From IMG/VR virus record IMGVR_UViG_3300020392_000026, positions 1 through 44,501 of that record: 44,501 bases of DNA. The stretch is one strand, 5' to 3'. Source of the DNA: a virus. Under the pieces are notes generated by a model. The model was not told the origin of the DNA. It did no database searches and saw only the letters and a program-made list of their open reading frames with translations. Both the position numbers and the translations under genes were made by a program. Below, piece by piece: positions 1 through 44,501 of this stretch (the stretch's first letter is position 1; each line of letters begins with the position of its first letter).

Positions 1-24
1 CCCGCCAGCGGTGACTAGCGGGGC
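1..24 (-). terminator. possible hairpin terminator at the left edge
   Basis: A hairpin pairs CCCGC (1-5) with GCGGG (18-22), with AG/CT pairs inside a mismatch and a small loop. It follows the stop of the small minus-strand ORF at 30-131, where a terminator of the leftmost transcription unit would be expected. The T-run needed on the minus strand would lie beyond the window edge, so it cannot be confirmed. Confidence 0.3.
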
Positions 25-29
25 TTTGT

Positions 30-131
30 TTATCTGCGCCTGCGGCGGGTTGGTTTACTGTTTGCCCTGCGGCTTAATTCTTCATAATCTTTGCCATAAA
101 GCAGGCGGCCGATAAGACTGAATAATATCAT
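30..131 (-). CDS. small basic hypothetical ORF (33 aa)
   Basis: This short ORF starts with an ATG that overlaps the stop of the upstream gene in an ATGA arrangement (128-131), a junction used repeatedly by genes in this window. The product has a hydrophobic or amphipathic N-terminus (MILFSLIGRLLYG) and ends in five consecutive arginines. Its function is not recognised; it could be a small membrane-attached or nucleic-acid-binding peptide. It rests only on coupling and position, and could be spurious. Confidence 0.35.
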   Translation of the reverse strand: MILFSLIGRLLYGKDYEELSRRANSKPTRRRRR

Positions 132-631
132 GCTGGTTTATTCTCCCTTGTTTCCAGATAATGGTTTAATTGTTGCAACACTGGGAAGATATGGTTGGCG
201 GGTTCGCCCTCTTCAAAATAGTGTTGCTGTTCATTGCTCCAGTTATAATCAATCAACTGGCGCAATCCTTTTAACATGAACGCCTCGCTGTTACGCTGTT
301 CTTGCCATGCCAACTGTATGCGTTCATCTAAAAAGCAATCGGCCAACCCATAACGGCTTGACCATGTTGCGTTGGGGTTGCGTTCTTTCAACCCCTGAAT
401 GTCAGAAAAGACGGAATTATTATCGCCGTCGTTATGCAAACGATAGTATGCGTTTTGCATACGGCGAAACCGTTCAAGATAGTAATTTTCCCCGCCCTTT
501 TGAACAGACGGTAACCGCCCCTGCCACGGGCCGGTCATAATCATTTTTTCATCAATTATCTCGTGTAAAGCTTCAGCTTGTTTCTGGAAACGGCCAGTGC
601 CGTTCCAATATGAATTTTCAGTCGTTCTCAT
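128..631 (-). CDS. hypothetical protein
   Basis: A 167-residue protein starting MRTTENSYW. I chose the ATG at 631, not an upstream start, because GAGGAG sits 8 nt before it and it then overlaps the upstream gene (stop at 618) by only 14 nt. The sequence is soluble and rich in aromatic and polar residues (WNGTGRFQKQ near the start, QQLNHYLETRENKPA at the end), with no family recognised. It belongs to the operon driven from the promoter at 1033-1061. Confidence 0.6.
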   Translation of the reverse strand: MRTTENSYWNGTGRFQKQAEALHEIIDEKMIMTGPWQGRLPSVQKGGENYYLERFRRMQNAYYRLHNDGDNNSVFSDIQGLKERNPNATWSSRYGLADCFLDERIQLAWQEQRNSEAFMLKGLRQLIDYNWSNEQQHYFEEGEPANHIFPVLQQLNHYLETRENKPA

Positions 632-812
632 TGCCAAGCTCCTCAACAAAAGAATTGTAACATTCTGACCGCTCAAACATTTCCTGCCTATCCATATTTT
701 GGATAGTCTCTAATAGGGCATTAGCAATTTTTTCTGGTGAAATTTCATCTGGGTCAGATTGGTGCGTGTTAACGGTGAACACGAAATTAAAATCATGTGT
801 CCATTTTTGCAT
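618..812 (-). CDS. small hypothetical protein (64 aa)
   Basis: A short acidic protein (MQKWTHDFNFVFTVNTH at the start, FVEELGNEND at the end) with no recognised family. Its ribosome binding site and start, GGAGTTAAAACGATG, are identical over 15 nt to those of the next gene upstream (start 996), which suggests duplication of the leader. It sits between two small ORFs in the leftmost operon. Confidence 0.65.
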   Translation of the reverse strand: MQKWTHDFNFVFTVNTHQSDPDEISPEKIANALLETIQNMDRQEMFERSECYNSFVEELGNEND

Positions 813-834
813 CGTTTTAACTCCTCTCCATATT

Positions 835-996
835 CTAAACTCCGTTTGGAATTACACTGACCAAATCATAGGTTTTAAACATGTCACGAACTTGTTGCTC
901 ACTATACGCATACACATACAAGGACAGAGCCTCTAATGCATCGCCTTCAACATTTGTTTCATAGATTTCTGCAAATTCAACCAAGTATCTAATCAT
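835..996 (-). CDS. small hypothetical protein (53 aa)
   Basis: A 53-residue ORF (MIRYLVEFAEIYETN at the start, YDLVSVIPNGV at the end). The start is well supported: ACTACGGGAG lies directly upstream and a consensus-like promoter lies at 1033-1061, so this is the first gene of the leftmost operon. The leader is nearly the exact complement of the putative small RNA at 5382-5452. No function is recognised. Confidence 0.6.
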   Translation of the reverse strand: MIRYLVEFAEIYETNVEGDALEALSLYVYAYSEQQVRDMFKTYDLVSVIPNGV

Positions 997-1032
997 CGTT
1001 TTAACTCCCGTAGTTTGTGAACGATACCCCCA

Positions 1033-1061
1033 TATATATGCGATTATGTCGGACAGGTCAA
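1033..1061 (-). promoter_or_regulatory. sigma70-like promoter for the leftmost small-gene operon
   Basis: On the minus strand, -35 TTGACC (1056-1061), a 17-nt spacer and -10 TATATA (1033-1038). It is embedded in the 3' end of the nuclease gene and its stop codon. Transcription would start around 1026 and reach the ACTACGGGAG leader of the gene starting at 996. The spacer carries a degenerate TGCGA...TGTCG pair resembling the TGCGACA boxes near 2900 and 3492. Confidence 0.65.
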
Positions 1062-1502
1062 GCTAAAAAGCGTGTCCCACGCAAAGGGTTGCTCACACCT
1101 AAACAGGGGTTCTACCTTAGTGATGCCGTACATTTTTAAATCAACTGCCGCGCTGGCAGGATATAATAGGCATTCAGCCGGTTCTGTTGGCTTGGTCTGC
1201 CGCTTAATTAAAACCCAGCATGACCCATGCTGATGTTTGGTAAGCCACGCCACCTGAGAGGGACGCAACTCAACACGATTGCCGGTGCAAAATTTTAATT
1301 CAACAAAATGAAATGAGCCGGTCTCGTCACATATAACAATATCTGGTATGCCTGCGCCTACCCAGTTTTCAATCCTCGTCAGAGATAACTTCCTCGTTGA
1401 CCTCTGCGCTGCTTCCTTTACTTGTTTGTAAAAGCCGCCCTCTCGCTTTGTCGCGATTGCTGGCATTTTCTTCTGGGGTAATGTCGATTGTAATCGGGGC
1501 AT
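1044..1502 (-). CDS. VRR-NUC family nuclease
   Basis: A 152-residue protein with a PD-(D/E)XK core of the VRR-NUC type. GAGIPDIVI carries the catalytic Asp (about D54), HFVELKF carries Glu and Lys (about E68, K70), and RPSQVAWL has the helix Gln (about Q83) typical of phage VRR-NUC and resolvase-like enzymes. It probably cuts branched or flapped DNA during replication, repair or packaging. The start at 1502 has AAGGAT 6 nt upstream and makes it overlap the small terminase gene by 134 nt, so it is likely translationally coupled. An internal ATG at 1466 has only a weak ribosome binding site. Confidence 0.8.
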   Translation of the reverse strand: MPRLQSTLPQKKMPAIATKREGGFYKQVKEAAQRSTRKLSLTRIENWVGAGIPDIVICDETGSFHFVELKFCTGNRVELRPSQVAWLTKHQHGSCWVLIKRQTKPTEPAECLLYPASAAVDLKMYGITKVEPLFRCEQPFAWDTLFSLTCPT

Positions 1503-1965
1503 AACTATCCTTAATTTCTTCCAGTGCTTTCAAGACCTCATCTTTATTCATGCTGTCGATAGACCCGTGTCTAATCTCAGATTTATTTACATAGATGTCA
1601 CCCTGTGCCTGACCTCTTCGATACTCAGCCTGCACAGCCGCAGAGTAAGCCCCGTTTTGCAGGGCAAGGTCACGGATGTTTTGTAGGTCACGGATGTGAC
1701 GCAAGTAAGTTATCCCGTACTTAGCGTCCAGTTCGTTTCGATAGGATTGAATGGCATGAACGACATGAGGTGATATAGCAGGGTTGGTTAACTCATATGC
1801 TCTCGTGTGGGCAGAGGTGGCAGAGTATCCAGCGTTGATGGCCGCCTCTCTCAAAGTTATCTGGCCGTCTTTGCTGACAAGCTCTTTTACAAAAAGTTCC
1901 TGCTTTCTTGTTAAAGGCTGGGCGGCTGTTGCTTTCTTCCGACCACGGGTCTCAATCTTTGCCAT
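1369..1965 (-). CDS. terS: terminase small subunit
   Basis: A 198-residue protein of the terminase small-subunit type. It opens with a basic tail (RGRKKATAA), followed by LTRKQELFVKELV and a helix-turn-helix region (REAAINAGYSATSAHTRAYE, about residues 39-58) that would bind the packaging site. The C-terminus is acidic. I chose the ATG at 1965 because AAGGA lies 8 nt upstream; an in-frame TTG at 1992 is possible but weaker. The large subunit is not adjacent and is not in the window. The repeat-rich region at 2013-2250 lies directly upstream and may be its DNA target. Confidence 0.8.
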   Translation of the reverse strand: MAKIETRGRKKATAAQPLTRKQELFVKELVSKDGQITLREAAINAGYSATSAHTRAYELTNPAISPHVVHAIQSYRNELDAKYGITYLRHIRDLQNIRDLALQNGAYSAAVQAEYRRGQAQGDIYVNKSEIRHGSIDSMNKDEVLKALEEIKDSYAPITIDITPEENASNRDKARGRLLQTSKGSSAEVNEEVISDED

Positions 1966-2089
1966 AAATAAATCCTTAGTTAAAAAGGTCAACTTCCTTA
2001 TTTCGGTATATACTATATAGGGGAAAATTCAAAAAATATTTTTTTTCAAAATTTGACGCACTAAGGCCGATTTTGATTTTTTTCTTGTA

Positions 2090-2136
2090 AAAGGTACCAC
2101 CTCTAAATTAATGGTGTTCCCCTTGGTGGTACCTTT
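2090..2136. repeat. 12-bp inverted repeat with GGTACC arms
   Basis: AAAGGTACCACC (2090-2101) pairs perfectly with GGTGGTACCTTT (2125-2136) across a 23-nt loop. Each arm contains the palindrome GGTACC, which recurs twice more in the tandem repeats at 2179-2205. There is no good T-run on either side, so it looks more like a binding site than a terminator. Confidence 0.75.
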
Positions 2137-2178
2137 AAAACCTTCTGTGTTTGTTGTATATCAACGGTTTTAGAAAAG

Positions 2179-2205
2179 AGTACCGTCGGTACCGTCGGTA
2201 CCGTC
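2179..2205. repeat. three tandem 9-bp units (GGTACCGTC type)
   Basis: AGTACCGTC, GGTACCGTC and GGTACCGTC stand head to tail with exact 9-bp period. On the minus strand they could be read as a Val-Pro-Thr repeat in a weak ORF, which I rejected because its ATG has no ribosome binding site and sits in a poly-A run. Short iterons upstream of the small terminase gene are consistent with terminase or initiator binding. Confidence 0.75.
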
Positions 2206-2267
2206 ATTTTTTTTTCAAAAAATATTTTTTTTATTTTTTCCCCTATATAGGAATAACGCAAAATAAA

Positions 2268-2293
2268 ACGGGGCAATCCGAAGACTGCCCCGT
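2268..2293 (-). terminator. intrinsic terminator of the C39-like gene
   Basis: ACGGGGCA (2268-2275) pairs with TGCCCCGT (2286-2293) around a short loop, with two more pairs possible after a mismatch. On the minus strand the stem is followed by TTTTATTTTG. It stands about 20 nt after the stop of the gene at 2316-2777. Confidence 0.8.
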
Positions 2294-2315
2294 GTTCCGC
2301 GGTCAAAGGTTAAAG

Positions 2316-2777
2316 CTACTTTGCGTGTAGCTCGTAAACCTCTGCCACTCGTGCTCTGCGCTTCACCCGTTTATCACGGATGCTGACAATTTCTTTAGTG
2401 CGGCCACAGACATAACGTCTGCCCTGCACTAATTGCCAATGCCAGCCTGCCACGATGAGGAACACCCGTTTGGCATTCCTGTCTTTGACAGAAGCCTTCA
2501 GCCAGCCCGCCAAGGTGACGCCGTCAGTGCGGTTGAATTTAACATCCCAATAAAGTCGGGCATCTCTCATTCGGATACCGTTTTTAAGTAGGATATTTTG
2601 CACTTCCCAAGTGCCAGTGCCGGTAATCATGCGGCGGTTACTAAATGCCCGAAGCTGGGCAGCGGCCTCGCCGGTTGTGATGCCGGTGATTGCGCTGATT
2701 ACGGCTGGCCCACAGTAGCGGTTTTTATCCCGCTTGGATGAACCGTGGTTGACAGGCTTAATGCGAAGATTGGTCAT
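2316..2777 (-). CDS. papain/C39-like putative cysteine peptidase or related fold
   Basis: A 153-residue protein with the signature of a peptidase-C39-like papain fold. NRYCGPAVISAITG (about residues 20-33) places a candidate nucleophile Cys at the start of a helix, and VAGWHWQLVQGRRYVCGR carries the candidate His. The usual Asp after the His is not obvious, so activity is uncertain. There is no signal peptide or double-Gly leader processing context. A strong ribosome binding site within AACTACGGGAGGGTCTTATG decides the start. It is transcribed alone, between the terminator at 2268 and the 420-bp regulatory region upstream. Confidence 0.6.
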   Translation of the reverse strand: MTNLRIKPVNHGSSKRDKNRYCGPAVISAITGITTGEAAAQLRAFSNRRMITGTGTWEVQNILLKNGIRMRDARLYWDVKFNRTDGVTLAGWLKASVKDRNAKRVFLIVAGWHWQLVQGRRYVCGRTKEIVSIRDKRVKRRARVAEVYELHAK

Positions 2778-3197
2778 AAGACCCTCCCGTAGTTATTAAC
2801 AGTTTCAAATAGCGATACCCACTTTGGGTATTGGGACACCTCCAACAGGTAATCCCCTTATTATATAATAATAACAGATACTTAGAATACTTGTATCCTA
2901 TATGCGACATATCTTATACCATATGCGACAAAATAAGAAAAAAATTATTCTCGTAAAATTACTCATAATGAGTATTAACCTAATTTAAGTTAAACTCCCA
3001 TAATCGCCCATAGAAGCCCATACAGTGGCTTCAGGTGTTTTCCGGTGGGTAAGTACCACGGGCCGTGCTCATCGCATTTTTAGCTTCCAGCCTTGGTTAC
3101 AGAGCCTTTTCTTTTTTTTAGGGGAGAAAGTTATAGGGTGTAAGATTGTATGTTATATTATAAGAGTAAGTGTTTATTTTATTATGGGAGATAAAAA
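2778..3197. promoter_or_regulatory. 420-bp gene-free divergent regulatory region
   Basis: This region separates the minus-strand C39-like gene from the plus-strand zinc-finger gene. From the left it holds the AACTACGGGAG leader (around 2782-2793), a small inverted repeat ATACCC/GGGTAT, a minus-strand TATAAT (2860-2865) without a good -35, and two direct copies of ATATGCGACA 21 bp apart (2900-2930). It then becomes AT-rich and ends in a GC-richer stretch (3001-3100) with no gene that has a start codon. TATATTATAAG around 3153-3165 may be the -10 region for the plus-strand gene. Confidence 0.55.
2900..2930. promoter_or_regulatory. operator-like direct repeats ATATGCGACA
   Basis: Two identical 10-mers at 2900-2909 and 2921-2930 have starts 21 bp apart, so they lie on the same face of the helix. 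An inverted copy of the core, TGTCGCA, lies at 3492-3498 within the promoter region of the next plus-strand gene. A regulator encoded nearby, such as the ribbon-helix-helix protein at 6147-6287, could bind them; that is inference. Confidence 0.5.
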
Positions 3198-3458
3198 ATG
3201 ATTTTTAATAAGCAAGTTCTTTGTCCTAACTGCGGCAAGAAAGCAAAAAAGAACACTGAAATTTGGTGGGAGAGACACTATGGTGAATACGCAGGAAACT
3301 TAAAAGTTATCCGACGGGAACAAACTTTTAACGGAGACATTTTAACTTTGTGGGACGAAGAAAGTTATAAAATGTATTGTGGTTATTTTTGCACCAACCG
3401 TTGTGCTCAAGAATTTGGTAATGCGGCATTTCATGCCAGTATATGTGCGGACGCTTAA
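3198..3458 (+). CDS. small zinc-finger protein (86 aa)
   Basis: A plus-strand gene preceded by TATGGGAGATAAAAAATG, a good Shine-Dalgarno. The product has CPNCGKKAKKN at residues 9-19 and a second cluster YFCTNRC near residue 65, giving a probable Cys4 zinc site separated by an aromatic-rich segment (EIWWERHYGEY). Family unknown; a small regulator or host-takeover protein is plausible. It is divergent from the C39-like gene. Confidence 0.7.
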   Translation: MIFNKQVLCPNCGKKAKKNTEIWWERHYGEYAGNLKVIRREQTFNGDILTLWDEESYKMYCGYFCTNRCAQEFGNAAFHASICADA

Positions 3459-3491
3459 AATGTCTCTCAGCTCAACATACGTGTGTCAGAT

Positions 3492-3512
3492 TGTCGCACC
3501 CCACTATATAAT
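3492..3512 (+). promoter_or_regulatory. TATAAT with overlapping TGTCGCA operator half-site
   Basis: TATAAT at 3507-3512 has only a weak -35 (TGTCAG, 3484-3489) at 17 bp. Between them is TGTCGCA (3492-3498), the inverse of the TGCGACA boxes at 2903-2909 and 2924-2930. This would be a typical repressor site within the promoter of the gene at 3590. Confidence 0.4.
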
Positions 3513-3536
3513 ATGGGAAAAATCTTATATAACTTT

Positions 3537-3556
3537 ATAAGCTCAAGAGAGCTTAT
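3537..3556 (+). repeat. 8-bp hairpin in the leader of the 77-aa gene
   Basis: ATAAGCTC pairs with GAGCTTAT around an AAGA tetraloop. It abuts the parS-like palindrome that begins at 3557. There is no following T-run, so it is probably an mRNA leader structure and not a terminator. Confidence 0.55.
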
Positions 3557-3572
3557 TGTTTCACGTGAAATA
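3557..3572. promoter_or_regulatory. parS-like palindrome
   Basis: TGTTTCACGTGAAATA matches the classical chromosomal parS sequence (TGTTTCACGTGAAACA) at 15 of 16 positions, with a perfect 12-bp palindromic core TTTCACGTGAAA. It lies 17 nt before the start codon at 3590, directly after a hairpin. No ParA or ParB gene is visible in the window, so it may recruit host ParB/Spo0J, or be an operator that resembles parS by chance. Confidence 0.6.
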
Positions 3573-3589
3573 TGAAAGGGAATACAACT

Positions 3590-3823
3590 ATGAAACTAGA
3601 AGCAAAAGACCAGAAGCAGGCCAATTTGTTTATAAAATGGATTTGTCTTAACGAGTGTAATTTTTCTGGCAACGATGAGGCTGTAATTGCACACAAGCGT
3701 ATCTTGCGTAGTTATCGTCAGGCAATGGCCAAGGCGTTAGGCATGAAGCCCACAGAGGTTCCCAGTGAAGCTCTGGACTTATACAAGGGCAATGAAGAGT
3801 TTATTGAAAACATGCAGCGTTAA
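3590..3823 (+). CDS. small hypothetical protein (77 aa)
   Basis: A plus-strand ORF (MKLEAKDQKQANLFIKW at the start). I chose the ATG at 3590 because AAAGGGA lies upstream; the ATG at 3572 has no ribosome binding site and sits in the parS-like palindrome. The product is helical, basic in the middle (HKRILRSYRQAMAKALG) and has two Cys. No family is recognised. It ends 6 nt before a bidirectional terminator and converges on the minus-strand operon. Confidence 0.65.
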   Translation: MKLEAKDQKQANLFIKWICLNECNFSGNDEAVIAHKRILRSYRQAMAKALGMKPTEVPSEALDLYKGNEEFIENMQR

Positions 3824-3829
3824 AAATTA

Positions 3830-3855
3830 GGGGCGGCTCATGGCCGCCCCTTTTT
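3830..3855. terminator. bidirectional terminator between convergent units
   Basis: GGGGCGGC (3830-3837) pairs with GCCGCCCC (3843-3850) around TCATG. The plus strand continues with TTTTT; the minus strand continues with TAATTTTTAA. It closes the plus-strand gene at 3590-3823 and probably the minus-strand operon ending at 3927. Confidence 0.85.
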
Positions 3856-3911
3856 AGATACAGGAATATTGGGATCGGCTGGTTAAAACTTTTCCTGCCT
3901 CTGATACCTTT

Positions 3912-3936
3912 ACGTCATCCACACGTTTAGTGGATG
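3912..3936 (-). repeat. 9-bp hairpin spanning a stop codon
   Basis: GTCATCCAC and GTGGATGAC pair around a 7-nt loop. On the minus strand the stem starts in the last codons of the gene at 3927-4175 and its TAA stop lies at the loop boundary. No T-run follows, so it may stabilise the mRNA 3' end instead of terminating. Confidence 0.6.
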
Positions 3937-4175
3937 ACCTCTTCTTCTTTTGCACACTCGCTTTCAAAGTCAGCCGCGATCCGCGCACCGCTAGCCATGC
4001 ACGATGTAATCATGCCTATGGCTGTTGAGCTGTCGGGTGAGCTGATAATTAAACGGAAAACAAGAGTGGTAAGCATACCGCCAAGAATAGCTCCGGCGTG
4101 TAGCCCTTCTTTTTCTAGCTGTTCGATAAGATTGTTAAGCTCTTCACCAGCTCTGTCATAATCTTCTACACTCAT
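3927..4175 (-). CDS. small hypothetical protein with hydrophobic centre (82 aa)
   Basis: Last gene of an operon of five genes joined by 4- to 8-nt overlaps. The N-terminus is acidic and helical (MSVEDYDRAGEELNNLIEQL). The centre is hydrophobic (GAILGGMLTTLVFRLIIS, about residues 28-45) and may be one membrane segment or a buried helix. The C-terminus is acidic. Function unknown. Confidence 0.65.
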   Translation of the reverse strand: MSVEDYDRAGEELNNLIEQLEKEGLHAGAILGGMLTTLVFRLIISSPDSSTAIGMITSCMASGARIAADFESECAKEEEVIH

Positions 4176-4363
4176 CCGCGTTTAATCCTTTCCCACGAGG
4201 CCAAGACCCGTTTTGCGCGGGCTACAGCTTCCCGGCTGTGCTCGCCTTCAGCGGCAATACGAGACGCATATAACTGCACACACATGTTAACATCGCCCAG
4301 AGCTTCCGTGAAGTCTATGCTTTTAGACAGGTCATATATTTCATCTTTCTTCATTGGCATCAT
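4172..4363 (-). CDS. small hypothetical protein (63 aa)
   Basis: Joined by ATGA overlaps to the genes on both sides (4172-4175 and 4360-4363), so translation is coupled. The product starts MMPMKKDEIYDLSKS and is predicted helical with a basic end (RAKRVLASWERIKRG). The second or third Met could be the true start. No family is recognised. Confidence 0.6.
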   Translation of the reverse strand: MMPMKKDEIYDLSKSIDFTEALGDVNMCVQLYASRIAAEGEHSREAVARAKRVLASWERIKRG

Positions 4364-4542
4364 CTTTTTCCTTTTAAAAAAACCCGAAGATAGCTTTCAA
4401 ACCCGCGTTGAAATTCGTTATCGGCGGGATCTATCTTAAACAAATACAACGCATTATCGACATCATAGATATCGCCGTTGGCTACTTGAGCACGAGCTTC
4501 TCTCGCGCCGTTAAGAAAATCTGAACTGATTAGCTCATTCAT
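4360..4542 (-). CDS. small hypothetical protein (60 aa)
   Basis: A coupled ORF within the 3927-5313 operon. It starts MNELISSDFLNGAREARAQ and ends FESYLRVFLKGKR, with a pattern resembling small phage proteins that carry an (E/D)F..GAR..A segment. No function can be assigned. Confidence 0.6.
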   Translation of the reverse strand: MNELISSDFLNGAREARAQVANGDIYDVDNALYLFKIDPADNEFQRGFESYLRVFLKGKR

Positions 4543-4877
4543 TGTGGCTTCTCCGGTTTATCTTGACCCGTATCCGGCATCCAGTGCGTTACGTCATCCG
4601 TCAGCCAACCGGTGTCGTTTCCAAATACATCATGCACCCATATTTTTGCGTCAGGGGCTTTACCGTTTTCAGTCACGCCCGTGGTGCCGTCAATCTTTTC
4701 ATACGGCCAGCCGTCAACGTAGCTGCCGTCTTCATTTTGATTAACGCCAATTTCCTCATGACGCTCATAAACGCCACGCTCAAGAACCGTAAAGTCAAAG
4801 GCGTCGTGATGAAAAAAATACCAGACCTTCTGCCCGTCTTTGGGTTTTTGGTCACCAATAAATATCCACTCACTCAT
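4539..4877 (-). CDS. DUF551-like protein (112 aa)
   Basis: The C-terminus DDVTHWMPDTGQDKPEKPQ and the N-terminal WIFIGDQKPKDGQKVWYF match the pattern of DUF551-type phage proteins, which end in a VTHWMP motif. The role of that family is unknown. It overlaps the upstream gene by 8 nt and the downstream gene by 4 nt. Confidence 0.7.
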   Translation of the reverse strand: MSEWIFIGDQKPKDGQKVWYFFHHDAFDFTVLERGVYERHEEIGVNQNEDGSYVDGWPYEKIDGTTGVTENGKAPDAKIWVHDVFGNDTGWLTDDVTHWMPDTGQDKPEKPQ

Positions 4878-5313
4878 CTTTCATCTCCACTTCACTTACA
4901 GGGTGTACATTTTCCATAGTCCACTCGTGACCATCATCTGCTTTGACCCACTGCGAGATATCGTCTGCATCTTTCGCAATCTGCCAAGCTGTATCAGCAT
5001 TTGGTGCTTCAACAACTAGTTCATATGCCACATCCATCGTGGCGGTTACTTTAAACTTTGGCATTGTTGTCCTCCTCATCACAGGTGCATCCAAAGCGGT
5101 CATTGCTGGCTCTGCGTTTTTGTTAGCTTCTTGATATCCGGCTTCATACGCACTGCGTATTTCGTCTTCGATATTTAAAAGATCATCGTGATTTATAACG
5201 CAAAGAACGGGGTTAGCGTCACCGGATGTTCGCACCATGTCATCATATTGATTAGTGTTACCTGATGCATAGGCAACAAGTCGTTTTACAGAATGTTTTG
5301 CACTAAACTTCAT
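4870..5313 (-). CDS. hypothetical protein, first gene of a five-gene operon (147 aa)
   Basis: The start is fixed by the leader AACTACGGGAGATTGAAATG behind a consensus promoter at 5345-5373. The protein seems to have two halves. The N-terminal half is acidic and helical. The C-terminal half begins at an in-frame ATG at 5064 (MPKFKVTATMDVAYELVVEA) and looks like a small alpha/beta domain. That internal ATG has the strongest ribosome binding site of the operon (AGGAGG, 6 nt spacing), so a 64-residue short form may also be made. No family is recognised. Confidence 0.65.
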   Translation of the reverse strand: MKFSAKHSVKRLVAYASGNTNQYDDMVRTSGDANPVLCVINHDDLLNIEDEIRSAYEAGYQEANKNAEPAMTALDAPVMRRTTMPKFKVTATMDVAYELVVEAPNADTAWQIAKDADDISQWVKADDGHEWTMENVHPVSEVEMKDE

Positions 5314-5344
5314 TTCAATCTCCCGTAGTTACGATTGTCTTCTC

Positions 5345-5373
5345 TATATATCTTATAACATCCCATATGTCAA
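5345..5373 (-). promoter_or_regulatory. sigma70-like promoter for the 3927-5313 operon
   Basis: On the minus strand, -35 TTGACA (5368-5373), 17-nt spacer, -10 TATATA (5345-5350), then a ~25-nt leader ending in AACTACGGGAG before the ATG at 5313. This is among the best promoters in the window, and it lies just after the terminator of the upstream unit. Confidence 0.75.
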
Positions 5374-5381
5374 GCAAAGAA

Positions 5382-5416
5382 AAAGCCCCCTGATGGTTGG
5401 ATCATCAGAGGGCTTT
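5382..5416 (-). terminator. strong intrinsic terminator (small RNA 3' end)
   Basis: A 14-bp stem with one G-U wobble pairs 5382-5395 with 5403-5416 around a 7-nt loop. On the minus strand it is followed by TTTTCTTTGC. It ends the putative small RNA and any read-through from the operon ending at 5496. Confidence 0.9.
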
Positions 5417-5452
5417 ACTACGGGAATTACAACCATCATTGCCAATGACTGT
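5382..5452 (-). ncRNA. putative ~70-nt antisense small RNA
   Basis: A minus-strand promoter (5459-5487) and a strong terminator enclose about 70 nt without a plausible ORF. The transcript has a 5' hairpin (TCATT/AATGA), then the single-stranded segment TTCCCGTAGT, then the terminator stem. TCCCGTAGT is the exact complement of ACTACGGGA, found at the ribosome binding sites of the genes starting at 996, 2777 and 5313. Against the 996 leader, complementarity runs over about 17 nt with one mismatch and one G-U pair. It may block translation of these mRNAs. Alternatively this is only the 3' UTR of the upstream operon. Confidence 0.55.
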
Positions 5453-5458
5453 GTTTTC

Positions 5459-5487
5459 TATATAAGACATTATGAGGTAAAAAGCAA
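5459..5487 (-). promoter_or_regulatory. sigma70-like promoter for the putative small RNA
   Basis: On the minus strand, -35 TTGCTT (5482-5487), a 17-nt spacer, -10 TATATA (5459-5464). It closely resembles the promoter at 6410-6438 (TTGCCT, 17 nt, TATAAT). It stands immediately after the stop of the zinc-ribbon gene, and only the ~70-nt terminated segment follows. Confidence 0.65.
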
Positions 5488-5495
5488 GTGTTTTT

Positions 5496-5762
5496 TTAGT
5501 CTAACATATCTGGGGTAATTCTACCGCTCGCTAAAGCATCCATGAGTTCATCATCGGACATAAGGTCTATGTTAACTTTTTGTTTTTTTACTTTTTTCTT
5601 AACAGCCTTCAACCGCACAACCTTTGCCGGTTTATCTAAAACAACCTCATGTGTTTTAAATTTATGGCCGCAGTCGCAAGACCTAAAGCGGTGAACCGTC
5701 CCAGCGTGAGGTCGGCTGTTGTACACCTGTGTCTTTTTGGTCTTGCATTTGGGGCACTTCAT
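5496..5762 (-). CDS. NrdR-like zinc-ribbon protein (88 aa)
   Basis: The N-terminus MKCPKCKTKKTQVYNSRP, then FRSCDCGHKFKTHEVV, follows the pattern of the zinc ribbon of the ribonucleotide reductase repressor NrdR (CPxC, DSR-like turn, C.CG..F.T.E). The ATP-cone that follows in NrdR is missing. Instead there is a Lys/Val-rich linker and an acidic tail (LMSDDELMDALASG). It is probably a DNA-binding phage regulator, perhaps a NrdR decoy. The ribosome binding site GGGGAG precedes the ATG. Confidence 0.7.
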   Translation of the reverse strand: MKCPKCKTKKTQVYNSRPHAGTVHRFRSCDCGHKFKTHEVVLDKPAKVVRLKAVKKKVKKQKVNIDLMSDDELMDALASGRITPDMLD

Positions 5763-5895
5763 CTCGCTCCCCGTTACAGCACTCTACGATGTAGAGCCGA
5801 CACACTGGGCACTGCACGTGGCCATGTACGCTCACTGGCTGTATTTGAGCTAAACAACGAGGGCATTCTTCCAAATGGATCTCCCATGATAACAT
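5683..5895 (-). CDS. small zinc-ribbon-like ORF overlapping its neighbours
   Basis: From the ATG at 5895 the product has CPRC and CPVC pairs (ECPRCLAQIQ, HVQCPVCRLY) followed by ECC, a convincing zinc-ribbon pattern. It overlaps the 3' part of the ORF at 5774-5989 and the 5' part of the NrdR-like gene, both in other frames. No strong ribosome binding site is seen. It could be a separate coupled gene, or the continuation of the upstream frame by a frameshift near 5895. Confidence 0.45.
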   Translation of the reverse strand: MLSWEIHLEECPRCLAQIQPVSVHGHVQCPVCRLYIVECCNGERDEVPQMQDQKDTGVQQPTSRWDGSPL

Positions 5896-5989
5896 AATCA
5901 AACCAGTGCTTAGCACAGTAAGCCATGTTTTCATCTGCCGCTTGTGCTTTTTTATCACACTTACAACATTTCGTTATCCCTCTAAGCAT
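5774..5989 (-). CDS. small Cys/His protein (71 aa)
   Basis: The start codon overlaps the end of the AT-hook gene by 8 nt. The first 34 residues carry a Cys/His pattern (CCKCDKK, then YCAKHWFDY) that looks like a real zinc site. The remaining half (after about residue 36) looks non-globular and may be out-of-frame sequence if a frameshift joins this gene to the zinc ribbon at 5683-5895. Confidence 0.5.
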   Translation of the reverse strand: MLRGITKCCKCDKKAQAADENMAYCAKHWFDYVIMGDPFGRMPSLFSSNTASERTWPRAVPSVSALHRRVL

Positions 5990-6137
5990 TTTTCTTTTTC
6001 TTCGGTCTGCCCACAGGTCTCTTAGCTTTTATCGTAGCTTTTTTCTTTGTTGGTCGTCCACGTTTTTTAACAGTTTTTTCCTTTTCTTCTTTAGGGAAAC
6101 ATTGAGGAAAAAATAAATGTAATATTGATTTTAACAT
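5982..6137 (-). CDS. AT-hook protein (51 aa)
   Basis: This gene is short but its product is distinctive. After a hydrophobic start it carries two AT-hook-like cores, KKRGRPTKKK (about residues 24-33) and RPVGRPKKKK (about 40-49), so it should bind the minor groove of AT-rich DNA. GAGAGG precedes the ATG at 6137, the same ribosome binding site as for the ribbon-helix-helix gene just upstream. It may bind the phage's AT-rich promoter regions or the host nucleoid. Confidence 0.7.
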   Translation of the reverse strand: MLKSILHLFFPQCFPKEEKEKTVKKRGRPTKKKATIKAKRPVGRPKKKKNA

Positions 6138-6146
6138 GATATCCTC

Positions 6147-6287
6147 TCAAGAATGAGTTTTGCGCCAGTGCTCCCACATAATTCGGAGCTGACCGCTTAT
6201 TGTTCGCCCTTCTCTTTTGGCGAGCCGTTTAATCTCTTCGTACACCTCAATCGGCACAAGAACAGATTTCCATTTAGTTATATCCAT
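6147..6287 (-). CDS. ribbon-helix-helix DNA-binding protein (46 aa)
   Basis: The product (MDITKWKSVLVPIEVYEEI at the start) has the Arc/CopG layout: a short beta strand KSVLVP, a helix EVYEEIKRLAKREG, and a second helix after a TISGQL turn. RHH proteins bind operators as dimers and commonly repress their own promoter. Two ATGs stand in tandem; I chose 6287 because GAGAGG is then 5 nt away, but 6290 is possible. It is an early gene of the unit driven from 6410-6438, and a candidate regulator for the TGCGACA boxes. Confidence 0.75.
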   Translation of the reverse strand: MDITKWKSVLVPIEVYEEIKRLAKREGRTISGQLRIMWEHWRKTHS

Positions 6288-6393
6288 CATTACCTCTCAG
6301 ATCTAAAGGCAGATAAAGGGCTACTGGGACTTCAGGATTGTCCTTAGCGATACAGCCGTAGCTATCCCAAGGATTCGCGCGAGTAGGGTTCAC
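6274..6393 (-). CDS. possible tiny leader ORF (39 aa, GTG start)
   Basis: An ORF that could start at a GTG at 6393 gives a protein-like sequence (NPWDSYGCIAKDNPEVPVAL in the middle) and overlaps the start of the ribbon-helix-helix gene by 14 nt. The GTG is only about 10 nt from the predicted transcription start and AGAGG directly abuts it, so initiation would be near-leaderless. Its composition looks coding, but no initiation signal supports it well. Confidence 0.35.
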   Translation of the reverse strand: MNPTRANPWDSYGCIAKDNPEVPVALYLPLDLRGNDGYN

Positions 6394-6409
6394 CCTCTAT
6401 CTATAAAGG

Positions 6410-6438
6410 ATTATATGAGATTGTATAGTAAAAGGCAA
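6410..6438 (-). promoter_or_regulatory. sigma70-like promoter for the regulator operon
   Basis: On the minus strand, -35 TTGCCT (6433-6438), 17-nt spacer, -10 TATAAT (6410-6415). It lies just downstream of the polymerase terminator and drives the ribbon-helix-helix, AT-hook and zinc-ribbon genes. Confidence 0.75.
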
Positions 6439-6440
6439 GC

Positions 6441-6466
6441 AAAAAAAGCTCCGCCGTAACGGAGCT
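6441..6466 (-). terminator. intrinsic terminator of the replication operon
   Basis: AGCTCCG (6447-6453) pairs with CGGAGCT (6460-6466) around a 6-nt loop. On the minus strand the stem is followed by seven T. It stands about 30 nt after the DNA polymerase stop codon and just before the promoter at 6410-6438. Confidence 0.9.
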
Positions 6467-6494
6467 AGTTAAAGGGAGGATATATGCGAGACTC

Positions 6495-8387
6495 TCACTC
6501 AGCCTCTCCCCAGCTCGGCCCTATCTCAATATCGCACTTGCTGGGTATCTCCAACGGTACAGCATTTTCCATAATTTTAGCAACTGTCTCTGCTTCTTCT
6601 TTAGTTTTCAAGGACATGGCTACCTCGTCGTGTATCTGTATCAGAGGCAAATACCCTTCTTTGTACAAGTTTACCATGGCCTGCTTAGTCATATCTGCGG
6701 CAGACGCTTGGATAAGCCTGTTCAAAGCTTTGTACGTGTAAGCTCGCTTCAATCTGGTAGTTTCGCCATATTCTTGAACAGCTTCTTTATAAGGCAGGGC
6801 TTTGTTCATCGCAAAAGTGTCCGGCTCCCAAAGGTCAAACCGGCACTTTCTGCCCAGTATGGAACGGATAGAGCCGCTTGATCCGCGGTCATTCAGCCTG
6901 TTTTGTACGCCGTTCATCAACCCTTTAACAAACGGGACACGTTCATGGTATTGTTTAACAAGAACTTTTGCTTCTTCAACATCAATATCTAGTTGGTCGG
7001 ACAGCTTGTTCACGCCCATGCCATACATCATTCCAAGATTAATTGTCTTGGCCTGCTTACGAGCAATCTTAGCCATATCTGCTACCATGGTGTGGAAATC
7101 CATATCTGGGTCATTGCGGTAGCTATCTACAAACTCTTCTACCCCTGCCATCTGCTGGCCTCGTGATTTACCGTACACATAGGCATAATGAACCAAGATC
7201 CGTGGTTCCTGTTGCGAGAAGTCTATAGCCGCCCACTGGTCGCCTTCTTCAGGCAGGAATAGGCTACGTATCATAGGCCCCAGTTCTGGGTCACGGGCAG
7301 GAATTTGCTGTAAGTTAGGGTTGTTCATAGATATGCGGCCCGACACTGTACCGCCATCGTCAGAACGTATCTGGTTGATGTGGCTATGTATCCGGCCATC
7401 ACTGTGGCAGTGCTTCATAATCGTGTTGATGAACGTGCCACTGGTCTTGTTCAGGTTACGTGCTTGCACAATATATTGTGCTAATTCGTGCGGATGTTCT
7501 GACAGAAATGCTTTTGTAAAAGATGGCGCACCTTTTTCTGTCTTTGGATAGGGGATATCTAACTTATCAAAAGCCTGAGCTATAGATGCGGCCGCCCATA
7601 GCTCTACCTGTCCACCCGCTATATGCTGGATTTTATCAAGCACTTCCTTTTCTTTTTTAACCAGATGGTTTCTGGTGCGCTCTACGCGGTCTTGGTCTAC
7701 CCGTACCCCGCGCCATGTCATATCTATCAAGCAGGGCAACAGGTCGAGCTCAAGGTTGGCTATGGGCCATAACTCTTCTTTTGTTAGTTGTGTAGACAGG
7801 TGGTTCCAAAGTTCTAACGTAATTTCAGCGTCATTTTGTGCGTAGGGCCCGACATACATAGCAGGCATCTTCCAAAGGTCAGCCTTTGGGTCGAGACCAA
7901 ACTCTCTCGCGGCTTCTTGCAAAGTCTTCTCTGACTTCACTTTTCCTAACAAATCGTAACAAAGGTTGTTCAGGCTAAAGCTGTACCTGTTTTCATCTAA
8001 CAGTGAGGCGATTAGCATCGTGTCAATGATGCGACCGTTGATGGTAAAGCCCATCTGCCGTATCCAGCCCGCATCATACTGTGCGTTGTGCATAATCTTA
8101 TCTGCCGGTGACGCGAATACTTTTTTTAGCCAGTTGTTAACTATGCGCTCGTCTAAGTTGCCGCCACCTAGATGCCGGATAGGTACGTAGCCTGCCCAGT
8201 CAGCAACAGCTATGGCATAGCCTACAACTTCGCCGTCACCGGTTGGCCATCCGGGCCCGTTGGTCTTAATGTTAGGGTCTCGTGTCTCTACATCTATGGC
8301 TATCTGCTTGGCTTCAAAGATGTCTGGTAGCTCAGCAGGCGGAACCCACTCACTCTTCGGGGTGAACATTGTCATTTGTAACGCCAT
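6495..8387 (-). CDS. polA: family A DNA polymerase with 3'-5' exonuclease
   Basis: A 630-residue replicative polymerase. The exonuclease domain has AIDVET (D32, E34), HNAQYDAGWI (D105) and YAQNDAEIT (D186). The polymerase domain has motif A AAIDFSQQEPR (D389), motif B RKQAKTINLGMMYG (K447 to Y455) and motif C QIHDEVAM (H586, D587). The residue aligned with E. coli Phe762 is Leu451. There is no 5'-3' exonuclease domain, as is usual for phage enzymes. AGGA 6 nt upstream supports the start. It is the last gene of the replication operon. Confidence 0.95.
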   Translation of the reverse strand: MALQMTMFTPKSEWVPPAELPDIFEAKQIAIDVETRDPNIKTNGPGWPTGDGEVVGYAIAVADWAGYVPIRHLGGGNLDERIVNNWLKKVFASPADKIMHNAQYDAGWIRQMGFTINGRIIDTMLIASLLDENRYSFSLNNLCYDLLGKVKSEKTLQEAAREFGLDPKADLWKMPAMYVGPYAQNDAEITLELWNHLSTQLTKEELWPIANLELDLLPCLIDMTWRGVRVDQDRVERTRNHLVKKEKEVLDKIQHIAGGQVELWAAASIAQAFDKLDIPYPKTEKGAPSFTKAFLSEHPHELAQYIVQARNLNKTSGTFINTIMKHCHSDGRIHSHINQIRSDDGGTVSGRISMNNPNLQQIPARDPELGPMIRSLFLPEEGDQWAAIDFSQQEPRILVHYAYVYGKSRGQQMAGVEEFVDSYRNDPDMDFHTMVADMAKIARKQAKTINLGMMYGMGVNKLSDQLDIDVEEAKVLVKQYHERVPFVKGLMNGVQNRLNDRGSSGSIRSILGRKCRFDLWEPDTFAMNKALPYKEAVQEYGETTRLKRAYTYKALNRLIQASAADMTKQAMVNLYKEGYLPLIQIHDEVAMSLKTKEEAETVAKIMENAVPLEIPSKCDIEIGPSWGEAE

Positions 8388-8487
8388 AACTTTTCCTAAC
8401 TGCCGCCATTTCTGTGCCCTGCACTATAACAGTCCAACCGTTTTTTATATAGTGTTGCAGCATTTCTATACGAATGAAGCGCACCAT
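8350..8487 (-). CDS. possible small coupled ORF (45 aa)
   Basis: The ATG overlaps the upstream stop in a TAATG junction (8487-8489) and the ORF runs into the first 38 nt of the polymerase gene. It starts MVRFIRIEMLQHYIKNGW and contains QGTEMAAVRKSYGV. It may serve to couple polymerase translation to the upstream gene. Support is limited to the junction and plausible composition. Confidence 0.45.
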   Translation of the reverse strand: MVRFIRIEMLQHYIKNGWTVIVQGTEMAAVRKSYGVTNDNVHPEE

Positions 8488-8741
8488 TAGTCCTCTCCAC
8501 CCAAAGCCCCGTAGCCACAGATGTCTACCCAGCTATCCTCGTGTTCCGGTGTTTCTATCAACCGGCAGAGCTTGACGGCTATCATGCACTGATACACCTG
8601 TTCTACCGAAACGTCGGTATCCAAAAGCACAGACCACATCCGCGCGATACGGGCATGGTTTTCATGGGCATCGCCATATTCTTTGGCCCGTGGGCCGTTG
8701 ACTAAGCTCTCTGCTTTAAGAAGTATTTCTTTACGGTTCAT
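8487..8741 (-). CDS. DUF6378-like protein (84 aa)
   Basis: From the ATG at 8741 the product (MNRKEILLKAESLVNGPRAK) contains YGDAHENHARIARMWSVLL and WVDICGYGALGGE, the pattern of small phage proteins of the DUF6378 type, which resemble all-helical nucleotide-pyrophosphohydrolase folds. No enzymatic role is established. An upstream in-frame start would overlap the HNH gene and lacks support. It sits between the HNH gene and the polymerase. Confidence 0.7.
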   Translation of the reverse strand: MNRKEILLKAESLVNGPRAKEYGDAHENHARIARMWSVLLDTDVSVEQVYQCMIAVKLCRLIETPEHEDSWVDICGYGALGGED

Positions 8742-8742
8742 G

Positions 8743-9291
8743 TTACACGTCCCACTCTTCTGGGTATGTTGGTTTATTAGGAATATTAGAAATAGTTGAA
8801 TCCCAATCATCCCATTCCTGCTCGAAATTAATTTCGTCTTTTTCAGCGTAATGAGGAACTTTTTTTTCTTTAACGCCCAATTCTTTCCTAAATTGAGTAA
8901 TCATTTTTAAAACAGGTAGATCATAATAAAGGCCAACAGGTTTATGATGTCGCTTGGCGTGACAGTTATGACATAGAACTTCACATTTGTTTATTTCATC
9001 AGCTAACTGTTTTTGGTTACCTCCAACCCTGTCAGCAACATTAAATTTTTTGTTTGACTTGTGATGCAGAGCCAAAACGACGGGGTCTTTTTCGCCGCAA
9101 TCAGTGCATCCTAAACGCTTCTTATGCTGTCGCACAAAGTGCAAACCAAGATTTCGTCTGAGTCTTTTGTTATCAGTGCTTTTTTGCGTGGCTTTTGCAA
9201 ATGCTTCGGGAGTACGCCATTCCTCACGGCCTTTATTCATGCCCCAAAACACGCGGCCATCCTCTCTTATATCACCGCGTTTCATATCCAA
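8743..9291 (-). CDS. HNH nuclease-like protein (182 aa)
   Basis: The middle of the protein holds a Cys-bracketed HNH fold. GCTDCGEKDP is the first knuckle, LALHHKSNKKF carries the HH pair, and CEVLCHNCHAKRHHK is the second knuckle with the terminal His. The N-terminal part is basic (RLRRNLGLHFVRQHKKR). It could be a free-standing homing-type endonuclease or a packaging or recombination nuclease. It overlaps the helicase gene by 10 nt. It is more AT-rich than the genes around it, which fits a mobile insertion. Confidence 0.75.
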   Translation of the reverse strand: MDMKRGDIREDGRVFWGMNKGREEWRTPEAFAKATQKSTDNKRLRRNLGLHFVRQHKKRLGCTDCGEKDPVVLALHHKSNKKFNVADRVGGNQKQLADEINKCEVLCHNCHAKRHHKPVGLYYDLPVLKMITQFRKELGVKEKKVPHYAEKDEINFEQEWDDWDSTISNIPNKPTYPEEWDV

Positions 9292-10808
9292 TAACTCCGG
9301 TTCATGTCTTCAGGTTCAACTAAGTAAAGGTTTTGCTTAGTTCTGGTTACCCCCACGTAAAACACCCGATGTAAATCATCAGGCGTGACTTCTGATGCCT
9401 TTACTGCGGCTGGGGATAAATCTGTAAACAACACTATGTTGTCCGCTTCACCGCCTTTAGATCCGTGAATCGTGGACAGGTTTATGCGGGGTATGGCATT
9501 AAACTTCTCGCCCCGACGTAGCAGGGCCGTAATGTACGCTCGCTCGCCACTGGGTAACTTATCCATAGCCTCGTGCCATATCATGTCGATAGTAGCTAGT
9601 AGCCCGTGGCTTTTCTGTAGCTGTTCCAGCGTTGCTGTTTCGTCATCATCAAGTGCAGGCAGTTTTTTAAATCCGCGCCGCACACGGTCACCTACAGACA
9701 TAAAATTATAAATGCACCGTGCGGCCTTGCCAGTTATAGCACGGCCTTTGCGTAGCTGTTCCCAGCCGTTCACGGCCTCGCTAATATTTTCTGAGATAGA
9801 CCGTCGGCCGCGTACAGCATACAGATAGCCGCGACTCTTCAGGTCTTGGGTTGCTCGTTCTAAAAAGTAACCCGCTTGCGCCAATACCAGCCAAGAGCCC
9901 TCATCGAAGTCAACATAGCTGGTGCTTGGAATACGTTGTACCTTGCCTTCTTCTTCACGAGGCAGATAGTTCTTTGGGACGCGGCGGTTGATGCGTTTAG
10001 CTATGCGCTCAGCCAGAGGATGCACGGATGCAGGCACCCGATAAGATTGCTCTAGCACTTCGTAGCCACCGTTGAGACCAATAAAGTGTTCAACATCTGC
10101 TCCAGCCCAGCGATAAATAGCTTGGTCATCGTCACCGGCACAGTAGATCCGTGAGCTGTGCTGCTCCAACACGTGTGCCACATCCCACTGCAAAGGTGAC
10201 AAGTCCTGCGCTTCATCTATAAAAGTAAGTGCGAGTTGGGGGCAGAAGCTAGAGCCCTCTTTCACAAACACATCTAGCATATCTGTAAAGTCATACAGAT
10301 TATATCTGCTTTTATACTTTGTTAGGCTGTCCGCTATGTATTTCACGGTCGTCCATGGTAGCTCAACCTCGCTCTCATCATACTGCGAGCGTAAGTCTGT
10401 TTTACGCAGGCGAGCTAAGTTAATCAGACTGATTGCAGGATTGTCTGTCTTGGACAGGTCAAACACATCTTCTCCGCTAATGCTGGATTTATCTACGGTC
10501 AGGTCAAAGCCCAACGCACTGCCCAGCTCCTTATAGTTTTCAGGTTGCATCACCTGTTCCTGACGGATGCCAGACAGCTTGAGTGCAAAGCTATGCAGTG
10601 TGCGAAACCATGGCAGTTGTGATTTATCCAGATGAAACCGTGAACAGGCTCGCTCAACAGCTTCATTTGCTGCCTGTCTTGTGAACGCAAAGTAGCCGAT
10701 ATGTGAAGGGTTCACACCAGCGTGAAGAGCTTCGTCTACCTTGTTGAGGAGCGTTGTGGTCTTACCGGTTCCGGGCGGACCGTAGATGCGGAAGATTTTA
10801 GTTTCCAT
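9282..10808 (-). CDS. SF1 (UvrD/Rep-like) DNA helicase
   Basis: A 508-residue superfamily 1 helicase. Walker A GPPGTGKTTT (K16), motif Ia AFTRQAANEA, Walker B FIDEAQDLS (D198, E199), motif III GDDDQAIYRWAG, motif IV QSYRVP, motif V TIHGSKGGEADNIV and motif VI FYVGVTRTKQNL are all present. It should unwind DNA at the fork, probably 3'-5', with the PolA and primase of the same operon. It overlaps the next upstream gene by 11 nt. Confidence 0.92.
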   Translation of the reverse strand: METKIFRIYGPPGTGKTTTLLNKVDEALHAGVNPSHIGYFAFTRQAANEAVERACSRFHLDKSQLPWFRTLHSFALKLSGIRQEQVMQPENYKELGSALGFDLTVDKSSISGEDVFDLSKTDNPAISLINLARLRKTDLRSQYDESEVELPWTTVKYIADSLTKYKSRYNLYDFTDMLDVFVKEGSSFCPQLALTFIDEAQDLSPLQWDVAHVLEQHSSRIYCAGDDDQAIYRWAGADVEHFIGLNGGYEVLEQSYRVPASVHPLAERIAKRINRRVPKNYLPREEEGKVQRIPSTSYVDFDEGSWLVLAQAGYFLERATQDLKSRGYLYAVRGRRSISENISEAVNGWEQLRKGRAITGKAARCIYNFMSVGDRVRRGFKKLPALDDDETATLEQLQKSHGLLATIDMIWHEAMDKLPSGERAYITALLRRGEKFNAIPRINLSTIHGSKGGEADNIVLFTDLSPAAVKASEVTPDDLHRVFYVGVTRTKQNLYLVEPEDMNRSYWI

Positions 10809-11049
10809 GTTCCTCGTCCGTCACGTCTTCTATGTTTTCCATGAGGTGTATAAACACAGGCGTTTGTTCACCCACATATGCGCTTATGGTGTTAAACCAT
10901 AGGTACTCTACAGCCTCGTCGTAGCTCATGTTCTGGTCTTGAACTAAAACCGCTATACATTTGTGGTAATCATACGCAATAACAGGTTCCTGACCCGCAC
11001 GGTGACACACACCTATAAACGCTTTATCAAATCCGTCTGCTTTTAACAT
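10798..11049 (-). CDS. small hypothetical protein (83 aa)
   Basis: Starts with a TAATG junction to the primase stop and overlaps the helicase start. The sequence (AFIGVCHRAGQEPVIAYDYH, then MSYDEAVEYLWFNT) resembles a small conserved phage protein often found between replication genes. Function is unknown; placement between primase and helicase suggests a replication accessory role. Confidence 0.7.
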   Translation of the reverse strand: MLKADGFDKAFIGVCHRAGQEPVIAYDYHKCIAVLVQDQNMSYDEAVEYLWFNTISAYVGEQTPVFIHLMENIEDVTDEEHGN

Positions 11050-12590
11050 TAGAAAGGGGCCTCCGTCTGCTTATCACCAAATTTGGGTGTGCTTACCTCT
11101 ATCTCTGATATTTTGTAGGCCGGTATAGCCCACACTCTTATCTTTCTTCCTTTTATTTTCACTTGACGACTTTCACCGCCCATATCGCGCAGGCGTTGAG
11201 CAATCTTATGTGCTTTGTATTCAAAAAACTTGTTACGTTTTAAAAAGGCTTCAAAGTCTTTTAAGCGAAACACTGTTTCGCCCGTCTCTTCATCATTCCA
11301 CGGACGTTTTAACAGGATCTCTTCTTTGTCATTTGCTGTTTGTAAGTGAACGCAAAACTCTTCAAGATAGTCATAGAACTGACCGCTAATGCTTGCATCT
11401 TCTGAGACCTCTATCACTGCGCTGTCATTGTCACGCATTTCAGACAGTAACGCTCCGATACGGCCTTCCCACACCTGCTTACTTACTGAGCGCGGCATAA
11501 AGTTAAGTTGCTCCATGCAGGCTCTTTGAAAGGTAGGCTGGCTCATCAAACCCTCTGTATCGAGCTCTAAGGGCTCACCATTAACGTCGAGGAACCACAC
11601 TGGGGGTATGGAGTCATATTTACGAAGATTGGCTATGGCGGCCCCTTGTATCGCCGCGCCGATGCCATGCTTACGTGTCTGGCACAGCTCTTTGTTACAG
11701 TGTGCGTTGATGGGGCTGTCCCCACAGCGGTAGGCGTAATCCTTCTTTTCTAGCTGTTTGGCGACTATGTTAACCTCATTCAGAGGTAGCGGCGGTTCAA
11801 AATAGGTCAGATTGTACGTTAAAATCTCTGACTCCCAGCTATCAGGAAAAGCCTTACGCAAGTAAACGCCAATATTAAACAGGCCGTTGTTACGGCCGCC
11901 CTCAGAAATCTTGCTTTTTAACAGATGTTGCAGGCACGGTGGACCGTCTTTCATCACGACGGTTTCGCCCTCATCAGCTATCTGTAATTTTAGTAATTGC
12001 TCAGGAGTCTGCTTATAAGCCTCGTAGAGCGCGATAAACTCTTCCAAGGTAGCTGAGGTGCCATCATCCTTGATTGCGTAGCGTAGACCCCCTTCAGCGT
12101 CGAAATAGGGCAGGTTTAAAAAATTACCTACGTCATCACGGTCCAAACGAAGCTTAACCTGCTTTGGAAAGATCTCACAGCCGCCATAGCCAAGAGCCGC
12201 AGATATCTCTTGCAGTGTAGACTGCATATCTTTGGCTTCTACCCATGTGGTGGTGAATAGAAAGCAGTGTGCACCACCTGATTTGGAGCGGCACACCACA
12301 AGTGGTAGCTTGAGTTTACGGATCTTTTCAACAAGAACTTTGTGGTCCAGCGGATACTGGTCAATATCTATGCAGCCCCATACCGACTTATTGTCTTCGT
12401 TGATTGGGATGATACCAATCCCGCGGCCTTCACCTGACAGATGCCCTTCCCACAGTTCCGTGGTCCGTGGTTCACGCACGATGGCGGCCCGTCCAGAATG
12501 CTTTCCATTGGCCTGCTGTTTCTCAATTTTATATGTGCCATACGCGAGCTTGAGCCCGTCAAATATGGCGGAAAACTTTTCTACAGACAT
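11049..12590 (-). CDS. AEP-type primase / primase-polymerase
   Basis: A 513-residue protein with an archaeo-eukaryotic-primase core. The catalytic Asp pair is in WGCIDIDQYP (D75, D77), motif II is SKSGGAHCF (H108), and a third acidic region is LRLDRDDVGN (about 148-155). A PriCT-like region follows (GGRNNGLFNIGVYLRKAF). Cys219, Cys289, Cys298 and Cys303 form a probable metal site, as in TOTE-type primases. It should make primers for the PolA in this operon. Its Shine-Dalgarno (GGGA) is inside a hairpin described at 12597-12662. Confidence 0.85.
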   Translation of the reverse strand: MSVEKFSAIFDGLKLAYGTYKIEKQQANGKHSGRAAIVREPRTTELWEGHLSGEGRGIGIIPINEDNKSVWGCIDIDQYPLDHKVLVEKIRKLKLPLVVCRSKSGGAHCFLFTTTWVEAKDMQSTLQEISAALGYGGCEIFPKQVKLRLDRDDVGNFLNLPYFDAEGGLRYAIKDDGTSATLEEFIALYEAYKQTPEQLLKLQIADEGETVVMKDGPPCLQHLLKSKISEGGRNNGLFNIGVYLRKAFPDSWESEILTYNLTYFEPPLPLNEVNIVAKQLEKKDYAYRCGDSPINAHCNKELCQTRKHGIGAAIQGAAIANLRKYDSIPPVWFLDVNGEPLELDTEGLMSQPTFQRACMEQLNFMPRSVSKQVWEGRIGALLSEMRDNDSAVIEVSEDASISGQFYDYLEEFCVHLQTANDKEEILLKRPWNDEETGETVFRLKDFEAFLKRNKFFEYKAHKIAQRLRDMGGESRQVKIKGRKIRVWAIPAYKISEIEVSTPKFGDKQTEAPF

Positions 12591-12596
12591 GATAAT

Positions 12597-12662
12597 TCCC
12601 GAAGGCGGGACGGTAAAATAGCTGAGGGATTACCCCAGATGAGCACTCTACTTTACCGCCCC
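12597..12662 (-). promoter_or_regulatory. mRNA leader with mutually exclusive hairpins before the primase
   Basis: Between the SSB-like gene and the primase, a 15-bp stem (12607-12621 with 12648-12662, two G-U pairs) encloses a smaller CTG.GGG/CCC.CAG hairpin. The same strand segment TCCCG (minus 12610-12606) can instead pair with CGGGA (12601-12597), which includes the primase Shine-Dalgarno sequence. The two structures cannot form together, so the leader could switch primase translation on and off. It has no terminator-type T-run. Confidence 0.6.
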
Positions 12663-12668
12663 AACTGT

Positions 12669-13448
12669 TTAGAACGGTGGGTTGGAAGCCTGTGCGTCAG
12701 CCTGTTCGTGCTTAACGTCCACCTCACCTGCGGTGATGCTGGCGGCAAACTCCTTAGCACGGTTATACAGAGCGGCATCCTCGACCGGCCCTATACGACT
12801 GAACTCCCAGCCGGACCATTTACCCTTTGCATTCTCCTCAGTCATTGTCTTGAAATGGTAGACATGACTGAACCGCGGCGGGGTGAACCTTCCGTTCTTA
12901 CCTTCCATCGTCAGCGACGATATCATGCTGTTTAATTTACGAGACTTCTTTAACTGCGTTGATTTCATAGCAATCAAAGCTGTTTCAGCAGAGCCGTCCT
13001 CGTTGAGGACAATAACAAAATGCTGATGCGTCTCTTCTATATATGTTCCGGACCCATCCTGAACATAATCCTTAGAGTCAGTATCTGACCTCTTTGTTTC
13101 CGGCATCTTGTCGCCCGGTTTAAAGATTGCGACCGGTGCACCTGTACCTTCACCGCGAGGTGCCCACTGCAAGAACCGGCGTTGGTAGGCGACAGGCACT
13201 ACTTTAATACCATCTTTCCCTTTGTAGACCTGACCAGTTACAGTGTTGTACAAATCGCCTCTTTGGGCGGTCGGAAGATTATCTAGCTCTGTGCTAAGAG
13301 CTTCCAAGATCTTGATGAACGGCAGGGCAAGGTCGTCCTGACCCATGTTCTCCAGACCCATACCGGCATCGTCTTCAAAGAGAGAAGGGTCAAACTGGAT
13401 AATTTCCGCGCTTGCCTTCTTTTCAATTTCAGTTTTATTTTCAGCCAT
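12669..13448 (-). CDS. SSB-like protein (259 aa)
   Basis: From the ATG at 13448 (AAGGAG 8 nt upstream) the product starts MAENKTEIEKKASAE. An acidic N-terminus is followed by a beta-rich core (GIKVVPVAYQRRFLQWAPRG, HFVIVLNEDGSAETALIA) and basic patches (TQLKKSRKLNSM). It ends in NPPF, and a C-terminal aromatic tip is typical of single-stranded DNA-binding proteins that recruit partners. With its place directly before the primase this suggests a phage SSB, but there is no firm motif. Confidence 0.65.
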   Translation of the reverse strand: MAENKTEIEKKASAEIIQFDPSLFEDDAGMGLENMGQDDLALPFIKILEALSTELDNLPTAQRGDLYNTVTGQVYKGKDGIKVVPVAYQRRFLQWAPRGEGTGAPVAIFKPGDKMPETKRSDTDSKDYVQDGSGTYIEETHQHFVIVLNEDGSAETALIAMKSTQLKKSRKLNSMISSLTMEGKNGRFTPPRFSHVYHFKTMTEENAKGKWSGWEFSRIGPVEDAALYNRAKEFAASITAGEVDVKHEQADAQASNPPF

Positions 13449-13449
13449 C

Positions 13450-14028
13450 TTACTTACTCCTTTTAATGATCGCTTTGAAACCTGTCCACGCTCCGAAGAG
13501 TTCAGTCGGAAATTCGTCACCACTCTCCATCCGTTCTTTAACGAATGCTCTTTGTGTCTGCGGGTGTACATTTTCCTTCTGCTCCGGCGCGTAGCCTTTG
13601 GCTTGGGCTTCTCTTGCAAAGGCCGCGGCCTTCTCGTCTTCGCCCATGCCAAACGTACAGGTAACCGTATTTTTGACGAGGTCTCCATACCCATTCTCCC
13701 TAAGCCACTGAAATGCAGCCTGTTTGTTTTCAACCAATATTGTTGCTCCATACGTCGGCTTTACAGTAACCTCTGAACCATCGTCCAGTTTCATACTGCT
13801 CAAACCGATCTCTTGTAGCATTGTCGGGAGATCTTCGTCCGTCATCTTCAACAAAGCTTTTTTCTCGTCCTTGAGCCGTTGCTCAAGAGCCGCTATCTCA
13901 TCTTCTTTGTTGAGGATTGCTGTACACATACCGCTCACCGTGGTGAGATCTTGCTGGTCCAGCTTTTCGATACTTGAAGCTAAATCACGTTTGGAGTCGG
14001 CTTCCATGTCTTCAAACAAATTATTCAT
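13450..14028 (-). CDS. coiled-coil protein, first gene of the replication operon (192 aa)
   Basis: The ATG at 14028 has AAGGA 7 nt upstream; a TTG extension to 14079 has no support. The N-terminal third is acidic (MNNLFEDMEADSKRDL), followed by a coiled coil (KEDEIAALEQRLKDEKKALL, about residues 42-61). A small beta/alpha domain follows (SMKLDDGSEVTVKPTYGATI, FQWLRENGYGDLV). It is always read with the SSB-like gene (1-nt gap), so a replication or recombination partner role is likely. No family is recognised. Confidence 0.75.
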   Translation of the reverse strand: MNNLFEDMEADSKRDLASSIEKLDQQDLTTVSGMCTAILNKEDEIAALEQRLKDEKKALLKMTDEDLPTMLQEIGLSSMKLDDGSEVTVKPTYGATILVENKQAAFQWLRENGYGDLVKNTVTCTFGMGEDEKAAAFAREAQAKGYAPEQKENVHPQTQRAFVKERMESGDEFPTELFGAWTGFKAIIKRSK

Positions 14029-14072
14029 TCGTTGTTCCTTCTTCGTTGTTGCTAGTGCTATCGCACCTTTAC

Positions 14073-14113
14073 TTGACAATTTTATATATAATCGTATATA
14101 ATCGCTTAGTCAA
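14073..14113. promoter_or_regulatory. interlocked divergent promoters with tandem repeats
   Basis: Plus strand: TTGACA (14073-14078), 18-nt spacer, TATAAT (14097-14102), for the helicase. Minus strand: TTGACT (14108-14113), 17-nt spacer, TATATA (14085-14090), for the replication operon. Each -10 lies within the other's spacer, so polymerase can occupy only one at a time. Two perfect tandem copies of TATATAATCG (14085-14104) fill the shared region and could be an operator. Confidence 0.75.
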
Positions 14114-14123
14114 GGAGAAAAAC

Positions 14124-15572
14124 GTGAAAGACTATAAATTTAAAACGAAGCCGTATGACCACCAGCTAAAAGCTTTGAAAGACTCGTGGTCCGCGAAGTT
14201 CTATGCCTTGTTCATGGAAATGGGAACAGGCAAATCGAAAGTCGCAATAGATACCATTGGTGCGTTGTACAAAGATAAAAAAATAACAGCGGCGTTAATC
14301 GTAGCTCCAAAAGGCGTGTATGACAACTGGGTTAAAGGCGAAATACCTACGCATCTGCCAGACCATATCAATCGCATGGTCGTGCGCTGGACACCATCCA
14401 CATCCAAGAAGTTTCAGGATGAGATGAAGGCTTTGGTGTATGAGCCCTTTGACGGTCTTAAAATATTTGTAATGAACATTGAAGCGTTGTCCACACCGCG
14501 TGGCACCAAAGCCGCTTATATGTTCTTAGTGAAAAACTGCGCGAACATCATGGTGGTGGACGAAAGCACTACCATTAAAAACCGTAAGGCTACGCGCACA
14601 AAGAATGTGATGATGTTGGCTAAGGACGCAAAGTATCGGCGTATCCTAACAGGTTCTCCTGTTACAAAGTCGCCTATGGATTTGTTCAGTCAGTGCCTCT
14701 TCTTGTCAGAAGAAGCACTAGGCTTCAACAGTTACTTTGCTTTTCAAAACCGTTATGCTGTTGTGCAAAAGCGCACTATGGGCAACAGGGCCTTTCAAGA
14801 GATTGTATCTTATCGCAGATTAGATGAGTTGAATGAGAAGTTAGATTACTTTAGTAACCGCATACTAAAAGAAGAATGTCTGGATCTGCCGGACAAGGTG
14901 TACACTAAACGTGAAGTGCCGCTAACACCAGAGCAAGAAAAGCTGTACATCCAGATGAAAAAGTTAGCTCTAGCTCAGTTAGATAATGGCGAGCTGTCCA
15001 CAACAGCTAGTGTGTTGACACAGATTATGCGGTTACAGCAGATATGCTGTGGTCATATTACTGATGATGACGGCAACATTGTTCAGGTGGCTAACAACCG
15101 TTCCAAAGAATTACTTGATATTTGTGATGAAGTTCAGGGAAAAGCAATCATTTGGGCGACCTATACACAGGACATTCAACAGATAGCTTCTGCCCTGCGC
15201 GACCGCTTTGGGCCCGAAGCGGTCGCAACCTATTTTGGTGAAACACACCAAGATGACCGGCAAGATACGGTGTCAAAATTCCAAGACAAGGACAGTGAGC
15301 TACGTTTCTTTGTCGGCCAGCCGCGGACAGGTGGATACGGTATCACACTCACAGCCGCTAACACTGTTATATACTACAGTAACAGCTATGACTTGGAGAT
15401 ACGACTACAATCTGAGGATCGTGCTCATCGCATCAGTCAAAGCAATAAAGTAACATATGTTGATATTGTCACACCAAAAACTATCGACGAAAAGATACTG
15501 AAAGCTTTACGCGGTAAGATTGACTTAGCCGGTCAGGTGCTTGGAGAACAGGCAAGAGATTGGTTGATTTAG
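14124..15572 (+). CDS. SNF2-family (DEAD-like SF2) helicase (482 aa)
   Basis: The only large plus-strand gene. A GTG start at 14124 follows AAGGAGA; the longer frame upstream runs across the promoter and is not used. The product has Q-like KTKPYDHQLKAL, Walker A MEMGTGKSKV (K37), motif II VVDESTTIKN (DEST in place of DEAH), motif III LTGSP, and C-terminal motifs IATYTQ-like AIIWATYTQD, GYGITLTAANTVI and QSEDRAHRISQ. It should remodel protein-DNA complexes or replication forks. It converges on the late operon, with stop codons overlapping by 4 nt. Confidence 0.92.
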   Translation: MKDYKFKTKPYDHQLKALKDSWSAKFYALFMEMGTGKSKVAIDTIGALYKDKKITAALIVAPKGVYDNWVKGEIPTHLPDHINRMVVRWTPSTSKKFQDEMKALVYEPFDGLKIFVMNIEALSTPRGTKAAYMFLVKNCANIMVVDESTTIKNRKATRTKNVMMLAKDAKYRRILTGSPVTKSPMDLFSQCLFLSEEALGFNSYFAFQNRYAVVQKRTMGNRAFQEIVSYRRLDELNEKLDYFSNRILKEECLDLPDKVYTKREVPLTPEQEKLYIQMKKLALAQLDNGELSTTASVLTQIMRLQQICCGHITDDDGNIVQVANNRSKELLDICDEVQGKAIIWATYTQDIQQIASALRDRFGPEAVATYFGETHQDDRQDTVSKFQDKDSELRFFVGQPRTGGYGITLTAANTVIYYSNSYDLEIRLQSEDRAHRISQSNKVTYVDIVTPKTIDEKILKALRGKIDLAGQVLGEQARDWLI

Positions 15573-16495
15573 TTGAATAAGCTACCAAGGCCCACTTGAC
15601 TAGCCATTGTTTTACCCGTGCCTGCAATCTGATCAAGAAAGTTTTTCTGTTTCTGTGTGCTAGATCTGCCACCGGTAGACGCTGAAGTATATGTGTTACC
15701 TCGTCTAGCTAAGTTGCCGCTGTATTTAGTTTGACCGGGCAAAGTTCCAAATACGTTTTGCACGGTGTCCATGAAAGCAACATCTGTAGTTGGAGCTGTT
15801 GTAGCCTGTGGGTTGTTCACGCCTGAAGTAAGTGCATCCATAACCCTGTTTTGGTCTAAGGAGCCAATACCCTGTTGACTAATACTAGAAGTGTTGAAGG
15901 GTATACTAAAGTTTAAACCAACACCTTGATTTGCTGGATCAAAGGTGGGAGTCAGTGTTCCGGGCCCAAAATCAACGCTTAATGGGTTTACGTTTTGCTG
16001 TGTGGAGTGTTTACGTTCGTGGACTGTAGCGGCAGGAGCCGTGTCTATCATATCTGCTATTGATGGCAGAGAAGGAAGACCGGGGGTCTCTGTGGTAAAG
16101 GAAGCTGGATTAAATGTTGTAGGCATTGTAGGCTCACCAATCCCAAGGCCCGGTTGAAAAGTTGTAGGGTCTGGCATTGTTGGTAAGTCTTGCGGAGCAA
16201 TGTTTTGTCTACTGCGTAAAGAATCCTGAGCAGCGCGATTAACCATATCTAAAGTGCGTTGCCTGTTCATCTGCTCAATTACATTGGATGGAGGTCTAGA
16301 GGGTGGGGCGTCAGGAATATTTACTTTTGTTTCATTACTTATTTTGCCGCCTCTAAACTTAGTTCCCTCTGGCTCCGAAGAAGCACCTCCGCCTCCGCCG
16401 CCATCACCACCAAAGCAGTAGAACTTAGCTTCAAACTCATTGAGGTAATCAAAATCTTGGTTTAGGCCATCAGACCAACGCTTCTTACACAGCAC
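15569..16495 (-). CDS. low-complexity structural or hypothetical protein (308 aa)
   Basis: Last gene of the late minus-strand cluster. After a short start (CKKRWSDGLN) there is a Gly run, then a Pro/Thr/Ser-rich unfolded region (PSRPPSNVIEQ, TMPDPTTFQPGLGIGEPT) and a C-terminus FLDQIAGTGKTMASQ. GTGKT resembles a Walker A loop but no P-loop fold surrounds it. It overlaps the HlyC-like gene by 11 nt, and its TAA overlaps the helicase TAG tail to tail. Probably a virion component. Confidence 0.65.
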   Translation of the reverse strand: MLCKKRWSDGLNQDFDYLNEFEAKFYCFGGDGGGGGGASSEPEGTKFRGGKISNETKVNIPDAPPSRPPSNVIEQMNRQRTLDMVNRAAQDSLRSRQNIAPQDLPTMPDPTTFQPGLGIGEPTMPTTFNPASFTTETPGLPSLPSIADMIDTAPAATVHERKHSTQQNVNPLSVDFGPGTLTPTFDPANQGVGLNFSIPFNTSSISQQGIGSLDQNRVMDALTSGVNNPQATTAPTTDVAFMDTVQNVFGTLPGQTKYSGNLARRGNTYTSASTGGRSSTQKQKNFLDQIAGTGKTMASQVGLGSLFN

Positions 16496-16934
16496 AGCAA
16501 TATCTCCTTATCTCAAGTTCAGACTGCACTCCTGTTGCATAGCCCAATCTTTTGCCCATGGCCTGTCGAATAAAGTTTGCACCATCAAACGGATAACTTT
16601 CAAGATACCGCTCAGTCAAAGTTTTTTGAGCAAAACGAGCAACTTTTAAGGCATTGTTATATGGTGCTATAAAATCTATTACATATAGCAGACCACCTCT
16701 TGGCCCGTTGTCCCAGACCTGTGGTGTTAGTTTTAAAGACCCGTCTTTGTATCCTGCCTCTTGCTCTCTATTTAAAAACGTGTAAGAGAAAAGACCCGTG
16801 GGCCGTGTGTCGTCTTTCATCACAAGTAGTCTGTCATTTTTAATCGCAGGCACAATTAGCCGCTCCAGATCGGCAACATACCAGTCACGGTGCATGTCGG
16901 ACTTCAGCATCAGTTCTAGTACGTCATCTATCAT
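16485..16934 (-). CDS. HlyC/RtxC-like lysine acyltransferase
   Basis: A 149-residue protein matching the toxin-activating acyltransferase pattern of HlyC. SDMHRDWYV carries the candidate catalytic His15 followed by VPAI. RPTGLFSYTFLN and EAGYKDGSLKL follow, then W...GPRGGLLYVIDFIAP with the candidate Asp87. HlyC acylates lysines of RTX proteins from acyl-ACP. Here no RTX toxin is visible, so a virion protein, perhaps the giant one encoded next upstream, may be the substrate. It is joined to that gene by a 4-nt overlap. Confidence 0.75.
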   Translation of the reverse strand: MIDDVLELMLKSDMHRDWYVADLERLIVPAIKNDRLLVMKDDTRPTGLFSYTFLNREQEAGYKDGSLKLTPQVWDNGPRGGLLYVIDFIAPYNNALKVARFAQKTLTERYLESYPFDGANFIRQAMGKRLGYATGVQSELEIRRYCCAV

Positions 16935-19900
16935 GTTTGCAGGCTTCCTATCCCACGCACCAGATCCGCATCTTCTGGGAACATGGCCGCGAACCGCGCA
17001 CGGTCAACCGGGCCTGACGGTGCAGGAGGCGGCGGGGGTGCCGACGCAAGGGTGGTTGTGGGTTGTGCCACCGGTTGCGCCGGAACTGGTGCTTGCAGAG
17101 AAGACTGTTGGTTGATCAGCTCGTCTGCACGTTGTTTTACATCATCAGTGCGCTCTTGCGGGGTCTGCGGAACTGTTGACCGCAAAGTTCCCGGTAGCGG
17201 CTGATCGCCTCCGCCTTCTTCTTCGCTAAGTTCTTGAACACCTAGAGGGATGCCTCGTGTTCCAACGGGAACTGGAATGGAGATTCCTATTGTGCCAAGT
17301 TTGTCTAATATAGTGTTTACAATGCCAGCCTTTTCAGCAGGTGATCTTGGTGTACGCAAAGACAAAGCTAATAATTCAGGATCTAACAAGATAGCCTCTA
17401 GGGCATCATATTCTTGCAGAGCCGGGATTTCTTGTGTCAACTGACGTAAGTAACGCGAACCAGCTTCGGCTTCAATTAAACCTGCACCTGAAGCGCGACC
17501 TCCGGGAAGTAAACGACCCACACTTGTGCCAACGCGAGAACCAAGAATACGTGTGTACATATCTAACAAAGCGGGTGTTTCCTCACTAATGATAGCTTTA
17601 GAAACATCTTGTTTTGTCTCTGCTCTAATAATTCTAGCTAACCCTGTTCGCAGACCGTTCATTTCCTGTTCTGACATGATGTTGTTTTTTATCATAATGT
17701 CAGACAAAGTCGGTGTTCCACGAGCCGCGTTTGGAATAGGGTCAAACAACATATCGTAAGCACCCTTAGCGTTGAAATCACCCTGACTAAACTTGCCACC
17801 TTTAGAGAATGCTAAACCAAGAAAAACATGACGAGCACCAGCAAGTGCTTCGTCTACTGGAATAGCCCTTGCAGCCTGTGGCAAACCTCTAGTTGCAGAA
17901 ATATAAGACCGTTTACTTATGTTCCTTAAATTTTCGGCTTTAGAAGAGGCTTTTAGAACTTTTAAAAGACCGTCTAATTCTTTAACAGGCTGATCCGAAC
18001 TTAAAGCTTTTAAAACCGCGTTTTCTGGATTTTCGGCACCTATTAATTTTGAAAAAGCCTTTTGTTCATTTACACGTGTTTGTAAACGCTCAGTTGTTCC
18101 CTTAACGCGTTGTAAGAAAGTAGCTGCGTCTCCCGCTTCGTCCATCATCTGACCCAACTCTGGAAAGATTTCAAAGATCTGCGGGTTTTTAGCACGGAAT
18201 TGTTCCATAAGTTGTTGTTGTGCAACTGCTATGGATTCTGGTTTGCGGACTAAAGAGCGAGCTTCGATCGGGGCCTCAAGATCTTTAAGAGTAAGTTTGA
18301 GCACATCTAATAAAACCTGATCGGTTGAGGTTATAGCACCCTTAACCTCCTCTTCGGTCACCACTTCAAACCCGGTTTGCTTTGCGTATCGTTTTACTTC
18401 GTCTCCTAATTTATGTATTTGATTAATTTTTAACGCAGTAGCGTCTGGTGTTCCGGACATGAGCTTATCCCTAAGCAAAGAATCATCAATGATGTCTTTG
18501 CCTCTACCGTTTTGAGCTAAAATTTCTCCACCAAAAGCTCTTCTCAAAAACTGATTGTAAGCGTAAGAGATATCTCTGGCCGCATCATACGCAGGGTTTC
18601 CTACAGGACCGTTACCTAAATCCTCCAGAACTGCTTCTGCAAGGTTGTTTGCAACGCGTCGTACATTTGGACTTGCCTCACCATCTCTAGCTAAAGCTCG
18701 TGCTTCTGAATACAAAGTAGTAAGGTTACGATTTGTAATTGGTTCTGTTACCACACCGGTTGCTGCTGCGCCCTGTTCTGAGGATAGCTGTGCAACTAGG
18801 GATTCACGTTTTAAACGTATTAAGTTAGCCACGGGGTCGTTTCTGTTTTTCCGACCACCATATCTTTGCTCAAGAACGCCAAGAGCGTTAATGTTTGCCT
18901 CTGTAGGCTCTATATCGCCTATACCGATGTCCCCTGTTCTTGGGTTTTCTAAATCATCGGCATGAGCTCTTAAAAGAGTAGCGTCATCTTGAGAATCTTG
19001 TGCATCTGCTAATAATCTTTTACCTTGCTCACCGCCCGGATCTTGAGCTGCAATATTTCTATAATTTTCAGCTATTTCGTCTGCTGTTTGTGCGGCACTA
19101 CGGACTTCATCCGCGTTGTTCATGTTTAACCCACCACGACCTCTTTCAGAGGCGGTTAACCTCGTTTGGTATTGGTTGCGAGCATTTTGTGAAACACTGC
19201 CACTAATCTCATCTACACGAGAAGGAACGGGCCCTGTCAGCCCCGCCTCATTTAAAATACGTATGAAGCTGTTACGCGGAGCGGTTCCTAAAGCATATTC
19301 AAAAGTTTCATTAAATTTATCTACCGCTGGTAGTGTGGAAGAACCCAATGTATCTGTCGCGTCTAAACCAAGTTGTTTTTTTAAATTAACAACTTGTTCA
19401 TTAAGTCTTCTCAACGCGGGGTTAGCCATCACAGTGTTTTTACCTAGATCGTCTAACTCTCCAACCGTGGCGTCAAATTCTTCAATAAAGTTAGGAACGG
19501 CGTTCTCAACAAACTCACCGGTCTCTTCGTCTTTACGGTAGAACTTTGTAAAAGGTTGATTTGGATTAATTTTATCCCAAGCACTTGATTCTAATTTACG
19601 AAACAACCCTTGTTGGGTTTTAATAACATTGTTTAAACGCTGACCTAAAATTCGGCTGGCCTCAGCTCCGCCCTCTGGATATATCCTCTCTACTGCCGTA
19701 ATGGTTTGGTTGATAGCCTTTTCCATCCGCATATTAATGAGCATAGCGATACGGTCCTGCATCATCTGTCCTGCAAGACGTACAAGTTCTGGATCACCAG
19801 TTCCGCGAAGCGCGAACATTGTGCCGCGCTGCATTTCCATACTTTTTAGAAAATTAAGATCACGATCAGTGCCCAGCGTTGGGCCACCGCGGTCAAGAAC

Positions 19901-21415
19901 CAACTGTTCAAGCCGGTTCAACGCCATAAACTCTTCGTCAAGGAATTGAGCTGAGAAGATAGGTGTTTTACCTTCACCCGGTTGCGGTTGAAAATCAGGC
20001 TTCAAATTATAACCAACAATTTTATTATCTTTGTAAACCGGGTCAACTAGCTTTTCTTCTAAAGCTTTTAACAAAGCATCTGGGTTTTCTCTGTTGTCTT
20101 CAAAAGCTTGAAACAGGTCTTCTCTAGCACGGTTTTGAGCCTTGGCCCGTGTGCCAAAAAAATCGTAAGGTTTTCCTAAAATTCTGTTTTCATTAAGTCT
20201 GCTAAAATAGTTTTTAGTAGAGTTATAAATATTTGGGGCAAACCTAAGAATGGTAACGGACGGAGCTAAGCTACCAATAACCTCCGCGCCTAACCGCGGA
20301 CCTTCTGCTCTAGGGCCAGCCTGTTCTCCCACGATGTCAACAGCGATACCGGTTGCTGGAACCGCAGTAGCTTCCAGAGCTGTAACACCGGTCTTTTGAA
20401 CAGGAGTCAACGAGCGGAAAGCTTGACCACCACCAACTAGAGCTTTCTCTGCAAAATCTACTGTTGCGATTGTGCCGCGAGTAAATTTTCCCGGACGGTT
20501 AAGCTGTTTTGTTGCAAGCTTTGCAGCTTCTTTTAATGTAATATCTTCGCCTGCTTCTTTAGCCTGACGAAATATTTGATCACGTAAGAAGGTAAACTGA
20601 CGATTGGTCGGCATACCTGAAATATTTCCGGACAAGTATCGCGTAACTAAGGGGTTTGCCATGTCATCCGCGGACAACACGGTAACCTGATTAGCTAGGG
20701 GCAGTTTCCTTAAACTTTCTATTGTATTAAGAGAGGCCCTTGGTGCCAACCACGGCGTAGAAATAAATGGTGCAACACTGCCTGCAGACTCAAAGGAGCG
20801 TAAGTAAGATTCAGCTTTTGGAGTAAGCGGGATGTCAGTCAAATCACCAAACAAGGCGTCTGCGGCGGGCTTACCAACAAACAGGTCGGTGAGACCAGAT
20901 CCAACGATAAATCCACCCAATCCCGCAACGGGCTTAGACAAAGTACCTAGCGGAGCGGCCGCACCCGGAAGAGGGACATACGGAGGGGCTAGAGCGGCCG
21001 AAGTTTTTGCTCCAGCTACACCTCCGGCTAGAGACAAGGTGCCTCTGGAAAGACCTTTAAGAAACATATCTGTTTCAGTTGGAACATCCTCATCTCCTGT
21101 GCCTTTGAGAGAGCTAAACAAACGCAAGATTTGGTCATCCGTTAGAGCCAAACCTCTTGCATCCGGGGGCAACGGCACAAGGTCAAGTATAGGGGCGCGA
21201 CCTTGAACAATTTCATTGTAATCTGCCATACCTTGGTATTGAGGCATTTCATTAATTATAGATGCTGTGGCTTTAGCAAGGGCCTTTTCTGCGTCGCCAC
21301 CATGTCTGTCATAAACAAATTTTAGCTCTTCCTGAGTATAATCTATAATTTTATACGGGTTATTTTCAGAAAAAACGGAAACCGGCTGATCCTGACTGGT
21401 GTTATCTTCTGCCAT
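16931..21415 (-). CDS. giant internal-virion-like protein (1494 aa)
   Basis: The longest gene here. The first 100 residues are acidic and helical. A small-residue-rich hydrophobic stretch follows (GVAGAKTSAALAPPYVPLPG, GLGGFIVGSGLTDLFVG, about residues 130-185). Long charged helical regions cover most of the rest, and the end is Pro-rich (APPPPPAPSGPVD) before FAAMFPEDADLVRGIGSL. Size, composition and place next to two Ala/Gln-rich proteins fit an ejected internal-core protein or tape-measure analogue. No peptidoglycan hydrolase motif was seen. The gene starts 1 nt after the upstream stop. Confidence 0.7.
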   Translation of the reverse strand: MAEDNTSQDQPVSVFSENNPYKIIDYTQEELKFVYDRHGGDAEKALAKATASIINEMPQYQGMADYNEIVQGRAPILDLVPLPPDARGLALTDDQILRLFSSLKGTGDEDVPTETDMFLKGLSRGTLSLAGGVAGAKTSAALAPPYVPLPGAAAPLGTLSKPVAGLGGFIVGSGLTDLFVGKPAADALFGDLTDIPLTPKAESYLRSFESAGSVAPFISTPWLAPRASLNTIESLRKLPLANQVTVLSADDMANPLVTRYLSGNISGMPTNRQFTFLRDQIFRQAKEAGEDITLKEAAKLATKQLNRPGKFTRGTIATVDFAEKALVGGGQAFRSLTPVQKTGVTALEATAVPATGIAVDIVGEQAGPRAEGPRLGAEVIGSLAPSVTILRFAPNIYNSTKNYFSRLNENRILGKPYDFFGTRAKAQNRAREDLFQAFEDNRENPDALLKALEEKLVDPVYKDNKIVGYNLKPDFQPQPGEGKTPIFSAQFLDEEFMALNRLEQLVLDRGGPTLGTDRDLNFLKSMEMQRGTMFALRGTGDPELVRLAGQMMQDRIAMLINMRMEKAINQTITAVERIYPEGGAEASRILGQRLNNVIKTQQGLFRKLESSAWDKINPNQPFTKFYRKDEETGEFVENAVPNFIEEFDATVGELDDLGKNTVMANPALRRLNEQVVNLKKQLGLDATDTLGSSTLPAVDKFNETFEYALGTAPRNSFIRILNEAGLTGPVPSRVDEISGSVSQNARNQYQTRLTASERGRGGLNMNNADEVRSAAQTADEIAENYRNIAAQDPGGEQGKRLLADAQDSQDDATLLRAHADDLENPRTGDIGIGDIEPTEANINALGVLEQRYGGRKNRNDPVANLIRLKRESLVAQLSSEQGAAATGVVTEPITNRNLTTLYSEARALARDGEASPNVRRVANNLAEAVLEDLGNGPVGNPAYDAARDISYAYNQFLRRAFGGEILAQNGRGKDIIDDSLLRDKLMSGTPDATALKINQIHKLGDEVKRYAKQTGFEVVTEEEVKGAITSTDQVLLDVLKLTLKDLEAPIEARSLVRKPESIAVAQQQLMEQFRAKNPQIFEIFPELGQMMDEAGDAATFLQRVKGTTERLQTRVNEQKAFSKLIGAENPENAVLKALSSDQPVKELDGLLKVLKASSKAENLRNISKRSYISATRGLPQAARAIPVDEALAGARHVFLGLAFSKGGKFSQGDFNAKGAYDMLFDPIPNAARGTPTLSDIMIKNNIMSEQEMNGLRTGLARIIRAETKQDVSKAIISEETPALLDMYTRILGSRVGTSVGRLLPGGRASGAGLIEAEAGSRYLRQLTQEIPALQEYDALEAILLDPELLALSLRTPRSPAEKAGIVNTILDKLGTIGISIPVPVGTRGIPLGVQELSEEEGGGDQPLPGTLRSTVPQTPQERTDDVKQRADELINQQSSLQAPVPAQPVAQPTTTLASAPPPPPAPSGPVDRARFAAMFPEDADLVRGIGSLQT

Positions 21416-24295
21416 TTACTGCGCCCCTCTCCGTTGATTTACCATAGACTTTAATTCTGTGACGGTGTCATCAAACTGCGTTTCACTTACAAAGCCGCGG
21501 TCAGGTATTGCTTGTAATAGCTCTAAAACTCCTCTAATAGCGTGATTTTGCTGTTCTGCTTGCCTGCGAATAGCCGGATCACTTGATTGATTTAAAGTAA
21601 TTAAGTTTTGTTCTCGCTCCGCCAACATAAACCGTTTTAAACCAATTAACTCTCGAACAGCGTTTTCAGGGTTGGTTAGGAAAAACTCAGTGCTTGGGAA
21701 CAAGTTTGCCAGACGCTGCTGTTCAGCTTCTGCAAACCGTGGGCTATTAGCTAAAGCTACACGACCAAGGATGTTAACAGTGTCAATAAAGTTACCAGCC
21801 TCAACTTGATCTGCGGCTACGTTTCTGAGTGCAGGAACGATGGCACCACCAACTTCACTAAACACTTGCGCCAACTTGTTATAAAAACCAACACCCTTAC
21901 GAGCCGCATCCAAGGCGTTAAATACGCGTCTAGTAGTAACTCTACCACCTTCCATTCCAAGAATGTCTTCGGATTGTGAAATCTGGTTAGCAACCGCGGC
22001 ATCGCCTATTTCTTGTCGAGTCTCACGCAGTTGACGACCGGCCTCCGCTTGAGAGCGAGCCAGCTTAACATCAGCAAAAGCTTTGTCCTTACTTACAAGC
22101 ACCGCGCCCTCATATCTTGGGGAGGCCAGATTAATAACCTCACCATTTTTATCGTACAATGTAGAGCCAACCTTCTTAACAATGATATTCTCACCGTTCT
22201 CTAGTATCATGTTCTCGAAAGTACCGTTTTTAGGTGTCTTCTCACCGAAGATAGCAACCGGTGTTTCTTGCCCCTCTTTAATCTCCACAAGCTGACCTTC
22301 AACCAAACGAATGTCGCGTTTTTTGTTACCGTAGATAACTTCGACATTGTTTGGATTAGTAATGTCGATGACCTCACCGCCAACAGTAAGCGTTTTGCGA
22401 GTTTTATCACCAAAGATTGCGACAGGTTTTTTGCCATCAGTGATGTCGATAATTTGACCTTCAACAACCACGGTTTTGCGGTCAGGTTCAACCCGTGACA
22501 GACGGTTCTTAGTTTCTGTTGGCAACGCCATAAACTCTTCTTTGTTCATGCCGTACTTGCTGAAGTAATCCTTATCCGTAAGGACAGGCAGACCCATCAT
22601 AAATTGTTGTGTCTCTTGATCAAGAGCACTGAACTGCTCTTTAGTAACGCCGTACTTAGCAAAGTAATCCTTATTCGTAAGGACAGGCAGGCCGCGTACA
22701 TAATTCTGCATATCTGGGGATAATTGCTCAAAGGCGGCAAAACTGAACCCAAACTTGTCGAAGAAGGCTCTTTCCGTAATCGGCTTGTCCGGGGTAGGAG
22801 CTGTCGGAGGCTTCAGCATCATATATGATTCGCCTTCTGGTAAAGGATTGGCTTTACGCCAAGCCTGCATATCAGCTTTCCCCTGCTCAGAGTTTTTGTC
22901 AAAGATCGGAGATTGAGCACCGGTCTTAACGTCGTAAAGCACTACATCTTTTTCTTTTGGCTCACGAGGCATATTAGTTGTTGAGAACGAACCTTCGTTT
23001 TCAGACAACAGCTTTTCTGCTTCGGCACGACCTGCGGCGGTGCTTATGTCCGGCGACCCTAGATTTTTAGTGCCAGTTTTATCCAGCACGTTTATGAAGG
23101 AAGCCTTTTTAGGTTTAGCTCTTGCAAGCGCAAGTGCATCTTCTTGAGCAGTCTCCGCAGCAAGCTTTTTTTCAGCGGATTGAAGAGCGGCAAGGTCCAT
23201 TGTGCGACCTTCTTTTTTCAAGTCTCTTTCAAATTCACGTTGCGCCTGTGCCCGCGCACCGATAGTTTGTGGTAGTTTAGTCGCCACTGCGGCGGCTGCA
23301 AGGCGTTCTGCCGCACTCATACCGGGCCGTTCACCGGGGATGCCCCCAGCAAAAGTTAAGGCAGTCTGTGCAATATCAAACAGCATTTGTGACTGAGTTA
23401 AGTTCTTCTGCTCTTCAAGGTCCGCGGCGCGTGATTCCGGGTCACCCAACCCGTATTCACGATATAGTTCGCGCTGACCCTCTACCAACTCACGAAGCCG
23501 TGTTCCGTCACCACGTTTAGGGATAATTGGTGCTCCTGCTGCGGTAGCTTCAGCCATACGAATAGCCTCTAAAACTCCGGCTTGACCCGACCGCAAAGTT
23601 CCGGGTAAAGCTACCTCTCCAGCTTTTGCATAGTATTGAACCGGCTGGTTGTCTCCGCGGCGGACCAGCCCGCCATCTTTAAAATTTACGGGAGGTGCCC
23701 CCTCCATAGGCATCGGCTGTGGTTCAGGTGGAGCAACTGTGGACATTATGCCCTGTGCCATCGCACCCTCTACCGGAGCAGACATTTCTTCTTGAGCAAG
23801 CTCGCCAATGCCCTGATCAACAGAGGCCATCATCATAACGGGCTGAACCAGAGCCAAAACAGATTCTGGTGTTTGTTGAGCATCTTCAGGGCCTACGACC
23901 TGAGCTAGTTCTGCATAACGCTCTTCAACACTGGCATCATCGCCACGGATAGCGTTCATTATATCTTCAGGGTCTTCCATGTTTTCCAAGTCACCGATAC
24001 CGGCTTCGGCTGCACCAGACAACATCTGCTGTATCACTGTAGGATCTATGGCACCGGCCGCCTGTTGAGCAGGAGCACCGGGATCTGGCATCATAGCTGC
24101 TTGTCCTGCGGCCATACCGGCTGCTATGGCAGGAGGCTGTTCTGGCATCATACCGGCGATACCGCCCTCTTGCTTAAACTCTACGCCGCGGCCCATCAGG
24201 ATGTCGGCCTGCGTAATTTCACCATCTTTGTTTAAATCAGGAAAAGCAGCTCCGCCCTTAGCAAACATTTGCCGCGCTAGTACACTTCTGTTCAT
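21416..24295 (-). CDS. large repeat-containing virion protein with EF-hand-like loop (959 aa)
   Basis: Near the N-terminus DLNKDGEITQADIL (about residues 20-33) is a dockerin/EF-hand-type calcium loop. Long Ala/Met/Pro/Gln-rich segments follow. Around residues 505-600 there are three ~33-residue repeats built on PVLTxKDYFxKYGxxKEqF. Around 600-700 there are three ~30-residue repeats built on VxGqxidIxdg...VAIFGdK. The C-terminal quarter is helical. It is likely an internal or neck/tail structural protein, joined to its neighbour by an ATGA overlap. Confidence 0.7.
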   Translation of the reverse strand: MNRSVLARQMFAKGGAAFPDLNKDGEITQADILMGRGVEFKQEGGIAGMMPEQPPAIAAGMAAGQAAMMPDPGAPAQQAAGAIDPTVIQQMLSGAAEAGIGDLENMEDPEDIMNAIRGDDASVEERYAELAQVVGPEDAQQTPESVLALVQPVMMMASVDQGIGELAQEEMSAPVEGAMAQGIMSTVAPPEPQPMPMEGAPPVNFKDGGLVRRGDNQPVQYYAKAGEVALPGTLRSGQAGVLEAIRMAEATAAGAPIIPKRGDGTRLRELVEGQRELYREYGLGDPESRAADLEEQKNLTQSQMLFDIAQTALTFAGGIPGERPGMSAAERLAAAAVATKLPQTIGARAQAQREFERDLKKEGRTMDLAALQSAEKKLAAETAQEDALALARAKPKKASFINVLDKTGTKNLGSPDISTAAGRAEAEKLLSENEGSFSTTNMPREPKEKDVVLYDVKTGAQSPIFDKNSEQGKADMQAWRKANPLPEGESYMMLKPPTAPTPDKPITERAFFDKFGFSFAAFEQLSPDMQNYVRGLPVLTNKDYFAKYGVTKEQFSALDQETQQFMMGLPVLTDKDYFSKYGMNKEEFMALPTETKNRLSRVEPDRKTVVVEGQIIDITDGKKPVAIFGDKTRKTLTVGGEVIDITNPNNVEVIYGNKKRDIRLVEGQLVEIKEGQETPVAIFGEKTPKNGTFENMILENGENIIVKKVGSTLYDKNGEVINLASPRYEGAVLVSKDKAFADVKLARSQAEAGRQLRETRQEIGDAAVANQISQSEDILGMEGGRVTTRRVFNALDAARKGVGFYNKLAQVFSEVGGAIVPALRNVAADQVEAGNFIDTVNILGRVALANSPRFAEAEQQRLANLFPSTEFFLTNPENAVRELIGLKRFMLAEREQNLITLNQSSDPAIRRQAEQQNHAIRGVLELLQAIPDRGFVSETQFDDTVTELKSMVNQRRGAQ

Positions 24296-25074
24296 CCGAA
24301 TAACCCCGCTTTTGCTGCCCCGCCTGCCGCGGACAATCCTGCTATGCCCAGACCAAGGAACTGCTGAGCTGGTGAAACACTAGGAGATACGCCTGCCGTA
24401 ATAGTTTGCTGAGATGACGGCGTACCTTTGTAAATATCTGAAAGAAAAGCATAACGCTGATAGGGTTCAAACAGTTGTTGCATTTGAGTCTGACGACCAG
24501 CTTCAAGTTCAGCCTGCTGCTGAGCCTGCTGCTGTTTGCCTAAATCAAACAGATAGCCTGTCTCGCGCTGTTGCAGCCCCTGACTAAGTTCAGCCATACG
24601 ACCGAAGTCCTGTGCAGCTTGTCTTTGAGCTTGTTGAGCGTTCAAAAACGCCTGCGCCTGCGATTGTGCCAAAGCCTGCGCTCTGTTGCGGTCCACCTCT
24701 GCTTGTTGAATGGCGGCGCGACCACCACCAAACGCTCCTGCACCAAACGCTCCTGCTGCCGCCTGATTTTGTTGCATATCAAAAGAGCGGTCTATTTCTG
24801 CTTGAACAGCCTGTTGATACGGGTTCATGTATGTAGAAATGCCAGAAGGGTCCATAGCCTGACTAGCTTGTTGAAGAAACGGTAGGTACGAGCCTAACCC
24901 TTGTTGAGCCATGTCAATCGCGGCTGTAGAAAGTCCGGACATTCCTGCAACTTGTTGTGCAGGTAAAGTAACCGGTTGGTCAGCTAACTTTTTTGCAGAC
25001 TCTAATAAACCTAACCGATAGGCTTCAATTTCCGGATCTTCGCGGACAATTTGAATTTGGGTATCTGTTGCCAT
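24292..25074 (-). CDS. Ala/Gln-rich internal virion-like protein (260 aa)
   Basis: The central part is strongly Ala/Gln-rich and helical (QNQAAAGAFGAGAFGGGRAA, QAQAFLNAQQAQRQAAQDFG), with a YMNPYQQAVQAEIDRSFD segment. It ends in a Gly/Ala-rich hydrophobic tail (FLGLGIAGLSAAGGAAKAGL). This is the composition of DNA-ejection proteins of podoviruses. It is coupled to both flanking genes by overlaps (ATGA at 24292, 1 nt at 25074). Confidence 0.7.
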   Translation of the reverse strand: MATDTQIQIVREDPEIEAYRLGLLESAKKLADQPVTLPAQQVAGMSGLSTAAIDMAQQGLGSYLPFLQQASQAMDPSGISTYMNPYQQAVQAEIDRSFDMQQNQAAAGAFGAGAFGGGRAAIQQAEVDRNRAQALAQSQAQAFLNAQQAQRQAAQDFGRMAELSQGLQQRETGYLFDLGKQQQAQQQAELEAGRQTQMQQLFEPYQRYAFLSDIYKGTPSSQQTITAGVSPSVSPAQQFLGLGIAGLSAAGGAAKAGLFG

Positions 25075-26804
25075 TATGCCATCGCCTTTCCACGAGACTC
25101 AAGGTTACGCATCATGTCATACATACGATTTATGCCCTTTTCATTGTTCCCGTCACCCATGCCTTTTACTGCATCAGTAGTCATAACAAACTCACCGGGC
25201 ATCAGCATAGCTCTGACGCTATCTTTTCCGGGTGTTCCTTCGTTTGGCATAATCCCGCCAGTACGCCTTGGGAAGATTTCACCGCCGTCCGCTGCAAAAG
25301 TTTGTGGGTAGATAGACCTAAAATCAGGCATCTGACCCATAAACTGGTAATCTGTAGGCACAACAACTTGTCCGGGTGTTCCTGAGCCTCTACCGGCTAA
25401 CAAATATTTGTCCGGATTTTCTCTAAGAAGGTCTGAACCCGTAACCCCTTGAATATCATCAATATTTAATTCTGGTTGTTCTGGCTTTGTGAAGAAACCA
25501 CCTGCGGCAAGACCGGCTGCAGCTAATGCCGCAGAGGGGCCAAACTTACGAATAAAACCGGGGGAAAGTTGTTCAGTAGCTCGGGCTATCGCGTCTTTAG
25601 TGCTTAACTCTTTAAGACCTTTTGAAACTAATTCTTTATTTATTTCAGAAGCTCTTTGTAAAATCGCGTCTTGGCTGGGTGTGCCGCCAGTCAAAAAGTC
25701 CATAGCGGTGTCAAACTTACCGGTTAAATTTTGAAACAGCCCCGGTTCTGTAGTCCCTGTTCCCGAAGGAATTAAGTTTTCTTTTGGTATGCTATCTAAA
25801 GGAGATGTCATACCAGTGTTTTGAGCTAAAAGGTCTCTGCTCTTCGCTTGTTTTACTAAGAAATCGGACGCCTCTGAACCGGGTTTCATGGCCTCGCCCA
25901 CTTGTAGTCGACCAGTGCCCGCGTCTGTCATGGTTGCCCCGGAATCCGCATATTGGCCTCGGAGATTAGCGGCTGCGTCAGACGTTACTGTAGGAACTTC
26001 TGTGGTTGGCACAAAATCAGTGAACAACGTGCCTTCACCAGTTAACCCCTTACCGGTAAAGGTGCCTTTTACTCCAGATGCTGTTTGAGCAAGACGACCG
26101 GCCGGATCGGACAAAGCATTGCTCACTTTTTCAGTAAAAGTAGCTCCCTTACCGGTAAACCCTGAGAACAACGCGCCTGTGCCACCTGCAATCAACGCAC
26201 TCTTAAGAGCATCTTTTATATCTCCCCCAGATACTAAAGTACCAATACCAGAGCCAAGAGCAGCACCATAAATAGGTCCAAGCGGGGTCATTGCTAATGC
26301 GATAGGCAAAACGATCGGAGCTACTTTTTTAAGAACTTTACCCACACCTTTAAATGCCTTTTTAACGCCTCTAGCAACGCCAGAAACAGCTTTTTTAATA
26401 CCACCAAATATTTTCTTTAAGAAAAACTCCGGCATACCGGTGTCTGGATTGATAGAGTTTACGCCAGAACCGACAATATATTGTTCTGGGTCTTCTACAC
26501 CTAGCTCTCGTAAATGACTAAAAATAGAGTCTTTTAAATTTGGGTTGTTGTCGATTAAAGCTTTTGGTACAACGAGTTCACCTGTTTCAACGTGAGCTAC
26601 TGTATCATCGCCATAACGACCATAAGAAGCCATACGACGGGCGATAGGATTAAAAGTAGCAATACCCGCAGAGCCAAACTCTTGTTCTGCCTCTTCTTTT
26701 TCAAGGGCTTCAATTTCGTGATCCTCCATGTAAAAATCGGCGATACCGCCGGAAGGAAACGTAAACTCTTCTTTTTTTGCCGCTGTGCTTTTCATATCAA
26801 CCAC
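25074..26804 (-). CDS. tail or internal virion protein with PGEFV motif (576 aa)
   Basis: The N-terminal part contains HVETGELVVPKALIDNNP. A basic amphipathic region follows (FGGIKKAVSGVARGVKKAF), then hydrophobic glycine-rich helices (IVLPIALAMTPLGPIYGAAL, about 170-190), an unstructured middle, and near the C-terminus GKDSVRAMLMPGEFVMTTDA. That last motif recurs in large phage tail and internal proteins. It probably inserts into membrane during DNA entry. The start may be the GTG at 26804 or the ATG at 26795. A TAGACT-17-TATATT promoter-like pair lies just upstream. Confidence 0.7.
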   Translation of the reverse strand: MVDMKSTAAKKEEFTFPSGGIADFYMEDHEIEALEKEEAEQEFGSAGIATFNPIARRMASYGRYGDDTVAHVETGELVVPKALIDNNPNLKDSIFSHLRELGVEDPEQYIVGSGVNSINPDTGMPEFFLKKIFGGIKKAVSGVARGVKKAFKGVGKVLKKVAPIVLPIALAMTPLGPIYGAALGSGIGTLVSGGDIKDALKSALIAGGTGALFSGFTGKGATFTEKVSNALSDPAGRLAQTASGVKGTFTGKGLTGEGTLFTDFVPTTEVPTVTSDAAANLRGQYADSGATMTDAGTGRLQVGEAMKPGSEASDFLVKQAKSRDLLAQNTGMTSPLDSIPKENLIPSGTGTTEPGLFQNLTGKFDTAMDFLTGGTPSQDAILQRASEINKELVSKGLKELSTKDAIARATEQLSPGFIRKFGPSAALAAAGLAAGGFFTKPEQPELNIDDIQGVTGSDLLRENPDKYLLAGRGSGTPGQVVVPTDYQFMGQMPDFRSIYPQTFAADGGEIFPRRTGGIMPNEGTPGKDSVRAMLMPGEFVMTTDAVKGMGDGNNEKGINRMYDMMRNLESRGKAMA

Positions 26805-26855
26805 TCAAATCTGGTTTCACACCCATAATATACAATGTTTTTCTTATCTAGTCTA

Positions 26856-27086
26856 TTAGGTGACTACCTTTACTGTGCCGCTATCGTTATATAGTGCTCC
26901 CGTCTCCAACCCTGTGGGAGAAGTAGGAAGGTCTGTAAGGGTTATTGTGGTGCCTCTTAGTTCACCGGGATTTTGTATTTGTGTAACAATTTGCGTTAAA
27001 GCACGAATAAGTTCATCAAAATAAATGCGGTCATACTCTGCTGGAGGCAACGGAAATTGAGGTAAGGGTACTTTACTAACGCTCAT
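26856..27086 (-). CDS. small hypothetical structural protein (76 aa)
   Basis: Joined to the upstream tail protein by an ATGA overlap. The N-terminus is Pro-rich (VSKVPLPQFPLPPAEYDR), followed by a helix (FDELIRALTQIVTQIQNP) and a C-terminus of the type LPTSPTGLETGALYNDSGTV. That end resembles small phage baseplate or fibre-head proteins. Function unknown. Confidence 0.65.
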   Translation of the reverse strand: MSVSKVPLPQFPLPPAEYDRIYFDELIRALTQIVTQIQNPGELRGTTITLTDLPTSPTGLETGALYNDSGTVKVVT

Positions 27087-28693
27087 CTCTTACCGTCCTG
27101 AACAACTTCAACTCTTGGTGAACCAAGTCTCCAGTTCATAAGAGTATTGCTGGACTCAACCCTTACACCAAACGATCTGCCCCTTACACGAACAAAACTT
27201 TGTGTGGCACTGTCACCAACATTCACTGTTTTTGAGGTTACATACCCTGTTCCCGGAAATCTTTCTCCTTTTATAGTGAAAACAGCTTGGTTATCCGCAC
27301 TTGTTTCAGAGTTGTTGAAGCTAATATCTGGTATTAAGCGTTGAACAAAAACAAAACCATCACCGTCACCTATATCTATTGGGCTTGACTCAATAAACGA
27401 TGTCATAGCAGTGCCGTCATCGTCATTAGTCTTTTCATGGTTATAAATTAAAGTAGCAACACTTGCCATTGGATATTCGTAAACGCCCTTATCAACCCAA
27501 GCAGACCTGCCAAATGCACCTACATACCAAATCTTTTGTTCATAGTTGTAAACTACATACTTGTCATTCTCTGTTGCTGAAGCAGATGGATAAAACCAAA
27601 ACACCTCACCAAACTCAGAGTTGACTCCTGCTACAATCTTTTCAAATGCATCTTCATTTAAGTCATTGAAAACATGATCTCTAACGGTGCATGGTATGGG
27701 CTGCACTCGTCCTTCATAAATATAAAACCTGTTCTTGCCCATCCAAAACACAGCGTCTTCTACAGCCACTGCCCCCATTGGGGATATAGCGGTGGTGTTG
27801 GTAGATATCTGGTTTATGCCAAAAGTAAAAGGAGGCCCTATGAACTGCATACTATGAACAGAGGAGTCGGTGAGAACTATTATTTCTCTACGTGTTTTAA
27901 CCGCTTGTATGATTGCCGATCCGCTCTCAACTCTTAAATCACCAGCAGTGTTGGTGGCGGTTGCCTCCCAATCAAAGGCATTTTCTTGGTCACTAAACCT
28001 GATTAAAAGCCTATCCAGCTCAGTAGATCCTTGTGGCGTAGTGCCAAAAACAAGAACATGACGGTCGCTCGTAACCATAACCTGCCTGTTCTGCAAAGGC
28101 ACAGATGTACTAAACTCGCTTATTTTAAACGCTCTGGTAGACACACCGTCATTTTCACGCCAAAAGAATAATTCTCCACCTCTTGGACAAAGTATTAAGT
28201 TTTCACCAAAGTTATCTTGTGTATATATGCGGAGGCCCGTGGTCGTTGAAATGGGTTCAGACGATGCCAGACCCCAACCATCGGCACCCCAAGTTCCAGC
28301 ACCCCAACCAGAACCTAGTAGCTGTCTTGTTGAACCTCTATTTAATTGATATTCAGCCTCAATCAAGCCTGAATTGGTTAAGGTAAAACCAGCGTTTGAA
28401 GAAAGAGTAATAGTGTAAGTATTACTGGTGGGAACGGTTATAATCTCATGTTCTTTTACTAATAAAGTAACTAAAGAGCTAAGTTGTGAAGGCAATTCAC
28501 AACTTGTGAACGTGACAAAATCTCCAGTTAACGCCCCGTGATCGTTGTCTGTTATGGTAACAGTTGTACTGTTAAAAGTGCTTGTAAACGTAATAACTGC
28601 GTTTGCGACAGGCGCAGCGTTGATATTAACAGAAAGAGAACCAAGGCCAGACGAGGCTAAAAAACCAGAAGGAGAAACAATTACGTTTGTCAT
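27083..28693 (-). CDS. tail protein, large C-terminal part of a split beta-propeller-like protein (536 aa)
   Basis: After an N-terminal 45 residues of the repeat type (SGLGSLSVNINAAPV) comes TVTITDNDHGALTGDFVTF, then a Trp/Gly motif (GWGAGTWGADGWG). A long beta-rich domain follows with FFWRENDGVSTRAFKISEF, VLVFGTTP, AVFWMGKNRFYIYEGRVQ and KYVVYNYEQKIWYVG, typical of a phage tail-hub or stabilisation protein. In related phages, as I remember the family, this domain continues directly from the N-terminal piece encoded separately at 28704-29180. There is a 10-nt gap between the two genes. Confidence 0.75.
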   Translation of the reverse strand: MTNVIVSPSGFLASSGLGSLSVNINAAPVANAVITFTSTFNSTTVTITDNDHGALTGDFVTFTSCELPSQLSSLVTLLVKEHEIITVPTSNTYTITLSSNAGFTLTNSGLIEAEYQLNRGSTRQLLGSGWGAGTWGADGWGLASSEPISTTTGLRIYTQDNFGENLILCPRGGELFFWRENDGVSTRAFKISEFSTSVPLQNRQVMVTSDRHVLVFGTTPQGSTELDRLLIRFSDQENAFDWEATATNTAGDLRVESGSAIIQAVKTRREIIVLTDSSVHSMQFIGPPFTFGINQISTNTTAISPMGAVAVEDAVFWMGKNRFYIYEGRVQPIPCTVRDHVFNDLNEDAFEKIVAGVNSEFGEVFWFYPSASATENDKYVVYNYEQKIWYVGAFGRSAWVDKGVYEYPMASVATLIYNHEKTNDDDGTAMTSFIESSPIDIGDGDGFVFVQRLIPDISFNNSETSADNQAVFTIKGERFPGTGYVTSKTVNVGDSATQSFVRVRGRSFGVRVESSNTLMNWRLGSPRVEVVQDGKR

Positions 28694-28703
28694 ATTTCAC
28701 CCC

Positions 28704-29180
28704 TTAATCGCCTACAGGAACAAGAACACCCGGCTCTATAGACACCTCAACTGTGCCAAGAACAGTTACACCAACTATTTCAGCCTTAGTTTCAATTACT
28801 TCTGTTGCATCAAGTGTAACAGAACCAAGACTAGCTGTTAAACTTAAACCTGTTACGGTGCTTTCTACATCAACATCAACTGGTTTTTTAACACTACGTC
28901 TTATGGGTGTAATGTCATTATATGTGCCACCAGACTCAATGTAATATTTTCTATCTGTACCTAAACCAAGGAATTTGTCGCCAGCTAAGTTTGTCCAAGT
29001 GTGTAAGGTTCTAGGCGTACCAAGGTAGGTGTTATTAGATAGTTTTTCCCAACCACCTATCTTTTCCGGATAACCAAAACGAAATCTAACTTTATCACAG
29101 TCATTCCAACCACCTTCATTACTATATGAAGTAGTTTCCTTGTTTATTCCGGGTTTAAACTGTAATTTAGTTAGAGGCAT
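28704..29180 (-). CDS. tail protein, N-terminal part of a split protein (158 aa)
   Basis: The first 95 residues (MPLTKLQFKPGINKETTSYS, RFRFGYPEKIGGWEKL, DRKYYIESGGTYNDITPIR) are the N-terminus of a larger tail protein whose remainder is encoded at 27083-28693. After DITPIR the sequence changes to valine-rich repeats (VTGLSLTASLGSVTLDAT, EIVGVTVLGTVEVSI) like those in the genes at 31824 and 35516. A 19-nt DNA identity (28803-28821) is shared with 35540-35558. The stop overlaps nothing; the start shares TAATG with the upstream gene. Confidence 0.7.
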   Translation of the reverse strand: MPLTKLQFKPGINKETTSYSNEGGWNDCDKVRFRFGYPEKIGGWEKLSNNTYLGTPRTLHTWTNLAGDKFLGLGTDRKYYIESGGTYNDITPIRRSVKKPVDVDVESTVTGLSLTASLGSVTLDATEVIETKAEIVGVTVLGTVEVSIEPGVLVPVGD

Positions 29181-29812
29181 TAATACGTCTTTGCTGCTTC
29201 GTTGTGTGGAACAGGTGACGGGTCTGTTGCTTTTTCAATATTACCTGCTAGAACTATTCTTTCTGCTGGTGTGGCACTAACGCTATGCATCATTATCGGA
29301 GGGAAAACAATTAGTCTGCCTTCTTTAGCCTCAATGTTAACACCCTCTAAGCGTAAAGGACTGCTTCCTTCCGCACATTTTAAAAAGTAAACAAAACTTA
29401 AATGTGCAGGAAAATGATGATGAGGTACTGTATTTTGCCCTTCTTTGTACCTAGCAACCCAAGCATGAGTTAGAACCCAAGCAGGTACACAAGCAGCCCA
29501 AGGATGGTCGTTTATAAGTTTTATCAGTTCGTCAAGAACAGGATTAAGAGCGTTTGTTTCTTCCCATATACACCAATGAGACATATCCGCTTTTACATTG
29601 CTGGAATGACTTTGACTATCAGTAAAGGTGTTACAGTATTCTTGCGCTTCTGGAGTAACAATACTGTTATCTGTGTCTCGTATTAGTACAGGCAAATCTA
29701 TTGATATTTGAACAAAGTTAGCTTTTGTACTAAATCCCTCTTGAGGTTCAAAAGGGACGCGTTGATTTAACACAGGGTTTTTATGGTCATTTACATTTGG
29801 AGAGGGCAACAA
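29180..29812 (-). CDS. 2OG-Fe(II) oxygenase-like protein (210 aa)
   Basis: The C-terminal half has the layout of the 2OG-Fe(II) oxygenase family common in marine phages. TVPHHHFPAHLSFVYFL gives metal-binding His131/His133, IVFPPIMMHSV gives the distal His176, and AERIVLAGNI gives Arg185 for 2-oxoglutarate. The expected HxD Asp is replaced by His (HHH), so the metal ligands need checking. It probably hydroxylates a protein, perhaps a tail protein encoded next to it. Confidence 0.75.
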   Translation of the reverse strand: MLPSPNVNDHKNPVLNQRVPFEPQEGFSTKANFVQISIDLPVLIRDTDNSIVTPEAQEYCNTFTDSQSHSSNVKADMSHWCIWEETNALNPVLDELIKLINDHPWAACVPAWVLTHAWVARYKEGQNTVPHHHFPAHLSFVYFLKCAEGSSPLRLEGVNIEAKEGRLIVFPPIMMHSVSATPAERIVLAGNIEKATDPSPVPHNEAAKTY

Positions 29813-29817
29813 TCTTA

Positions 29818-30045
29818 TTACTCCTCAGTATCTTTTACTGCTGCTGTTCTTTTTTGACCAGCGGATAAGAAAGATGGTGTAGAACCAGTTGTTTTAAGAT
29901 GTGCTGGATATATTCGATAAACAACATCGTCTAAGTCTGCTTCAGTCCATTTTGACTGTAACTCAAGAAAAGTCCATGTACCGTCAGTAAATGTAATCTT
30001 TGCGGTTCCATTATTAATTTCTGATACTGTGTATTCCATACTCAT
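29818..30045 (-). CDS. small hypothetical protein (75 aa)
   Basis: A compact protein (MSMEYTVSEINNGTAKITF, WTEADLDDVVYRIYPAH) ending in TAAVKDTEE. The first half looks like a small beta domain. It sits between a fibre-like gene and the oxygenase. Family not recognised. Confidence 0.6.
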   Translation of the reverse strand: MSMEYTVSEINNGTAKITFTDGTWTFLELQSKWTEADLDDVVYRIYPAHLKTTGSTPSFLSAGQKRTAAVKDTEE

Positions 30046-30064
30046 TGTATTTGTCCTCTATATA

Positions 30065-31150
30065 TTATGGGGCGTTTCCTTGAACGGTTCCATTGTTAGT
30101 AAAGGTTAAAGTTCCCCCTGACTGCCTAGCGTATTTTCCAGCAGCACCGCCAGCACCGCCAGCAACACCATTAGTGTAATTGCCGTTAACACCAGTAGCT
30201 CCAGTAGCTCCAGCACTGCCAAAATCACCACCAGCTCCACCAGATCCACCAGCACCAGAGTTATTAGATCCACTGCTGCCAGAAGCACCAGATCCAGCAG
30301 ATACGCCATAGCCAGCACCCACACCACCAGCACCGCCACCTCCACCAGAAGAATACGAAGTGCCTGTAATATTCAAAGTGTAACGATAGAATGGCTGACC
30401 ATCATTGTAAACATATTGAACCATCTGGTAGCTACCTCTTGAATAGACACCATAAGATGTGGTTACGTTTGGAAATGTTTGTATAGGATAGAAATAACTT
30501 CCTCGAACATCAGTGCCGTTATTCCTAATAAAATATTTATAATTCCCATATTCCAGATAGGCCCAATATGTAACGCCCGAATAGTAACCAGTAGTGGACG
30601 TATAGCTGCCTTGACCACCTGTGCCGCCAGTACCTCCACCTCCACCGCCAGAACGAACAACGCCGTTGTTAATAAACGTGCAAGTGGTTGCTGATTCAAA
30701 CGCGTCACCACCAGCCTGACCAGCCGCACCCCCATAACCAGACAACGTGCCATTGTTGGTGATGGTAATAGTGCCTGCGCCACCAGAAGGAACTTCTAAC
30801 GCTTCTTCTGACGTGCTTGTTGCACCTAACTCAACACCACTATCAATCACGATTTCTTTTGGATAATCCAAATCAAAATCATCGCCAAAAATTGTACTGG
30901 CATTTTGATTGGTTGCACCGCTGGTATATGTTTTGCGAAAGCCCTTAGCTGTGCTTCTAAAGTCTGCAATTTTAATTTCACCGCTTGTCGGAACAGATGC
31001 GGCAAGATTTGTAGCAGTGTTGTCACTAGCTTTGGCTTTTATGTTTGTTCCACCACGATACAAATCTGAATATGAAATAGCAGAAGACCCGCCTACGAAC
31101 TCAGTTCGTAAGTCCGAAAAACTAACTGCGCCACTCGATGCGATAGCCAT
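30065..31150 (-). CDS. glycine-rich tail fibre-like protein (361 aa)
   Basis: The first 60 residues (SGAVSFSDLRTEFVGGSSAI) resemble the N-terminus of many marine phage fibre proteins. The middle has TITNNGTLSGYGGAAGQAGG and FINNGVVRSGGGGGGTGGTG. The C-terminal third is poly-Gly-rich (GGGGAGGVGAGYGVSAGSGA, GAGGSGGAGGDFGSAGATG) and ends TLTFTNNGTVQGNAP. This polyglycine-sandwich type of tip is known from receptor-binding fibre and adhesin proteins. It shares TAATG with the upstream fibre gene. Confidence 0.75.
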   Translation of the reverse strand: MAIASSGAVSFSDLRTEFVGGSSAISYSDLYRGGTNIKAKASDNTATNLAASVPTSGEIKIADFRSTAKGFRKTYTSGATNQNASTIFGDDFDLDYPKEIVIDSGVELGATSTSEEALEVPSGGAGTITITNNGTLSGYGGAAGQAGGDAFESATTCTFINNGVVRSGGGGGGTGGTGGQGSYTSTTGYYSGVTYWAYLEYGNYKYFIRNNGTDVRGSYFYPIQTFPNVTTSYGVYSRGSYQMVQYVYNDGQPFYRYTLNITGTSYSSGGGGGAGGVGAGYGVSAGSGASGSSGSNNSGAGGSGGAGGDFGSAGATGATGVNGNYTNGVAGGAGGAAGKYARQSGGTLTFTNNGTVQGNAP

Positions 31151-31776
31151 TAGATTGACCCAAATGCAGTTACATCATCAACGGTTACAATCTCACCATC
31201 ATCCGCAAACTTAATCTTTGCAGTGCCATTATACTTAAATAACAGATTGTTACCGCTCAACTCTATTGTCCACTTACTTGAACCAAATTGAATAGCCTGA
31301 CTATTTGTATCCAACGTACCTCCAAGCTGGGGAGTCGTGTCGTTAACAAGGTCGGTAGGAACTGAAAGCACATTACTAACATCTGTTACAGCAGCCCCAC
31401 CACCAGCACCGTCACAGAAAATAATTTTAGAGGTTCCGTTGCTTACGCTTACATTTGCACCAGAACCCTGTGTAAAGGTTGCTGTTTGACCAGACGCATT
31501 GTTAACAATAAAGAACTTTTTAAGTGTGTTAGGTGATATTGTAATCGTGTTTGTACCAGAGGGAGAGCCTATTAAATTTAAAAAATTAAACTGAGCCTCT
31601 GATGCCGTTCCGTCACTAGCAGTTAACGTATGCGTAGTGCCGCTAAGTGAAATATTTCCTACTCCACCAAGACGATCAACAATATCGAAGTTTGTATTAG
31701 TTGTATCGCCCCAAGTTCCAGCCTGTTCGCCGGTAGCGGGTTTTTCAAGACCAATGTTTGTGTATGAACTAGCCAT
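31150..31776 (-). CDS. tail fibre-like structural protein (208 aa)
   Basis: The N-terminus ASSYTNIGLEKPATGEQAGTW is the hallmark of a family of marine phage tail proteins (GLEKPATGEQAGTWGDTTN). A beta-rich body follows (SLSGTTHTLTASDGTASEA, TITISPNTLKKFFIVNNAS). It probably connects the tail to the glycine-rich fibre encoded downstream. Confidence 0.75.
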   Translation of the reverse strand: MASSYTNIGLEKPATGEQAGTWGDTTNTNFDIVDRLGGVGNISLSGTTHTLTASDGTASEAQFNFLNLIGSPSGTNTITISPNTLKKFFIVNNASGQTATFTQGSGANVSVSNGTSKIIFCDGAGGGAAVTDVSNVLSVPTDLVNDTTPQLGGTLDTNSQAIQFGSSKWTIELSGNNLLFKYNGTAKIKFADDGEIVTVDDVTAFGSI

Positions 31777-31823
31777 GTCTCATTTCCTTTTCAGGGTTTC
31801 AAACAAATATACAGCAATATTTT

Positions 31824-32702
31824 TTATGCCGCAACCTCTGTCCAAATGTTAGAGGTTGATGGAACAATCCTGCCCCAAATTATAGGGTCAGAAATACTGC
31901 CTGTTCCAACCACTCCTGTTAATGACACAACAGCCGTGCCAACTACCGATTCACTGCCAAGACCTGATGTCATAGCTATTCCAGTAGGAATAGGTGCAAC
32001 ATCTATAATAATAGTTTCACTACCTAAAGCGGATGTCGCAGCAACTCCTGTAGTAGGTGCACCTGTGTTAGTTTCAATACCTACACTAGCAAGTGTACCT
32101 GTGCCAGCAACTCCTGTAAGTGTTAAAACACACGTTCCAACAACACTTTCATCACCAAGCCCAACAGAACCAACTAAGCTGTCTTCAGTAGCAATCGCTC
32201 CTGCACCAACTAAAACCGACTCAAGAAGTGTTGTTCCTACAACACCTGTAACAGTTGTGGTTGAGTCACCAACAACAGTTGGAGTGTTTAAGTTTGTAGT
32301 GCCTACTAAACTTGAAGGGGTGATAATCTGACCAACGTCAGCGTTAACACCGCCACCCCATACACCCTCACCCCAAGTTCCATTACCCCAACCAGTAAGG
32401 CTTTCGGTTGTTCCTAAAACACCTGTTACGGAAAAAGACACAGGTATTGAAACAACAACTGTGCCCACCGCACCTGTGCCAGTTACACTGGTTGGCTCTG
32501 CAACATTAAATATAAAGATTCCTGCACTGCCTACAGCAGTTGTTCCCGCAACGCCCGTTGGCGATACAAGAGCACTACCTGAAACAGATTCATCGCCCAA
32601 GGCTGAAGTTGAAGCGAGTCCTGTAACAGCCACTGTGGCATCAGCAAAACCGCCCCAACCACTTGCGTTCCACGCACCTTGACCCCAACCGTTTACAGAC
32701 AT
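31824..32702 (-). CDS. repeat-rich beta structural protein (292 aa)
   Basis: Opens with a Trp/Gly motif (VNGWGQGAWNASGWGG) and has a second one near residue 106 (GWGNGTWGEGVWGGG). The rest is built of about ten ~20-residue repeats around the consensus TGVxGTxxLGsxsV. It ends IIWGRIVPSTSNIWTEV. The repeats resemble stacked beta modules of phage fibre or decoration proteins and recur in the genes at 27083, 28704 and 35516. Slippage or recombination between repeats could alter its length. Confidence 0.7.
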   Translation of the reverse strand: MSVNGWGQGAWNASGWGGFADATVAVTGLASTSALGDESVSGSALVSPTGVAGTTAVGSAGIFIFNVAEPTSVTGTGAVGTVVVSIPVSFSVTGVLGTTESLTGWGNGTWGEGVWGGGVNADVGQIITPSSLVGTTNLNTPTVVGDSTTTVTGVVGTTLLESVLVGAGAIATEDSLVGSVGLGDESVVGTCVLTLTGVAGTGTLASVGIETNTGAPTTGVAATSALGSETIIIDVAPIPTGIAMTSGLGSESVVGTAVVSLTGVVGTGSISDPIIWGRIVPSTSNIWTEVAA

Positions 32703-32714
32703 AATAGCCTGCCT

Positions 32715-33170
32715 TTAGGCGATACGGATAATCGCGCTGGATCCGTTTGCCGTTGGAAACTGTATTGTAAACGTGCCAGATGTAGATGACTTATTACTTG
32801 TAAAATCTAGTACAGCCACGGCTTTGTTACTGTCTGTGCTGTTGTATATCAAAGCACCCATTGCAGTGATCGTTGCTGTAGTAAAACTTAAGTCAGCAAA
32901 ATCTGTAAAAGCTGTTGTTCCAGATGATGTCGGGTCTACTCTAGTTAGAGTTCCACCACCAGATGCATATGACCCACTATTTGCAACTTCACCAGTCGTT
33001 GTAAACGCGGTAGTCGTAGCACCTAATGTTGCAGTTGTAGAGGATTTTCCGCCACCACCTTCTGCGTATAAAGCCAGTTTAAAGGTGTCGCCACCTGAGT
33101 TTTTAAAGTTGTGCACACCCTCTAAAAGTTCTTTTTTAAAAGAGGTGCACATTGCTTGTGCTATAGCCAT
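32715..33170 (-). CDS. conserved-type structural protein (151 aa)
   Basis: The N-terminus AIAQAMCTSFKKELLEGVHN followed by DTFKLALYAEGG is a pattern I know from marine phage structural proteins. The C-terminus is beta-rich (GALIYNSTDSNKAVAVLDF, GTFTIQFP). It is probably a small tail or capsid component. Ribosome binding and spacing fit the tight late cluster. Confidence 0.7.
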   Translation of the reverse strand: MAIAQAMCTSFKKELLEGVHNFKNSGGDTFKLALYAEGGGGKSSTTATLGATTTAFTTTGEVANSGSYASGGGTLTRVDPTSSGTTAFTDFADLSFTTATITAMGALIYNSTDSNKAVAVLDFTSNKSSTSGTFTIQFPTANGSSAIIRIA

Positions 33171-33172
33171 GT

Positions 33173-33475
33173 CTATATTCTCCTAACAAGTTCAGCCATG
33201 TCGCTGTTTCCAGCCTGTGACATCTTGTTGGCGATAGTAGCACGTTCTTCTCGGCGCGCCAACTCCATGTAATGATATAATACATGACGCAAATGATTTT
33301 GAAAAGCCTCGGCTTGATCTCGTATTGCAGGAGGAGCCGTATTAGACACAGACATAATTTTATCCATAGCTAATTCAACTAATTGTTCTGTGGAATGACC
33401 GCCACCATCAGAAGTCATAACATTAACAGAAGATACCTGCACACCTGTTTCAAAACTAATCATTTTCTTCCTCAT
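33173..33475 (-). CDS. small hypothetical protein (100 aa)
   Basis: A helical protein with GGGHSTEQLVELAMDKIMSV and PAIRDQAEAFQNHLRHVLYH, ending in NSDMAELVRRI. It overlaps the MptE-like gene by 20 nt. It looks like a small virion-associated or chaperone-like protein; no family is recognised. Confidence 0.6.
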   Translation of the reverse strand: MRKKMISFETGVQVSSVNVMTSDGGGHSTEQLVELAMDKIMSVSNTAPPAIRDQAEAFQNHLRHVLYHYMELARREERATIANKMSQAGNSDMAELVRRI

Positions 33476-34220
33476 AACTTACGTTTGGTATATCGTGCCT
33501 GCCTATTAAAACAGGATCTTTTCCATCTAAAGGTTCTGGGGGCGATAAACCCTCTTCGTGTAAATATTTAGACAACTTGCTTTGTTTAGACACAACAAGC
33601 TGATTATCCACCATTCTTTGAACTAAAGGATCTTCAAGTCGATGATAACCATACAACTTTTCATTTTCAGGAACATTGGTGTCTAAAAGACCAGAATGAG
33701 GAGCTACTTCAACAAGCACTCCTCTAGACAAAGCCGCTGCACACCAAAACTCTACACAGGCTCTGCCCGCTTCTGCAAAATGAATGTTTTCTTTGTAACT
33801 AAAATCTATGCCATACAGGCATACTTTTGCAACTTTGGAGTAAATAGCAAAGGCCATGGCGTAAGCCACGGTATTGTTAAAGTAACAAAAAGACACGTCT
33901 TTTATGACTTTTTCCAAGGGATACTCTATTATTTCAGGCACTCTACTATCTAAAGCACAAGAATAAATCGGGCCCTTGTTTGGAGTCTGTAACAAAAACT
34001 CTTTTGCTATCCCTGTTTGTTTTCCAGCTTTTACGTCATCTAAAAAACGCTCTGCCGGGTCCATCATGAAAGTGCGGTCAACTTGTAATACCGCACCTAT
34101 ACAATTTATACCCCAGATTTCATCAAATTTTTTAGAATTTATCCTATGTAAAACAAAATCGCTAAAGCTGCCTCCCATAGCCACAATAGCGATTTCTTTC
34201 CCTTTCAGGTTTTTTTTCAT
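33456..34220 (-). CDS. DUF115/MptE-like Rossmann protein (254 aa)
   Basis: KEIAIVAMGGSFSDFVLHR at the N-terminus and NNTVAYAMAFAIYSKVAKVC with LYGIDFSY in the middle resemble the DUF115 group, which includes 6-hydroxymethylpterin diphosphokinase MptE and motility accessory (Maf) proteins that handle nucleotide-linked substrates. In phages such genes may modify sugars or virion proteins. The lone virion-gene context gives no further clue. It overlaps the adaptor gene by 4 nt. Confidence 0.6.
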   Translation of the reverse strand: MKKNLKGKEIAIVAMGGSFSDFVLHRINSKKFDEIWGINCIGAVLQVDRTFMMDPAERFLDDVKAGKQTGIAKEFLLQTPNKGPIYSCALDSRVPEIIEYPLEKVIKDVSFCYFNNTVAYAMAFAIYSKVAKVCLYGIDFSYKENIHFAEAGRACVEFWCAAALSRGVLVEVAPHSGLLDTNVPENEKLYGYHRLEDPLVQRMVDNQLVVSKQSKLSKYLHEEGLSPPEPLDGKDPVLIGRHDIPNVSYEEEND

Positions 34221-34858
34221 TGTTTCCTAACTCTTGTTAATCCCTCTCTATAAGCATCTGTATTCTCTACACCTTCTGCATAAAGTTTTAAACGAGTAGC
34301 AGCCTCAATAAACCGCTTTTCATATTCTTGCGATAGAGAAGGATCTCCTTTCATAAAGGTGTAGGCATCCACTAAACAACCGTATAAAAGAACATCTGGA
34401 GCATTTTCTCCAAACCATGAAGTACCTGCACTTCCAGTTATAGAACTTGGTCGATAATAATAATGAAGTTCACAAGTATAAGCAGCGTCTGGAGTAGGAG
34501 CTAGTATAAAGTTGTCTACATCAAACAAACTGTAATACTTAGGTGTACCTGTGGTAGATGGGTTAGGCGTGTACTCCTGCAAAAAATTAACATCCTTCTG
34601 AAGTAAAAAAACATTTTCATTGTTTTTTACTATAGATAAAGAGAAAGATGCTAAATAATCTGAAGGAGCGGCTAAAAACTTATTGCCAGAAGTGGTTGAC
34701 GCTGTTGCGTTTTTCCTAAAAAAATCAAGATCAACTAGTTTTAACAGCCGCTCTTCTGTGTTTTTAATAAAGTTATCTAAATTGTTAACAAACGTGGTTT
34801 CGCTGTTTTCTGTGTAATCTTGGATAGCTGTTTTTAAGGTAGTATGTGTATAAGTCAT
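34217..34858 (-). CDS. phage tail adaptor-like protein (213 aa)
   Basis: TTLKTAIQDYTENSETTFVN near the start and FIKNTEERLLKLVDLDFFRK follow the pattern of phage adaptor proteins related to the T7 gp11 type. A beta-rich middle (SDYLASFSLSIVKNNENVFL) and a helical end (EYEKRFIEAATRLKLYAEG) fit. It should join the portal to the tail nozzle. The gp4-like protein at 35971 is the second such component. Confidence 0.75.
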   Translation of the reverse strand: MTYTHTTLKTAIQDYTENSETTFVNNLDNFIKNTEERLLKLVDLDFFRKNATASTTSGNKFLAAPSDYLASFSLSIVKNNENVFLLQKDVNFLQEYTPNPSTTGTPKYYSLFDVDNFILAPTPDAAYTCELHYYYRPSSITGSAGTSWFGENAPDVLLYGCLVDAYTFMKGDPSLSQEYEKRFIEAATRLKLYAEGVENTDAYREGLTRVRKQ

Positions 34859-34861
34859 TTT

Positions 34862-35515
34862 TTACACTATTGTTATGTTTCCGACCATGCTGCTATGCAC
34901 AGTGCATTGATATACCAAAGAAGTATCACTTGGTTCATGTGGCACAATAAATTGTGTAACACCTGTAACACTATTGTAATTTTCTGTAACACCTGTTGTA
35001 AACGCGGAGCCCCCGGAACTGGTTCTTATTTGTAAAGGATGACCACTAACATGACTAGAGTTATCTATTATGTAAGTATGTCCTTTGTAAAAGGTAAAAT
35101 TAGGATTATTTCCGGAAGTAGCACCCGGACCAGAAAATTGATAAGCTGATCCTGTAGCCGCCGTTGTGGTGTATTTAGTTACAGGACCAGTGGTTTCATC
35201 GTTTAACCTAATCCAAACCCCACCATGAGCAAAATACAGCCCACCAGTTGCGTGAACGTGAGCTACAGCTCCATGATATGTTGAAGCACTAGGTAAATCG
35301 CTCAAAGCACCATAATAAAAGACTATTTTGTTTGCACCAGAACTAACATCAAAAAGACCATTTGCATCTATTATATCAGTCAAAACGCTAGAACTGTTTC
35401 CTAACGCTGCATAAATCTCATTGAAATTGTCATTAATCTTATCCGCACCAGCACGAAGAGTATCACCTGTGCCATCGTTTGCGCTTGATCCAATTCCTAC
35501 TGTTTGTTTTGCCAT
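34862..35515 (-). CDS. tail protein with cupredoxin-like C-terminal domain (217 aa)
   Basis: The N-terminus (VGIGSSANDGTGDTLRAGAD, NDNFNEIYAALGN) is of the fibre-head type known from cyanophages. From about residue 125 a cupredoxin-like domain follows: YQFSGPGATSGNNPNFTF, GHTYIIDNSSHVSGHPLQIR and VYQCTVHSSMVGNITI. His159, Cys204, His207 and Met210 are placed like the type-1 copper ligands of plastocyanin. It may stabilise the fibre or bind metal at the virion surface. Confidence 0.75.
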   Translation of the reverse strand: MAKQTVGIGSSANDGTGDTLRAGADKINDNFNEIYAALGNSSSVLTDIIDANGLFDVSSGANKIVFYYGALSDLPSASTYHGAVAHVHATGGLYFAHGGVWIRLNDETTGPVTKYTTTAATGSAYQFSGPGATSGNNPNFTFYKGHTYIIDNSSHVSGHPLQIRTSSGGSAFTTGVTENYNSVTGVTQFIVPHEPSDTSLVYQCTVHSSMVGNITIV

Positions 35516-35971
35516 TTAAGCCTCGTCAAAAGTCCTACTTGTTGCATCAAGTGTAACACTTGTTGAGTCAAAGGTCGATGTTGACGTTGTTACAGAAACT
35601 GTTACAGACCCAAGTGTAATAGTGGAAGAAACACCTGTTAACTCAACAGGGGTGACAACAGCCCCACTAAAAGTAACTGTGCCAACTTTACCCTCTGCTT
35701 GAGGAACCAACTCATACCGCAAAGTGGTTATGTTAAAAACAGGAAACTCAATTTTAGCGTTAAATATGTTATTAGTGTTTGGTCTAGGTTCTCTAAGTGT
35801 TTGTGGGTCATGTACTTTTTTAAAAGGTCCAAGTTGAGGATGTTTTCTTTCAAATTCATCCTTCCCGACTAATAAACCGTTCCATTCTTTACGCATGTCT
35901 CTGTATCTATAACGCATTCCAGAGCGATCAGATATGGCGTAAGCATTTTTTCCAGAGGCGTATCTAGCCAT
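35516..35971 (-). CDS. hypothetical structural protein with terminal beta repeats (151 aa)
   Basis: The first 90 residues (ARYASGKNAYAISDRSGMRY, EWNGLLVGKDEFERKHPQ) are a small domain with basic and aromatic residues seen in other phage tail clusters. The last 50 residues are repeat-like (VTPVELTGVSSTITLGSVTV, SVTLDATSRTFDEA) and share 19 nt of DNA with the gene at 28704. It shares one base with the upstream gp4-like gene. Confidence 0.65.
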   Translation of the reverse strand: MARYASGKNAYAISDRSGMRYRYRDMRKEWNGLLVGKDEFERKHPQLGPFKKVHDPQTLREPRPNTNNIFNAKIEFPVFNITTLRYELVPQAEGKVGTVTFSGAVVTPVELTGVSSTITLGSVTVSVTTSTSTFDSTSVTLDATSRTFDEA

Positions 35972-36642
35972 TAGTTTGCCCTAAAGTAAGCATATTCCGG
36001 AGTCACTGTGAAACTAGCTCTATCTCTGTCCTCTCCCATAGCTCTTTCAAACTCTTCCTCATATATGACTTTTAACATTTGAGTGCGTTCAGGAGCGCGT
36101 TTAAGTGAAAGATAGTAGGCTAAACCAGCCGCTAAACAAGGATAGAACCTAAAAGGTACGTCCAAAGTGTTTACAGCAGTATCAGCGTCATCTATGCGTG
36201 TCAAAGCATTGTAAACGACCACATCCGTGCTGTTATCGGGTGTTGGCCATAAACGTAAGCTGGGCGTTACTTGTCTATCCAAGAAAAACTGTGTGGGCCT
36301 ACCAGTGGTGGCTTTAGTAGGAATGTTTAGATCGTCATCCCGACTAACTCTTGTTAAAGAAAAATCCGTGCTACTACGCGTCACAACAGCACTTAATATG
36401 TCTATTATGTCCGTAGACAGAGCGTATGTTCTTGTCCCAGAGGTTAAGGCTTGTGTTCGTTGCGTTATAGTCCACTGATTAAGACCACGATTGGCCCACT
36501 CAGCTAACATTAAGTTAAGAGAACGCCGCGCAGTTTTAAGGTCATAACCGGTCCTAACCTCTAACCCACAACGCTCAAAAGCCTCTTCTACGTAATCGGA
36601 TACGTCTAATTCAAAATCTACACTTCCAGAAACAGCCATCAC
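35971..36642 (-). CDS. P22 gp4-like tail accessory factor (223 aa)
   Basis: DYVEEAFERCGLEVRTGYDL and TARRSLNLMLAEWANRGLNQ match the helical start of the P22 gp4 (head-to-tail adaptor) family. A beta middle (RPTQFFLDRQVTPSLRLWP) and a helical end (LAYYLSLKRAPERTQMLKVI) fit. It would bind the portal after packaging to close the channel. This supports a podovirus-like tail. Confidence 0.8.
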   Translation of the reverse strand: MMAVSGSVDFELDVSDYVEEAFERCGLEVRTGYDLKTARRSLNLMLAEWANRGLNQWTITQRTQALTSGTRTYALSTDIIDILSAVVTRSSTDFSLTRVSRDDDLNIPTKATTGRPTQFFLDRQVTPSLRLWPTPDNSTDVVVYNALTRIDDADTAVNTLDVPFRFYPCLAAGLAYYLSLKRAPERTQMLKVIYEEEFERAMGEDRDRASFTVTPEYAYFRAN

Positions 36643-37316
36643 TTATCTTTCGCATACAAGTTATCAAATATCTGGTTCACATCCATTGTATAGTCTAAAT
36701 CTGATTTTGAATAGTGTATATGCTGAGATGGCAAGAAATCTGGCGCACCCTCGCCTGTTTCAAACCAAGCCGGATGTGTGACCCTCACACGATTGTTAGG
36801 CAGAGCAACGATGTTACCAGTATAAGGACCAGCATCTAAAAGCTCTAAGACATGGCTTTGCTTATGTTGCGCCGGGTCATCAGCTATCTCACTTTCAGTA
36901 TAATCTACCGTAAAATAGTACTTAGCTGGATAAAACTCAGGTCCTATTTTAGCTATCCAAGGGCACGGATGAGCTCGATCTAAACGATAAACTGCGTGTG
37001 TATGGGACATACAGTCCCAAGGCTGCGCCAAATGGACAGGCATAGGTTCTGGCCATTCTTCAAAAGGGGTGTCTGCAACAAGCGCGGTTATGGGCATTCT
37101 GGCCCACATCGCTCCCCCATGCACGTTCTGTTCATCCGTGTCATCCGTTTCACAGCCGGTGAATATCATCTGAAAACTCAAACACCGGCTGGGCATCGTG
37201 GTAACCGCAATCGCCATGGCATGAAGAAACTCGCCATGATAATTAGAATGGTTGCAGGTATACTCTCTCCGCACCCAGCATTTGAAATGCGGAATATTAC
37301 TTTGAAGATAGGGCAA
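36639..37316 (-). CDS. conserved hypothetical structural protein with TTG start (225 aa)
   Basis: HFKCWVRREYTCNHSNYHGEF and VVTT-like IAVTTMPSRCLSFQM resemble a conserved marine phage protein with a similar FKVWVRRE start. No ATG precedes that region in frame, so the start is the TTG at 37316, which gives AAGG at 9 nt. This TTG and the Shine-Dalgarno are both inside an 8-bp hairpin (37312-37319 with 37325-37332), suggesting controlled, low translation. Function unknown. Confidence 0.65.
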   Translation of the reverse strand: MPYLQSNIPHFKCWVRREYTCNHSNYHGEFLHAMAIAVTTMPSRCLSFQMIFTGCETDDTDEQNVHGGAMWARMPITALVADTPFEEWPEPMPVHLAQPWDCMSHTHAVYRLDRAHPCPWIAKIGPEFYPAKYYFTVDYTESEIADDPAQHKQSHVLELLDAGPYTGNIVALPNNRVRVTHPAWFETGEGAPDFLPSQHIHYSKSDLDYTMDVNQIFDNLYAKDK

Positions 37317-37332
37317 GGTCTTATACCTTGCC
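37312..37332 (-). promoter_or_regulatory. hairpin covering ribosome binding site and TTG start
   Basis: GGCAAGGT (37312-37319) pairs with ACCTTGCC (37325-37332) around a 5-nt loop. On the mRNA the upstream gene's TAA stop lies in the loop region, and the stem contains both the Shine-Dalgarno AAGG and the TTG start at 37316. Ribosomes finishing the upstream gene would open it, giving coupling. No T-run follows. Confidence 0.55.
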
Positions 37333-37617
37333 GCCCTTGGCCATACCCTTCTTCTTCATCATGCCGCCACCGGCCATCTTTTTGACTTTACCGCCTTTGG
37401 CATAACCTTTTTTCTTCATCATGCCACCACCGGCCATCTTCTGGACCTTACCGCCCTTAGCCATGCCCTTCTTCTTCATTCCAACGGCACCGCCTTTTGC
37501 ATAACCTTTTTTCTTCACCTTGCCGCCCTTAGCCATACCTTTTTTCTTCATGGTGGGGGCTGCGTTTCCAACAAGGCTAGATGCATACTCATCCATTGTC
37601 ATAAATTCTTTTGCCAT
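37321..37617 (-). CDS. Lys/Gly repeat protein (98 aa)
   Basis: After a short head (AKEFMTMDEYASSLVGNAAP) the whole protein is repeats of KKGxAKGGKV separated by KMAGGGMMK, with about six repeat units. The charge is strongly positive, so it likely binds DNA, RNA or acidic protein. The DNA repeats are frequent (CTTTTTCTTCAT-type blocks) and may recombine. Similar Lys/Gly repeat ORFs exist in uncultured marine phages, as far as I remember. Confidence 0.75.
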   Translation of the reverse strand: MAKEFMTMDEYASSLVGNAAPTMKKKGMAKGGKVKKKGYAKGGAVGMKKKGMAKGGKVQKMAGGGMMKKKGYAKGGKVKKMAGGGMMKKKGMAKGGKV

Positions 37618-37626
37618 TTTTTGCTC

Positions 37627-37992
37627 CTATGCAATTTTGGTGCGTTTTCTTCTGTTAGCCATCACAGCACCGCAACCACGTGCTACAACAGTTCCGGGGA
37701 TCTTTTTCCCTCTAAAAGGTCTCTTAGGGCGTGTTACAGCCCCTCCGTTCCTTAAATTTGTTACCTTCGCAGGTTTTGTATTAGCGACCGTAGTCTTTCC
37801 TTTAGCTCCCGCTTTTTTCTTTTTACGCGCAGTTGCAGCGCGTTCACTCTTGGATAGACTATTAGCTTTAGATCTAGGCAAGCAACGATCAGGGTTTTTC
37901 TTATCTTTTGAAGTACCACATGGGCCTTTGATAGAGCCATCAGATCCAATCCTTACCCAGTCTTGTTTCAGCCATTGTTTTAACTGTCCCAT
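37627..37992 (-). CDS. basic Cys-containing small protein (121 aa)
   Basis: An N-terminal segment WVRIGSDGSIKGPCGTSKDKK with NPDRCLPRSKA, then a Lys/Arg-rich stretch (SERAATARKKKKAGAKGK), then RPKRPFRGKKIPG and ARGCGAVMANRRKRTK. Such GPCGTSKDKKNPDRCLP-type proteins occur in marine phages. The pI is very high. It shares one base with the next gene upstream and belongs to the basic-protein cluster. Confidence 0.7.
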   Translation of the reverse strand: MGQLKQWLKQDWVRIGSDGSIKGPCGTSKDKKNPDRCLPRSKANSLSKSERAATARKKKKAGAKGKTTVANTKPAKVTNLRNGGAVTRPKRPFRGKKIPGTVVARGCGAVMANRRKRTKIA

Positions 37993-38282
37993 TATGCAGT
38001 CCCTTGCTGCCTTCGTATTGCATTTTTACCCGCCTTTGCTATTCTAGCTTGTTCCGGCTTTTTCGCTACTTTAGCTCTTTGCTCCAAAACTGTAAGTATT
38101 TGTATCTTTCTAGCAAATGGTTTTTTTATTTTTTTAACTTTAGCAACCGTAGCCCTTGCGTCTGCGGGTGTAGCAAACTTTATGGATACGGTGTCTTTAG
38201 GGTTCTCATCCGTATATAGCCGACGACCAGACCCTTTAGGTTTTTTACCGGTTCCTTTTTTAGGATCTTTTGCGTTTCCCAT
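37992..38282 (-). CDS. basic small protein (96 aa)
   Basis: GTGKKPKGSGRRLYTDENPK and TVSIKFATPADARATVAKVK form a recognisable start; the rest is Lys/Arg/Ala-rich (KIKKPFARKIQILTV, KPEQARIAKAGKNAIRR). The part from LYTDENP to VKIKK looks like a small beta-alpha domain. Function unknown; member of the basic cluster. Confidence 0.7.
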   Translation of the reverse strand: MGNAKDPKKGTGKKPKGSGRRLYTDENPKDTVSIKFATPADARATVAKVKKIKKPFARKIQILTVLEQRAKVAKKPEQARIAKAGKNAIRRQQGTA

Positions 38283-38394
38283 TTTTCACCAACTTAGACA
38301 ATGTTTTTGCCTGCCCGGCATGAAGTTTAGAGGCTTTTTTTAAACCTTTAACAACTTTACGAACTTTCCTTTTGTTTGAAGAAGTTAAACTCAT
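38260..38394 (-). CDS. very small basic protein (44 aa)
   Basis: Short but well placed: the ATG at 38394 overlaps the upstream stop in ATGA (38391-38394), and the end overlaps the next start by 23 nt. The product (SLTSSNKRKVRKVVKGLKK, then ASKLHAGQAKTLSKLVKN) is an amphipathic, strongly basic helix. It belongs to the same family of small basic proteins. Confidence 0.65.
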   Translation of the reverse strand: MSLTSSNKRKVRKVVKGLKKASKLHAGQAKTLSKLVKNGKRKRS

Positions 38395-38639
38395 CGGCCT
38401 TTCCTTTTTCCGCCTTTTGATTTTTTGGCGTAATTGGGGTCTTTACAGTATTTTGAAGCGGCCAAGTTTGCATACGCTGACGGGTATGTGTCAAATGTAC
38501 GTTTAGCCCATGCCTTGCCCTCCGGACAAATCTTACCACCACTTTTTACCTTTCCACCCTTTTTCATGCGAACTACGCCTTTTGAAACGCGTTTAGGTAC
38601 AGGACACGCGGCTGCCCCTATTCTCACTGCACTGGTCAT
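38391..38639 (-). CDS. basic small protein with Cys pair (82 aa)
   Basis: The start at 38639 has AAGG 8 nt upstream; an internal ATG (MKKGGKVKSGGKICP) is less favoured. The core GKICPEGKAWAKRTFDTYPS and ASKYCKDPNYAKK is a pattern seen in marine phage ORFs. Two Cys may form a small metal or disulfide site. The basic tail ends KKSKGGKRKGR. Confidence 0.7.
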   Translation of the reverse strand: MTSAVRIGAAACPVPKRVSKGVVRMKKGGKVKSGGKICPEGKAWAKRTFDTYPSAYANLAASKYCKDPNYAKKSKGGKRKGR

Positions 38640-38798
38640 TTAAAACACCTTCTGCACGACGGCTGCTGCAACAATTAAACCGGCTATACCCCAAAGCCTT
38701 TGATCTAACTTATCAAGTTGCTTTTGTATTTGAGCATATCGACCATTGCATTCCTTTTCATGCTTTTCTAATAACTTTAAAACGTCGTCCGCTTTCAT
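38640..38798 (-). CDS. coiled-coil membrane protein, XhlA/holin-like (52 aa)
   Basis: A charged coiled coil (DVLKLLEKHEKEC, RYAQIQKQLDKLDQRLW) is followed by one hydrophobic segment GIAGLIVAAAVVQKVF at the C-terminus. This layout is that of XhlA-type and other small phage membrane proteins. The ATG overlaps the upstream stop (TAATG) and the stop is adjacent to the next ATG. It may assist lysis with the holin at 44136, but it lies inside the basic-protein cluster. Confidence 0.65.
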   Translation of the reverse strand: MKADDVLKLLEKHEKECNGRYAQIQKQLDKLDQRLWGIAGLIVAAAVVQKVF

Positions 38799-39085
38799 TA
38801 GCACTTCCATCTTTTGCGAGCTTGCCTTAGCCTGCTATTTGGGTTTTTAGCTGCTTTAGGAAATTTTTTCATCTGACCAGCAGAACGAGCACAAAAAGAC
38901 TTTCTTCTCTTTGCAGCTTTGCTGCCGGGTTTTACTTTTCCTGTAACAGCCGTTTTTAATTTAGATCCGGGGTTTGCCCGCCTATAAGCAGCCACCCCAG
39001 CCTTAGTCATCCCCGCCCCAGCCTTTGTGGGACGGAAATTCTTTTTGTTTCGAGGCGGCATTTTAGCTTTTTTACGCTCTGCCAT
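38798..39085 (-). CDS. DUF6321-like basic protein (95 aa)
   Basis: MTKAGVAAYRRANPGSKLKT and SKAAKRRKSFCARSAGQMKK, ending RLRQARKRWKC, follow the pattern of a small basic domain of the DUF6321 type as I remember it, with two Cys (C72-like and terminal C). Lys plus Arg make up about a third of the residues. It likely binds nucleic acid inside the virion. First gene of the basic cluster. Confidence 0.7.
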   Translation of the reverse strand: MAERKKAKMPPRNKKNFRPTKAGAGMTKAGVAAYRRANPGSKLKTAVTGKVKPGSKAAKRRKSFCARSAGQMKKFPKAAKNPNSRLRQARKRWKC

Positions 39086-39095
39086 ACAACTCTCG

Positions 39096-39368
39096 TCAGT
39101 TGAAGAATATAGTTGCCGCAGTTATGTTTGTGAGAGCACTTACGTAAATATCGCTCACACGAATACCATTTGCTGGGATGTTAACAGAATGTGTATCAGA
39201 AGCGTTAAAATCCAAATCTAACACGGTAGACCCCCCGTCACCATCAGTAACGGTTAGACGAGGTGTGCCAGAAGCCGTCTTCAACTGTATCTGACGAATA
39301 CGGGCGGGGCCTACAGATAAAGATCCTGTGCCTGTAATCCGCTTTGTTCTTACATCAGAATCAGACAT
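39096..39368 (-). CDS. small structural protein (90 aa)
   Basis: A beta-rich protein (GTGSLSVGPARIRQIQLKTA, TVLDLDFNASDTHSVNIPAN, GIRVSDIYVSALTNITA). It resembles small capsid-surface or tail components. It precedes the basic cluster and follows the 160-aa protein at 39381. Confidence 0.65.
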   Translation of the reverse strand: MSDSDVRTKRITGTGSLSVGPARIRQIQLKTASGTPRLTVTDGDGGSTVLDLDFNASDTHSVNIPANGIRVSDIYVSALTNITAATIFFN

Positions 39369-39380
39369 TTCAAACTCCCA

Positions 39381-39863
39381 TTAAGAAGTTGGAGCGTCGG
39401 AAGAAATACCGAAAAACTTCAACGCAATAACACCCCCAGCACCGGCTGTACCAGAAACAACTAGTTCTACTTCGTCAGCAGTGGTATCTGCCGCAGTCGT
39501 AGCACCACCAGACATTCCTAATGCACCGTTGCAAGGAAAGAAACCTTTAAAACCCGTAGAATTTATGGCCGCAGATATTCCATCTACGTAACCATCTGTG
39601 TCTGTATCAGTGCCAATATCTACAAGATTAACAGCGTTAGCGGCGGCACTTGTAACTGTAATTGCTACACCCATAGGTATAAAATTGGCCGGAATACCTA
39701 TTGAAGACTCTTTATGAGCCGTTCCTGTAGCAGCAACTGTTATAGAAGTGCTATAGGTGGAGAGAGTCATTTCATTAGTAAGACCTCCGGTTGTGGAGTT
39801 CTTAATAATTGTTTTAAACCCGTTTTCTGAACGGACTGGACCTGTAAAAGTAGTATTAGCCAT
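39381..39863 (-). CDS. structural protein (160 aa)
   Basis: A beta-rich, Ala/Thr-rich protein (TTFTGPVRSENGFKTII, STSITVAATGTAHKESSIGI, VIALKFFGISSDAPTS). FTGPVRS-type starts occur in phage capsid-decoration or head-fibre proteins. It is the first gene after the capsid terminator at 39933-39958. Confidence 0.65.
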   Translation of the reverse strand: MANTTFTGPVRSENGFKTIIKNSTTGGLTNEMTLSTYSTSITVAATGTAHKESSIGIPANFIPMGVAITVTSAAANAVNLVDIGTDTDTDGYVDGISAAINSTGFKGFFPCNGALGMSGGATTAADTTADEVELVVSGTAGAGGVIALKFFGISSDAPTS

Positions 39864-39932
39864 TTACTTCTCCTGTCTTGGCTAGTGTCAACCCCCCGAT
39901 GGAGTTGTCAGGATAATTAATAATACAATAAA

Positions 39933-39958
39933 AAAGAGCGACTGTGAAGCCGCTCTTT
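39933..39958 (-). terminator. terminator after the major capsid gene
   Basis: AAAGAGCG (39933-39940) pairs with CGCTCTTT (39951-39958) around a 10-nt loop, followed on the minus strand by TTTTTTATTG. It stands about 20 nt after the capsid stop. Incomplete termination here could keep capsid mRNA high relative to tail mRNA; no consensus promoter is visible between it and 39863. Confidence 0.85.
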
Positions 39959-39977
39959 CTGTTTCCAAACGGAACTT

Positions 39978-40889
39978 TTATGCTGCGCCCGGTGTGCCAA
40001 ACACACAACGCCAATCCGAAACACCAAAGCTATAACGCTCACGTGCCTTAAACCGCATGTTACCGGTGTCAAAGTCACCTTCCATAGCAGTTTTGATTGG
40101 AGAACGGTTAAAGTATTTGAAACCGTTAGGTGCATCAGTTTTGATGAAAAACGCATCTGTATCTGTCAAGAAATGGTTAACTACCGCCCCTTCGGGAAGC
40201 ATACCCATGTTCTTGATAGCATTTGCGTCGTTATCAGCCGTTGCTGAACGTAAGTTTGAGTTGATTACTCTCTCCGCAATAAATTGCAATTCTTTTGGAA
40301 TAATCAGCTTTGTACCACGAACAGCAATCTTCAAACCCCGTTCATCGGTAAACCCTGCGATATCTATCAACATCTGCTCAAGTGAAGTTTCATTCAAATC
40401 AGCGGCAGTTGACAGCAAGTTACGCTGGTTACCTGAAAGAGATGGGTGTGATGAAGAGCAAAGTGATGCACCGTCACCGATTGCAGATGCGCCTGCTGTG
40501 AACGCGTTGTTCAAAATAGCCGCAGCTTTAATCTGTTTGGTCTGAGCCATGGAGCGGGCCAGAGCCTTGGTGTAACGAGATGCCAAACGGTCATACAAGT
40601 TATCTTCGATGGCTTCCTCAGTAATTGAGAATGCCAAAGCGATTGTTTCATGTGTGTACCGTGCGGTAAATGTTTCTTGAGCATCATCAAAAGAGACGGC
40701 TGCGCCCTCTTCTTTAGTTGGTGCTGTTGAAAATCCACCGAGCATCACCTCTTCTTCAAAAGAACGATCTGAGGCTTCTTCTGCAAAGATCTCAGCATGT
40801 TCGTTCTCATAACGGTCGTACTCAAGCCCAAAAAGTGCATTCAGACCGGGTTCTAGCTCTTTAGCTAGTTGTGCTCTTGAAATAGCCAT
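39978..40889 (-). CDS. major capsid protein (303 aa)
   Basis: The N-terminus AISRAQLAKELEPGLNALFG and acidic EVMLGGFSTAPTKEEG, then VSFDDAQETFTARYTHETIA, LYDRLASRYTKALARSMAQT, and VRGTKLIIPKELQFIAER, match the HK97-fold major capsid protein of the marine phage family. It is preceded by a scaffold-like gene and GroES, and followed by a terminator, which fits the most abundant virion protein. Confidence 0.85.
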   Translation of the reverse strand: MAISRAQLAKELEPGLNALFGLEYDRYENEHAEIFAEEASDRSFEEEVMLGGFSTAPTKEEGAAVSFDDAQETFTARYTHETIALAFSITEEAIEDNLYDRLASRYTKALARSMAQTKQIKAAAILNNAFTAGASAIGDGASLCSSSHPSLSGNQRNLLSTAADLNETSLEQMLIDIAGFTDERGLKIAVRGTKLIIPKELQFIAERVINSNLRSATADNDANAIKNMGMLPEGAVVNHFLTDTDAFFIKTDAPNGFKYFNRSPIKTAMEGDFDTGNMRFKARERYSFGVSDWRCVFGTPGAA

Positions 40890-40900
40890 GTCCTAGCCTC

Positions 40901-41533
40901 CTATATGCCGGTGTTTGCTGCGGTGCCTACGGCGGCAGCAAAGCCTGAGTTAAACGGTGCGTTCAAACGAACAATGTACTGATGACCAACCGCTGAATAA
41001 TCAGTATTACCTTCCTCTTCATAGAGGCCAACAATACGAACATCCAAAGTCGCGGTGGTTGCAGCGGTGCTAATATCTAACATGTCTGAAGACTTGCCTG
41101 TATTAGTGCTACCGTTGTTAACACTAGCCATGTCACAGTTAGCAAAAACGTCAGCCAGTGCGGTTGCACGGTTTGTGTTAGTGCCATCTGCCACTACAAC
41201 ATATAGCTGCATCGGGTCATCATATATGTAAGCTTTTACCGGAAAGTTGGTATTAACACTTACAGCGTTTGAACCGGGCCAATAATTAAGGTGGGTCGAT
41301 TTACCGGTAACGGAATCAACGTACTCAACACCACCTAAAACGCCCAAAGGGGCTACTGCTTGATCAGAACAAATAATTGTTCCGGCAGAGCTTGGGATAA
41401 CAATCCCACCGTTGTAGATAGCGGTTGTGTAGTTGTTGGCAATCTCATACATCGTCGTAGCGTTGTTGTTGATATTGCCGCCCGTTTTACCAATAGGACG
41501 AAGGCCAAAACCACCTGTTAAGGTATTTGCCAT
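40901..41533 (-). CDS. capsid decoration-like protein (210 aa)
   Basis: ANTLTGGFGLRPIGKTGGN, then AVAPLGVLGGVEYVDSVTGK, and FPVKAYIYDDPMQLYVVV follow the pattern of a virion protein encoded next to the major capsid gene in many marine phages. Its role is probably capsid decoration or stabilisation. The gap to the capsid gene is 11 nt. Confidence 0.75.
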   Translation of the reverse strand: MANTLTGGFGLRPIGKTGGNINNNATTMYEIANNYTTAIYNGGIVIPSSAGTIICSDQAVAPLGVLGGVEYVDSVTGKSTHLNYWPGSNAVSVNTNFPVKAYIYDDPMQLYVVVADGTNTNRATALADVFANCDMASVNNGSTNTGKSSDMLDISTAATTATLDVRIVGLYEEEGNTDYSAVGHQYIVRLNAPFNSGFAAAVGTAANTGI

Positions 41534-41564
41534 TAGTTTCTCCTAGTTGACAAAAAGGTAGCCA

Positions 41565-42053
41565 TCATTTCTGCGGGCCACCAAAAGTTACACGAGATTG
41601 ACGATTAGGTTTATTAATCGTCATAGTCGAATGAGCGTTCTCTCTCATCATGTCAGAATCTACTGCTTCCATCTGATCAGCACTTCTTGAGTTGAAGTAA
41701 GCTGTTCTTTCAGCCACAGTTTCATCTGGTATACGAGCAAGAACTAAACCACCTACTCCAAACACACCTTCATATTTACCTGAGTCGATAACCGGAGCTT
41801 CAAAGTCAGGATACTCATCACTGCGGACGAGCTCATAACCTTCACGCAACTTTGCGCTGATATTTTTGGTATCGTCAAAACCACGAGTTTCAGCTCGTAT
41901 CCAACGATGCTTATATCCATCCGGTGCAGGCGGTGCGTCTAACATAGACGGGGGAGCCCACGGCTTACGCCTAGCCGTCTTCTCCCTAGAGGTTTTTGCG
42001 CGAGAAGCACGATCTATGGCACCTTCAAACATTTCATTTTGTTTTTCGGACAT
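41565..42053 (-). CDS. hypothetical head-region protein (162 aa)
   Basis: A charged, partly unfolded protein (SEKQNEMFEGAIDRASRAKT, PSMLDAPPAPDGYKHRWIR) with a compact middle (REGYELVRSDEYPDFEAPVI, GLVLARIPDETVAERTAYF). WAPPSMLDAPP...HRWIR is a recurrent pattern of proteins beside marine phage scaffold genes. Its role is probably in head assembly. Confidence 0.65.
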   Translation of the reverse strand: MSEKQNEMFEGAIDRASRAKTSREKTARRKPWAPPSMLDAPPAPDGYKHRWIRAETRGFDDTKNISAKLREGYELVRSDEYPDFEAPVIDSGKYEGVFGVGGLVLARIPDETVAERTAYFNSRSADQMEAVDSDMMRENAHSTMTINKPNRQSRVTFGGPQK

Positions 42054-42057
42054 TCTC

Positions 42058-42939
42058 TTACTCCTTCACGTATTTCGCGTATTCTTCAAGCGGCACACCC
42101 AATTTCTTCGCTATTGCGACTTGGCTAGGGGTGAGTCTAACCGTTTTCCCACTACTGCGCCCAGAACTATTGCGGGATACGGAAGCAACCGTCTGAGCGG
42201 GCCGTTTGCTACCACCGTTAAGCTTATGTGGAAATTCTGTCCGCATACGCTTGTCTAATTCATTATAGTAGTCATCTGTCTGCGGGTCAAACCCTTCGTT
42301 CTCAACAAGCTTTTTATGTATGCCAAAAGCAGCATATGTCATAGCTTCATCTGAACCAAACCAGTCATTACGCGACGCCCACTGTTCCGCCTTCGGGTCC
42401 GGGCGGCGAGGTTGCTGCTGAGGCATAGGTGCCTGTACCTGCGCTTCCTGTTGAGCTTTAGCCTGTTGGGCATAGCGTTCTTGCTGAGCTTTAGCCTGTT
42501 CCGCGCGATCATTTTCAATCGCGAGTCTGGTGATCTTCCTCTGTGCCTCAACAACACCGTTAGTATCCCCAATCTCTATAGCACGAGCCAACTCTTGTTC
42601 AGCAGAGGCTGTTTGAGTTTCCACACGATTACTATACTCTTGAACATAATTAGTGTCCAAAGCGTCCATGCGACTTTTTAACTGTTGCGCCTCAGCCTGT
42701 ACATTTTTAGCGTACTGTATGGCCTCTTCTCTTTGACGCTCAACCTCTCGCATTTTCTTTGTAAGACGATCAATTCGCATTTGCGTCTTACTTTTAGCTT
42801 TTTCAAAATTATCATCAGAGTCTTCGGACTCCGCAGCGAGAGGAACGTCTTGTTCTTTTTCTTCGCTGCCTATTTCAACCTCAGTTTCCTGAGCATCGTC
42901 TAGATCTAATTCAATCTGTTCTTTTTTTTCTTCTGCCAT
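42058..42939 (-). CDS. scaffold-like protein (293 aa)
   Basis: The first 50 residues are very acidic (EEKKEQIELDLDDAQETEVE). A long coiled coil follows (RIDRLTKKMREVERQREEA, QQLKSRMDALDTNYVQEYS), with Gln/Ala-rich helices (AQQERYAQQAKAQQEAQ). The C-terminus is basic with the helix TPSQVAIAKKLGVPLEEYAK. Order, size and coiled coil next to the major capsid gene fit a scaffolding protein. Confidence 0.75.
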   Translation of the reverse strand: MAEEKKEQIELDLDDAQETEVEIGSEEKEQDVPLAAESEDSDDNFEKAKSKTQMRIDRLTKKMREVERQREEAIQYAKNVQAEAQQLKSRMDALDTNYVQEYSNRVETQTASAEQELARAIEIGDTNGVVEAQRKITRLAIENDRAEQAKAQQERYAQQAKAQQEAQVQAPMPQQQPRRPDPKAEQWASRNDWFGSDEAMTYAAFGIHKKLVENEGFDPQTDDYYNELDKRMRTEFPHKLNGGSKRPAQTVASVSRNSSGRSSGKTVRLTPSQVAIAKKLGVPLEEYAKYVKE

Positions 42940-42948
42940 TTATTTCTC

Positions 42949-43401
42949 CTAGAAATGCAGGATATCTTCAGGTTCTTTGATACGAGCCAAGATCTCATCA
43001 TCATTCAAGATGCGAACTTCACCACCATCAATACGGAAACGCGAGCCAGCATAACGGGCAAACATTACCCAATCAGACTGCTTGCACCATGGACCAGAGG
43101 GAAACTTCTCTGTGTCCTTATAAGCCAGAGGCCCTACTTTTAGGACATAGCCAACCTGTGTAGATACTGTTTGCTCTTCGACAACCTTGTCTGGCAGATA
43201 AATACCACCATCAGTCTTGCCTTTACCCCTGTAGGGTAAAATAAGCAAACGCCAGCCCGTGGGGTCTGGCATCCTTTCTAGAAGTGAACCACCTATGGCT
43301 TCGGGGTCCAATACTTTATCAGTGACATCTTTGTAAGCTTCTGTGAGGTTGGCGACTCCCTCTGCTACATCGTCAATGTTAACCTTTTGCGCCTCAGTCA
43401 T
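42949..43401 (-). CDS. groES: GroES-like co-chaperonin (150 aa)
   Basis: PTGWRLLILPYRGKGKTDGG and IYLPDKVVEEQTVSTQVGYV, then LKVGPLAYKDTEKFPSG, correspond to the GroES fold with the mobile loop (KGKTDGGIYLP), followed by FARYAGSRFRIDGGEVRIL. Compared with GroES it has an extra ~50 residues before the domain. As T4 gp31 does, it probably adapts host GroEL for folding the phage capsid protein, whose gene lies three genes downstream. Confidence 0.85.
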   Translation of the reverse strand: MTEAQKVNIDDVAEGVANLTEAYKDVTDKVLDPEAIGGSLLERMPDPTGWRLLILPYRGKGKTDGGIYLPDKVVEEQTVSTQVGYVLKVGPLAYKDTEKFPSGPWCKQSDWVMFARYAGSRFRIDGGEVRILNDDEILARIKEPEDILHF

Positions 43402-43591
43402 TACTTTGCTCCTGTTTATCTAGCAGGCTCTTGAGTTCCTGTTCCACGTGATCTAGAGCTTTTAAGTTGCCCATGAGCTCACGATACTGCTCCATGCTAT
43501 TTACATTGTCATAAATTAACAAATCGTAAATAGCCTGACGCCGCTCTTTTACAATCCGAAAAACGGCCTCAGCAAAATATATTTCATCCAC
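43394..43591 (-). CDS. small helical protein (65 aa)
   Basis: DEIYFAEAVFRIVKERRQAI, YDLLIYDNVNSMEQYRELMG and KALDHVEQELKSLLDKQEQS form a predominantly helical, probably coiled-coil product. It overlaps the GroES gene by 8 nt. Similar ORFs occur between lysis and GroES genes in marine phages; function unknown. Confidence 0.7.
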   Translation of the reverse strand: MDEIYFAEAVFRIVKERRQAIYDLLIYDNVNSMEQYRELMGNLKALDHVEQELKSLLDKQEQSND

Positions 43592-43623
43592 TCGTATATC
43601 TCCGCGCTAAATCTGATATCTTT

Positions 43624-44136
43624 TTATACCAGTATTAACGCAAAGTCACGCGTTTCTTCATTCCTTTTCAGCCAGCCCTTACCAAAAGTCTCAAACGTCC
43701 GGAGACTGCGATAAAATTCTTCGCGCTCCTTAGCCAAATCTTCAATAACGCCCTCTGCGCCCTTGCCGTTTACGGCCGCAATAGTCAAAGGACCAATAGC
43801 CCCGTCCTGTGTAGCGTTCACTACTTTCTGTAAACCACGCGCCGCACGACCCGGACCGCTATTCACGGCCCAGTCAAAGGTAGAAAAGTCCACCCCACCG
43901 GGGAGCTCGTCACCTTTTACCTTGTCCCAGTAAAGATTTTTGTAAATTATCTCTACGTGTTCATCAGGTATATTCTTTAGCTCCTCGACATCTTCGAGAG
44001 GCCGCTCTAGGAAATCAGCATATGTTTTATGTGTAATCCCTTTATTGGTCGCTCCACCCGGATCTTCCGGATGGTCAACGAAGCCGCCCTCGTGTTTCAG
44101 CACAAGGGCTAAGCTTTTAAAAAAGTTAGCTTCCAT
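43624..44136 (-). CDS. endolysin, GH108-type lysozyme (170 aa)
   Basis: ALVLKHEGGFVDHPEDPGGA contains the catalytic Glu (about E16) and the EGG signature of glycoside hydrolase family 108, followed by TNKGITHKTYADFL. The C-terminal part FDWAVNSGPGRAARGLQKVV, QDGAIGPLTIAAVN is a small peptidoglycan-binding type domain. It should cut peptidoglycan at lysis. There is no signal peptide, so the holin encoded just upstream must release it. The two genes share one base. Confidence 0.88.
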   Translation of the reverse strand: MEANFFKSLALVLKHEGGFVDHPEDPGGATNKGITHKTYADFLERPLEDVEELKNIPDEHVEIIYKNLYWDKVKGDELPGGVDFSTFDWAVNSGPGRAARGLQKVVNATQDGAIGPLTIAAVNGKGAEGVIEDLAKEREEFYRSLRTFETFGKGWLKRNEETRDFALILV

Positions 44137-44501
44137 TATTTTGTCAAACCTTTTTGTTTTTCATATGTACGGAGTCCACCAAGCCCCAACATGCCCAGCA
44201 ACACAGTCATTAAAGTATCCATGTCGAAAGCTGGGTAAGCAGGTGGAGTAAGACCAAGATACGCCGTCACCACATCAGCAATAGGAATAGCAAGAAAATG
44301 CACAAAGAGAGCAAGTCCACAAGTCCAACCAACGAAAGGTCTCCATCCAGCTACAAAAATATTTTTCGACTTCGCTTCCTCAGCGTTAATTGCAAGCTGT
44401 CCCTTTGCCAGCTCCTGCGCGTGTCGTTCTGCCATTGTCGCAATCTCATGCGCCAACTCATTCTTCTTATCTTTGTCTTCAACGAACTTACCTATCAGAT
44501 C
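44136..44501 (-). CDS. holin of the 3TM type, truncated at the right edge
   Basis: The frame continues unbroken to the window end, so the gene's start lies outside. The visible part has a charged helix (KDKKNELAHEIATMAERHAQ, ELAKGQLAINAEEAKSKN). FVAGWRPFVGWTCGLALFVH and FLAIPIADVVTAYLGL follow as membrane segments, and a third is DTLMTVLLGMLGLGGL. The W.PFVGW motif is that of the Holin_3TM family linked to phage and gene-transfer-agent release. It lies directly before the endolysin. Confidence 0.8.
   Translation of the reverse strand, partial: DLIGKFVEDKDKKNELAHEIATMAERHAQELAKGQLAINAEEAKSKNIFVAGWRPFVGWTCGLALFVHFLAIPIADVVTAYLGLTPPAYPAFDMDTLMTVLLGMLGLGGLRTYEKQKGLTK

Follow-up and report, generated by a model that had tools for sequence, protein, structure and literature searches.

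A conserved phage locus predicted to encode a small RNA that pairs with a shared ribosome-binding-site tag of several phage genes

The locus and its complementarity within the window

The window, i.e. the whole stretch of 44,501 nucleotides analyzed here, carries on its minus strand, between gene 5496-5762 and gene 4870-5313, a unit of about 110 bp composed of a promoter-like pair of elements, a predicted transcript and a terminator. Gene 5496-5762 (-), the immediate upstream neighbor of the RNA, codes for a protein with an NrdR-like zinc ribbon (PF22811, E 8e-11), the match covering only the N-terminal zinc-ribbon domain of the NrdR repressor. The predicted small RNA gene spans positions 5376-5452(-), i.e. 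about 75-77 nt, with its start (~5452) deduced from the position of the -10 element. The original prediction had placed a sigma70-like promoter in front of it, and this claim held in part: a -35 element TTGCTT (5482-5487(-)) and a -10 element TATATA (5459-5464(-)) are separated by a 17-bp spacer, and promoter-like elements recur at the same place in relatives, with TTGNNN at the equivalent position and a conserved TATA-type -10. However, the pair is only a fair match to the consensus, hence weak by that measure, and was not listed by a promoter scan of the window (threshold 9 of 12).

The RNA (5452-5376(-)) is predicted to fold with a minimum free energy of -27.7 kcal/mol (z -3.4). Its 5' part forms a 10-bp hairpin with a GCAA loop (5429-5452(-)), the equivalent of which has undergone compensatory changes in three clades of related phages. 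This is followed by an unpaired segment of 12 nt, AAUUCCCGUAGU (5428-5417), which contains the seed UCCCGUAGU (5417-5425(-)), and by an intrinsic terminator (5382-5416(-)), which agrees with the one originally described, having a 14-pair stem and a 7-nt loop followed by a T-rich tail. The terminator stem was found in the sequence and shows compensatory changes in relatives, while the T-rich tail, though present, is not diagnostic of Hfq or ProQ binding.

No conserved open reading frame was seen inside the unit across clades, in line with the earlier view that it is non-coding; the frame starting with ATGATGGTTGTAATT was rejected, as it runs through the terminator and is not conserved. A search of Rfam 15 gave no family match for the small RNA at gathering score, and a His_leader match over this region, far below its own gathering score, was judged to be due to chance. 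The only Rfam match in the window was RF03012 (Mu-gpT-DE; 39861-39913(-), 59.8 bits, above gathering score), which adjoins ORF 39978-40889 on the 3' side of that frame. Because of this association, the ORF looks like a Mu gpT-type head protein. No tRNA genes were found in the window.

The seed UCCCGUAGU is the exact complement of ACTACGGGA, a motif that occurs exactly four times in the 44.5-kb window: at 1006-1014(-), 2785-2793(-), 5321-5329(-), and 5417-5425(+). As originally proposed, the three minus-strand copies are located at the ribosome-binding sites of three genes, which start at 996, 2777 and 5313; at the fourth copy, the minus-strand RNA carries the complement. Four occurrences compare with 0.28 expected, and this number was reached in none of 100 shuffles. 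The nearest target gene (4870-5313(-), 147 aa) has homologues with the same leader in other contigs. It possesses its own promoter (TTGACA-17 bp-TATATA, 5345-5373(-)), which follows closely on the small RNA terminator, so that the RNA is expected to reach its leader from a separate transcript and not as a cis-antisense RNA. The second target gene (2316-2777(-), 153 aa) has homologous targets in contigs L003, L007 and L037, and the third one (835-996(-), 53 aa) is the gene at which pairing extends beyond the core. None of the three proteins has a family match. As read from the sequence, the RNA and the 996 leader form 13 contiguous pairs, including one G-U (UAAUUCCCGUAGU / ACUACGGGAGUUA), so that the predicted G-U pair was found, but the duplex is slightly shorter than the approximately 17 nt, with one mismatch, that had been claimed.

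Duplex energies computed without constraints for all leaders did not discriminate, as internal structure is not taken into account, and they were replaced by cofold binding and motif statistics. In the cofolds, the seed pairs with the leader while both hairpins of the window RNA stay intact, and binding was mostly strongest for seeds and leaders of the same clade. A stricter null, in which the anti-Shine-Dalgarno half of the seed was kept and only the other half was shuffled, yielded modest per-contig p values (0 to 0.17), which are weak because part of the seed fits many Shine-Dalgarno sites (many leaders share TACGGGA).

Across the group, the targets are mostly small proteins without a family match, and there was no antirepressor family match among them. 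The others include a DUF7227 protein, a GIY-YIG protein, a DUF932-like protein, and, in L006, the terminase small subunit. The idea of a dedicated RNA for a set of small phage genes gained support from conservation and co-variation (see below), but its targets are not all small.

Two further features of the intergenic regions were observed. The promoter regions at 5320-5500, 990-1080 and 2880-2950 share short elements, for example CCCATA/TATGGG and TATGCGA, near the -10 position, and such elements are also found upstream of the RNA gene in relatives; they possibly form an operator for a phage regulator. Additionally, short direct repeats of GGTACCGTC lie beside A/T-rich runs at 2184-2206, within the intergenic region 2000-2250.

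Conservation of the RNA gene in related contigs

Relatives were collected by scanning IMG/VR with the PolA protein of the window (6495-8387), which gave 80 related contigs. In most of them, a unit on the same strand downstream of polA comprises a promoter-like element, a 5' hairpin, an unpaired seed and a terminator. The RNA gene was detected by motif in 37 of the 40 contigs with at least 2.6 kb of sequence downstream of polA, and a covariance model (E 3e-9) revealed a 38th carrier, L014, that the motif search had missed. In contigs L053-55, the RNA seemed absent by regular expression, but a variant seed is present. Weak regular-expression or model matches in L067 and L068 were excluded, as they look like promoter sequence. 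In a negative control, many contigs were matched by the seed patterns alone, without the terminator unit, and few matching leaders accompanied them.

The clade alignments show an invariant seed with variable flanks. In three clades, 97-100% of the cells at paired positions were paired, and both helices contain several pairs with changes on both sides. The covariation score was reached by none of 500 shuffles and collapsed when the partner was slid; since the structures were derived from these very alignments, the slid controls are biased toward them, and the pairs changed on both sides are the stronger evidence. The covariance model built from clade A (R1) finds the window at 8e-8. Two contigs that combine clade A seeds with a clade C-like terminator, L135 and L183, were found both by R1 (2e-5 and 6e-5) and by the clade C model R2 (2e-8). 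Thus, the covariance check suggested with the original prediction, for which absence of conservation had been named as a refuting outcome, came out in its favor: the promoter-terminator unit is conserved in dozens of contigs, and its helices covary. Furthermore, in an unbiased search comparing every terminator-proximal 8-mer with every start region, this seed was top or joint-top in the window and in L003, L006, L007, L020, L034, L065 and L066.

These data bear on the possibility that the segment is simply the 3' untranslated end and terminator of the mRNA of gene 5496-5762, with a complementarity that arose from inverted duplication of a leader. The segment lies 44 nt past the stop codon of that gene, and 17 of 21 bases at 5417-5437 are identical, in inverted orientation, to the 996 leader, as had been noted before. 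However, this wider resemblance is not retained in relatives, where only the core of 9-10 nt is conserved, the helices covary, and the unit recurs with its own promoter-like element at 0.3-2.5 kb from polA in different clades. Even if the RNA were released from a 3' untranslated region, the regulatory interpretation would still stand. We therefore consider a mere 3' end very improbable and favor a separate small RNA gene.

The carriers of this RNA gene form a group of uncultured, apparently marine phages. It was not found near polA in the four closest cultured phages (DSL-LC04, 023Pt_psg01, HTVC023P, and HTVC027P). Relatives were also present in three MAG contigs, assigned to Verrucomicrobiales, Rhodobacteraceae and Maricaulis bins; as these bins disagree, the contigs are probably misbinned.

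In two clades, a second C-rich loop is conserved: CCCCAA, located in the 5' hairpin in the majority of clade A RNAs (L005, L010, L011, and others), and UUGCCC in the terminator loop in clade C (L057-L066). It possibly represents a second contact site.

Seeds and leaders in the different clades

The original prediction had called for complementary leader changes in relatives, and leaders were indeed found to alter with the seed in at least three ways. In clade A (28 contigs), the seed CCCGUAG is accompanied by CTACGGGA leaders. Each of the 36 same-strand occurrences of ACTACGGGA in this clade is located at a start site, ACTACGGAG is absent, and the 29 opposite-strand copies of ACTACGGGA in the 28 contigs are essentially the RNA genes themselves. 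In clades C and D (15 contigs together), the seed CUCCGUAG is paired with CTACGGAG leaders; here, 13 of 15 same-strand copies of ACTACGGAG are at start sites and ACTACGGGA is absent. The reversed-motif control gave 0-1. Searches of whole records indicated that the two tags are mutually exclusive, except for one clade C record with two copies of ACTACGGGA. In clade E, the seed CUCUGUAG is matched with CTACAGAG leaders, those in L326 and L329 reading ACTACAGAGG and ATTACAGAGG. Homologous target genes carry the tag of their own clade, as seen for ACTACGGGAG in L019 versus ACTACGGAGG in L058 and L066, and for CTACGGGAG in L003 versus CTACGGAG in L065/L066.

The L014 lineage served as a held-out test. 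Its seed is CCCGUAAU, and the two nearest targets contain TTACGGGA: the two nearest downstream genes have the leaders GTTACGGGA and ATTACGGGA, and L363 and L374 agree. For the second of these genes, a relative with 71% identity over 89 residues occurs in L012, where it is preceded by the ordinary ACTACGGGA tag. Two leaders further away in L374 keep CTACGGGA and would mismatch the changed seed, which means that the shift is incomplete in this contig.

On the PolA tree, clades A, B, D and E are each found on one side of a branch, C lies at the base, and the seed types separate. This arrangement indicates that CUCCGUAG is probably the ancestral seed, from which the other forms probably derive through insertion of a C on the A(+B) side, a C-to-U substitution in E, and a G-to-A substitution in the vicinity of L014. 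The RNA and its targets would then probably have no fewer than three changes in common. As many contigs are near-copies of each other, their counts are not independent, and it is the concerted changes, taken as a set, that provide independent evidence.

Clade B (14 contigs) does not conform to this pattern, for its seed, CUCCCGUAGUU, has almost no exactly complementary leaders. The leaders read AACTATGGAG and pair with the seed only through G-U wobble; such leaders are present at several genes in L042, L050, L056 and L071. The regulon of this clade may be shifting or decaying.

The concerted changes are pertinent to two other explanations. According to the first one, the leader motif is a protein site, bound by a RegA-like translational repressor or used as a DNA operator, and the terminator-proximal copy is simply one more site in inverted orientation. 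The motif is indeed a repeated, lineage-specific element, and repeated start-site elements without a known partner are described for mycobacteriophages (PMC3203893). Nevertheless, a protein site requires no reverse complement, each genome has a single opposite-orientation copy, which is unpaired or situated in a loop and immediately precedes a conserved terminator, and the single-base changes of this copy are matched by complementary changes in the leaders. A protein site is thus highly improbable. The second explanation assumes that the RNA mainly silences host mRNAs and that the phage leaders are sponges or have merely escaped selection. Although the anti-Shine-Dalgarno stretch of the seed could bind many start sites and other phage RNAs, such as PreS and VpdS, do act on host genes (PMC12197685), host genes could not drive phage leaders to change in step with the seed, and in clade A every one of the 36 same-strand copies is at a phage start site. 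We regard a primarily host-directed role as very improbable, and pairing with the phage's own leaders as the better account.

Proposed mode of action and related systems

At the level of sequence, these comparisons establish that a structured RNA gene is conserved, that it is exactly complementary to sites at gene starts, and that its seed has co-evolved with the targets. The locus has the features of a trans-acting antisense small RNA: (i) it is a separate gene with a promoter (by conservation), an intrinsic terminator and no conserved open reading frame, (ii) its seed is complementary to the start regions of several genes at other loci, and (iii) seed-target pairs co-vary between lineages, in clade B via G-U wobble only. 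Hence, we hypothesize that it is very likely a phage gene for a trans-acting small RNA that covers the Shine-Dalgarno sequences in a regulon made up mainly of small phage genes. We infer a discrete transcript and repression rather than activation, and likewise whatever is said here of infection timing, a helper protein and the host.

In the proposed mechanism, a dedicated promoter located past the polA gene group would drive transcription of the RNA, which would present an unpaired anti-Shine-Dalgarno seed between the 5' hairpin and the terminator. The seed would pair over 9-13 nt with the shared tag ACTACGGGA, which covers the Shine-Dalgarno sequence of several phage genes. Such pairing would keep the 30S subunit from binding, in the manner known for P1 c4 and P22 sar (PMC12197685), and the gene set would be switched down once the RNA accumulates. 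The RNA gene is placed after the replication genes and beside the accessory genes it would target, and it is plausible that it turns these adjoining genes down in mid-infection.

It could also be argued that pairing of the RNA with the leaders serves to activate or protect the mRNAs. Activating small RNAs exist, and the direction of the effect is not readable from the sequence. However, the pairing covers the Shine-Dalgarno sequence itself, which in c4 and sar blocks translation (PMC12197685), and in the cofolds we noted no inhibitory leader structure that would need opening. Activation thus appears quite unlikely, and we retain the repressive role.

The c4 RNA of P1/P7 is similarly an antisense RNA encoded by a phage; it base-pairs in the region of the ribosome-binding site on a phage mRNA and blocks translation of this mRNA, with pairing segments exposed by the RNA structure (PMC12197685). 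Nevertheless, c4 acts on one mRNA (ant) in immunity control, whereas the present RNA has its own promoter and terminator and would act on several unlinked genes through one tag. P22 sar and lambda OOP and aQ also affect the translation or stability of phage mRNAs (PMC12197685), but each is antisense to a single gene (ant, cII, and Q, respectively), in contrast to action in trans on several leaders through a 9-13-nt seed. The absence of an Rfam match, the several targets and the lack of an antirepressor family match among them set the RNA apart from both P1 c4 and P22 sar. VpdS of VP882 and PreS of lambda are phage small RNAs that act in trans, VpdS affecting both phage and host mRNAs (PMC12197685); they differ in being Hfq-bound, in belonging to temperate phages and in having host targets, and no co-evolving shared ribosome-binding-site tag is described for them in that article. 

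Bacteria possess chromosomal trans-acting small RNAs with C-rich anti-Shine-Dalgarno seeds, e.g. RsaE and AbcR. These too have a seed, unpaired or in a loop, that masks the Shine-Dalgarno sequences of several mRNAs, and a 3' terminator, but they regulate host genes, and the RNA described here has no Rfam match.

Phage RNAs that mask one start site are already known, and within the literature searched the new element is the co-evolving ribosome-binding-site tag shared by several genes; we found no report of a phage RNA serving such a set, in a search that left most subscription papers and all bioRxiv preprints outside its reach. The phage antisense RNAs covered by PMC12197685 mostly act on one gene and come from temperate phages, compared with a tagged regulon in an uncultured, apparently marine group here. 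The data further suggest a small collection of natural RNA repressor/leader pairs, each having its own specificity. One might speculate, as a rather tentative idea, that the system is a lineage-specific RNA code, in which one small RNA is combined with a matching ribosome-binding-site tag, and genes enter the regulon by acquiring this tag. Code and key would drift together, giving each lineage a private regulon and possibly causing interference with related phages that share the tag, and repeated start-site tags in other phages, among them the Start Associated Sequences (SAS) of mycobacteriophages, would reflect the same principle, evolved independently.

The closest pattern found was SAS, a conserved 13-bp element over the ribosome-binding site of 11-19 phage genes in cluster K mycobacteriophages; it is conserved beyond the Shine-Dalgarno core, and four genomes have one opposite copy that is not at a gene start (PMC3203893). 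It thus resembles the leader tag in being a start-site repeat with one copy in opposite orientation. The two differ in sequence (13-bp GGGATAGGAGCCC there, ACTACGGGA and variants here), host and phage group, and the function of SAS was still called unknown in 2024 (PMC11373665); the passages of PMC3203893 considered here propose no small RNA for it. The arrangement reported here, in which a repeat at start sites is accompanied by a single inverted copy ahead of a terminator, provides a general recipe for finding such RNAs and a testable idea for the unexplained SAS. The SAS loop motif was absent from the stretch examined in Cain, Amohnition, Keshu, Yuna and KiSi. In Adephagia (JF704105, 58682-58694; L331:28683-28695), the lone opposite SAS occupies the loop of a long conserved hairpin within a non-coding gap of 432 bp. 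Enkosi and Anaya retain this arrangement, which was noted in L331, L334 and L338. A terminator-like hairpin follows on the minus strand, where the loop would carry SAS itself. The long hairpin is a possible analogous start-site RNA of uncertain strand, since no terminator-like hairpin lies nearby other than the one on the minus strand.
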